From contig LJXT01000018.1 of NCBI GenBank assembly GCA_001314815.1, positions 1 to 38,607 of the forward strand: 38,607 nucleotides of DNA, given 5' to 3'. Position 1 is the stretch's first letter. Each line of letters opens with the position of its first letter. This stretch comes from Algoriphagus marincola HL-49 (lineage in GTDB: Bacteria > Bacteroidota > Bacteroidia > Cytophagales > Cyclobacteriaceae). The notes under the pieces were generated by a model. That model saw only the letters and a program-made list of their open reading frames with translations. It had not been told where the DNA came from and made no database searches. Of this stretch, positions 1 to 38,607 are shown piece by piece. The translations under genes and the position numbers were made by a program.

Positions 1-1
1 C

Positions 2-823
2 AATGAGACTTTGCTAAAGGAAATAGCCCTTGCCGAAATTCCTGAAATGGTTTACAACTCAAATGCCATCGAAAACTCCACACTTTCCTTAGAAGACACC
101 GAAAAGATTCTATCAGGAGGCAGTTTACAACGCAAAGTGACTGTCCGTGAAATTTACGAAGCCAAAAATTTGGCAAAACTTACCGAAACCCTTTTAGAAA
201 AAAACGAATCAAGACTCAGCATCAATCTCATTTTAAGTTTGCATAAAACCTTGCTCACCGACATTGACGATACCATTGCAGGTCGGTTTCGACATGACAA
301 AGAATGGGTGCGTGTGGGTAATCACTTGGGAGCAAATCCGCAGTTTGTGCCTACACTTGTTCAAGAGTTGGTAGATCAATACAATCAGAATAAAATCCCC
401 TATTTTTTGGATGCCATCGCACACTTTCACGCAGAGTTTGAAACCATTCATCCTTTTGTTGATGGCAATGGAAGAATGGGCAGAGTGCTTATCAACTTGC
501 AGTTAATGAATATAGGTTTACCTCCTATTATCATTCAAAACAAAAGCAAGCTCACCGAATACTACCCGCTATTTACAAAGTACCAGTCAACCATGAAGTT
601 TGGAGGTTTCACCGGCTTATTTGCCTTGCTGCTGCAAGAAACTTTGAACAAACGAATAACCATACTGACTGCGAAAAAAATAATTCCGCTTTCCATATGG
701 GCTTCGCAAAATGGCATAAAACCAAACGTCGCCGCTAACAAAGCCAAAAGGCAAACCATTCCCGCCTTTCGTATCCGAGAAAAATGGATGGTTTCTCAAG
801 AATATAATCCAATTGAGAGTTGA
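2..823 (+). CDS. Fic family protein, 5' end outside the window
   Basis: Fic proteins transfer AMP or another nucleotide moiety to hydroxyl side chains of target proteins. The catalytic loop HPFVDGNGRMGR lies at about residues 146-157, counted from the TTG at 11, and matches HPFx(D/E)GNGRxxR in full. An inhibitory-helix motif SNAIEN at about residues 17-22 fits (S/T)xxxE(G/N), so this is an autoinhibited class II-type Fic. The last 45 residues resemble a small helix-turn-helix or excisionase-like domain ending in a KWMVS strand. The frame is open to the window edge (Asn-Glu-Thr precede the TTG), so the true start is probably upstream and the TTG is not convincing. A second fic gene follows in the same direction. 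The family is clear; the target is unknown. Confidence 0.88.
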   Translation, partial: NETLLKEIALAEIPEMVYNSNAIENSTLSLEDTEKILSGGSLQRKVTVREIYEAKNLAKLTETLLEKNESRLSINLILSLHKTLLTDIDDTIAGRFRHDKEWVRVGNHLGANPQFVPTLVQELVDQYNQNKIPYFLDAIAHFHAEFETIHPFVDGNGRMGRVLINLQLMNIGLPPIIIQNKSKLTEYYPLFTKYQSTMKFGGFTGLFALLLQETLNKRITILTAKKIIPLSIWASQNGIKPNVAANKAKRQTIPAFRIREKWMVSQEYNPIES

Positions 824-871
824 AAATCAGAATTGTATGAAATGAAGAATAAAGTAGGTGCGCAGTATCTA

Positions 872-980
872 TCTCCCGCTGAGTGTAGACTAATGATGAA
901 TTTGAAAGTGGTATTGACTAGGCGTATGTTTGTAACTACGCCTTCCTATCCATACAAATTTATAATTTGCTTGTGATTCA
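872..980. repeat. 109-bp direct repeat, copy 1
   Basis: This block aligns without gaps to 2536-2644, with about 7 mismatches in 109 positions counted by eye. It contains two hairpins: AGGCGTA/TACGCCT (920-943, 7-bp stem) and CAAATT/AATTTG (955-969). The two copies bracket the second fic gene in the same orientation. I do not recognise the element and see no coding sequence in it. Confidence 0.85.
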
Positions 981-1243
981 AGAGTTAACGAAATAGAACC
1001 AATTCCATCCCGATAGCTTTCGGGATGGTATGGATATTTGGGTGAAGTTTCTCCCGACAGCTGTACGGGATCACCCAGTCCCACCAATATTTATACTATG
1101 CCCATGGGAGTAATCCACTCATTCATATCAATGTGTTTTACTCTCAATCAGAGGCGATAGCCACTCCTCGAGATACCAATTACAAATTGGTGAAAACAGG
1201 AGGGTGAGATTGCAAATCCCACCCAGTCCCACCAATAATTATT
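981..1243. repeat. Hairpin-rich non-coding region after repeat copy 1
   Basis: The stretch between the fic genes (824-1409) holds no convincing gene. It carries successive stem-loops: a 9-bp stem CCATCCCGA/TCGGGATGG (1005-1028), GGGTGA/TCACCC enclosing CCCG/CGGG (about 1040-1076), ACCAATT/AATTGGT (1175-1191) and GGGTGAGATT/AATCCCACCC with loop GCA (1202-1224). Parts of 1070-1240 recur in diverged form at 2665-2795, so the repeated unit is larger than the 109-bp core but has been rearranged. Confidence 0.7.
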
Positions 1244-1314
1244 CTATGCTCAGCATGGAGTATGATGGAACGATCCTACACGAAAATCATGTAAGGGAAG
1301 ACCATGATATTTTT

Positions 1315-1410
1315 CGTATCATAATCATATTTAAACGTATCAAATCGTATTATTTTTTACTTTTAATTTCAAAGTATAATCGTATTTTTACGTATCAAAC
1401 CGTATCAAAA
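1315..1410 (+). promoter_or_regulatory. Phased CGTAT repeats upstream of fic (putative operator)
   Basis: Six CGTAT units start at 1315, 1336, 1346, 1381, 1391 and 1401, most of them reading CGTATCAAA or close to it. The spacings are 21, 10, 35, 10 and 10 bp, so most lie on one face of the helix. The last unit ends on the A of the fic ATG at 1410. Together with the C-terminal winged helix of that Fic protein, this suggests an autoregulatory operator. That role is inferred. Confidence 0.6.
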
Positions 1411-2450
1411 TGAATAACCTAGTCTACAATTTCAAATTGGTCATTGATTGGAAACTGATCAACTTTATCAGTAAAATAGACCGTTTTGATGCAAATTGGA
1501 CCGCTATTGAACGCAAAGAGGGACAAACCCTTAAAGAGTTGAAGAGTATCGCGACCGTGCGAAGTGTAGGGGCTTCAAACCGTATAGAAGGCAACAGGAT
1601 GAGTGATGAAGAAGTGGATGTATTGCTCCACGAAATTGACATTACTAAGCTAACTGACAGAGATTCTCAGGAAGTAGTCGGATATTTTGAGGTGTTGGAC
1701 TTGATTTCAGAATCCTATAAAAGCATCAGCGTTACCGAAAACCACATCAAAAGTTTACATAATAGCCTGATGAAGTACAGTGCCAAAGATCAATGGCACA
1801 AAGGCAATTATAAGCTTCATAGTAATGCAGTAGAAGCATCATTCTCTGACGGCTCAAGACAAATCATTTTCCAGACCACCAAAGCAGGAGTTGATACCGA
1901 AGATGCTATGAGAGCTTTACTCAATTGGTATAATTCAGAATCGGAAGTACATATCTTAATAAAAGTAGCATCTTTTGTTTATGATTTTTTGAGCGTTCAC
2001 CCATTTCAAGACGGGAACGGTAGGCTAAGTCGTTTGATTTCAACGCTTTTGCTGCTCCAAAATGGATATAGATGGATAGAATACGTGAGCTTTGAGCACG
2101 AGATAGAAAATCGAAAAAACGAATATTATCAAGCGCTTAGAAATTGTCAGGCTCAACGCCCAAACGAGGATGTAACCGATTGGATATTGTTCTTTTTGAA
2201 TTGCTTATTAAACATCCAATCACAGCTGATGGAAAAATTGCAAAAAAGGGGTTTGGAAACACAACTTTTACCCAAAGAGAAATCAATTTATACCATTATT
2301 CAAAACCGTCCGAATATCCAGTCGGGAGAAATTGCTGAGAAGTTGGCTATTCCTGCACCTACAGTGAAACGAATTTTGTCTGACTTGGTCAAAAAGGGAC
2401 TGATCGAGAAGCAAGGAAACGGACGAAACGTGAGTTACACAATCAAGTGA
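1410..2450 (+). CDS. Fic family protein with C-terminal winged helix
   Basis: The protein has 346 residues. The order is an N-terminal Fic_N-like helical region, an inhibitory motif SNRIEG at residues 56-61, a Fic domain with the intact catalytic loop HPFQDGNGRLSR at 197-208, and a C-terminal MarR/ArsR-like winged helix (about 275-346; IQSGEIAEKLAIPAPTVKRI reads as the recognition helix). The expected activity is AMPylation or a related nucleotide transfer, held in check by the SxxxEG helix. The ATG directly follows phased CGTAT repeats, which fits DNA binding by its own winged helix. It is flanked by two copies of a 109-bp direct repeat, so it may have arrived as a unit. The target protein is unknown. 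Confidence 0.9.
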   Translation: MNNLVYNFKLVIDWKLINFISKIDRFDANWTAIERKEGQTLKELKSIATVRSVGASNRIEGNRMSDEEVDVLLHEIDITKLTDRDSQEVVGYFEVLDLISESYKSISVTENHIKSLHNSLMKYSAKDQWHKGNYKLHSNAVEASFSDGSRQIIFQTTKAGVDTEDAMRALLNWYNSESEVHILIKVASFVYDFLSVHPFQDGNGRLSRLISTLLLLQNGYRWIEYVSFEHEIENRKNEYYQALRNCQAQRPNEDVTDWILFFLNCLLNIQSQLMEKLQKRGLETQLLPKEKSIYTIIQNRPNIQSGEIAEKLAIPAPTVKRILSDLVKKGLIEKQGNGRNVSYTIK

Positions 2451-2465
2451 CCATGAACTCGAGCC

Positions 2466-2484
2466 TGCCTGATGCAGACAGGCA
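2466..2484. repeat. Short palindrome downstream of fic
   Basis: TGCCTG and CAGGCA form a 6-bp stem with a 7-nt loop, 16 bases after the fic stop codon. It could act as a transcript-end hairpin, but no T-run follows. A dispersed palindromic repeat is equally possible. Confidence 0.5.
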
Positions 2485-2535
2485 TGACTACTAATTGACA
2501 CACACAAAGAGATGATTATAAACGATAGGGGATTC

Positions 2536-2644
2536 TCTCCCGCTGAGTATAGAGTAATGTTGAATTTGAAAGTAGCGTTGACTTGGCGTATGTTTGTAAC
2601 TACGCCTTCCTATCCATACAAATTTATAATTTGCTTGTGATTCA
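2536..2644. repeat. 109-bp direct repeat, copy 2
   Basis: This is the second copy of the 872-980 block, of equal length and about 94% identical by eye. The GGCGTA/TACGCC hairpin (2585-2606) and the CAAATT/AATTTG hairpin are kept. Confidence 0.85.
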
Positions 2645-2795
2645 CGGGTTGACATAATTTAATCAATTGCAAATTGGTGAGAATAGGAGGGTGGGATTGC
2701 AAATCCCACCCAGTACTATCATAGATTTGACTACACCTAGAGGGGTAATCCACTCAATCATATAAATGTATTCTACTCTCAGTCAGGGGAATCTA
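2645..2795. repeat. Hairpin-rich region after repeat copy 2
   Basis: It contains a perfect 10-bp stem GGGTGGGATT/AATCCCACCC with loop GCA (2689-2711), the counterpart of 1202-1224. It also has a segment (2741-2795) resembling 1106-1166, including a shared TAATCCACTCA. No gene is visible. It is the non-coding tail of the repeated unit that brackets fic. Confidence 0.65.
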
Positions 2796-2798
2796 ACT

Positions 2799-2969
2799 CT
2801 ATTTTATTTTTTTCTTCATTGATAATAAATCTGCAAACATGACGAAAAATACTGGAGCAATAAAAAGAACAATTATCGTTTCATTGCTCAAGAGGCGGTA
2901 TTGAAGTGAAACAATGCCTAGCAAGAGAAGGATTAGTGAAATAATTTTAGCTAAAAATTCCTTTGTCAT
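2799..2969 (-). CDS. Small membrane protein, 56 residues
   Basis: The reading frame begins with ATG at 2969 and ends with TAG at 2799. The protein is MTKEFLAKI, then a hydrophobic helix (about residues 8-22), a short polar turn (QYRLLSNE), a second hydrophobic helix (about 31-48) and a basic tail MKKKIK. This is a two-helix membrane protein with both ends probably cytoplasmic. A candidate promoter lies just upstream (TTGA at 3006-3009, 21-bp spacer, TAATTTTG at 2977-2984). I do not recognise a family. It follows higA on the same strand but appears to have its own promoter, so it need not belong to the TA module. Confidence 0.55.
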   Translation of the reverse strand: MTKEFLAKIISLILLLLGIVSLQYRLLSNETIIVLFIAPVFFVMFADLLSMKKKIK

Positions 2970-2976
2970 AATAAGT

Positions 2977-3009
2977 CAAAATTAAGAAATGAAGGATTCA
3001 TGAGATCAA
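2977..3009 (-). promoter_or_regulatory. Candidate promoter of the 56-residue membrane protein
   Basis: On the minus strand, TTGA (3009-3006) is followed after 21 bp by TAATTTTG (2984-2977), a full match to the Bacteroidota -7 consensus TAnnTTTG. The -33 element overlaps the higA stop codon. The -7 box ends 7 bases before the start codon. Confidence 0.45.
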
Positions 3010-3362
3010 TATTCCTGAACCAAAACTTCTGTAGGAATTCGAAGATAGGTGTTCAGTTTTCGGATCATATCCAGCGAAAGTTTTCTTTTTCTATTCATGA
3101 CTTCACTTACCCGGCTTTTATTTCCGATCACCGCAGCAAGATCTTTATTTCTGAGGTCCATCTGCTCCATTCGAAACTTGATAGCTTCGATAGGATCGGG
3201 TAGGTCAATCGGGAAATTTTCTTTTTCATATTGATCGATTAAAATAGAAAGTATTTCTAGTTCGTCTCCTTTCTTGCTTCCTTTTTGAGCATCAAAAATC
3301 TCTTCAAGGCGAATCAGTGCTTTTTGATAATCTGTTTCGGTTTTGATTGGCTTGATATTCAT
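3006..3362 (-). CDS. higA: HigA-like antitoxin, XRE-family regulator
   Basis: This is the antitoxin partner of the HigB-like gene immediately upstream. It has the usual HigA layout: an N-terminal segment beginning NIKPIKTETDYQKALIRLEE, then a C-terminal helix-turn-helix (MDLRNKDLAAVIGNKSRVSEV and the following helix). Two starts are possible. The ATG at 3362 begins one base after the toxin stop codon and gives the MNIKPI start usual for the family, so it is preferred. An ATG at 3392 adds ten residues and overlaps the toxin gene by 29 bp. The protein is expected to bind HigB and repress the higBA promoter. Confidence 0.88.
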   Translation of the reverse strand: MNIKPIKTETDYQKALIRLEEIFDAQKGSKKGDELEILSILIDQYEKENFPIDLPDPIEAIKFRMEQMDLRNKDLAAVIGNKSRVSEVMNRKRKLSLDMIRKLNTYLRIPTEVLVQEY

Positions 3363-3363
3363 A

Positions 3364-3657
3364 TCAGATAGTATTTGCGTTGATTTTGTCATACTCGGCG
3401 TGAGTTCCTATAAAGCGAATCCAACATAACTGAAATTCAAAATTGATTTTTACAATCAATCGGTAGTGATTCCCCTTTATATTGAATACTACTCTATTTT
3501 CTCCCAATATACTGGCGTTTGGATACGCTCTTTTTAGATCGTGGGTATTACTCCATTGGGACTTTTCAGCTTCTCGATACCAAGCTTTTAGCTGTTGTTC
3601 AGAATCGGAATGTTTTTCCCAAAATTCCCGCAAAGTCCGTTTTGCAATTATTCTCAC
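3364..3657 (-). CDS. higB: HigB-like toxin, RelE-superfamily mRNA interferase
   Basis: The protein has 97 residues and a pattern typical of HigB: an N-terminal basic helix (RIIAKRTLREFWEKH), a central HDLKRAYPNASIL segment, and C-terminal strands (NRVVFNIKGNHYRLIVKI, then CWIRFIGTHAEYDKI). HigB toxins cleave mRNA on the ribosome. The start is GTG at 3657. The toxin gene precedes the antitoxin gene, as is usual for higBA and the reverse of the mazEF and vapBC loci in this window. Upstream lies the AT-rich intergenic DNA and the terminator of the amidohydrolase gene. Confidence 0.9.
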   Translation of the reverse strand: MRIIAKRTLREFWEKHSDSEQQLKAWYREAEKSQWSNTHDLKRAYPNASILGENRVVFNIKGNHYRLIVKINFEFQLCWIRFIGTHAEYDKINANTI

Positions 3658-3680
3658 ATGTTTCTAAATTAAAATATAAA

Positions 3681-3705
3681 AGAAAAGTTCCCATAAAGGG
3701 AACTT
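3681..3705 (-). terminator. Rho-independent terminator after the amidohydrolase gene
   Basis: AAGTTCCC/GGGAACTT form an 8-bp stem (3685-3705) with loop TTTAT, followed on the minus strand by TTTTCTTTTATATTTT. It separates the amidohydrolase gene from higBA. Confidence 0.85.
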
Positions 3706-3736
3706 CTAAAAGTTAACTAACCTTGAAAGGTCTTAA

Positions 3737-5443
3737 TTATTGTCTTTTAAATACCATTTTTCCCCCCATCACGGTCATGGCGACTTTGGTCTTCAGAATC
3801 TCCTCTTCGGGTACCTCCATGATATTTTGATCAAAAACGGTAAAATCAGCTGCTTTGCCAACTTCGATGGAGCCTTTGAAATCTTCTTCAAACTCCGCAA
3901 AGGCACCATCCAAGGTATAGGATTTTAAGGCTTCTTCCCGGGTCATTTTTTGATCGGCTTCGTAGCCGTTCTCTGGAGTTCCTTCCAATGTTTTTCGGGT
4001 TACTGAAGCGTAAAAAGAGGGGATCGGATCGACAGGTTCGACGGGGGCATCTGTTCCGTTGGTTACCACCGCACCAGATTTCATCAGTTTCTGCCAGACA
4101 TAGGCTCCATCGATGATGCGTTTTTCGCCCAGGCGATCGATCGCCCAGGGACGGTCCGAGCTCAGGTGAATGGCCTGCATGGCGGCTATCACACCCATCT
4201 CTCCAAATCGAGGAATATCATCGGGATGAATATGCTGGGCGTGCTCGATTCGGAATCGGTGATCGGTGGCTTCAGGGTTTTTGGCAAATGCCGCTTCATA
4301 GCGATCCAAAATCTCCTGATTTGCCCGGTCTCCGATGGCATGAGAACAAACTTGAAAGCCTAAAGGAAGGGCTTTCTCCGAAACCTCCGTCACTACAGAC
4401 ATGGGCAAAGTCTCATGCCCTCTATGCCCCGGTCGATCATAATAATCTTCCAGCAACCAAGCACCTCTTGGCCCCAAAGCTCCATCGCAATTCAACTTAA
4501 TGGATCTGACAGTCAACAAATGATCTTCTGAGTCTATCATCGGACCTTTTTTGTACCATTCTTCCAAAAGCTCCGGCTGACGTCCGGTAAGCATGATATA
4601 CTGACGGACGGTAAGCTTGCCTTCATCTTTGAATTTCTGCACCAAATCAATTACATCCTGACCGGAACCTGCATCATGAAAAGAGGTGATTCCTTTCTCT
4701 ACCAATTCCTTTAAGGCCAAAGTCAAAGCCTCTTCTGCCCGCTCGGGAGTTTCTTCGGGAACTAATCGAGCGACCAAATTGGAAGCTCTTTCGGTCAATA
4801 CACCGGTCGGATTTCCCAATTCATCGGTGATGATTTCTCCGCCTTCAACCTCACCTGGTCTTTCGCCTTTTAGGTTGGCGATTCCAGCGAGCTCCATAGC
4901 TTTAGCATTGGCAAAGGAAGCGTGTCCTGAGGCATGACGCAGGAAGACAGGGTTATTTTTTGATACCTCATTGAGTTTGTCATTGGTCTGAAATCCTTTG
5001 ACCATTTTCTCGGGTTTCTCGATCCATTTGTCCTGATGCCAGCCCCGGCCCGTGATCCAGTCGCCGGGATTAGATTTTTCCACCGCCTCAGCCACTTTTT
5101 CGACGAGCTCGTCGTAAGTTTTGACATACATCAGGTCGAGTTCCAGTTTATTATAGCCGATACCCATCAGGTGTCCGTGGGATTCGATAAAGCCGGGAGT
5201 CATGGTTTTGCCTTCCAGGTCGATCACTTCGGTATTTTTACCCGCTAATTCCTGGATTTCACTCGAGGAGCCGATAGCCTGAATCATTCCATCTTTGACG
5301 GCTACTGCTTCGACCTTCGGATTGGATTCGTCCACGGTATAGATGGTTCCATTGATGAAAATTTTATCAGCAGGGTTCTTCGGACCGCTCGTACAAGCAA
5401 ATCCGATAAAGGCCAAAAAGGCCAGGAAATAAATATGTCTCAT
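3737..5443 (-). CDS. Exported amidohydrolase, YtcJ-like
   Basis: This is a metal-dependent hydrolase of the amidohydrolase superfamily, YtcJ/ExoP-like branch. The 568 residues open with a lipoprotein signal (hydrophobic 4-16, then Cys17 in GFAC), so it is probably anchored in an envelope membrane. The N-terminal beta-sandwich (NGTIYTVDE.., about 31-75) leads to the metal motif GFIESHGH (84-91). Later motifs are KLNCDGALGPRGA, CSHAIGDRA, EHAQHI and NGTDAPVEPVDP, which carry the remaining metal ligands and catalytic Asp expected of the family. The substrate cannot be read from sequence. It stands alone, with a strong terminator behind it and mazEF upstream on the same strand. Confidence 0.9.
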   Translation of the reverse strand: MRHIYFLAFLAFIGFACTSGPKNPADKIFINGTIYTVDESNPKVEAVAVKDGMIQAIGSSSEIQELAGKNTEVIDLEGKTMTPGFIESHGHLMGIGYNKLELDLMYVKTYDELVEKVAEAVEKSNPGDWITGRGWHQDKWIEKPEKMVKGFQTNDKLNEVSKNNPVFLRHASGHASFANAKAMELAGIANLKGERPGEVEGGEIITDELGNPTGVLTERASNLVARLVPEETPERAEEALTLALKELVEKGITSFHDAGSGQDVIDLVQKFKDEGKLTVRQYIMLTGRQPELLEEWYKKGPMIDSEDHLLTVRSIKLNCDGALGPRGAWLLEDYYDRPGHRGHETLPMSVVTEVSEKALPLGFQVCSHAIGDRANQEILDRYEAAFAKNPEATDHRFRIEHAQHIHPDDIPRFGEMGVIAAMQAIHLSSDRPWAIDRLGEKRIIDGAYVWQKLMKSGAVVTNGTDAPVEPVDPIPSFYASVTRKTLEGTPENGYEADQKMTREEALKSYTLDGAFAEFEEDFKGSIEVGKAADFTVFDQNIMEVPEEEILKTKVAMTVMGGKMVFKRQ

Positions 5444-5552
5444 AAGTTGGTGTTTATTCTGTATGGAAAGCTACTAGATTGTTTTTGAAAATAAACCATA
5501 CCCGTTTGGGTTTTTAAGGGCTATCAATTTGGCAAACAAAAAAAGATACTTT

Positions 5553-5876
5553 TTAATCGACATAAGTTTCTTGAAGTACTCGCTTGCACAGGACTATTTC
5601 GTCCGCACTTAGCTTTCCCAAAACTCTCACAATTCTAGATTTATTGACCGTCCTGATTTGATCAATGACAATCATTCCTTGTCTATTGTTTTGGAAAACA
5701 GCTACTCGTGTGGGATAGGGCTTTAAGTTTGATGTCATAGGAGCGAGGACAATTGTCCGAAGATGCCGATTCATTTCATCAGGTGAAATAATCACGCATG
5801 GTCGAGTCTTTTTGATTTCACTGCCTACCGTCGGATCTAAATTTACCAGTACAATTTGATATTGCCTTAGGTCCAT
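5553..5876 (-). CDS. mazF: MazF/PemK-type toxin endoribonuclease
   Basis: The protein has 107 residues with the PemK/MazF fold: an N-terminal strand YQIVLVNLDP, then GSEIKKTRPCVIIS (the conserved basic and threonine positions of the active region), and APMTSN and VIDQIRTVNKSRI further on. MazF toxins cleave single-stranded mRNA at short motifs. Its ATG overlaps the end of the antitoxin gene by 10 bp, so translation is probably coupled. The cleavage motif is not predictable. Confidence 0.93.
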   Translation of the reverse strand: MDLRQYQIVLVNLDPTVGSEIKKTRPCVIISPDEMNRHLRTIVLAPMTSNLKPYPTRVAVFQNNRQGMIVIDQIRTVNKSRIVRVLGKLSADEIVLCKRVLQETYVD

Positions 5877-6112
5877 TCTTCCAAATTTTCATCTTCAAAA
5901 AAATCATCCATCATCGGCTCATCGTCACCGTTTTTGTGCATTTCTTCAAATTGTTTGTCCCAACCTGACCTAGGTTTTGGCAATGGCTTGATGACAATTT
6001 GATTTTCTTCCAAAGTGAGCTCCACCTGATCTTGAATATTGTACTTTTCCAAAATTGTTTTACTCAATCGCAACCCTTTCGAATTTCCGATCTTAATGAT
6101 TGATGTCTTCAT
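5867..6112 (-). CDS. mazE: MazE-type antitoxin, AbrB/SpoVT fold
   Basis: The protein has 81 residues. The N-terminal swapped-hairpin AbrB domain (SIIKIGNSKGLRLSKTILEK, then VELTLEENQIVIKP) binds DNA. The acidic C-terminal tail (DDEPMMDDFFEDENLEEW) is the kind of segment that wraps and blocks MazF. It is first in the operon, and a palindromic site lies just upstream next to a -7 box, which fits autorepression. Confidence 0.92.
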   Translation of the reverse strand: MKTSIIKIGNSKGLRLSKTILEKYNIQDQVELTLEENQIVIKPLPKPRSGWDKQFEEMHKNGDDEPMMDDFFEDENLEEWT

Positions 6113-6126
6113 GTTTCCGGTTCGTT

Positions 6127-6149
6127 ATTACAATGTAATTACAAATATA
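6127..6149 (-). promoter_or_regulatory. mazEF promoter with palindromic operator
   Basis: On the minus strand a TATATTTG box (6149-6142) matches TAnnTTTG. Overlapping its downstream edge are two interlocked palindromes: TGTAATTACA (6134-6143) and ATTACA-A-TGTAAT (6127-6139). Their place at the expected transcript start suggests a MazE or MazEF binding site. This is inferred. Confidence 0.6.
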
Positions 6150-6166
6150 AAAAATCTACCTAAAAT

Positions 6167-8236
6167 TTACCTCACCCAGAACTTTTTGGATATGGAATTG
6201 CGGTTGTTGGTCTGAAGCTGAAAAATATAAAGTCCCGGTGTGTAAAAGCCTGATTGAATCTCCAATTCCTGTCCAGCCTCTAGGCTGATATCTGACAAAA
6301 TCACCTGACCCAAAGCATTGACGATACGTCCTGTTCCGGATTGGTTGGAGATGACTTTCACCGGCCCTGGACTAGGGTTAGGATATATAATCAATTGAAT
6401 CCCTTCGCTTGGAGGAATGGTGGATTCCGAGGCCTTGAGATAAATCAATCCACCCGCTCGCGTACCCAAAATCAAATCAGGCTTACCTCCCAAAACATCC
6501 GGTAGCAAGGTGATCCAGGTATTTCTGCCCAGGCGAGTTGGATAGTTTTCACCTCCGATTTGGATTTGTACTTCCTCTCGCTGACTTTGCTGCATGAAGT
6601 TGTCGAGATAGGTCAAGATTCCTCCTTGATCGATAGTATACAGGCCGGGGTCTTCTTTTTGATAAACTGCAACAGCTAGATTTCGATTGGCAGGATTGTC
6701 CTGAAATCCCAAGAAATCGGTTTCAAGGAGCTCAGCAGCTAAAATTTCAAAGTTCACGGAATAGAGATCCAGGCCTCCATTTTGAGCTGCAACCAGCAAG
6801 TAATCTTCATCCTGATAATTGAAAAGTGACAAATAATCCCCTCGGTTGGGCTGATAGCCTGAAAGTTCAAGTTCGGTCCACCGATTGTTGATCAATTGAA
6901 AAATCCGCTGCTGCGGGATATTTCCTTCAAAACGTATTCCTGTCAGTAACCGTTGTACTCGACCTGTTTGGTCGGTGTATTCTAAATATTGAACTTCAGA
7001 AAGCCCTAATTCTCTAATGTTTTCAAAGCGATCCTTCTCTTCGAATGCTCCATTTTGAAAATCGAATTCTAAGATTTCACCCAATACTTCTCCTTCACGG
7101 GTCACATTGGCACTGAGGTAGAGTTTTCCTCCATTTTGATTTCCAAGGAAAAAAGGTCGTGTATTTTCTCCCAAATCCAAGATTTGATCCTGTAGAATGG
7201 GAGTGCTCATCCCATCAAAGCGGAAGATGGACTGAGCGAAATCCACTCCATAAATGGCAGCTGCCTCATTCGAATTAGAACTGATAATGAGATTTCCCTC
7301 GATCAACTCTGGATTGTGGAAAACAGGAAATTGGGGTAGCGCACCAAGGCTAGGAAGACTGGTGGAAAATTCTTCGAAAAGGGGATCAGTTTCTGTTCCT
7401 TTATTCGGAAGGAAATATAAGATATCGCACTCATCGCGGCCTAAAAGCAAATCGGAAATACCGTCTCCATCCCAATCCTGATAGAGAATAGAATGGCCGC
7501 CTGCATGTTGAATTCGGGCGTTTTCAGTAGGGCTGACGCTTAAATCTATTCCAGCACAAGTCTGTCCAAAAGAGATATCTCCGCAGGCACAGATTTCAAA
7601 TAAGCCCCAATGCCTCACTGGAAAAGCAAAGCCATCGATATCCGGGCTGCCACTTCGATCCACGGAAGTATTTTCATAGAATTCCAGATAGTCTCCCGAG
7701 GCAAAATTGAAGATCACCAAGTCTAGATCTCCGTCTCCGTCTAAATCTTGAATCAGCGGCGTGTCAAGATTATTGGCTTGAATGTTGGATCCATTATCTA
7801 ATGGAAGAAAGTCTTGAGCCAGCTCAAAGGAAATGGAGTTGCCGGAAGAAGTGTTTTGGTATGCTTTGATACCTCTGGCTGTGGAAGTGAAGAGGTCCTT
7901 TTTACCGTCTGAATTGTAGTCCGCCAACACCAAAAACCCACTGATGTCCTCCGGAAAGTAGTAAGCCCATTCAGGTTGGTGGATGAATTCCTCACCAGAT
8001 TTTTCGAATACGGTGAGTTGCCGGGAATTGATATCCCAGACTACCCACTCTTCGGCTCCGTCATCATTCAAATCAATTGTTTGGATTTGAGCTGAATTGA
8101 TTCCGCCACTCCAAGGGGAGCTCAGCGTCTTGCTTTCCAGATTGACTGCTGTGCTCTTATCAAAAGTGAAAGCGGTTTGGCCTTGACTGGGCAAGGTTAA
8201 GAGAGATATGAAAAAAAGCAGGATTAAACTTCTCAT
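6167..8236 (-). CDS. Secreted FG-GAP/VCBS repeat protein with T9SS sorting domain
   Basis: The protein has 689 residues. A signal peptide (about 1-19, ending SQG-QTAF) is followed by FG-GAP/VCBS-like repeats with calcium-loop signatures DLNDDGAEEW, DYNSDGKKDL, DLDGDGDLDL and DWDGDGISDL, which predict an integrin-like beta-propeller. The last 80 residues (IYPNPSPGPVKV.. to KKFWVR) form a typical type A C-terminal domain for the type IX secretion system, so export to the cell surface or medium is expected. No catalytic motif is visible, and binding or adhesion is the cautious reading. It is divergent from murF and stands as a single gene. Confidence 0.88.
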   Translation of the reverse strand: MRSLILLFFISLLTLPSQGQTAFTFDKSTAVNLESKTLSSPWSGGINSAQIQTIDLNDDGAEEWVVWDINSRQLTVFEKSGEEFIHQPEWAYYFPEDISGFLVLADYNSDGKKDLFTSTARGIKAYQNTSSGNSISFELAQDFLPLDNGSNIQANNLDTPLIQDLDGDGDLDLVIFNFASGDYLEFYENTSVDRSGSPDIDGFAFPVRHWGLFEICACGDISFGQTCAGIDLSVSPTENARIQHAGGHSILYQDWDGDGISDLLLGRDECDILYFLPNKGTETDPLFEEFSTSLPSLGALPQFPVFHNPELIEGNLIISSNSNEAAAIYGVDFAQSIFRFDGMSTPILQDQILDLGENTRPFFLGNQNGGKLYLSANVTREGEVLGEILEFDFQNGAFEEKDRFENIRELGLSEVQYLEYTDQTGRVQRLLTGIRFEGNIPQQRIFQLINNRWTELELSGYQPNRGDYLSLFNYQDEDYLLVAAQNGGLDLYSVNFEILAAELLETDFLGFQDNPANRNLAVAVYQKEDPGLYTIDQGGILTYLDNFMQQSQREEVQIQIGGENYPTRLGRNTWITLLPDVLGGKPDLILGTRAGGLIYLKASESTIPPSEGIQLIIYPNPSPGPVKVISNQSGTGRIVNALGQVILSDISLEAGQELEIQSGFYTPGLYIFQLQTNNRNSISKKFWVR

Positions 8237-8291
8237 GGCTAAATTCTAAACCGAATTTAAAGATAAAACGTTGCCAAAAGCCAAAAGTGAC

Positions 8292-8323
8292 TTGGATTAC
8301 CTTATTTTGGACTATTAAATTTG
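8292..8323 (+). promoter_or_regulatory. murF promoter, -7 box 4 bp from the start codon
   Basis: TTGG (8292-8295), a 20-bp spacer and TAAATTTG (8316-8323) match the Bacteroidota promoter pattern. The ATG is at 8328, so the transcript would start at or very near the A of the start codon. Confidence 0.55.
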
Positions 8324-8327
8324 AGTC

Positions 8328-9623
8328 ATGAACATCATCATCTTATACGAAGCCTTTCTCAAGAGTACTGGAGTCAGTACTGATACACGTAAAATTGAAC
8401 CAGGAAATCTGTTTTTCGCACTGAAAGGTCCAAATTTTGATGCGAATGAATTTGCTGAGAAGGCTCTTGAAATGGGAGCTTCAGGAGTGGTGGTCGATGA
8501 CCCCGCTTACTATTTGGAAAATGATGAGCGCTATTTTATCTGTCAGGATGCTTTGGTTTGCTTGCAGAAACTGGCCAATTATCACCGACATCAATTCGAC
8601 ATACCTATCATTGGTCTTACCGGAAGCAATGGAAAGACTACTTCTAAAGAGCTACTGAATGGGGTATTGAAGACTAAATTCAAGACCTTGGCCACAGTCG
8701 GCAATCTCAATAATCACATTGGAGTTCCCCTGACCTTGCTTTCTCTCAAGAAAGAACACGAACTGGCTATCATCGAAATGGGAGCCAATAAGCAAGGGGA
8801 CATTCAGGAGCTTTGTGAAATTGCCGAGCCCACACATGGTTTCATTACCAACATTGGCAAAGCTCATTTAGAGGGAATGGGTGGGCCTGAAGGGGTTTTG
8901 AAGACAAAAACAGAACTCTATCAGCACATTCGTGAAAAAGATGGGACGGTTTTTATCAATAGCCAGGATCCCATCTTAAGCAATATGGTCAAGCGGTTCG
9001 AAGAGCCCGTGCTTTATCCTTCCAAAGGGGATTTTTGCGAAGTACAATTTCTGGGTGCCGATCCTTTCGTAAAGTTTTCGGTCGAGGGAGTGGAAGGGGA
9101 GCAGCTATCTTCCCTAATCGGAGCTTATAATTTTGGAAATATTGCCACTGCGCTTACTATCGGGAAGTTTTTTGGAGTGGATATGAATCGAGCGGTGGAG
9201 GCAGTTTTGAATTACAAACCTTCCAATATGCGCTCCCAATTGGTCGAAAAGAGGAGTAACTTAATCATTTTGGATGCTTACAATGCCAATCCATCAAGCA
9301 TGGAAGCAGCGATTAGGACCTTTGGTCAGATGAAAGGGAAGAAGCATAAAATGATCATCCTAGGAGACATGTATGAGTTGGGGGAGCATGCCGAAGCGGA
9401 GCATGCAAAATTAGGAGAGATAGTCAGCGAGTATGAGTTTGATAAGGTTTGTTTCACAGGAAAGCTCATCGTTTCTGCACTCACTAAGGCACCGAATGCC
9501 CTGTATTTTCCCGATCCTTTTTCATTCCGAAATTGGCTTCAGGACAGTCAACTGGAAGACTACATGATTCTGATCAAAGGAAGTAGAGGGATGAAGTTGG
9601 AGGGGCTGGTTGATTTTATTTGA
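8328..9623 (+). CDS. murF: UDP-N-acetylmuramoyl-tripeptide--D-alanyl-D-alanine ligase
   Basis: MurF adds D-Ala-D-Ala to the UDP-MurNAc-tripeptide, the last cytoplasmic step of the peptidoglycan precursor peptide. The 431 residues show an N-terminal substrate domain (GVSTDTRKIEPGNLFFALKG, 15-34), the ATP-binding loop TGSNGKTT (98-105), the central NHIGVPLTLL and EMGANKQGDI motifs, and the C-terminal ligase domain with LDAYNANPSSMEAAI and GDMYELG. All diagnostic motifs are intact and the length is normal. The gene is not in a mur cluster here. It converges on the vapC-type gene, and the two stop regions overlap by 8 bp. Confidence 0.96.
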   Translation: MNIIILYEAFLKSTGVSTDTRKIEPGNLFFALKGPNFDANEFAEKALEMGASGVVVDDPAYYLENDERYFICQDALVCLQKLANYHRHQFDIPIIGLTGSNGKTTSKELLNGVLKTKFKTLATVGNLNNHIGVPLTLLSLKKEHELAIIEMGANKQGDIQELCEIAEPTHGFITNIGKAHLEGMGGPEGVLKTKTELYQHIREKDGTVFINSQDPILSNMVKRFEEPVLYPSKGDFCEVQFLGADPFVKFSVEGVEGEQLSSLIGAYNFGNIATALTIGKFFGVDMNRAVEAVLNYKPSNMRSQLVEKRSNLIILDAYNANPSSMEAAIRTFGQMKGKKHKMIILGDMYELGEHAEAEHAKLGEIVSEYEFDKVCFTGKLIVSALTKAPNALYFPDPFSFRNWLQDSQLEDYMILIKGSRGMKLEGLVDFI

Positions 9624-10035
9624 TGGTGGAAAGGAAAGCTTCGGGAGTAAAAATTGGAATTTGAGACTTTTTATAATCAGCTAAGTTTCGAGTGATAATA
9701 CCTTTGATTTCCGGATTTTGAACAGCTGAAAAATGCTGAATAGCATCTTCAAAATCAGAAAATCCACTTTTCAATGTTGCAAAAATCTCTTTTTCGGAAA
9801 CGGGGAGGATTTTACAGAAGCTTACCAATTCGGTGATCTTTTTTAATGCTCCATCATTTCCATATAACTTTCTGAGAAGGTAATGTACATTAGCCACTGT
9901 CAATGATGAAAGAAAAATCTGGATTTCACCATTATAAGCCAAGCCGAATATACTCCTTGCTGGTACATTAAAAGGTTCCCTTTTCAAAAGGAAATCTAAA
10001 ATTACATCGGAATCTAAAAAAATATTAGAGTCCAT
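9616..10035 (-). CDS. PIN-domain toxin, VapC type (locus 1)
   Basis: A 139-residue PIN-domain protein, expected to be a Mg-dependent endoribonuclease. The acidic positions are visible: FLDSDVILDFL near the N-terminus (Asp in the first strand), FSDFEDAIQHF in the middle (about residue 88-98), and ITRNLADYKKSQIPIFTPEAF at the end, where many VapCs have NxxDF. It overlaps the upstream antitoxin gene by 11 bp. It resembles the PIN protein at 24991-25395 in the C-terminal ITRNxxDxKxSQIPxFxP region, so the two pairs look paralogous. Confidence 0.85.
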   Translation of the reverse strand: MDSNIFLDSDVILDFLLKREPFNVPARSIFGLAYNGEIQIFLSSLTVANVHYLLRKLYGNDGALKKITELVSFCKILPVSEKEIFATLKSGFSDFEDAIQHFSAVQNPEIKGIITRNLADYKKSQIPIFTPEAFLSTIK

Positions 10036-10291
10036 ACTTTTCCATTAATGCTTTGGTCAGCTCTTCTTTGTAATCAAATTCCCCTTCATGTTTTAGGCAT
10101 CCTTCTAATTTTAAAAAACTTTCTGGAAGTGGTTTCCTTTCTTTTTTTACGGAATCTTCCTTTTTCTCAAGTACTAAGAGTTTAAAATAATTTTCTACCA
10201 AGGAAGACAAACTTTGCCCTTGTTGGGCAGCATATTCCTTTGCTTTTTCGATCACGTCTTTTTCAAGTGTGAGTGTTAACTTGGTGTTCAT
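10025..10291 (-). CDS. VapB-type antitoxin, DUF6364-like (locus 1)
   Basis: The protein has 88 residues. It begins MNTKLTLTLEKDVIEKAKEYAAQQGQ, a ribbon-helix-helix-like start in which the first strand contacts DNA, followed by SLSSLVENYF. The C-terminal half (PESFLKLEGCLKHEGEFDYKEELTKALMEKYG) would bind the PIN toxin. The paralogue at 25392-25643 begins MKTKLTLTIEKNIIEKAKEF. Two ACACGTGT boxes sit directly upstream, the nearer one one base from the start codon, as expected for autorepression. Confidence 0.85.
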   Translation of the reverse strand: MNTKLTLTLEKDVIEKAKEYAAQQGQSLSSLVENYFKLLVLEKKEDSVKKERKPLPESFLKLEGCLKHEGEFDYKEELTKALMEKYGL

Positions 10292-10292
10292 A

Positions 10293-10336
10293 ACACGTGT
10301 AGATTTTAAAAATTAAACACGTGTAATTTAATCAAA
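10293..10336 (-). promoter_or_regulatory. Operator/promoter of vapBC locus 1 (two ACACGTGT boxes)
   Basis: Identical 8-bp palindromes ACACGTGT lie at 10293-10300 and 10317-10324, 24 bp apart. A TTTG (10336-10333) and TAATTTTT (10315-10308) with a 17-bp spacer could be the -33/-7 pair. One box would then lie in the spacer and the other over the transcript start. The 14-mer ACACGTGTAATTTA at the distal box recurs at 25856-25869. Confidence 0.65.
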
Positions 10337-10440
10337 AGTTCAAATCAAGGAATTTTAACCCCAAAAAAATCTCTATACTTACCCAAACTACTAGATTTTT
10401 GATAGGGTTATATTGAAGTAACTTCTTAAAGAATCAAATT

Positions 10441-11118
10441 ATGCGCCCCTACCTCAAATTCCTCAGTTCACTAGCTGAAAACAATCATAAAGATTGGATG
10501 GATGCCAACAGAGATTGGTATCAGTCAAACCGAAAAGAATTTTTGGAGGATGTGGAGGTCATGTTAAAGAATCTCTCAGAACTCGAGCCGGCGCTGTCTG
10601 CATTCAAACCGAAAGATTGCGTATTTAGACAAAATAGGGATATCCGTTTTTCTGCCAATAAGGATCCCTATAAAACCAATTTTGCAGCCTATTTTTCACC
10701 AAAAGGAAAGAAATCCGAAGGTCCGGGATGGTATCTTCATATACAGCCAGGTAATTCCTTTTTTGCAGGAGGCATTTGGATGCCAATGGCAGAAACACTG
10801 AAGAAAATTCGAAAGGAAATTGATTACTCCGGTGCTGACTTAGCGGAAATTCTCAGTGAACCGGAGTTTGTCAAAATGTTTCCCACCATCGAAGGAGAAA
10901 AGCTCAAGACAAGTCCAAGGGATTATGATACAGATCATCCTTATATCGAGTTGCTTCGGATGAAAAGCTTCATCGTTTCCAGCCCAATTGCAGACAAGGA
11001 TGTAAACTCGGGCAATTTTCTGAACCTTGCCTTTCAAGGCTTTTCCGTGATGAAGCCTTTTTTGGACTTTCTGGATAAAGCCGTAGAGGAGGTCGAAGAC
11101 GGCTCGGATTTACTTTAA
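10441..11118 (+). CDS. DUF2461 (TIGR02453) family protein
   Basis: A 225-residue cytoplasmic protein of the widespread DUF2461 family. Recognisable segments are the N-terminal LKFLSSLAENNHKDWMDANRDWY, then FRQNRDIRFSANKDPYKTNFAAYFSPKG (about 60-90) and PGWYLHIQPGNSFFAGGIW (about 98-117). The family has no firmly assigned biochemical role that I can name. It is a single gene, divergent from vapBC locus 1, with no obvious operon partner. Family membership is confident; function is unknown. Confidence 0.85.
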   Translation: MRPYLKFLSSLAENNHKDWMDANRDWYQSNRKEFLEDVEVMLKNLSELEPALSAFKPKDCVFRQNRDIRFSANKDPYKTNFAAYFSPKGKKSEGPGWYLHIQPGNSFFAGGIWMPMAETLKKIRKEIDYSGADLAEILSEPEFVKMFPTIEGEKLKTSPRDYDTDHPYIELLRMKSFIVSSPIADKDVNSGNFLNLAFQGFSVMKPFLDFLDKAVEEVEDGSDLL

Positions 11119-11280
11119 TTTATGAAGGCCTTATCAATTTGTAGCTTCGCTTTTCTAACAGTGAGAAAAGTGAATGCCCTACAATGAACCTAGAGGTTCA
11201 TAATTCGGATGCTTCACTCTTCCAACTTCCTGCCAGAAATAAAAGAGAATTTGACAAAGGCTTAATTGCGGAAAACCATA

Positions 11281-11553
11281 TTAATCAAAATCACTCCAAT
11301 TTACATTTTCAGAAAAGGCTGTAAAAAAGCCAAAGCCAATCACGGAAAAGATAATGATTCCAATCACAAAGCCGATGAGTCGAAGAATCAGCTCAGATTT
11401 GGCCCAATTCGATTTGTTGACATCGGTGTTTTTATCTACTGCCCAAACGATCAACATGATAAAGCCAATGAGTGGTAATTTGGAAATCAGCACATTGATG
11501 ATCCAGTCTCCAAGTGTCAAGGGTGGATTTTTGAATTCTTCTGGGATGTTCAT
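11281..11553 (-). CDS. Hypothetical membrane protein, 90 residues
   Basis: No family is recognised. Two hydrophobic helices are visible: about residues 22-43 (ISKLPLIGFIMLIVWAV) and 57-80 (LILRLIGFVIGIIIFSVIGF). They are joined by a polar loop with DKNTDVNKSNWAKSE. It lies 20 bp downstream of a small lipoprotein gene on the same strand and is probably co-transcribed with it. The intergenic DNA on its far side (11119-11280) holds two short inverted repeats (one is ATGAACC/GGTTCAT) and no gene. Confidence 0.7.
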   Translation of the reverse strand: MNIPEEFKNPPLTLGDWIINVLISKLPLIGFIMLIVWAVDKNTDVNKSNWAKSELILRLIGFVIGIIIFSVIGFGFFTAFSENVNWSDFD

Positions 11554-11573
11554 AGTGTCGAGGGTTTGATAAT

Positions 11574-11996
11574 TTATTGGAAGTCTTTGGTCTGAAACTC
11601 ATGCTCCTGCATGGCGAAATTATCTGGGTTAAAGGGATCAGTTTGGATAAACTGAACCACGATTTTTTCATAGTTTTCAGAATTTTCAAAGTCTCTGAGA
11701 TAGATTTCAGCACACTTTCTGGCGAGTACTTCCGGGTATTCCCCCAGAAGTTTTGGATCGCCATTCTCCAATTTAAGAATAATTATAGATTCATCATTTG
11801 TCCGATTCAAATTCACAGAGGTGCCTTGGAAATCACCTAAAGCGCGAATTTCATCTGAAGGAACAAATCCATCTCCCACCATTTTTTCCATTCCCTTAAA
11901 CGCTATTTTGAGAATGTCCTCAGGCTGACAGGAGCAGGAAGAGAGAAAAAAAATAGCCATCAAAAAAGTGATGGCTTGAAGTCTTATTGTTTTCAT
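11574..11996 (-). CDS. Small lipoprotein of unknown function
   Basis: A 140-residue predicted lipoprotein: MKTIRLQ, a hydrophobic stretch, then LSSCSC as the lipobox. The mature part is acidic and globular (VPSDEIRALGDFQGTSVNL, YPEVLARKCAEIYLRDFENSENYEKIVVQFI). I do not recognise a family. The ATG at 11996 is preferred because it gives a clean signal. A TTG at 12005 would add three residues and overlap the stop of the upstream T9SS gene. Confidence 0.7.
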   Translation of the reverse strand: MKTIRLQAITFLMAIFFLSSCSCQPEDILKIAFKGMEKMVGDGFVPSDEIRALGDFQGTSVNLNRTNDESIIILKLENGDPKLLGEYPEVLARKCAEIYLRDFENSENYEKIVVQFIQTDPFNPDNFAMQEHEFQTKDFQ

Positions 11997-12001
11997 AAAG
12001 C

Positions 12002-13210
12002 TCAATTTCTAAGTATTTTGATTTGCTCAGAGTGATTGTTCCACTGTACTTCCAGAATATAGAATCCAGCTGGAAGATAACCAAAATACGAATTTATTAT
12101 GAACCTTGAAGTTGTGGGGAGTGGAACTGTTTTTTCTCTTAGCTCACCCGTAGTATTCAGCAGGCGTAGTTTCACTTTTCCTCCTGATATTTTTTCTTTT
12201 CCCAGATAGCCTAACTCTAAATTTTGACCTGCATAGCTCGGGTTTGGAAATAAAGTCCAACCGGGTTTGATCTCTTTGGGCATCTCACGTTTTACCAAGA
12301 GAACAGAACTATAATAATCGAATTCCTCTGTTTTTTTTCTTATTCTGTAGTAGAGGTGGTCTTGATTAAAGGGGAAATTTGTGTCTTGAAAGGAGTAAGT
12401 AGTCTTTTCAGTTTTTGAATTAGGAATTTCAATGGTTCCGATAGTTTGAAAAGGCTCATCACCACTATTCTTTCTGTGAATTTCGAAAGTGCCAGGCTCT
12501 ATTTCTCGATTCGTTTCCCAGTTTAGGACTACTTTTCCTTTCTTCGGCGACCACTCTCCTTCAAAGTAGGAAAGGTCTAAGGATAGAACTGAAGCAACGT
12601 CTAAAAAATATTCTATAGTTTGAGAACAGCCATTTGCATCGGTCACAGTCAGTGTATATAAGCCTGTACTCAGGCCGAATATATTTCTATTTGTACTGTA
12701 AAAACCATCAGGCCCCGTCCATTCAAAGCTATAAGGCTCCGTGCCTCCAGTGACACTTTCCACGTAAATGATCCCGGTATCATCATCGATTTTTGTAGGG
12801 AAAATAGTCACCTGAATACCAAAGTTGGGATCAATGAAAATATCCTTGTAGATGGTAGTAGTTGTCACTCCATCATCAGCGGTAAGTCCTATAGTGTAGG
12901 TGCCTGTTGCAGGGAAATCAAAAACTGGACTTGGTCCGGTAGCAGTCCCTAGTCCGTCAAAATCCCATTCGAAAGTATAATTGTATGGTGGTGATCCACC
13001 TATAGTTTGCGAAGTGAATTCAATGGTCGTATTACAAATCCCATTAGACTGGAAATCGAATTTTGGAAATAATGGAACAGCTGCTGTAAAGCCTTCTAGG
13101 TTGCCGTAGCATTGTGAATTAATATTATTTTTATTGCTGATCTCGCAAGTAGAATTAGGGTCAGCTGTACCCGTGGTCCAATAGATGAAAATGTCTTTAA
13201 TGTCTACCAC
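12002..13210 (-). CDS. C-terminal part of a TAG-split T9SS-sorted PKD-domain protein
   Basis: The 402-residue frame contains a PKD-like domain (GSPPYNYTFEWDFDGLG to GTYTIGLTADDG, about 72-112), a second SprB/Ig-like repeat (GGTEPYSFEWTGPDG.. to GLYTLTVTDANGCSQT), a linker domain and a type A T9SS sorting domain (TLFPNPSYAGQNLEL.. to SEQIKILRN). It has no signal peptide. The GTG at 13210 is only the first possible start. The reading frame is continuous with the signal-peptide ORF at 13259-13573 and is separated from it by a single TAG (13261-13259) followed by QNVWVKVRDFTWNWGDV. The two are almost certainly one gene of about 523 codons that now carries an in-frame stop. Confidence 0.8.
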   Translation of the reverse strand: MVDIKDIFIYWTTGTADPNSTCEISNKNNINSQCYGNLEGFTAAVPLFPKFDFQSNGICNTTIEFTSQTIGGSPPYNYTFEWDFDGLGTATGPSPVFDFPATGTYTIGLTADDGVTTTTIYKDIFIDPNFGIQVTIFPTKIDDDTGIIYVESVTGGTEPYSFEWTGPDGFYSTNRNIFGLSTGLYTLTVTDANGCSQTIEYFLDVASVLSLDLSYFEGEWSPKKGKVVLNWETNREIEPGTFEIHRKNSGDEPFQTIGTIEIPNSKTEKTTYSFQDTNFPFNQDHLYYRIRKKTEEFDYYSSVLLVKREMPKEIKPGWTLFPNPSYAGQNLELGYLGKEKISGGKVKLRLLNTTGELREKTVPLPTTSRFIINSYFGYLPAGFYILEVQWNNHSEQIKILRN

Positions 13211-13258
13211 ATCCCCCCAATTCCAAGTAAAATCCCGAACCTTAACCCAAACGTTCTG

Positions 13259-13573
13259 CTAGGCTTGTACACCAGAAAAAAGACATTCGTATTGCTCATC
13301 TGCGATTAGAACGTCATTGATGACAATATCAAAAAAGAATCTCAGGTTATATCCATTAGTTGAAGAGCCTCCCAGAATAGTCCAGAGTTCTCCGTTGATT
13401 TCTTCTCCAAGTTCATATTCGTCAGTGACTGTGAAAGGGTTTCCATTGGCATCCCGTAACTGAAAGCCATCCACAACAAAATTATTCTGAGGGCATTGGG
13501 CAAATAGGACCTTAGGAATACTTAGGGTCATAAGTATCAAAATAACTATTTTGATTAGTCCTATTTTTTGCAT
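13259..13573 (-). CDS. N-terminal part of the same TAG-split secreted protein
   Basis: This 104-residue ORF supplies the signal peptide (MQKIGLIKIVILILMTLSIP.. with cleavage near LFA-QCPQ) and the first domain. It ends ECLFSGVQA followed by TAG. The same frame then stays open for 419 further codons through PKD repeats to a T9SS sorting domain. As it stands, the product would reach the periplasm without a sorting domain, so it is either a broken gene, a recent nonsense allele, a sequencing error or a readthrough case. Confidence 0.75.
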   Translation of the reverse strand: MQKIGLIKIVILILMTLSIPKVLFAQCPQNNFVVDGFQLRDANGNPFTVTDEYELGEEINGELWTILGGSSTNGYNLRFFFDIVINDVLIADEQYECLFSGVQA

Positions 13574-13901
13574 TTAACTCGGTACTTTCGGGCTTCAAAT
13601 ATAGCAAATGAAGCAACACAAAAAGCATTGTAAATAACTGGTTTTCTGATAATTAAGACTAGATGATTATATAAAAATAAAAAGTCTTTTGGTACTGATA
13701 ATATTGAATTTTGTCACAGGAAAAAATCAAAAAACCTCTTAATTTTTTTGGAGTCAACTCTAAAAGTTCACTTGGTTTAGATGGAGGCGGACTCTACTTG
13801 ATGTTTTTCTTGACTTTAAATGATTCGAGTTTATATAGGTCCTATTGAATTATTAAACCTTCCGAAATGCATCTGGGATTCGCTAGTCTTTGAGCTAACA
13901 T
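13574..13901. other. AT-rich intergenic region, no gene seen
   Basis: The region between the split T9SS gene and the tRNA is AT-rich, and I find no open frame above about 20 codons with coding character on either strand. It should hold the promoter of the T9SS gene, but no box is clear enough to name. Confidence 0.5.
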
Positions 13902-13936
13902 TAAAAAAACAAAAAGCTCCTCTATTGAGAAGCTTT
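13902..13936 (-). terminator. Terminator after tRNA-Ala
   Basis: On the minus strand, AAAGCTTCTC/GAGGAGCTTT form a 10-position stem with one mismatch and loop AATA. The run TTGTTTTTTT follows it. It lies 3 bases past the encoded CCA of the tRNA. Confidence 0.8.
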
Positions 13937-13938
13937 GA

Positions 13939-14017
<79 letters not shown>

Positions 14018-14034
14018 TTTTTCTATTTTTCAGT

Positions 14035-14107
14035 ATTCAAACCGATGAACTTCCCGAATGCTTTCGGGACGCTCTAGTCCCGATGACTATCGGGAAGCTA
14101 ATCCCCC
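14035..14107 (-). pseudogene. tRNA-Ala fragment with two palindromes replacing its arms
   Basis: On the minus strand this segment splits completely into five blocks: 12 nt identical to the tRNA-Ala 5' end (14107-14096), an 18-nt palindrome TCCCGAT/ATCGGGA (14095-14078), CTAGAGCG identical to the tRNA (14077-14070), an 18-nt palindrome TCCCGAA/TTCGGGA (14069-14052), and 17 nt matching the variable loop and T-arm start with 3 mismatches (14051-14035). The palindromes take the place of the 7-nt D-loop core and of the exact 17-nt anticodon arm. The 3' acceptor half is absent. It cannot be a working tRNA. Confidence 0.8.
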
Positions 14108-14157
14108 TCGTTTGAGGTGCAAATATAGAACTGGATTTAATACCCACAAATATTTAA

Positions 14158-14778
14158 TTACTCTTGGCTGTAATTAATCCGGGTCATAATACTTCTTCCC
14201 AAGGTGACCTCATCTGTAAACTCCAGTTCACCCCCTACAGGGATACCTCTTGCGATGGTACTGATACTTACGCCTGTTTCTTTTAGTCTTTTGCCCAAGT
14301 AGAAAGCAGTGGTATCTCCTTCCATGGTAGCGCTTAGCGCCAAAATGATTTCCTTAACCGGTTCATTCTTAGCAGATTCAGAAATTCTGCTTACGAGTGA
14401 TTCGATGGTTAGTTCTTCAGGACCAATCCCTTGAATAGGTGATATGACACCGCCCAAAACATGATATTTCCCATTGTATTGATTGGTATTTTCGATAGCT
14501 AATACATCCCTGATATCTTCTACCACGCATATGGTGGACGAGTCACGCTTATGACTTTTGCAGATGCTGCATTCCTCATCATCGGAGATAGTATGGCAAG
14601 TCTTGCAATATTTGATTTCTTGCCTCATTCGAGTCAGTGATAGCGCCAAAGCCTCTGTATGAGCTTCGTGTTGTTTAAGAAGGTGAAGGGCGAGTCGAAG
14701 AGCAGTTTTCTTGCCGATGCCTGGCAGCCTGGATATTTCGGTAACGGCATCCTCGATTAGTTTTGAAGGGAGATTCAC
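14158..14778 (-). CDS. recR: Recombination mediator RecR
   Basis: RecR, with RecF/RecO, loads RecA at gaps in damaged DNA. The 206 residues show the N-terminal helix-hairpin-helix LPGIGKKTA (18-26), a C4 zinc motif (Cys58, 61, 70, 73) and a Toprim domain (VVEDIRDVLAIE to STIARGIPVGGELEF). The start is GTG at 14778, giving (M)NLPSKLIEDAV as in homologues. An ATG at 14835 would lie inside clpS and add 19 unrelated residues. clpS ends 11 bp upstream, so the two form an operon. Confidence 0.95.
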   Translation of the reverse strand: MNLPSKLIEDAVTEISRLPGIGKKTALRLALHLLKQHEAHTEALALSLTRMRQEIKYCKTCHTISDDEECSICKSHKRDSSTICVVEDIRDVLAIENTNQYNGKYHVLGGVISPIQGIGPEELTIESLVSRISESAKNEPVKEIILALSATMEGDTTAFYLGKRLKETGVSISTIARGIPVGGELEFTDEVTLGRSIMTRINYSQE

Positions 14779-14789
14779 AAATGCATAAA

Positions 14790-15083
14790 TTAAGTAATAG
14801 TGGCCTGAATACCGGCATCCAGAATGGCCTCGCACATGGGTTTCAAGTCCTCAAAACTCCCCTTTTTTACGGCACATTTACCCTTGAAGTGGATGATCAG
14901 CGTACACTGCTCGGCTTGCTCGCGGGTATGCTTGCACACTTTCATCAAAACATGGGTCACATGATCAAAAGTATTCACATCATCATTGAACACTACTAGG
15001 TCATGTTCCTCCAGATCCAGCAAATCCTCTATTAAAATTTCTTCTTCCTCCAGCTGGGGTAGATTGTTTTGAAGGTAAATCAT
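14790..15083 (-). CDS. clpS: ATP-dependent Clp protease adaptor ClpS
   Basis: The 97-residue protein has an acidic N-terminal extension (PQLEEEEILIEDLLDLEE) and the ClpS core. The core carries LVVFNDDVNTFDHVTHVL (substrate pocket with NDD), MKVCKHTREQAEQCTLIIHFKGKCAV and the closing helix LKPMCEAILDAGIQA. ClpS delivers N-degron substrates to ClpA-type unfoldases. A TAATTTTG box (minus strand) ends 4 bases before the ATG. recR follows in the same operon. Confidence 0.94.
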   Translation of the reverse strand: MIYLQNNLPQLEEEEILIEDLLDLEEHDLVVFNDDVNTFDHVTHVLMKVCKHTREQAEQCTLIIHFKGKCAVKKGSFEDLKPMCEAILDAGIQATIT

Positions 15084-15136
15084 ATTGCAAAATTAAGAAT
15101 TATGGTCAAATTTAGCGTTTTCAAGCCTTCTCTTTT

Positions 15137-16582
15137 ATGAATCCACAAACTGTACTAATTGTTATCTCCTGTTATTTTTTGTTGCTCTTCGTGATCTCTT
15201 GGTTGACATCCAGAAAAGTGACTTCTGACACCTTTTTCACGGGCGATAGGCAGTCTCCCTGGTTTTTGGTGGCTTTTGGAATGATTGGAGCATCACTTTC
15301 AGGGGTCACTTTTATCTCGGTTCCGGGTGAAGTTGGCAATACTAATTTTTATTATTTCCAGGTTGTACTTGGATACACGCTCGGCTATTTTACAATTGCT
15401 AAGGTTCTTTTGCCTTTATATTATCGATTGAATCTCATTTCGATATACACCTATTTGGAAGATAGGTTTGGCTTTTACAGCTACAAGACTGGGGCTTTCT
15501 TTTTCATTCTTTCGAGGACCTTGGGTTCCTCTCTGAGGGTTTTCTTGGTAGCATCAGTATTACAGTTGATTCTGTTCGATTCCTTGGGAATTCCCTTCTG
15601 GGTTTCGGTCTTAATTACAGTAGGCCTGATTTGGATATACACCCACCGGGGAGGGATCAAAACGGTGGTTTGGACCGATACGCTACAGACCTTTTTTATG
15701 CTTGCATCGGTGGTAGTTTGCATCATTGTGGTCGGCGACGCATTGGAGTTTTCAGGGATCTCAGATTATTTCAGCCGGGTATCCGAAGACTCGAGGTCTT
15801 CCATCTTTAATTGGGACTGGAAAGCCGGGACTAATTTTTTCAAGCAGTTTATTTCAGGAGCATTTATCACTATTGTCATGACTGGCCTGGACCAGGATAT
15901 GATGCAAAAAAACTTGACCTGTCGGAATATTGGGGATGCTCAGAAAAATATGTTTTGGTTTACAATCATCTTGGTCTTTGTAAATCTACTTTTCTTGGGA
16001 CTAGGGGTAATGTTATATCTTTTTGCGGAGACGCAAGGGCTTGCATTTCCCGAGAAATCAGATGAATTGTTCCCATTTTTGGCGACGCAGCATTTTCCTG
16101 CCTATGCAGGAATCATTTTTGTCCTGGGAATAACGGCGGCAGCCTATTCCAGCGCAGACTCAACGCTTACTGCTTTGACCACTTCCTTTTGTATTGATTT
16201 TCTAGAAATCGAGCGAAAATATCCAAAGGACAGACAGGTGGCAGTCAGAAAAAAAGTCCACCTGGCTTTTACGTTTATCATGTTTTTGGCTATCCTGATC
16301 TTTCACTGGATCAATGATCAAAGTGTGATCAATTCGGTATTTATCATTGCAGGATACACATACGGGCCTCTTCTGGGATTGTATGCTTTTGGATTGTTCA
16401 CAAAAATGAAAGTTCAGGATAACATGGTCCCATTTCTAGCTGTGGCAGCCCCTCTGATTACCTTTTTCATCAGCTCAAACTCAGAGCGATGGTTTTGGGG
16501 TTATAAGTTTGGGTTTGAGGCGTTGATTTTGAATGGGCTGTTGATGTTTTTGGGGCTATATCTTTTCCGTCAAAAGAATTAA
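15137..16582 (+). CDS. Sodium:solute symporter family protein
   Basis: A 481-residue inner-membrane transporter of the SSS (SLC5) family with about 12-13 hydrophobic helices. Family marks include FFTGDRQSPWFLVAFGMIGASLSGVTF at the N-terminus, THRGGIKTVVWTDTLQTFFM (the GGxxxVVWTD motif), MTGLDQDMMQKNLTCR and AAAYSSADSTLTALTTSFCIDF (helix 8, sodium site). The substrate cannot be told from sequence. It is a single gene, divergent from clpS, and its end overlaps the end of the alkyltransferase-like gene by 4 bp. Confidence 0.92.
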   Translation: MNPQTVLIVISCYFLLLFVISWLTSRKVTSDTFFTGDRQSPWFLVAFGMIGASLSGVTFISVPGEVGNTNFYYFQVVLGYTLGYFTIAKVLLPLYYRLNLISIYTYLEDRFGFYSYKTGAFFFILSRTLGSSLRVFLVASVLQLILFDSLGIPFWVSVLITVGLIWIYTHRGGIKTVVWTDTLQTFFMLASVVVCIIVVGDALEFSGISDYFSRVSEDSRSSIFNWDWKAGTNFFKQFISGAFITIVMTGLDQDMMQKNLTCRNIGDAQKNMFWFTIILVFVNLLFLGLGVMLYLFAETQGLAFPEKSDELFPFLATQHFPAYAGIIFVLGITAAAYSSADSTLTALTTSFCIDFLEIERKYPKDRQVAVRKKVHLAFTFIMFLAILIFHWINDQSVINSVFIIAGYTYGPLLGLYAFGLFTKMKVQDNMVPFLAVAAPLITFFISSNSERWFWGYKFGFEALILNGLLMFLGLYLFRQKN

Positions 16583-16917
16583 AGCCCCAGCTCCTTTTCC
16601 GGATCCCAAAAAAGCTTGTCGAAGTCCTGAACTTGATCTTTTTCTACATGGATTCCTTCCAGTTCCAAGAGCTCTTGCATGCGGGTGGGAGTGGCGAAGT
16701 GATGCTTTCCGGTTAAAATTCCCGCCCTATTTACGACTCGATGGGCTGGAACGTCCGGTAGGGTATGAGCCGCGTTCATCGCATAGCCCACCATGCGGGC
16801 ACCACTTTTGAGACCCAAATAGTGAGCAATCGTGCCGTAGGTGCAAACCCTTCCCGGGGGAATCTCTCGCACCACCTGATAGACAAGGTCAAAATAATTA
16901 GACTTTTTTGTGTTCAT
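16579..16917 (-). CDS. Alkyltransferase-like (ATL) DNA-binding protein
   Basis: The 112 residues correspond to the DNA-binding domain of O6-alkylguanine-DNA alkyltransferase (MGMT/Ogt), with IPPGRVCTYGTIAHYLG, GARMVGYAMNA and VPAHRVVNRAGIL. The reactive cysteine of the PCHRV motif is alanine (Ala58), so it cannot accept an alkyl group itself. ATL proteins bind alkylated guanine and hand the lesion to nucleotide excision repair. It overlaps the mscS gene upstream by 20 bp and is probably co-transcribed. Confidence 0.93.
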   Translation of the reverse strand: MNTKKSNYFDLVYQVVREIPPGRVCTYGTIAHYLGLKSGARMVGYAMNAAHTLPDVPAHRVVNRAGILTGKHHFATPTRMQELLELEGIHVEKDQVQDFDKLFWDPEKELGL

Positions 16918-17791
16918 TTTTCCAGTTCAAAAAGGATTGATTGATAGCCTTTCGTACTTGCGCTTCTTTGATTTTTTCACCTGACCGAATAGGGAATTGA
17001 TAGCGCATCAGGATATTATCGGACTTTCGCTCCAGGATATTCAGTTGGGCACCTTCGGTCAGCACCAGACCTCCATACTCTTTCAAAACTTGTGTGAGAC
17101 TCTCTTCCAGTTGATTCAATTGTAGATCACTCGAATAGGGGATTTCTGCATCGAATACGACTTGATGCGTGTTGTTTTTAGAATAATTCACCACATCGAC
17201 GGCGAGCATCATGGCATTGGGAATAAAAATCAACTCCCCGGTTTCGCTTTTTAGGACCGTATTCACAAGTGTAATATCCCGTATGAAACCCGTTTTATTA
17301 CCCACATTGATTTTGTCTCCTATTTCCAGCTGCTCTGAAAACATCAGGATCAATCCGTTTACGATATTGGTGATGTAATCTTTTGTCAGCAGTGCAATGG
17401 CAGCGGCGACAATGGTGATGGAAGTCAAAAACTCCAATGGCCTGATTCCAAAGGCGAGCATCAAGGAAATAAGGAATGCAAGGAAATTGAGGATCGTTGC
17501 TATCCGATTGATCCCTAGAACGAAATTAGGCAGAACCTTCGTTTCTACAGTTTTCTTCAAATAAATCCCCAAGGTGATAAATCGGCCAAGAGAAATGACC
17601 AAGTGTGCGCTCAGTAAAAAAATACCGGCCCGGAGTAGATTGGTGAGGGAAGCATGCTCTTCTAAAAACCTATGAACTGGCGTGTCCGCCAGATAGGCAA
17701 CCTCTAAGAGAATCAATAGGATCAACTTTAGAAAAAAGTAGCCTCTTCTTCTGTTCTCTTTGCTCCGAATACTGGTTTTTATGTCATTCAT
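16898..17791 (-). CDS. Mechanosensitive ion channel, MscS family
   Basis: The 297-residue protein has about four hydrophobic segments: 22-37, 53-73, a third from about 88 and a pore-lining helix rich in small residues. The MscS core follows, with ITIVAAAIALLTKDYITNIVNGLILMF, then the beta domain EQLEIGDKINVGNKTGFIRDITLVNTVLKSETGELIFIPNAMML. It should release solutes on osmotic downshift. The N-terminus (SIRSKENRRR) is cytoplasmic and basic. Confidence 0.92.
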   Translation of the reverse strand: MNDIKTSIRSKENRRRGYFFLKLILLILLEVAYLADTPVHRFLEEHASLTNLLRAGIFLLSAHLVISLGRFITLGIYLKKTVETKVLPNFVLGINRIATILNFLAFLISLMLAFGIRPLEFLTSITIVAAAIALLTKDYITNIVNGLILMFSEQLEIGDKINVGNKTGFIRDITLVNTVLKSETGELIFIPNAMMLAVDVVNYSKNNTHQVVFDAEIPYSSDLQLNQLEESLTQVLKEYGGLVLTEGAQLNILERKSDNILMRYQFPIRSGEKIKEAQVRKAINQSFLNWKNEHKKV

Positions 17792-17846
17792 AATAGAATC
17801 GAAAAATAACAGTTAATTTTAGGAATTATCAACCATTAAAATTGGA

Positions 17847-18524
17847 ATGACTCGAAATATTATTGTCACAGGTGCTGCGGGTAATTTGGGAGGAGCTGTT
17901 GTAGAAAAATTCAAGCGGGAAGGCTATAAAGTCATTGCCTTATTGCAGCCCGGAAAAAATGAAGAAGTAGAAGAAGCCGATGATAGCTATGAGGTAGATG
18001 TCGCAGATGAAGCGGCAGTTGAGGCTTTTGTCAAAGAGTATCAATTGCAGTACAATGACCTGGATGCATTAGCACTTTTGGTAGGAGGATTTGCGATGGG
18101 TTCTATGGAAGAAACCTCGAAAGCAGACTTAGATCAAATGATTCAGCTGAATTTTTACAGTGCCTTTCACTTAGTCAAAGGTTTTCTTCCTTTGATGCAA
18201 AAGCAGAATAAAGGCACTTTCCTATTTGTAGGAGCAAGGCCAGCTTTGCAGCTAATAGATGCAGCAGGGACTTTTGCCTATGCGATGAGTAAAAGCATGG
18301 TTATTAATCTAGCGGAAATGGTCGCTAGTTTTACGCAGGATACCTCTATCCGATCTCACGTTTTTGTCCCAAGCATTATTGATACTCCGCCAAACAGAGA
18401 ATCTATGCCTGATTCAGACTTTTCGAAATGGGTCCGGCCTGAAGAAATTGCAGAGGCCATGCACTATGCAGTGAATAATGATGCTCTTAGAAATATGACT
18501 TTCAAACTTTATGGTGAAGTATAA
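17847..18524 (+). CDS. Short-chain dehydrogenase/reductase, possibly QDPR-like
   Basis: The 225 residues form an NAD(P)-binding Rossmann fold (TGAAGNLGGAVVEKFKREGY, residues 8-27) with the YxxxK pair Tyr145 and Lys149 in YAMSK. The usual catalytic Ser, about 13 residues before the Tyr, is absent: the strand reads FLFVGARPALQLIDAA. Dihydropteridine reductase-like SDRs also lack it, so a QDPR-like enzyme is possible. A TAAAATTG box ends 2 bp before the ATG. The next gene starts 1 bp after the stop. Confidence 0.88.
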   Translation: MTRNIIVTGAAGNLGGAVVEKFKREGYKVIALLQPGKNEEVEEADDSYEVDVADEAAVEAFVKEYQLQYNDLDALALLVGGFAMGSMEETSKADLDQMIQLNFYSAFHLVKGFLPLMQKQNKGTFLFVGARPALQLIDAAGTFAYAMSKSMVINLAEMVASFTQDTSIRSHVFVPSIIDTPPNRESMPDSDFSKWVRPEEIAEAMHYAVNNDALRNMTFKLYGEV

Positions 18525-18525
18525 T

Positions 18526-18990
18526 ATGAAAAATATTTTAGTAGTAATCTTGACCTTCTTGATGATTGGGCTTCAAAAGCAGGCAATGGCCCAGACTCCA
18601 GAGATGGAGGTTCAAAAGGTGATCGAGCAGCTTTTTGATGCCATGCGTGCCAAAGACGGTGCTGCCGCAGGAGCGGTCTTTTTAGAAACAGCACCTATGC
18701 AAACTGTGGTAGCTGGCGAAAATGGGAGTACTCTTGGAAGTAATTCAGTCGCTGATTTTGTGAATCGGATCGCCACCACTCCAGAAGATGTAAATCTGGA
18801 TGAGCGGATCCTGGACTATCAAATCAAAGTAGATGGAGATCTTGCTGCAGCCTGGACACCCTATGAATTCTATGTGAATGATCAATTCAGCCACTGCGGG
18901 GTCAATTCTTTTCAACTTGTCCGCACTGCTGAAGGATGGAAAATATCCTATATCATCGATACCCGTCGGAAAGAGGGCTGTAACCAATGA
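18526..18990 (+). CDS. Exported NTF2-like (SnoaL-type) protein
   Basis: A 154-residue protein with a signal peptide (MKNILVVILTFLMIGLQKQAMA, cleavage before QTPEM). The mature part is a single NTF2-like domain: helix EVQKVIEQLFDAMRAKDGAAAGAVF, NSVADFVNRIATTP, and strands GDLAAAWTPYEFYVNDQFSHCGVNSFQLVRTAEGWKISYIIDTRR. The role may be ligand binding or catalytic; no active site is certain. The ATG at 18526, one base after the SDR stop, is chosen over an ATG at 18511 inside it. It overlaps the next gene by 4 bp. Confidence 0.82.
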   Translation: MKNILVVILTFLMIGLQKQAMAQTPEMEVQKVIEQLFDAMRAKDGAAAGAVFLETAPMQTVVAGENGSTLGSNSVADFVNRIATTPEDVNLDERILDYQIKVDGDLAAAWTPYEFYVNDQFSHCGVNSFQLVRTAEGWKISYIIDTRRKEGCNQ

Positions 18991-19442
18991 ACTTGAACAA
19001 AGAAGAGGTATTCAAACAGGCCGTTTTGATCCTCAAAACAAGAATCCAGGAATTGAAAGAGGAACGTAAGGCCATTTCTGACGGGATTTTGGAGGATGAT
19101 AAGAGTAGTGCCGGAGATAAGTTCGAAACGGGTCGGGAGATGCTCACTCAGGATCTGAGGCAGGTGGAGTCGCAGATTACCTCCAACACCAACCTCTTGG
19201 ACGAAATCTATCGTGTACAAAGCGTAAAAAGCCAAAGCCCAAATGTTAGAGAAGGGTCTTTGATCCGCCTTGCCGGAGAATACTTTCTCATCGCTGCCGC
19301 AGTTGGTAAAATCACGGTGAATGAGCAAGGCGTTTATTTGATCAGCGCAGCATCACCTTTGGCACAGAGTGTCATGGGAAAAGGCAGTGGCGATAAAGTC
19401 CTATTCAAAGGGAAAGAGAATCCCGTTGAACTGATTGCCTAA
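18987..19442 (+). CDS. GreA/GreB-like protein
   Basis: The 151 residues have an N-terminal coiled coil (about 1-65; KTRIQELKEERKAISDGI, VESQITSNTNLLDEI). The C-terminal part resembles the GreA/GreB C-terminal domain (ISAASPLAQSVMGKGSGDKVLFKG). Gre factors rescue backtracked RNA polymerase by acting through the secondary channel. Here the coiled coil is short and the acidic tip pair is not obvious, so it may bind polymerase without cleavage activity. ATG overlaps the previous stop as ATGA. It converges on the META gene, with only 1 bp between the ends. Confidence 0.72.
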   Translation: MNLNKEEVFKQAVLILKTRIQELKEERKAISDGILEDDKSSAGDKFETGREMLTQDLRQVESQITSNTNLLDEIYRVQSVKSQSPNVREGSLIRLAGEYFLIAAAVGKITVNEQGVYLISAASPLAQSVMGKGSGDKVLFKGKENPVELIA

Positions 19443-19443
19443 G

Positions 19444-19863
19444 CTAATTTTTCGGGACAAAACTCATCAATTCTTTTGCTCCATCAAGTAGTGTCAATTT
19501 ATCCTTGCCTACCTTAAGGTTTTTAACTTGACTCAGTGCGGAAATAAAATCCTGCTCTCCCGTTCCAGGGCAGGCTTTTCGAGTCATGGCACCGGGGTCT
19601 AGGTTGATGTCAGTTCCTTCGAGTTTGAAGCTTCCATTGAAATTATTACAACCCGAAAATCCAGTGAGTTTTCCATCATCCATAAAGTTGAGAAAAGGGA
19701 CTCCACCGGAAAATTGTGATAGATCTAGGCCTTGACCCAGTAGGGAGGAAAGGGCCCAACTATTTCCAGTAAGGAGGCTTAGGGGATTCAGACTTTTGAC
19801 ACTGCTACAGCCGCTGAACAAAATAAAAACTAAGGCTATCGAAAATAAACGTGCTTTTTTCAT
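19444..19863 (-). CDS. META domain lipoprotein
   Basis: A 139-residue predicted lipoprotein: signal with lipobox FSGCSS (Cys19), then one META domain. The META domain (HslJ-like) is marked by NSWALSSLLG, GFSGCNNFNGSFKLEG (the conserved GxxGCNxFxG), RKACPGTGEQDFISALSQV and LTLLDGAKELMSF. HslJ-type proteins are associated with heat or novobiocin resistance in enterobacteria, but the role here is open. Confidence 0.88.
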   Translation of the reverse strand: MKKARLFSIALVFILFSGCSSVKSLNPLSLLTGNSWALSSLLGQGLDLSQFSGGVPFLNFMDDGKLTGFSGCNNFNGSFKLEGTDINLDPGAMTRKACPGTGEQDFISALSQVKNLKVGKDKLTLLDGAKELMSFVPKN

Positions 19864-20030
19864 GGATATCTAGATTTGGTTCACCCTAAAATAGCGGATT
19901 TACTTCATTTTTATTTTATAGGAAAGTCGGTTTTCGAAAAAATATTTGGGTGATTGATTATATTAGCTTTAGAAAAAATCTATTTAAAGGCTGTTTTTTC
20001 TGCCAATTTGAAAGATAAATGGGCTAATGC

Positions 20031-20061
20031 TTGGCAAAAAGAAAATGGAGGCTTAAACTTG
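20031..20061 (+). promoter_or_regulatory. Candidate promoter of the thr operon
   Basis: TTGG (20031-20034) and TAAACTTG (20054-20061; one mismatch to TAnnTTTG) are spaced 19 bp apart. Transcription would start near 20066, about 13 bases before the leader ATG. Confidence 0.45.
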
Positions 20062-20078
20062 CAAATGCTATCCTTGCT

Positions 20079-20192
20079 ATGAAAAAGTCCATGATTGCAC
20101 CATTTTTACCGGCTTTTACCCCACGGCTTTCTTGGGGCTATACCTTTTTTGGAATAAGCAAGACCATGATGACGACCATCATTACGGGGTAA
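20079..20192 (+). CDS. thrL: Threonine operon leader peptide
   Basis: A 37-codon frame runs from ATG at 20079 to TAA at 20190-20192, 70 bp before thrA. Its end reads KTMMTTIITG (residues 28-37), so 4 Thr and 2 Ile codons lie within 8 codons, with two further Thr codons earlier (14 and 22). This is the codon bias expected of Thr/Ile-sensing attenuation as in enterobacterial thrL. The stop codon lies in the loop of an ACGGG/CCCGT hairpin. It has no homology to a structural protein. The role is inferred from position and codon content. Confidence 0.72.
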   Translation: MKKSMIAPFLPAFTPRLSWGYTFFGISKTMMTTIITG

Positions 20193-20211
20193 TCCCGTTT
20201 CTATTTTCTAC
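20111..20211 (+). promoter_or_regulatory. Putative thr attenuator region
   Basis: Competing pairings are visible by eye. TTACCCC (about 20116-20122) can pair with TTGGGG (20132-20137) or, over 7 bp, with GGGGTAA (20186-20192). The latter would compete with the hairpin ACGGG/CCCGT (20184-20198), which is followed by TTCTATTTTCT. The T-tract is imperfect and the hairpin short, so the terminator assignment is tentative. Confidence 0.4.
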
Positions 20212-20262
20212 CTCCGCCCTTTTGGCTTTTGCCATATTTCTCATCAAATCACAAAGTAAATC

Positions 20263-22710
20263 ATGAAAATCATCAAGTTTGGTGGTTCGTCCATAGCGAA
20301 TCCAGATTCAATTAAACAGGTTTTTTCCATCATTCAGGATAAACTGAAGCGACAGGAAATAGCAGTTATTTTTTCCGCTTTTGGTGGAGTTACTGAGACA
20401 CTCCTCACCATTGCCAAAATGGCCAGAGAAGGGGATCAGGTTTATCGGGATTTATTACAGACGCTTGAAGAGAAGCATTTGGATATGGTTCGGCAACTTA
20501 TTGCTGTGCAGAATCAGTCTACCGTCATGACTTATGTAAAAGTCCGATTCAATGAATTGGAGGACTTGTTTCATGGTATCTATCTGATAAAAGAAAATTC
20601 CCCTCGGACGCTGGATTATGTAGTGAGTTTTGGGGAGCGGCTTTCTGCATTCATTCTATCCGAAGCATTGACTGCCAAGGGTGTGAAAAGCCGCTTTCTC
20701 GACGCGAGGGAAGTGATCCGAACCAATGACCGATTCGGGCAGGCAAGGGTTGATTTTGAAAAAACCAATACATTGATCCGTCAGTATTTTTTGAATTATG
20801 ATGGGGTTAAGGTGATTACAGGATTTATCGCCTCCACTGAAAAAGGGGAAACGACCACTTTGGGAAGGTCTGGTTCAGACTACACCGCTGCGATTTTTGC
20901 ATCAGCCCTGGAAGCAGATGATTTGGAGATTTGGACGGATGTCTCCGGAGTTTTGACTTCTGACCCAAATTTGGTTTACACCGCTTTCACCATTCCTCAG
21001 TTGAGCTACAATGAGGCCATGGAGCTTTCTCATTTTGGTGCTAAGGTGATTTTCCCTGCAACCATGCAGCCGGCTATGAAGCGCAATATCCCGATCAGGA
21101 TCAAAAATACTTTTGAACCTGATAATGCGGGAACCTTGATTAATGGGGATGTGACGAATGGCCCGCTAATCAAAGGAATCAGTTCCATGTCCAATATTTC
21201 AATTGTGACTGTTCAAGGAGCCGCTTTATTGGATGGGACTGCCGGAAGTCGAGTATTTAAGGCTCTTTCGGAGGCCAAGGTCAATATCGTTCTCATCTCT
21301 CAAGCTTCATCGGAGCATAGCATCTGTCTCGCGATCAAAACCAGTGAGGCATATCTGGCCAAGGAGGTGATCGAGCAGGAATTTTTCTACGAGATCAAAT
21401 CCAATGAAATGGAGGAAGTATCCCTCCTTCATGGGTATTCGACCATTGCAGTGGTGGGAGAAAATATGAAGCAAAACCCGGGTGCTTCCGGGCGAATGTT
21501 CCGGGCCTTGGGTCGGAATAATATTAACGTGGCTGCAATTGCACAGGGAAGTTCAGAGCTGAATATTTCAGCTGTAATTCCTCAGCCGGACTTGCAAAAG
21601 GCTTTGAACGCCCTGCATGAGGCCTTTTTCCTTTCAGAAAACAAGGTGCTTCACGTGTTTTTGGTCGGCACGGGCTTGATTGGAAAAGCCCTGATGCGGA
21701 TGATTGCCATTCAGCAGGCAAAGCTACGGGAAGAAAGTGAGCTGGATATCCAAATCCACGGTTTGGCGAATAGTCGTTTTATGGCTTTTCATGAGGATGG
21801 ATTTGATCTGAAAGCCGGCTATGATTTGTCCGAGAAGGATCAGAAAATGGATATGGAGAAGTTTGTCCGACAAATGGAGGAAATGAACTTTTCCAACTCC
21901 GTTTTCGTGGATTGCACGGCAAGTCAAGAAGTGGCAGATGCCTATCCTCGTGTCTTGGGGGCGAAAGTGGCCATTGTCACTCCGAACAAAAAAGCCAATT
22001 CAGGAACCATGGAGCAATACCTGGAGCTCAAGAAGTTGGCGAAGAAACGAGGTGTGAAATTCCTCTACGAAACCAATGTTGCAGCAGGGCTTCCCGTCAT
22101 CAATACCTTGCAGGATTTGATGCTTTCCGGGGATAAGGTGATCCGAATTGAGGCAGTTTTGAGTGGGTCAATGAATTTTATTTTTTCTGAATTGGAAAAG
22201 GGAGACCCTTTTTCCGAAGTGGTCAAATCTGCTAAAGAGAAAGGCTTCACCGAGCCAGATCCTCGCGATGATCTGAGTGGGATGGATGTGGCCAGAAAAA
22301 TATTGATCTTGGGAAGGGAGGCAGAGCAAAGGCTAGAATTTGAAGATATCACGGTACAAAGTATGGTGCCTGAGGACTGTCAATCTGCTGAGTCTGTTCA
22401 GGAGTTTTTCGAAAAATTGAAAGGTCACGATAAAGGTTTCTCAGACTTGCTCAAAACTGCAGAAGCTAAAGGAGAAAAGCTCCGATTCATGGCTACTCTT
22501 GAAAATGGGAAGGCGAAAGTGGGGCTAAATTCACTTCCTGCTTCGCACCCATTTAGTAACCTGAGTGGCAGTGATAATATGATTTTGCTCACCACAGAGC
22601 GATATCTTGATCGGCCGATGATCATTAGAGGGCCAGGTGCTGGGGCAGATGTAACTGCCGCGGGTGTATTTGCAGACGTCATTCGAATCGGTAACTATAC
22701 TCGGGAGTGA
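20263..22710 (+). CDS. thrA: Bifunctional aspartokinase / homoserine dehydrogenase
   Basis: The 815-residue fusion catalyses two steps: phosphorylation of aspartate and NAD(P)H reduction of aspartate semialdehyde to homoserine. The N-terminal kinase begins MKIIKFGGSS and includes FGERLSA, TTLGRSGSDYTAA and WTDVSGVLTSDP. Two ACT repeats (about 315-460; SIVTVQGAALLDGTAGSRVF, IAVVGENMKQNPGASGRMF) should carry allosteric control. The dehydrogenase starts near residue 465 with FLVGTGLIGKAL, followed by TPNKKANSGTM, YETNVAAGLPVINTL and GSMNFIFSELE. It is the first structural gene of thrABC and is preceded by a leader peptide. Confidence 0.96.
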   Translation: MKIIKFGGSSIANPDSIKQVFSIIQDKLKRQEIAVIFSAFGGVTETLLTIAKMAREGDQVYRDLLQTLEEKHLDMVRQLIAVQNQSTVMTYVKVRFNELEDLFHGIYLIKENSPRTLDYVVSFGERLSAFILSEALTAKGVKSRFLDAREVIRTNDRFGQARVDFEKTNTLIRQYFLNYDGVKVITGFIASTEKGETTTLGRSGSDYTAAIFASALEADDLEIWTDVSGVLTSDPNLVYTAFTIPQLSYNEAMELSHFGAKVIFPATMQPAMKRNIPIRIKNTFEPDNAGTLINGDVTNGPLIKGISSMSNISIVTVQGAALLDGTAGSRVFKALSEAKVNIVLISQASSEHSICLAIKTSEAYLAKEVIEQEFFYEIKSNEMEEVSLLHGYSTIAVVGENMKQNPGASGRMFRALGRNNINVAAIAQGSSELNISAVIPQPDLQKALNALHEAFFLSENKVLHVFLVGTGLIGKALMRMIAIQQAKLREESELDIQIHGLANSRFMAFHEDGFDLKAGYDLSEKDQKMDMEKFVRQMEEMNFSNSVFVDCTASQEVADAYPRVLGAKVAIVTPNKKANSGTMEQYLELKKLAKKRGVKFLYETNVAAGLPVINTLQDLMLSGDKVIRIEAVLSGSMNFIFSELEKGDPFSEVVKSAKEKGFTEPDPRDDLSGMDVARKILILGREAEQRLEFEDITVQSMVPEDCQSAESVQEFFEKLKGHDKGFSDLLKTAEAKGEKLRFMATLENGKAKVGLNSLPASHPFSNLSGSDNMILLTTERYLDRPMIIRGPGAGADVTAAGVFADVIRIGNYTRE

Positions 22711-23639
22711 TGCGAACTGTCAAAGCTTTTGCGCCAGCTACTGTAGCCAATGTTTCCTGTGGCTTTGATATTCTTGGCTTTGCTATAGAAGGCATGGGAG
22801 ATACCGTGCAGCTCATAGAAAATAATAGCCAAGAGCTCAGGGTGGTTTCAATCACAGGAGACGGGGGTAGATTGCCTTTGGATGCTGCTAAAAATACCTG
22901 TTCGGTAGCTATTCAGGCTCTTTTGGATGAGTTGGGAATCCGTCTTGGATTGGATATTCATTTAGAAAAAGGGCTGCCACTCGGATCAGGAATGGGTTCA
23001 AGTGCTGCCAGTGCCGTAGCAGCCTTGGTCGCTGTGAATGAATTCCTAGAAAACCCATTGGAGAAAAAAGATCTGCTGCCCTTTGCGATCTTAGCTGAGA
23101 AAGTTGCCTGCGGTGCTGGTCATGCAGATAATGTCGCTCCTAGTCTATTAGGAGGATTTGTCCTGATCCGGGATTATCACCCACTAGATGTCATCAAATT
23201 GCCAGTGCCTTCGGAATTACACTGTGTGCTTTTGCATCCGCATTATGAACTCCGGACAGAGGATTCCCGCTCAGTTCTTCGGGACCAAATTCCTTTAAAA
23301 TATTCCACCATACAATCAGGAAATGTTGGCGGATTGGTTTCTGGACTTTTTCTATCCGATTATGGATTGATATCAAGGTCATTGCGGGATGTGATAGCCG
23401 AGCCTTATCGAGCAGTGTTGATCCCTGGTTTTTATGAGGTACGAGAAGCAATCAAATCCGCTGGTTCACTCGGAATGGGTATTTCAGGTTCCGGGCCAAC
23501 CCTTTTTTCCCTCTGTCAGGGGGAGAGTTCCATCCCCGGAATTATTTCAGCGGCTCGAAAGGTCTATGAATCTATGGGCCTCGGAGTAGATGCCTATCAC
23601 TCAGCGATCAACACCCGTGGAGCTTTTGTATTTGAATAA
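22710..23639 (+). CDS. thrB: Homoserine kinase
   Basis: A GHMP-family kinase of 309 residues that phosphorylates homoserine. Motif 1 is FAPATVANVSCGFDILGFA. The ATP loop PLGSGMGSSAASA lies at about residues 89-101. The C-terminal glycine motif is GMGISGSGPTLFSL. The stop of thrA and the ATG overlap as TGATG, which suggests translational coupling. A GTG three bases earlier is possible but unnecessary. Confidence 0.95.
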   Translation: MRTVKAFAPATVANVSCGFDILGFAIEGMGDTVQLIENNSQELRVVSITGDGGRLPLDAAKNTCSVAIQALLDELGIRLGLDIHLEKGLPLGSGMGSSAASAVAALVAVNEFLENPLEKKDLLPFAILAEKVACGAGHADNVAPSLLGGFVLIRDYHPLDVIKLPVPSELHCVLLHPHYELRTEDSRSVLRDQIPLKYSTIQSGNVGGLVSGLFLSDYGLISRSLRDVIAEPYRAVLIPGFYEVREAIKSAGSLGMGISGSGPTLFSLCQGESSIPGIISAARKVYESMGLGVDAYHSAINTRGAFVFE

Positions 23640-23647
23640 ACCACAGC

Positions 23648-24946
23648 ATGAAGTATTACAGCACCAATAACCATAAGCATCAAGTTGGTCTTTCCGAGGC
23701 CGTAATCAAGGGTTTGGCTACAGATAATGGCCTGTATATGCCCGAGCGGATTCCTGTTTTGCCAAATGACCTGATCGAAAAAATGTCCGAAATGAGCTTT
23801 CGGGAAATCGGCTATGCGGTGATCGGGGCTTTGTTTTCAGAGGATTTGAGTGAAAAGCAAATCAAAGAGCTTGTTGATCACACCTTATCTTTTGACGCGC
23901 CACTCGTGCAGGTTGAGGAAGAAATATACAGTTTGGAGCTTTTTCATGGTCCTACTCTGGCTTTCAAAGACTTTGGAGCACGATTTTGCTCCAATCTGAT
24001 GAGTATGCTGGTGAAAGAAAAATCTAAAACTCTTCGGGTTTTGGTCGCTACTTCTGGCGATACGGGAAGCGCAGTGGCCAATGGCTTTTTAGGTGTAGAA
24101 GGAGTTGAAGTGATTATTCTCTTTCCCAAAGGAAAAGTCAGTAAACTTCAGGAGAAGCAGTTTACCACATTAGGGCAAAATATAACCGCCTTGGAAGTGG
24201 AGGGAGTCTTTGATGACTGTCAGACCTTGGTGAAGCAGGCATTTTTGGATCGAGAATTAAATGAAAAGCTGATGCTGACCTCGGCGAATTCCATCAACAT
24301 TGCCCGCTGGATTCCGCAGTGTCTGTATTACTTCTATGCTTATTCCAGACTACCAAAAAATGAAAAAAAAGTTGTTTTCTCTGTTCCCAGTGGGAATTTT
24401 GGAAATATCGGAGCTGGGATTTTGGCACAACAAATGGGCCTGCCGATAGCACAGTTTGTGGCAGCAACCAATGTGAATAAGGTAGTTCCCGAGTATTTGC
24501 ATGGCTCACCTTTCCAGGCAAAGCCCTCCATCCCGACCCTGTCCAATTCTATGGACGTGGGCAATCCAAGTAATTTCCCAAGGCTTCTGGCGCTATATGG
24601 AGGAGATGAGAAGCGGTTCCGGGAAAACGTGAAAGGGTATTTCTACACCGATGAGGAAACGGTGGAGGCCATTCAAGCAATTCAGCCAAGGGGATATACA
24701 CTCGATCCTCATGGAGCAGTGGGATATTTGGGCTTGAAAGACTTCATGGCCGAAAATCCAGGTTATGTGGGAGTCTTTTTGGAAACGGCCCATCCGGGTA
24801 AATTCCGGGATGTGGTGGAGGAAGCATTGGGAGAAGAATTGATCTTACCTGAGCGATTAGCAGCCTTTTTGGAGGGGGAGAAAAAAGTGATTCCTATGGG
24901 AAAAAGTTTTGATGAGTTTAAGGGTTTTTTGGAGGGGTTGGTTTGA
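23648..24946 (+). CDS. thrC: Threonine synthase
   Basis: A PLP enzyme of 432 residues that converts O-phosphohomoserine to threonine. The PLP lysine is Lys107 in GPTLAFKDFGARF. Other family marks are VATSGDTGSAVANGF (phosphate contacts), SANSINIARWIPQ, VPSGNFGNIGAG and ETAHPGKF near the C-terminus. N-terminal YYSTNNHKHQVGLSEAV is the usual threonine synthase start. It is the last gene of the operon, 8 bp after thrB, and converges on the vapC-type gene of locus 2. Confidence 0.96.
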   Translation: MKYYSTNNHKHQVGLSEAVIKGLATDNGLYMPERIPVLPNDLIEKMSEMSFREIGYAVIGALFSEDLSEKQIKELVDHTLSFDAPLVQVEEEIYSLELFHGPTLAFKDFGARFCSNLMSMLVKEKSKTLRVLVATSGDTGSAVANGFLGVEGVEVIILFPKGKVSKLQEKQFTTLGQNITALEVEGVFDDCQTLVKQAFLDRELNEKLMLTSANSINIARWIPQCLYYFYAYSRLPKNEKKVVFSVPSGNFGNIGAGILAQQMGLPIAQFVAATNVNKVVPEYLHGSPFQAKPSIPTLSNSMDVGNPSNFPRLLALYGGDEKRFRENVKGYFYTDEETVEAIQAIQPRGYTLDPHGAVGYLGLKDFMAENPGYVGVFLETAHPGKFRDVVEEALGEELILPERLAAFLEGEKKVIPMGKSFDEFKGFLEGLV

Positions 24947-24990
24947 TGATTCGGTGAGTGATATTGTTATTTGAAACTATCGAAACCCAA

Positions 24991-25395
24991 TCAAACCACC
25001 TCCCAAGGCTCAAAAACAGGGATTTGACTTGATTTGAAGTCTTTTTTATTTCTAGTGATAATTCCTTCAAGTTTGGATATGCTGGAAGCACAAAAGTATT
25101 GCACGGCATCTTCCAAGTCCTTAAAATCAGAGTTTAAAGCTTGTAAGATTTGAGCTTTTTGGGTAGGTTGAATCTCTAAATAATTGATCAACCGACCGAT
25201 TTTGATTCTGCTTTCGGCTTCTCCTATTTCTTTCGAAATGATGTAATAGCTGGTCAGTATCGAATTGTCCGATGTCCAAAGTTGCCATTCCTTCAGCCGG
25301 GATTTATTGAATATCTCCAAAGCATACTTTCCAAACGGCTGTCTATTTCCCAAAAAGTCCAGCAGGATATTAGTGTCTAAAAAGTATCGTGTCAT
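24991..25395 (-). CDS. PIN-domain toxin, VapC type (locus 2)
   Basis: A 134-residue PIN protein. FLDTNILLDFL at the N-terminus carries the first acidic residue and the DTN signature, SDFKDLEDAVQYF has the middle acids, and ITRNKKDFKSSQIPVFEPWEV the last. It is expected to be an RNase neutralised by the upstream gene, which it overlaps by 4 bp. It is similar to the PIN protein at 9616-10035 and uses the same two-gene layout. Confidence 0.86.
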   Translation of the reverse strand: MTRYFLDTNILLDFLGNRQPFGKYALEIFNKSRLKEWQLWTSDNSILTSYYIISKEIGEAESRIKIGRLINYLEIQPTQKAQILQALNSDFKDLEDAVQYFCASSISKLEGIITRNKKDFKSSQIPVFEPWEVV

Positions 25396-25643
25396 TTCTG
25401 GTGTTTTTCGCTTAAAATTTCTCGGATCGCCTCTTTTTCATTTAAGTCAGCGGGTAAATTGACCGAACCAAAAAGCCCTTTGAATTCTTCAGGAATATTA
25501 GCTTGCTGTATCTCCACTTCTGCAATTTCTTTTTCTAAAAATCGCTCGACCAAATCCGAAAGACTCTTTCCAGAGTTCCTCGCGAATTCCTTTGCCTTTT
25601 CAATGATGTTTTTTTCGATAGTGAGCGTGAGTTTTGTTTTCAT
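25392..25643 (-). CDS. VapB-type antitoxin, DUF6364-like (locus 2)
   Basis: The 83-residue protein begins MKTKLTLTIEKNIIEKAKEFARNSGKSL, matching the N-terminus of the locus 1 antitoxin residue for residue over much of its length. The middle (DLVERFLEKEIAEVEI) is helical, and the end has PEEFKGLFGSVNLP and EAIREILSEKH. The start at 25643 is chosen because it aligns with the paralogue. An in-frame ATG at 25742 would add 33 residues of unrelated character. Confidence 0.86.
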   Translation of the reverse strand: MKTKLTLTIEKNIIEKAKEFARNSGKSLSDLVERFLEKEIAEVEIQQANIPEEFKGLFGSVNLPADLNEKEAIREILSEKHQK

Positions 25644-25765
25644 CTGTTTATAATTTGTCTTAAAGCGGTCACATGGAATCTCGCAATTATAATCATCCCT
25701 CTGTGTGTCGCTTGCGTCATGCTCGATTTCATCTGTTTTCAAATTGATTTTGAATGGTCAGATTG

Positions 25766-25809
25766 CCCCGAAAGCTTTCGGGGTGACGATTAACCCCGAA
25801 ATATCGGGG
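25766..25809. repeat. Palindrome doublet in the vapBC locus 2 leader
   Basis: CCCCGAAAGCTTTCGGGG (25766-25783) and CCCCGAAATATCGGGG (25794-25809) lie 10 bp apart. Outer arms TGCCCCGA/TCGGGGCA can also pair across both. The doublet lies between the operator and the antitoxin start codon, so it would fold in the 5' leader of the mRNA. Confidence 0.75.
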
Positions 25810-25840
25810 CATTTCCCGTATGTTAAAAGATTATTTTAAT

Positions 25841-25884
25841 CGTGTCGATTTCATGACACGTGTAATTTATTTAAATATACGTGT
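25841..25884 (-). promoter_or_regulatory. Operator/promoter of vapBC locus 2
   Basis: ACACGTGT (25856-25863) and ATACGTGT (25877-25884) lie 21 bp apart, and CGTGTC/GACACG (25841-25860) forms a further inverted repeat over the first box. The 14-mer ACACGTGTAATTTA (25856-25869) is identical to the distal box of locus 1. A TATATTTA on the minus strand between the boxes could be the -7 element. Confidence 0.6.
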
Positions 25885-25975
25885 GTTTTCTGTTTATTGA
25901 TTCTATTTCTGTAAAAATTTAGAAAAAGCTTTTGCCTTCACTATTATCAATTTCTAATTCAAACCTATTTTAACC

Positions 25976-27058
25976 ATGTATTATTTAACTCGTTTTCTCA
26001 GTCTTCTGCTTCTTGCAGGATTTGCCTGCTCCCAGCCAAAAGACACCTCCGAGATCATTACGGCTGATTCCACGGCTTCCAAATTTGCAAATGCTCCATT
26101 GGTTGAGCATATCTACACCGCTGATCCCTCAGCCCATGTTTTTGAAGGGAAAATTTTCATCTATCCCTCGCATGATATCGAAACGGAGGTGGCGGAGGAC
26201 GACATGGGTTCTCATTTTGATATGAAGGATTATCATGTCTTCTCCATGGAGCAACCCGGAGCGGAAGTCACTGATCATGGGGTCGCGCTGAAATTGGAGG
26301 ATATTCCTTGGGCAGGCCGTCAGCTTTGGGCTCCGGATGCGGCTGAGAAGGATGGAAAATACTTCCTTTATTTTCCTGCAAAGGACAAACAGGATATTTT
26401 CAAAATTGGGGTAGCGATCTCAGATCGGCCGGAAGGGCCCTTTCAAGCGGAACCTGAACCTATTGCCGGGACTTTCAGCATGGATCCATCTGCCTTTCAG
26501 GATGGAGAGGAGTATTACTTGCTATGGGGTGGAATCTGGGGCGGTCAGCTTCAATGGTATGAAGATCAAAAGCTGGTAGAAGGACGAAAAGGTCCAACAG
26601 ATGGTATTCCAGCACCAGACGAAAAAGCCTTAATGCCATACATTGCCAAACTTTCAGACTCCATGACCGAATTGGCTGAGAATCCAAAGGAAGTTTTGAT
26701 TTTGGATGAAAATGGTGAATCAATCAAAGCAGGAGACAATGATCGGAGGTTCTTTGAAGCAGCCTGGATGCATCAATACAACGGGAAATACTACCTGTCC
26801 TATTCCACTGGCGATACCCATTTTATCGCTTATGCTACAGGGGACAGCCCTTATGGGCCTTTCACTTACCAGGGAAATGTCTTGGAGCCGGTTCAGGGCT
26901 GGACCAATCACCATTCTATTGTGGAGTTTGAGGGTAAATGGTATCTTTTTTACCATGATACTGAGCTATCAGGAGAGACTCCACTTAGGAATATCAAAAT
27001 GGCTGAGTTAACTCACCTACCTGACGGAAAAATTCAAACTATCAATCCAATGAAGTAA
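25976..27058 (+). CDS. Glycoside hydrolase family 43-like lipoprotein
   Basis: The 360-residue protein opens with a lipoprotein signal (LSLLLLAGFAC, Cys18) and a Ser/Thr-rich linker. The GH43 five-bladed propeller follows, with TADPSAHVFEGKIFIYPSHD (about 48-67; Asp of TADPS is the likely general base), WAPDAAEKDGKYFLYFPA, SMDPSAFQDGEEYYLLWGG (second acidic site), FEAAWMHQYNGKYYLSYS (likely acid Glu) and NHHSIVEFEGKWYLFYHD. GH43 enzymes cleave arabinose or xylose linkages. The exact substrate is not determined, and no sugar-uptake genes lie nearby. Confidence 0.9.
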   Translation: MYYLTRFLSLLLLAGFACSQPKDTSEIITADSTASKFANAPLVEHIYTADPSAHVFEGKIFIYPSHDIETEVAEDDMGSHFDMKDYHVFSMEQPGAEVTDHGVALKLEDIPWAGRQLWAPDAAEKDGKYFLYFPAKDKQDIFKIGVAISDRPEGPFQAEPEPIAGTFSMDPSAFQDGEEYYLLWGGIWGGQLQWYEDQKLVEGRKGPTDGIPAPDEKALMPYIAKLSDSMTELAENPKEVLILDENGESIKAGDNDRRFFEAAWMHQYNGKYYLSYSTGDTHFIAYATGDSPYGPFTYQGNVLEPVQGWTNHHSIVEFEGKWYLFYHDTELSGETPLRNIKMAELTHLPDGKIQTINPMK

Positions 27059-27063
27059 TGCAA

Positions 27064-27084
27064 AAGCCGGATTCTGTCCGGCTT
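27064..27084. terminator. Bidirectional terminator between the GH43 and polyprenyl synthase genes
   Basis: AAGCCGGA/TCCGGCTT form a perfect 8-bp stem with a 5-nt loop. On the plus strand it is followed by ATTTCTT, and on the minus strand by TTGC. It sits between two convergent genes. Confidence 0.75.
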
Positions 27085-28057
27085 ATTTCTTACGCTCGAT
27101 GGTGTAACTGACGAGGTCTTTGAGGGATGTCTTAAATTCGGAATCAGGAAAGTCCTTTAGGATATCCAAAGCTTCTTGATAGAATTCATTCATTTTCTCT
27201 TTGGCATATTCTAGCCCCCCACTTTTCTTCACAAAGTCAATTACCTGAGCTACAGCTTTCTTATCTTCTGATTTGTTTTTGATCAGGGAAATGATTCTTC
27301 TTTTCTCCAGCCAATCTGCATTTCTCAAAGCATAGATCAGCGGAAGTGTCATTTTCTTTTCCTTGATATCAATGCCTACGGGCTTACCGATTTCATCCTC
27401 CCCATAGTCGAAAAGGTCATCTTTGATCTGGAAAGCCATCCCGACTTTTTCTCCAAAATCACGCATTTTGCTTACGTTCTCCAAGTCCGCTCCCACACTT
27501 GATGCGCCTACAGCACAGCAAGAGGCGATGAGACTGGCGGTTTTTTGTCTGATAATCTCGTAATATACCTCTTCGTCTATATCCAGTTTTCGGGCTTTAT
27601 AACTTTGCAGAAGTTCACCTTCTGACATTTCCCTTACGGCATTGGAGACGATCTGCAGGAGATTAAAGTCTCCATTGTCCACGGAAAGGAGTAGTCCCCT
27701 CGACAGCAGGTAATCCCCTACCAAAACGGCGATTTTGTTCTTCCAGAGTGCATTTACAGAAAAAAATCCTCGGCGGTAGTTCGCATCATCCACTACGTCA
27801 TCATGCACTAGGGTAGCTGTATGAAGGAGTTCGATAAGCGCAGCTCCTCTGTGGGTAGAGTCGTTGATCTGTCCACAGACGCCAGCTGTCAAAAACACAA
27901 ACATGGGACGCATCTGCTTACCCTTGCGCTTGACAATGTAATTGGTGATGTGGTCAAGGAGCTTGACTTTGCTCTTCATAAAATCCCTAAACTTCTGCTC
28001 GAATTCAATCATTTCGGCAGCAATCGGGACTTGGATTTGTTTGAGTTCAGGTTTCAT
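27083..28057 (-). CDS. Polyprenyl diphosphate synthase
   Basis: A trans-prenyltransferase of 324 residues that extends allylic diphosphates with IPP. Visible motifs are GKQMRP (46-51), the first Asp-rich motif DDVVDD (86-91) with following RRG, and the second Asp-rich motif DDLFD (213-217). The small Ala81 five residues before the first motif fits a long-chain product such as the side chain of menaquinone, though chain length is not certain. It is divergent from the DUF4199 gene. Confidence 0.94.
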   Translation of the reverse strand: MKPELKQIQVPIAAEMIEFEQKFRDFMKSKVKLLDHITNYIVKRKGKQMRPMFVFLTAGVCGQINDSTHRGAALIELLHTATLVHDDVVDDANYRRGFFSVNALWKNKIAVLVGDYLLSRGLLLSVDNGDFNLLQIVSNAVREMSEGELLQSYKARKLDIDEEVYYEIIRQKTASLIASCCAVGASSVGADLENVSKMRDFGEKVGMAFQIKDDLFDYGEDEIGKPVGIDIKEKKMTLPLIYALRNADWLEKRRIISLIKNKSEDKKAVAQVIDFVKKSGGLEYAKEKMNEFYQEALDILKDFPDSEFKTSLKDLVSYTIERKK

Positions 28058-28199
28058 CAGGAATGCGAGCGTAAAAATAGCATGCTTTGGGTGCAGTGCA
28101 AGAAAACTTTTGGCTTTACTGACAAACGGTCTACATCCCGAAACGTTTATGGATTTTCTGAATTTTGTATTTTATTGATAGATCATAACCCCCAGCACG

Positions 28200-28703
28200 A
28201 TGAAAAAGCTAAGTATTGAAATTAAATGGGCACTAATTTTTGTGTCTATGATGCTGATTTGGATGGTCTTTGAGAAAGCCATGGGATGGCACGATGAGAA
28301 GATCGCCGACCATGCCACCTACACCAATTTGGTAGCCATTCCCTCGGTTCTTATTTATGTTTTAGCGCTTCGGGACAAAAAGAGGAATTTCTATAGAGGC
28401 CAGTTGAGTTTCAATCAGGGCTTAGCTTCAGGGTTTATCATCACCTTGATCGTGGTCTTGCTTACTCCATTGAGTCAGTTTGTCATCTCCACTTACATTA
28501 CTCCCCACTTTTTCTCCCATATGATCGAATATTCTGTAAGCACCGGGATCATGGAGAGAAGTGCTGCAGAGGAGTTTTTTAATTTGAAAAGTTATATCAT
28601 CCAAGCCACTATAGGAGCCTTCATTATGGGTTTGATTACCTCCTTGGTCGTAGCTTTTTTGGTGAAATCAAAAAAAGATACACCTATGCCCTCTGCCTGC
28701 TAA
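28200..28703 (+). CDS. DUF4199 family membrane protein
   Basis: The 167-residue protein has four hydrophobic helices: about 9-25, 43-60, 79-100 and 137-158. The layout (MKKLSIEIKWALIFVSMMLIWM, then YTNLVAIPSVLIYVLALRDKK, then GLASGFIITLIVVLLTPLSQFVIS) is typical of Bacteroidota DUF4199 proteins. The function is unknown. A TATCTTTG box follows its stop (28730-28737) and probably serves the next gene. Confidence 0.85.
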   Translation: MKKLSIEIKWALIFVSMMLIWMVFEKAMGWHDEKIADHATYTNLVAIPSVLIYVLALRDKKRNFYRGQLSFNQGLASGFIITLIVVLLTPLSQFVISTYITPHFFSHMIEYSVSTGIMERSAAEEFFNLKSYIIQATIGAFIMGLITSLVVAFLVKSKKDTPMPSAC

Positions 28704-28729
28704 TCCTAATCTGACTAATTCTATTTATG

Positions 28730-28737
28730 TATCTTTG
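28730..28737 (+). promoter_or_regulatory. Candidate -7 box of the acyltransferase/gpsA operon
   Basis: TATCTTTG is a full match to TAnnTTTG, 22 bp before the TTG start of the acyltransferase gene. The -33 element is not clear. Confidence 0.4.
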
Positions 28738-28759
28738 ATTTTTCTAATCAATCTGCCCC

Positions 28760-30457
28760 TTGGAGGAAAAATATATCAAGCACAAATACGATCCCATCCT
28801 TCCTAGTAAGGATGAGTGGCCCGTTGTCAAATTGGCGCGTGAGCGAAAGGAATTTGTCAAAAAAGTATCTGAAAATGCTCAAGGTCGGATATTGAAGCTT
28901 ACTTCCAACAATATGGAAATATTGAAGGAGGAGCTGGAAACTACTCGCTACCGAGAGAAGCTTCGAATAAAGCAAAATCCATGGGTGGTGGACCCAGATG
29001 ATGAAGGAGCCTTTTGGGGAAAAGTCAAAGAGTCTCTTCTTCATGCGAGTTCGGAGACAAGCCTTTCCAAAAAGCAGAGGGAAGCGATTTATAAGGAAAT
29101 ATTAGAATCCATTACTTCCCGGTATTCGGAGGAAATTGCCAGCAATTTTAAGCATCAGCATTACAAGTTTATTCGGAGCGTGGTCACTTTTGGATTTGCA
29201 CGCTTGCTCAATGCGGCCCGGGTAAAAGGATTTCGATCCATTTTTTCCAATCAGTACACTCTACAGGATAAGATACAAATCACTGGGGAAACCGATCAGC
29301 TCAGAGATTTGGCTACGAAAGGCACCATTGTGATGGTTCCTACACACTTTTCCAATCTGGATAGTATCCTGATTGGTTGGATTATTTCAGTCCTTGGATT
29401 ACCTCCATTTATCTATGGAGCTGGATTGAATCTCTTCAATATTTCCATTTTTGCCTACTTTATGAATGCGCTTGGAGCATATAAAGTAGATCGTCGAAAA
29501 AAGAATTTGGTCTACTTGGAGACCTTAAAAACCTATTCCAAAGAGGCCATTCAATTTGGATGTCATTCCCTTTTCTTCCCTGGAGGCACACGTAGCCGAA
29601 GCGGTATGATTGAGAGCAAACTCAAATTGGGCTTACTTAGCACAGCTATTGAAGCACAGCGAAAAAATTATCAGGAGGGGATCACCGGGATTTCAGGTAA
29701 AATCTTCGTGGTACCCGTCACGATTAATTATCATTTTGTCTTGGAGGCTCCAAGTCTAATACGAGATCACTTAAGTATCACCGGGCAGGAGCGTTATTAC
29801 AAAGAGAATGATGAGTTCTCTACTTCTTACAAAATCTCGAAGTTCCTCGTCAAGTTTTTTACCAAGGGATCAGATATTTCTGTTTCTGTTGGGAAAGCGA
29901 TGGATGTTCTGGGAAATTATGTCAACGAAAAGGGGGAGAGCTTGGATCAGCATGGGAGAGTGATTGACACCAGTCATTATTTCAGATCCGGAGGAAGGGT
30001 GACAGTGGATTCTCAGCGAGAGGAAGAATACACCCACATGCTTGGAAGGAAAATTGTAGAGGAGTTTCACCGAATCAATCGGGTTTTCAGCTCTCATTTG
30101 GTTGCCTTTACAGCATTTGAACTCATCAAAGCCAAAAACTCCAAATTGGATCTATTTGACTTGATTAGATTGCCAGAAGAGGAAATTTTCATTGAATACG
30201 AAGAATTCAAGGATGCTTGTCAGCGAGTGTATGATCAGATTCTAATTCTTCGTGAGCAGGGATTGATCAAAATTGCTCCACACATGAAGCGAAGTCTAGA
30301 GGAAATTATCACTCATGGACTCGATAACGTGGGGATGTATCATGCCAAGCGGCCTTTGATCCGAAATAAAAAAGGTCAAATCGTGACCGAGGACATGAGT
30401 TTACTTTATTTCTATCACAATAGACTACACGGCTATGAGCTCGAAAATCTTTTCTGA
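28760..30457 (+). CDS. Large PlsC-domain acyltransferase
   Basis: A 565-residue acyltransferase of the glycerolipid type. The HX4D motif HFSNLD lies at 196-201, FPGGTRSRSG at 273-282 (motif III), and VVPVTINYHFVLEAP further on. The protein is much longer than PlsC, with N- and C-terminal extensions, and resembles PlsB-like glycerol-3-phosphate acyltransferases. It is likely to start phospholipid synthesis or to acylate the 1-acyl intermediate. The start is TTG at 28760: an in-frame stop lies 15 bases upstream and no ATG is near. Its end overlaps gpsA by 23 bp, so the two are coupled. Confidence 0.85.
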   Translation: MEEKYIKHKYDPILPSKDEWPVVKLARERKEFVKKVSENAQGRILKLTSNNMEILKEELETTRYREKLRIKQNPWVVDPDDEGAFWGKVKESLLHASSETSLSKKQREAIYKEILESITSRYSEEIASNFKHQHYKFIRSVVTFGFARLLNAARVKGFRSIFSNQYTLQDKIQITGETDQLRDLATKGTIVMVPTHFSNLDSILIGWIISVLGLPPFIYGAGLNLFNISIFAYFMNALGAYKVDRRKKNLVYLETLKTYSKEAIQFGCHSLFFPGGTRSRSGMIESKLKLGLLSTAIEAQRKNYQEGITGISGKIFVVPVTINYHFVLEAPSLIRDHLSITGQERYYKENDEFSTSYKISKFLVKFFTKGSDISVSVGKAMDVLGNYVNEKGESLDQHGRVIDTSHYFRSGGRVTVDSQREEEYTHMLGRKIVEEFHRINRVFSSHLVAFTAFELIKAKNSKLDLFDLIRLPEEEIFIEYEEFKDACQRVYDQILILREQGLIKIAPHMKRSLEEIITHGLDNVGMYHAKRPLIRNKKGQIVTEDMSLLYFYHNRLHGYELENLF

Positions 30458-31493
30458 TTCATCATTGATCGGTGTAGTAGGCGTAGGTTCTTTTGGGACC
30501 GTCATCGCCAATATGCTTGCTGAAAAAAACCAAGTTTTGGTTTATGCAAGAAATGCTGAGGTCGTTGCAGAGATCAATGAAAATCATACAGCGCAGGGCA
30601 AATCAATGCATGAATCCATTGTGGCTACACAGGATCCTCAGCAGCTTTGTGAATCCTGCCAAACCATTTTTTTTATGGTTCCCAGTTCGGCATTTCAGGA
30701 TGTCGCCAGGAAATTCTCCCCTTTCCTTCAGCCTTTTCATTTGGTGATACACGGGACGAAGGGACTTTGTCTGGATTTGCCTGAAGGGCAAAGTTTGGAC
30801 GAGGTGAAAAATCTTGACCGCAGTCGCATTCTGACTATGAGTGAAGTGCTACAGAAAGAGACTGTTGCAGTTCGCGTAGGTTGCCTAGCCGGACCGAATA
30901 TCGCAAAAGAGCTTTCTAAAAGTCAACCAGCAGCAACAGTGATCGCCTCTAAGTTCAACGAGGTGATCTTGGAAGGACAGCGATTGCTTCGGTCTGAAAA
31001 ATTTCAGGTTTACGGCAATTCCGACATTATCGGAGTAGAGCTAAGTGGAGTATTGAAGAATATCATTGCCATAGCTGCCGGGGCATTGGCAGGGTTAGGT
31101 TTGGGAGAAAATGCCAAGGGGTTACTTATTTCACGAGGGATGGTAGAGATGGTACATTTGAGTCGTGCCTTGGGAGGTAGCGTAAAATCAGCTTTTGGGC
31201 TTGCTGGAGTGGGGGATTTGGTGACCACTTGTAACTCGGTGAATTCCCGAAATTATACAGTCGGCTATCGCCTTGCAAAGGGAGAAAAATTGCCACAGAT
31301 CCTAGATGAAATGGAAGAAGTGGCCGAGGGAATTAATACTGTAAAAATCATCAAAGGCTTTTTGGAGGCAGCGGATTTACGGGCACCAATTACAGAAAAC
31401 CTGTACCGGGTTTTGTTTGAAGATCTGGAGATAGAGGAAGCGCTTCAGTTTCTGATGAAATACCCCTTCAATGTCGATGTTGATTTCGTCTAG
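30435..31493 (+). CDS. gpsA: Glycerol-3-phosphate dehydrogenase [NAD(P)+]
   Basis: The 352-residue cytoplasmic enzyme reduces dihydroxyacetone phosphate to sn-glycerol-3-phosphate. The N-terminal Rossmann motif is IGVVGVGSFGTVIANMLAEKN, then VHGTKGL-like VIHGTKGL, LAGPNIAKELSKSQPAATVI, the catalytic lysine region GVLKNIIAIAAGALAGLGLGENAKGLLISRG and FGLAGVGDLVTTCNSVNSRNYTVG. All are intact. It begins inside the acyltransferase gene, which ties substrate production to acylation. A strong hairpin terminator follows. Confidence 0.95.
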   Translation: MSSKIFSDSSLIGVVGVGSFGTVIANMLAEKNQVLVYARNAEVVAEINENHTAQGKSMHESIVATQDPQQLCESCQTIFFMVPSSAFQDVARKFSPFLQPFHLVIHGTKGLCLDLPEGQSLDEVKNLDRSRILTMSEVLQKETVAVRVGCLAGPNIAKELSKSQPAATVIASKFNEVILEGQRLLRSEKFQVYGNSDIIGVELSGVLKNIIAIAAGALAGLGLGENAKGLLISRGMVEMVHLSRALGGSVKSAFGLAGVGDLVTTCNSVNSRNYTVGYRLAKGEKLPQILDEMEEVAEGINTVKIIKGFLEAADLRAPITENLYRVLFEDLEIEEALQFLMKYPFNVDVDFV

Positions 31494-31497
31494 ACAT

Positions 31498-31525
31498 AAA
31501 AAAAGCTCTTCAAACGAAGAGCTTT
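31498..31525 (-). terminator. Terminator between gpsA and the sugar dehydrogenase gene
   Basis: AAAGCTCTTC/GAAGAGCTTT form a perfect 10-bp stem with a 4-nt loop. On the minus strand it is followed by a run of Ts (TTTTTTTATG), so it ends the sugar dehydrogenase transcript well. It also lies directly downstream of gpsA and probably works both ways. Confidence 0.88.
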
Positions 31526-31531
31526 ATTCGA

Positions 31532-32698
31532 TTATTCTACCGGGAGGAGTTTGACCAGCAAGCCGGTTCCCTCTGTGATGGCGTAAAGATATCCATTCGG
31601 GCTTTCAGATACTTGTCTCACTCGGCCGATGTCTTGGAACATCACCTCCTGTGAAAGGGCAGTTGTTCCATCCATGTCAACTCGGTTGATGTGCATTTTG
31701 GCTAGAGCTCCTATCAAAATATCTCCCTTCCAGTTGGGGTATCTGTCAGAAGTGACCATGGTCATACCGCAAGTCGCGATCGATGGTACGTAGTAAGTGA
31801 CAGGCTGCTCCATTCCTTCTTTTTCCGTGATGTCTGTGATAGGGGTTCCGTCGTAATTTTGCCCGTAGGTAATCACTGGCCAACCGTAATTTTTACCTTT
31901 TTCGATCAGGTTGAGTTCATCACCACCCATTGGTCCATGCTCTGCTTCCCAAAGTCTGTTATTTGCTTTATCAAAATATAATCCTTGTGGATTTCTATTA
32001 CCATAAGACCAAATGGATGCTACCGCACCCTCTTCATCGACGAAAGGGTTGTCTGCAGGAATACTTCCATCGTCATGAATTCTGTGAACTTTTCCATGAG
32101 CATTGGTCAGGGTTTGTGCATTTTCAGGCTTATTTCCTTTGTCTCCATTGGAGAAATATAGGTGGCCTTCATTGTCAAATACGATCCGGCTTCCGAAGTG
32201 GCGTCCTCCTTCCCATTCAGGCATAGCAACAATGATTTCTTCTTGGTCAATTGCGTTATTGTTGTCATCAAGCTTGAAACGCATAATCGTTAAAGCGCCT
32301 TTATTATCTGGGAATGGCTTAGCGTATGCTATGTAAATCCAGCCATTTTCAGCATGATTTGGATGTGCCGCGACATCCAATAGACCCGCTTGATTGACTT
32401 CATGAACTTCGGGAAGGCCTGTCACTTTTTGACCTTTAAATTCATCATTTTCGAAAATCAATATTTCACCTTTTCGCTCAGTTACGAGCATTTTTCCATC
32501 CGAAAGCCAAGTCATACCCCATGGGCTCTCAAATTCGGTGAATAGTGTATCTACTTTGATAAGGTGCTTTTCAGTTTGCTGTGCGAAAGTAGGGTCTACT
32601 GGCTCAGGCTGATTGATATCATCTGCTTCCTTTGTTGCGCAGGAAACAGTGGCTAGCATTCCAGCACCGATCAATATCCAAAGATTGTATCTGTTCAT
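31532..32698 (-). CDS. PQQ-dependent sugar dehydrogenase-like lipoprotein
   Basis: The 388-residue protein has a lipoprotein signal (ATVSC, Cys20) and the six-bladed propeller of soluble glucose/aldose dehydrogenases: FESPWGMTWLSDGKMLVTERKGEI, HPNHAENGWIYIAYA, GGRHFGSRIVFDNEGHLYFSNGD, GNRNPQGLYFD, WEAEHGPMGGDELNLI and KNYGWPVITYGQNY. This matches the YliI-like branch, in which PQQ is the usual cofactor. Acceptance of PQQ here is inferred. fbp lies 60 bp upstream on the same strand, so they may be co-transcribed. Confidence 0.88.
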   Translation of the reverse strand: MNRYNLWILIGAGMLATVSCATKEADDINQPEPVDPTFAQQTEKHLIKVDTLFTEFESPWGMTWLSDGKMLVTERKGEILIFENDEFKGQKVTGLPEVHEVNQAGLLDVAAHPNHAENGWIYIAYAKPFPDNKGALTIMRFKLDDNNNAIDQEEIIVAMPEWEGGRHFGSRIVFDNEGHLYFSNGDKGNKPENAQTLTNAHGKVHRIHDDGSIPADNPFVDEEGAVASIWSYGNRNPQGLYFDKANNRLWEAEHGPMGGDELNLIEKGKNYGWPVITYGQNYDGTPITDITEKEGMEQPVTYYVPSIATCGMTMVTSDRYPNWKGDILIGALAKMHINRVDMDGTTALSQEVMFQDIGRVRQVSESPNGYLYAITEGTGLLVKLLPVE

Positions 32699-32758
32699 AT
32701 CATTTAGGTTTGAAATCCGAAGGTACAGTTTCTAGTACAAATTTCAATCCGAATGGTT

Positions 32759-33796
32759 TTAAACGGTCGCAGAGATCTTCGATTTTTCGATGTGCTTGAT
32801 CGCTTGGTCAACCATTTCTTCTGAGCCAATAAATAGAGGTGTACGCTGGTGAAGTGAGTCGGGGACGATATCCAGAATTCTGGATTTTCCATCCGTAGCT
32901 TTTGCTCCTGCCTGCTCTGCAATAAAGGCCAATGCATTTGCTTCGTATAGTAATCGGAGCTTACCATTGGGGTTGTTTTTAGTCGCTGGATACAGGTAAA
33001 TGCCTCCCTTAAGCAAGTTTCGATGAAAGTCAGCCACCAAAGACCCAATATAGCGGGCCGCATATCGCTTTGCTTTACATTCATCAATGTAATCCTTGAT
33101 ACCTTCCTGCCAGTCCAGCTCCAATCCCTCGTTAATCGAATAGATTTTTCCTGATTTGGGCGCTTTGATTTGTGGGTGTGAAAGAAAGAACTCGCCCAGG
33201 CTGGTCTCATAGGTAAATCCATTTACCCCAAAACCTGTGGTATACACAAGCATGGTAGAAGAGCCATAGAGCACATATCCAGCTGCTACCTGCTCAGAAC
33301 CCGGTTGCATGATATCTTCCATCTGAATGGGACTTCCAAGTGGGGTCTTTCGTCTGTAAATTGAAAAAATCGTCCCTATGCTGATATTTACGTCAATATT
33401 TGAGCTTCCGTCCAAAGGATCAATGGCCACGACGTATTTGCCGGATTTGTTTTTCAGGTCGATGACAGCATCTTCCTCTTCTGATACAATGGCGCACACT
33501 TCACCGCCTTTGCTCAGTGCTCGCATAAATCGGATATTGGCGATCACATCCAGCTTTTGTTGCTCTTCGCCTTGGACATTGGTTTGACCAAAAGCCCCAC
33601 CAATATTGGCAAGACCAGCGCGATTTGTCTCCCGGTTCACGATCTTTGCTGCAAGTGCAATGTCACGTAGCAATTGGGAAAGTTCTCCGGAAGCAAAAGG
33701 AAAATCGCTTTGTTTGAATTTGATAAAGCGATCAAGGGTAGTACCGACAGAGTAGGCCATGCCGCTCTGATCGGGTTGATAAGGATTGATTTTCAT
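32759..33796 (-). CDS. fbp: Class 1 fructose-1,6-bisphosphatase
   Basis: The 345-residue enzyme hydrolyses fructose-1,6-bisphosphate to fructose-6-phosphate, the key step of gluconeogenesis. Metal and substrate motifs are SEEED (105-109), DPLDGSSN (126-133), [14 protein letters not shown], the [12 protein letters not shown] segment, GGIYLYPAT and [17 protein letters not shown]. It is divergent from the aspartokinase gene with 58 bp between the starts. Confidence 0.96.
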
Positions 33797-33854
33797 TATT
33801 AGAAAAGTACAATATTTGGGTTTATATTCTTCTCGAAATTAGAAAGAAAATTGG

Positions 33855-35117
33855 ATGGCAAAAACAATCGTTTTCAAATTTGGTGGAGCATCTGTCAAAG
33901 ATGCTGAATCTATAAAAAACTTAGCTGAAATTTTGCGTAATCGATTGCGAAATTCGACGCTTTTAGTCATTTCAGCAATGGGAAAGACGACCAATGCGTT
34001 GGAAAAAATACTGCAGCTTCGATTGGATAATTTGGATATATCTTCAAATTATACAATTTTAAAAAATTTTCATTTGGAGATATGCCAAGCGCTTTTTCCT
34101 TCTGGCCATCCTGTATTTTTCAGAGTAGAAAATCTCTTTGTTCAACTGAGCCATGAACTCGAAAAGCCCATCAGCCCTGAGAATTATGATGAGGCCTACG
34201 ATCGGATAATTTGCTTTGGAGAATTGATTTCCAGTCGGATTGTGGCAGAGTATCTCTGTGAAATAGGGTTGATTGTGGTCTGGCAGGATGCTAGGGAGTT
34301 GATCAAAACAGACTCTAATTTTCGCTTTGCAAATGTGGACTGGGTTGATACTAAACAGAAGACAAAAAAGATTCTTGAACCTGTTTTGGAAAAATTCCCG
34401 GTAATGACTCAGGGTTTTATAGGAAGTAATTCTGCAGAGAAGCCCACTACTTTGGGAAGGGAGGGATCAGATTTTACCGCAGCTATTTTGGCTTCTTGTC
34501 TCGATGCTCGATCAGTGACTATCTGGAAAGATGTACCTGGGGTGCTCAATGCAGACCCAAAGCTTTTCCCAGAATCGGTGCTTTTTGATGAATTGGATTA
34601 CCTTCAGGCTGCTCAGATGACTTTTTATGGAGCTACTGTAATTCACCCAAAGACGATCAAGCCTCTTGCCAATCGTAAAATTCCGCTTTTTGTCAGGTCT
34701 TTTTTGAAGCCAAATGAGTCGGGTACCAAGATCCATGATACAGGAGCGCCTAATTTGTTACCTACGATTGTATTGAAGCAAAATCAGGTATTGGTTACGT
34801 TCCGGGTTACGGATTTCACTTTTCTCAATGAGTCACATATCCATGTGATCTATCAGCAATTAGATGAGTTAAAGTTGCAGGTTAATCTTTTACAGACCAC
34901 TGCGATGGGTGTTTCTATCGTATTGGATGATCAGTTATTTAAACTGGAAAAATTGATTTTAGCTTTTAAAAGCCGTTTTACCATTCGCTACAATGATGGC
35001 TTGGAGCTTTTGACTGTTTTAAATCCTCAATTGGCTGATCTGAATTCATTTAATAAAGACCGGGAAGTGCTATTGGAACAAAGTAGCCGACATGCTTTCC
35101 AAATTGTCAGAAGATAG
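33855..35117 (+). CDS. lysC: Monofunctional aspartate kinase
   Basis: A second aspartokinase in the window, of 420 residues. KFGGASVKDAE lies at the N-terminus, FGELISSRIVAEYL and TTLGREGSDFTAAILA form the nucleotide region, and WKDVPGVLNADPKLFP closes the kinase domain. The C-terminal part (about 310-420) has ACT-like strands (VLVTFRVTDFTFLNESHIHVIY). It has no homoserine dehydrogenase part, so it probably feeds lysine and diaminopimelate synthesis, while ThrA feeds threonine. The gene name is by family only. Confidence 0.9.
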   Translation: MAKTIVFKFGGASVKDAESIKNLAEILRNRLRNSTLLVISAMGKTTNALEKILQLRLDNLDISSNYTILKNFHLEICQALFPSGHPVFFRVENLFVQLSHELEKPISPENYDEAYDRIICFGELISSRIVAEYLCEIGLIVVWQDARELIKTDSNFRFANVDWVDTKQKTKKILEPVLEKFPVMTQGFIGSNSAEKPTTLGREGSDFTAAILASCLDARSVTIWKDVPGVLNADPKLFPESVLFDELDYLQAAQMTFYGATVIHPKTIKPLANRKIPLFVRSFLKPNESGTKIHDTGAPNLLPTIVLKQNQVLVTFRVTDFTFLNESHIHVIYQQLDELKLQVNLLQTTAMGVSIVLDDQLFKLEKLILAFKSRFTIRYNDGLELLTVLNPQLADLNSFNKDREVLLEQSSRHAFQIVRR

Positions 35118-35239
35118 CGCGGAGAAGAAATGAAATAGTCTTCTTTGGGAGGAATTTTGTATTTTCATTCTTGCTCTCATTTTTCATGAAGCCTTTTTAG
35201 AAAAAGTCTTTCATGTAACCTTCAAAAAAAGAAAAAATT

Positions 35240-36367
35240 ATGAAGTCAAGAAGATCATTTTTGCTCAAAACGGGCCTTTCAGCACTAGCTTTTGCAGTGC
35301 CAAAAATTGAAAGTTTTTCAGGGGAATCACCAAAAAATTTTACTGCTATCAGCCCCATACAAGATGGCCCTGTTTTGAAAGTAGCCTTGATGGGATTGGG
35401 AAGTTATGCAGCTCGTGTTGCAGACGCAATGCAAAGCTGCAAGCGTGCAAAAATAACAGGATTGATCAGTGGTACTCCTTCCAAATTGGAGTCCTGGAGT
35501 AAAAAATATGCTGTTCCTGAGGCTAATTGTTATAATTACGAGACCTACCATCAGATAAAAGACAATCCGGATATTGATGCGGTCTATGTGATCACACCCA
35601 ATGCTTTGCACAAGCCCCATACACTGGGGGCGGCTGCAGCTGGAAAGCATGTGATTTGTGAGAAGCCCATGTCTGTCAATGCTAGCGATGCGAAGGAAAT
35701 GGTGGAATTTTGTGAAAAAGCTGGTGTTCAATTGCTTATCGGCTACCGGATGCATTTTGAGGCAAATACCTTAAAAGTGGTCAATATGAGGCGAGATGGT
35801 GCATTTGGGGAAATAAAATTTTTCCAAGGGCTGAGTGGTTTCCGCATTGGTGATCCGAATCAATGGAGGCTCAATGCAGAATTAGCAGGTGGCGGGGCTA
35901 TGATGGATATTGGGATTTACTCCATCAATGGTGCCCGATATATGGTAGGAGAGGAGCCTATTTGGGTGACGGCTCAGGAAGTCAAAACAGACCCGGAAAA
36001 GTTTAAGGAAGGGGTCGATGAGACCATTACTTTCCAAATGGGTTTTCCTTCAGGGGTTGTAGCTTCTTGTCTTTCGACTTATAGCATGAATTATTTGGAT
36101 AAGTTCTTCCTCAATGGAACCAATGGATATGCTGAAATGCAGCCTTCCACAGGCTATGGACCTATCAAGGGACGTACACATCAAGGGCCATTGGATGAAC
36201 CTCATGTAACCCATCAAACTACCCAGATGGATGAGATGGCGGCTATCATTTTGGATGGAAAGAACGTATCGATTCCTGTGGACGGTAAGGAAGGATTGAA
36301 AGATATGGTCATCATCGACGCAATTTATAAAGCAGTGAAAACGGGTGGAAAGGTTAATTTAGATTAG
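35240..36367 (+). CDS. Tat-exported Gfo/Idh/MocA family oxidoreductase
   Basis: The 375-residue protein starts MKSRRSFLLKTGLSALAFAVP, a twin-arginine signal, so it is expected to be exported folded with NAD(P). The mature part has a Rossmann domain (VALMGLGSYAARVADAMQSC), the family CEKPMSVN motif (about 139-146) and a C-terminal dimer/substrate domain (FQGLSGFRIGDPNQWRLNAELAGGGAMMDIGIYSIN). Glucose-fructose oxidoreductase is the best-known Tat-exported relative. The actual sugar substrate is unknown. It is a single gene. Confidence 0.9.
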   Translation: MKSRRSFLLKTGLSALAFAVPKIESFSGESPKNFTAISPIQDGPVLKVALMGLGSYAARVADAMQSCKRAKITGLISGTPSKLESWSKKYAVPEANCYNYETYHQIKDNPDIDAVYVITPNALHKPHTLGAAAAGKHVICEKPMSVNASDAKEMVEFCEKAGVQLLIGYRMHFEANTLKVVNMRRDGAFGEIKFFQGLSGFRIGDPNQWRLNAELAGGGAMMDIGIYSINGARYMVGEEPIWVTAQEVKTDPEKFKEGVDETITFQMGFPSGVVASCLSTYSMNYLDKFFLNGTNGYAEMQPSTGYGPIKGRTHQGPLDEPHVTHQTTQMDEMAAIILDGKNVSIPVDGKEGLKDMVIIDAIYKAVKTGGKVNLD

Positions 36368-36394
36368 GATTAATTCCCCAAAAAAATGATGGCT

Positions 36395-37267
36395 CTACTG
36401 AAAGCGATTGATGATTTTTTGAATACCAGGCAGATAGGCTTCACCGAATAGATTGAGGTGAACCAGAAGCGGATACAGATTATATACTCCAATTCTCGAC
36501 TCGAATTCCGGTTCGAGGGGAAGTACTGATTCGTAGGAGTCGTAGAATTGCCGGTCAAAACCCCCAAATAATCTGCTGAAAGCCAGATCCATTTCCCGAT
36601 GTCCAAAATAAATGGCAGGATCGATCAGGCTGGGTTCTCCAGAAACATTTGGAATGATATTCCCGCTCCAAAGATCACCATGTACTAGTGACGGTTTTTC
36701 TTTGGGAAAAATGCCTTCAAGTTTGGGATAGATTTCCTGAAATTTTTTTAGAAAATCCAAGGGTATCAAGCGGTCAAAATAAGCTTTGCCCAAAAGAGGC
36801 TCCAAGCGCTGCTCAATGAAAAAGTCCAGCCAGTCATCTGTATCATGATTCTTTTGATAGAGCGATGCGATGAAATTGTCAGATTCCAGCCCAAAAGCCT
36901 GCCGCTGAGTCAGATGAAGATGTGCCAATCCGATGCCTAAGTTTTCCCAGTAGTTGGGTTTCTTTTTGCCTCCAGCCAAAAACTCTGTAAGCAGATAGTT
37001 GTAATCTTCTACTCGACCGTAGCCGAAGACTTCCGGGACTTTCAGGAAGGTTGATTTTCTCAGCAGATCCAAGCCTTGAGCTTCACGTGCTAAAATATCT
37101 TTTTCGTGATCAAAGTTGAGTTTGAGAAAAAATGTACCCTCTGAACTGGCAAGCCTAATCCCCTGATTGTGATTGCCAGCAGCGATCAGTGTGGCAGCCT
37201 TAAATTCTGCCAAAGGCCCTAGTGTCTGGAAAAGAATTTGTTCATAAATCCCATTCAAATCAAGCAT
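36395..37267 (-). CDS. Fructosamine/ketosamine kinase family protein
   Basis: The 290-residue kinase-like protein has a glycine-containing ATP loop (AAGNHNQGIRL), a catalytic-loop HGDLWSGN (196-203, Asp198) and LIDPAIYFGHREMDLAFSRLF (metal Asp216), as in fructosamine-3-kinase homologues. Bacterial members mostly phosphorylate ribulosamines and erythrulosamines on glycated proteins as a repair step. Its ATG overlaps the end of the LMW phosphatase gene by 8 bp, so the two are coupled. Confidence 0.92.
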   Translation of the reverse strand: MLDLNGIYEQILFQTLGPLAEFKAATLIAAGNHNQGIRLASSEGTFFLKLNFDHEKDILAREAQGLDLLRKSTFLKVPEVFGYGRVEDYNYLLTEFLAGGKKKPNYWENLGIGLAHLHLTQRQAFGLESDNFIASLYQKNHDTDDWLDFFIEQRLEPLLGKAYFDRLIPLDFLKKFQEIYPKLEGIFPKEKPSLVHGDLWSGNIIPNVSGEPSLIDPAIYFGHREMDLAFSRLFGGFDRQFYDSYESVLPLEPEFESRIGVYNLYPLLVHLNLFGEAYLPGIQKIINRFQ

Positions 37268-37745
37268 AAAGCTGATGTCGTTCTTTCAATTCCTGTAAAA
37301 AATCTTCGATGGCCCGATCTAATATGTCATAGATTTTGTGAAATTCTTCCTCACCACCGTAGTAGGGGTCTGGGACTGATTGGCCTTTTTCCTCCTCCAC
37401 AAAATCCCGCATGAGAAAGACGGGTTTTTCAGGGAAACCATATCTGATTTTAAGTTTATCTAGATTTTGGAGATTCTGATTGTCCATGGCTATGATGTAG
37501 TCAAACTCCCGGAAATCTACCCGATTTACTTGCCTCCCACGATGTTTGATCGACATGCCGTAATGTTTTGCACAGCGAATAGTCCGGTCATCAGGGAGCT
37601 CCCCGATGTGAAAGTCAGAAGTGCCGGCACTGTCAGACTTGAAGAAAGAATCAAGCCCTTTATTATGGATTTTATGATTAAAAATTGCTTCAGCTAGAGG
37701 CGATCGGCAAATATTTCCAAGACAGACAAAAAGAACCTTAATCAT
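37260..37745 (-). CDS. Low-molecular-weight protein-tyrosine phosphatase family
   Basis: The 161 residues contain the phosphatase P-loop CLGNICRS at 8-15 (Cys8, Arg14), DSAGTSDFHIGE and the general acid in VPDPYYGGEEEF. It is a complete active-site set. Family members dephosphorylate phosphotyrosine, and some LMW-PTPs have been shown to act on protein-ribulosamine-5-phosphates. The overlap with the fructosamine-kinase-like gene favours the second role here, but that is an inference. Confidence 0.93.
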   Translation of the reverse strand: MIKVLFVCLGNICRSPLAEAIFNHKIHNKGLDSFFKSDSAGTSDFHIGELPDDRTIRCAKHYGMSIKHRGRQVNRVDFREFDYIIAMDNQNLQNLDKLKIRYGFPEKPVFLMRDFVEEEKGQSVPDPYYGGEEEFHKIYDILDRAIEDFLQELKERHQLYA

Positions 37746-37902
37746 GTATTCTGCATTCTCATTTTAAAGTTTACCCAAGAGGTAACTTTGAAATTAAAAA
37801 TTTTTAAATGTAATCGAACAAAAGAGCACCCATATTTTCAAAAAAAAATGAATGCGAAGCTACTAATTTTAAATCTTCTCTAGGGAAAGCTTAATTTTAG
37901 CC

Positions 37903-38607
37903 ATGCAATGGATCTACAATTTCTTTCTTCGGGTGGTGGAATTTCTTTTTCCAGTTGCAGCTATATTTTCTACTAAGATCGCTGATTTTGTAAAGGGGAG
38001 GCAAGGCCTCTTTGAGCGATTGAGAACTTTTGCTCCTGATGCTGAAAGACCAGTAATCTGGTTTCATGTCGCGTCTTTGGGGGAATATGAGCAGGCGAGG
38101 CCGGTGATGAGCCTTTGGAAGCGGCGAAAGCCTGAAGTACAGATTTTGGTCAGTTTCTTTTCACCATCCGGGTTTGCGCCAATCTCAAAAAGGAATGAAC
38201 CGGTACTTGATTTTATCACTTACCTGCCACTTGACAGGACTAGTTATGCCAGGGAATTTCTTGATATCGTTCGGCCGGACATTATCTACTTCGTCAAGTA
38301 TGATCTTTGGTTTAATTTTCTCATGGAAAGCTCTTCTCGTGGTATTCCTCTCTACTTGATCTCTGCAAGCTTTCGGGAAGATCAGGTTTATTTCAGGAGA
38401 AAGGGGTTTTTCAGAGCTCCAATATTTTTCTTTGACCATATTTTCACTCAAAATGAGGAAAGTGATTTGCTTCTGGAAAAGATTCATTATAAATCCTACA
38501 CTAGAGTAGGTGATACCCGGTTTGATCGGGTAGCGGAGACCTCCGGGGCTCCGAAAAGATTTCCCCAAATCGAGGCTTGGCTAGGGGAAAAGCCTGCGGT
38601 GGTCTTA
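37903..38607 (+). CDS. kdtA: 3-deoxy-D-manno-octulosonate (Kdo) transferase, 3' end outside window
   Basis: 235 codons are visible before the window ends; full-length relatives have about 410-430. The N-terminal hydrophobic segment (about 5-23) is the membrane anchor. GRQGLFERL (32-40) and the catalytic region FHVASLGEYEQARPV (Glu61) are family marks, as is VSFFSPSGFAP. The enzyme transfers Kdo to lipid A precursor. The ATG at 37903 lies 3 bases after a TAATTTTA box. The gene diverges from the LMW-PTP gene. Confidence 0.92.
   Translation, partial: MQWIYNFFLRVVEFLFPVAAIFSTKIADFVKGRQGLFERLRTFAPDAERPVIWFHVASLGEYEQARPVMSLWKRRKPEVQILVSFFSPSGFAPISKRNEPVLDFITYLPLDRTSYAREFLDIVRPDIIYFVKYDLWFNFLMESSSRGIPLYLISASFREDQVYFRRKGFFRAPIFFFDHIFTQNEESDLLLEKIHYKSYTRVGDTRFDRVAETSGAPKRFPQIEAWLGEKPAVVL

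Follow-up and report, generated by a model that had tools for sequence, protein, structure and literature searches.

A hairpin-substituted tRNA-Ala copy in Algoriphagus marincola and probably related tRNA-adjacent GIY-YIG cassettes of Bacteroidota

Palindromes in place of tRNA arms

The window analyzed here, i.e. the whole 38,607-nt stretch of Algoriphagus marincola HL-49 DNA, carries on its minus strand, in this order, an ORF that we take to be recR, a 73-nt segment and tRNA-Ala(GGC) (Table 1). A preliminary description, made from the letters alone, had divided this segment into tRNA pieces of 12, 8 and 17 nt and two 18-nt palindromes. Reading the minus strand bore this out, with pieces and palindromes alternating in the order given in Table 1. 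Comparison with the neighbouring tRNA-Ala(GGC) further confirmed that the palindromes stand exactly for a 7-nt D-loop stretch and for the 17-nt anticodon arm. The copy ends after the third piece and is devoid of the 3' strands of both the T-stem and the acceptor stem. An ordered alignment of the segment to tRNA-Ala scored 42. The highest score among 5000 dinucleotide shuffles was 32, and among 3825 tiles of equal length from elsewhere in the window it was 29, so that the tRNA matches, which might have been fortuitous, are better than chance.

Table 1. Features of the recR/tRNA-Ala locus in the window, in minus-strand order
Feature	Positions	Strand	Basis
Presumed recR, synteny anchor, start codon uncertain	14158..14835	-	ORF list; used to find relatives
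Hairpin-substituted, 3'-truncated tRNA-Ala copy	14035..14107	-	Alignment; orthologous copy in A. formosus and A. marincola
tRNA piece 1, GGGGGATTAGCT, 12 nt, 5' end	14096..14107	-	Identical to first 12 nt of tRNA-Ala
Palindrome 1, TCCCGATAGTCATCGGGA, 18 nt, replaces D-loop stretch CAGCTGG (7 nt)	14078..14095	-	Sequence
tRNA piece 2, CTAGAGCG, 8 nt	14070..14077	-	Identical to tRNA-Ala
Palindrome 2, TCCCGAAAGCATTCGGGA, 18 nt, replaces whole 17-nt anticodon arm CTACACTGGCAGTGTAG	14052..14069	-	Sequence; relatives
tRNA piece 3, AGTTCATCGGTTTGAAT, 17 nt, variable region and part of T-loop	14035..14051	-	14/17 identical to tRNA-Ala
Intact tRNA-Ala (GGC)	13939..14015	-	ARAGORN; Rfam RF00005, 61.3 bits
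Terminator-like hairpin and T-run 3' of tRNA-Ala	13903..13938	-	Site of extra 548 nt in A. formosus

The tRNA finders recognized the intact tRNA-Ala, and neither ARAGORN nor Rfam reported a tRNA within the segment, permissive settings included. At E-values up to 5, the only Rfam match to the segment was a viral tRNA-like element far below its cut-off, and we therefore rejected its assignment to a tRNA or a known RNA family. In the predicted RNA fold, palindrome 1 pairs with palindrome 2 (-33.3 kcal/mol, z -4.4) and no cloverleaf forms, which led us to reject a cloverleaf RNA for the window copy. Between the two fates offered by the preliminary description, a new structured RNA is accordingly unsupported for this copy, while a dead by-product fits, because the hairpins have changed in the orthologous copies of the two nearest relatives. 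These are the upstream copies of A. formosus and of a related A. marincola record. The 18-mer of palindrome 2 recurs in both, with one outer change in A. formosus; in this species the outer pairs of both hairpins are broken, and in the A. marincola relative one hairpin pair is now a wobble. The window segment is a truncated and decaying copy, not a unique object.

In the window copy, as read by eye, the letters on either side of palindrome 1 are AGCT and CTAG and those beside palindrome 2 are AGCG and AGTT; the tetranucleotide GTAG is absent from the hairpin feet.

The locus in relatives and its GIY-YIG gene

Searching with recR gave 80 kept loci in named records, mostly of Algoriphagus, and 69 of these were examined together with the window (70 loci). 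Outside this set stand L100 and L103, where the tRNA lies on the opposite strand, L108–L112, where no tRNA was found, and L113–L116. Hairpin-bearing tRNA-Ala copies were counted by a script requiring a CCCG-type hairpin beside tRNA words, which scores L102 as lacking them though three copies lie there. By this count they occur at 43 of the 70 loci; 30 loci have them upstream of the tRNA and 28 have them downstream. The preliminary description had suggested a search of relatives for tRNA pieces around such hairpins. With mostly one fixed border, and with comparable cases at other tRNAs (see below), these loci also support its view that arms are replaced at arm borders and not randomly decayed.

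Across the 70 loci, the T-arm core matched 146 times, and 66 matches were intact by filter. Excluding one chance match and three intact tRNAs whose arm is a variant leaves 76 non-intact copies. In 49 of them an 18-nt TCCCG-N8-CGGGA hairpin directly abuts the missing arm's 3' border (24 different sequences); its 5' neighbour is AGAGCG in 23 of these 49 copies, with variants in the others. The remaining 27 have hairpins that are changed, nested or shifted, further hairpins in the variable region, or none at the arm; three copies (two at L066, one at L076) have an arm without it. The copies upstream of the tRNA retain its 5' end but not the acceptor 3' strand, and several species contain arrays of three such copies with periods near 76–83 nt.

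A small GIY-YIG ORF or fragment, located by HMM search, lies 3' of tRNA-Ala at 25 of the 70 loci. Where it directly follows the tRNA, it starts about 50 nt past it, beyond the terminator. In most cases the nuclease frame runs on at its 3' end into the D-arm of a tRNA-Ala copy truncated at the 5' end, which yields C-termini such as YIDWLISSAG. This downstream copy has a hairpin at the anticodon arm and sometimes additional ones; its 3' end is intact and followed by a terminator. Hairpin copies are present at 23 of the 25 loci with a GIY-YIG ORF or fragment versus 20 of the 45 without (Fisher 8e-5, uncorrected for phylogeny and, since the species are related, not a true probability). The window is among these 20.

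The encoded protein has about 80–90 aa and a single domain. All three proteins compared with Pfam, from genes outside the window, matched GIY-YIG (PF01541; E 1e-15 to 4e-19), two of the three also matched T5orf172 just over the cut-off, and one alone had an NCBIfam match to group I intron endonucleases, below the cut-off. The nearest solved structures by sequence are weak matches, namely SLX1 (E 0.0018) and the UPF0213 protein EF2693 (E 0.004), and two PHROG homing-endonuclease families were hit over residues 1–35 and 1–31 only (E 1.6e-4 and 1.8e-4). Seven columns (Y, Y, G, R, H, E and K), which presumably represent the catalytic-type residues of GIY-YIG enzymes, are near invariant (60–62 of 62 proteins). 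Judged by its codons, the nuclease is under purifying selection, with a median dN/dS of 0.15 and no value over 1 among the 59 usable pairs of 325 in the Ala lineage.

Other tRNA types, hairpin stems and transfer between species

Similar layouts are found at Asp, Gly, Val, Lys, Leu, Met, Ser and Pro tRNA genes in Bacteroidota. Three of the four small GIY-YIG ORFs in the genome of the window adjoin a tRNA-Leu(CAA) and two tRNA-Met(CAT) genes. Hairpin-bearing partial copies occur there at these three tRNAs and at a third tRNA-Met, a tRNA-Ser and the tRNA-Ala; the other scanned tRNAs of this genome have none, except for matches within the Val and Lys clusters. The scan covered most of the 36 tRNA matches of the genome. 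Tandem hairpin-substituted copies precede tRNA-Met and tRNA-Ser genes of the same genome, and a tRNA-Met-like array lies at a contig end (L123, G000:C106; L126, G000:C166; L127, G000:C179).

Eight other genomes gave 45 matches; 30 loci are listed, 22 of them with a small ORF, and an intact same-strand tRNA lies upstream in 16 of these 22 (three being tandem copies at one place). A relative of the nuclease was detected in 103 of 198 genomes drawn from the phylum. Among the best 30 loci of this sample, one belongs to the genome of the window itself, and 25 of the 29 others have an intact same-strand tRNA upstream. When all 92 unique GIY-YIG places are considered, the recR-found loci included, such a tRNA stands upstream of 82 and of the other 10 none; in 54 of the 92 the tRNA-to-ORF distance is within 130 nt, mostly 40–56 nt. 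As an exception to the usual order, one GIY-YIG ORF (L202) has no upstream tRNA that we found, and its 3' end enters an intact tRNA-Val.

Outside the Ala locus, an insert between collinear tRNA pieces 3' of the ORF was measured at 28 of 41 places, and the other 13 had no measurable insert. At eleven places of Asp and Gly tRNAs, of which two are in tandem, exactly the 8-nt T-arm stretch CGAGTTCG is replaced by a 14–19-nt CCCG-type hairpin, imperfect in one case. The whole 17-nt anticodon arm is replaced at a Val, a Pro and an Ala place in distant families, with a hairpin of another type at Pro, and a second Ala place has 20 nt replaced. The replaced native stretches differ in inverted-repeat character, which is clear for the 17-nt arms (5–7 end pairs), modest for the 8-nt stretches (2–3 end pairs) and absent for the D-loop stretch of the window (1 end pair).

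We compiled 31 distinct anticodon-arm hairpins from Ala copies, 24 of them retrieved with a pattern in which the outer five pairs are fixed, and 7 variants added by hand. Pairing holds in 98.4% of the scored cells, the outermost T-A pair being unscored in 30 of the 31 owing to an alignment gap, and the covariation score is 0.363 versus 0.094 for shuffled and at most 0.045 for slid alignments. The covariation is due to the two inner pairs, at which both partners differ in 16 and 17 sequences, and it is these that carry the evidence, because the selecting pattern fixes the outer stem in 24 of the 31. Pairing and covariation together indicate that the stem persists through changes in its sequence. 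An apparent retention of native loop letters in the swapped hairpins, conspicuous on inspection, proved weak in a permutation test (mean common stretch 3.21 versus 2.93 permuted; 23 of 5000) and was not relied on.

Palindromes of the form TCCCGA-N6-TCGGGA occur at 30 places in the genome of the window, and the reversed control occurs at none. Across the 198 genomes, uncorrected for phylogeny, the mean per genome is 4.65 with the nuclease versus 1.13 without it, and the palindrome is present in 75 of 103 versus 41 of 95 genomes. Palindromes of the same family also stand at non-tRNA sites of the window's genome, changing there too, and other hairpin types (CCTGCC/GGCAGG and CCGCC/GGCGG) are found in tRNA copies.

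Several individual palindrome sites may be recorded here. A third TCCCGA palindrome lies in the window at 1008–1025 in the context CCA[palindrome]TGG, with a second near-palindrome at about 1052, and a similar stretch in another genome (G258) is 79% identical with a different core. At one non-tRNA site (L013, compared with L268), the relative's palindrome CCCCGATAGCTATCGGGG is lengthened in the genome of the window, with near-duplicate arms on both sides. This genome also holds a longer repeat with the palindrome inside, composed of GGTCAGATGG or a variant, TCCCGAAA(G/T)CTTTCGGGA and (T)GACGATTAACCCCGA (L004, L006, L014, L128, L129, L130 and L132). In another genome, three TCCCGATAGCTATCGGGA palindromes at an exact spacing of 403 nt (G120:C44:277431-278254) are perhaps a tandem array.

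In a nuclease tree of 77 rows, few columns and many weak forks, sequences group by tRNA type, requiring 23 changes compared with 44.9 after shuffling (0 of 200 shuffles as low). A. formosus and the A. marincola relative share 95.9% identity in recR and 70.5% in the nuclease, whereas A. marincola and A. limi share 75.7% in recR and 93.2% in the nuclease. The similar tract of the latter pair begins at the terminator ahead of the nuclease, extends through the pseudo-tRNA and is about 92% identical outside the hairpin core, which differs at 5 of 8 positions (CTAGCTAG versus ACACCTGT) with pairing kept; A. limi has the same core in its other downstream copy. We read this one dissected case as a transfer of the nuclease between species, which would have happened at least once, since sorting of old tandem copies would not leave the nuclease so much more alike than recR. 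Identities of recR and the nuclease correlate with a Spearman coefficient of 0.55 (171 pairs from 19 Ala loci), so that vertical descent is also common, and most of the history may be vertical with loss.

Compared with A. formosus, the window matches over a left flank of 222 nt at 97.3% (A. formosus positions 3–225) and a right flank of 158 nt at 91% (773–931). Between these flanks, A. formosus has 548 nt made up of a pseudo-tRNA, a GIY-YIG gene and a pseudo-tRNA, and the window lacks these 548 nt. A search for the window's right flank in the A. marincola relative returned nothing beyond 73 nt at 68%. For the nuclease-less locus of the window, a deletion between repeats and an original empty site both fit. 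A comparison of Asp cassette presence between the genome of the window and A. formosus was dropped because the former's tRNA-Asp has no orthologous flanks (the left one matches at about 65% over 127 columns and the right one at about 81% over 37). The two nearest relatives have two and three intact tandem tRNA-Asp genes ahead of a GIY-YIG gene and a pseudo-tRNA-Asp (L254 and L259).

The tandem copies, the GIY-YIG gene across the tRNA in relatives and the apparent gene transfer between species belong to a larger system that lay beyond the view of the preliminary description. As for the palindromes, they may themselves be mobile or trade places with hairpins, along the lines of its proposal.

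A proposed mobile cassette and its alternatives

The window segment is probably, in our estimation, a fading relic of a family of mobile GIY-YIG cassettes directed at tRNA genes. A full cassette lies 3' of an intact tRNA and comprises the terminator, a single-domain GIY-YIG gene and a 5'-truncated second tRNA copy. The nuclease frame usually ends within this second copy, in which a hairpin, in most cases one with a CCCG/CGGG stem, has taken the place of the anticodon arm or T-arm; the tRNA 3' end with a second terminator closes the unit. In some genomes it is accompanied, 5' of the tRNA, by copies with hairpins of this kind that retain the 5' end but are without the 3' end, sometimes in tandem. 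In favour of this reading stand the recurrence of the layout, the tie of nuclease lineages to tRNA type, the purifying selection on the nuclease, the one transfer between species and the published analogue SegB (see below). The nuclease may be expressed through leakage across the tRNA terminator and may break DNA of its own tRNA-gene type. Repair by recombination among the repeated tRNA pieces could then install, multiply and delete cassettes and shed truncated copies, and a swapped arm, by whichever route it came in, would disable the extra tRNA copy and create a different site that is harder to cut again. Several observations count against this model. The intact tRNA remains beside cassettes, which is a difficulty, since it would be cut were its arm the target; hairpin copies exist at nuclease-less loci; and palindromes of the same family stand away from tRNA genes. 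Also unfavourable are the correlation between recR and nuclease identities, the 10 of 92 GIY-YIG places with no upstream tRNA, the 13 of 41 places with no measurable insert and the short match of the window's right flank in the A. marincola relative.

More speculatively, the nuclease might cut at the feet of extruded tRNA-gene arms and thereby exchange hairpins, making the CCCG/CGGG hairpins exchangeable marks, the scattered Bacteroidota palindromes products or substrates of the same enzyme family, and the whole a new class of mobile element. Whole-hairpin exchange would yield the core difference between A. marincola and A. limi within an otherwise similar tract. We nevertheless regard this as unlikely.

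Alternatively, the palindromes could be independent, self-spreading hairpins of the REP kind, for which damaged tRNA copies, being hairpin-rich and free of selection, serve as landing places, with the GIY-YIG gene a separate passenger. This possibility, of which we are doubtful, agrees with the same palindromes at non-tRNA sites of the genome, where at one site both arms are longer than in a relative, with the other hairpin types seen in tRNA copies, and with the 20 of 45 Ala loci that have hairpin copies and no nuclease. It does not account well for the constancy of the borders within each tRNA type next to GIY-YIG genes of distant families, for the higher frequency of palindromes in nuclease genomes (4.65 versus 1.13; 75/103 versus 41/95, uncorrected for phylogeny), or for window hairpin feet without a GTAG tag. 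Another proposal, in which the pseudo-tRNAs work as structured RNAs (as processing signals, as 3' ends or as decoys for enzymes that cut tRNA) and selection maintains the hairpin, appears improbable. The near-complete pairing of the 31 hairpins (98.4% of cells), their covariation (0.363 versus 0.094) and the tandem arrays would suit it, but 24 of the 31 were chosen by a pattern fixing the outer stem, presence is patchy (43 of 70 loci), the A. formosus orthologue of the window copy has unpaired changes, the window RNA is predicted to fold palindrome to palindrome, and upstream copies have no acceptor 3' strand. Ordinary tRNA duplication and decay, with palindromes arising by chance mutation, would match the truncated, decaying state of the window copy and is nonetheless very improbable, being contradicted by an alignment score beyond all shuffles and by identical borders recurring in many species and at other tRNAs.

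Integrative elements that use tRNA 3' ends as attachment sites resemble the favoured cassette: one end holds an intact tRNA, and a displaced tRNA 3' end marks the other. The cassette differs in its size of roughly 0.4–0.55 kb, in that no integrase was seen in the cassette, and in a far copy that extends back to the D-arm and has a swapped arm. The closest described case appears to be SegB of T-even phages, a free-standing GIY-YIG homing endonuclease encoded beside tRNA genes (PMC13096335). Its cleavage was measured, and the segment is proposed to be amplified when the 5' region of the tRNA recombines with the nuclease gene's own 3' end. The cassettes share its geometry as given there: a GIY-YIG gene beside tRNA genes, repeats of the tRNA 5' region at the nuclease 3' end, and tandem amplification that includes intact tRNA genes. 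Unlike SegB as that text presents it, they lie in bacterial chromosomes, encode a nuclease of about 80–90 aa known from sequence alone, have a second, hairpin-substituted tRNA copy and form lineages tied to tRNA type. UPF0213/SLX1-type GIY-YIG proteins offer the nearest, weakly matching structures; Slx1 acts on branched DNA, and the part of the source at hand mentions no link to tRNA genes (PMC7017083). REP/RPE palindromes with RAYT transposases are likewise short, scattered over genomes and suspected to be mobile (PMC3733652), but the GTAG tag is missing at the window hairpins and the palindrome here replaces a native arm.

Among the matches listed from the open-access literature (PMC, with few subscription papers), considered by title, start of abstract or terms, none describes bacterial tRNA/GIY-YIG/pseudo-tRNA cassettes or arm-for-palindrome swaps. 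If the favoured reading is correct, a very small mobile cassette in many Bacteroidota would leave an essential tRNA intact while multiplying around it. Such cassettes would provide a direct route to the duplication, damage and clearance of tRNA genes and raise a testable question about hairpin exchange in DNA, and many small 'GIY-YIG' genes with C-termini read from tRNA sequence would share one explanation.

Elsewhere in the window, two adjacent minus-strand ORFs of 139 and 88 aa (9616–10291) form a pair that we assume to resemble a PIN-domain toxin with its antitoxin.
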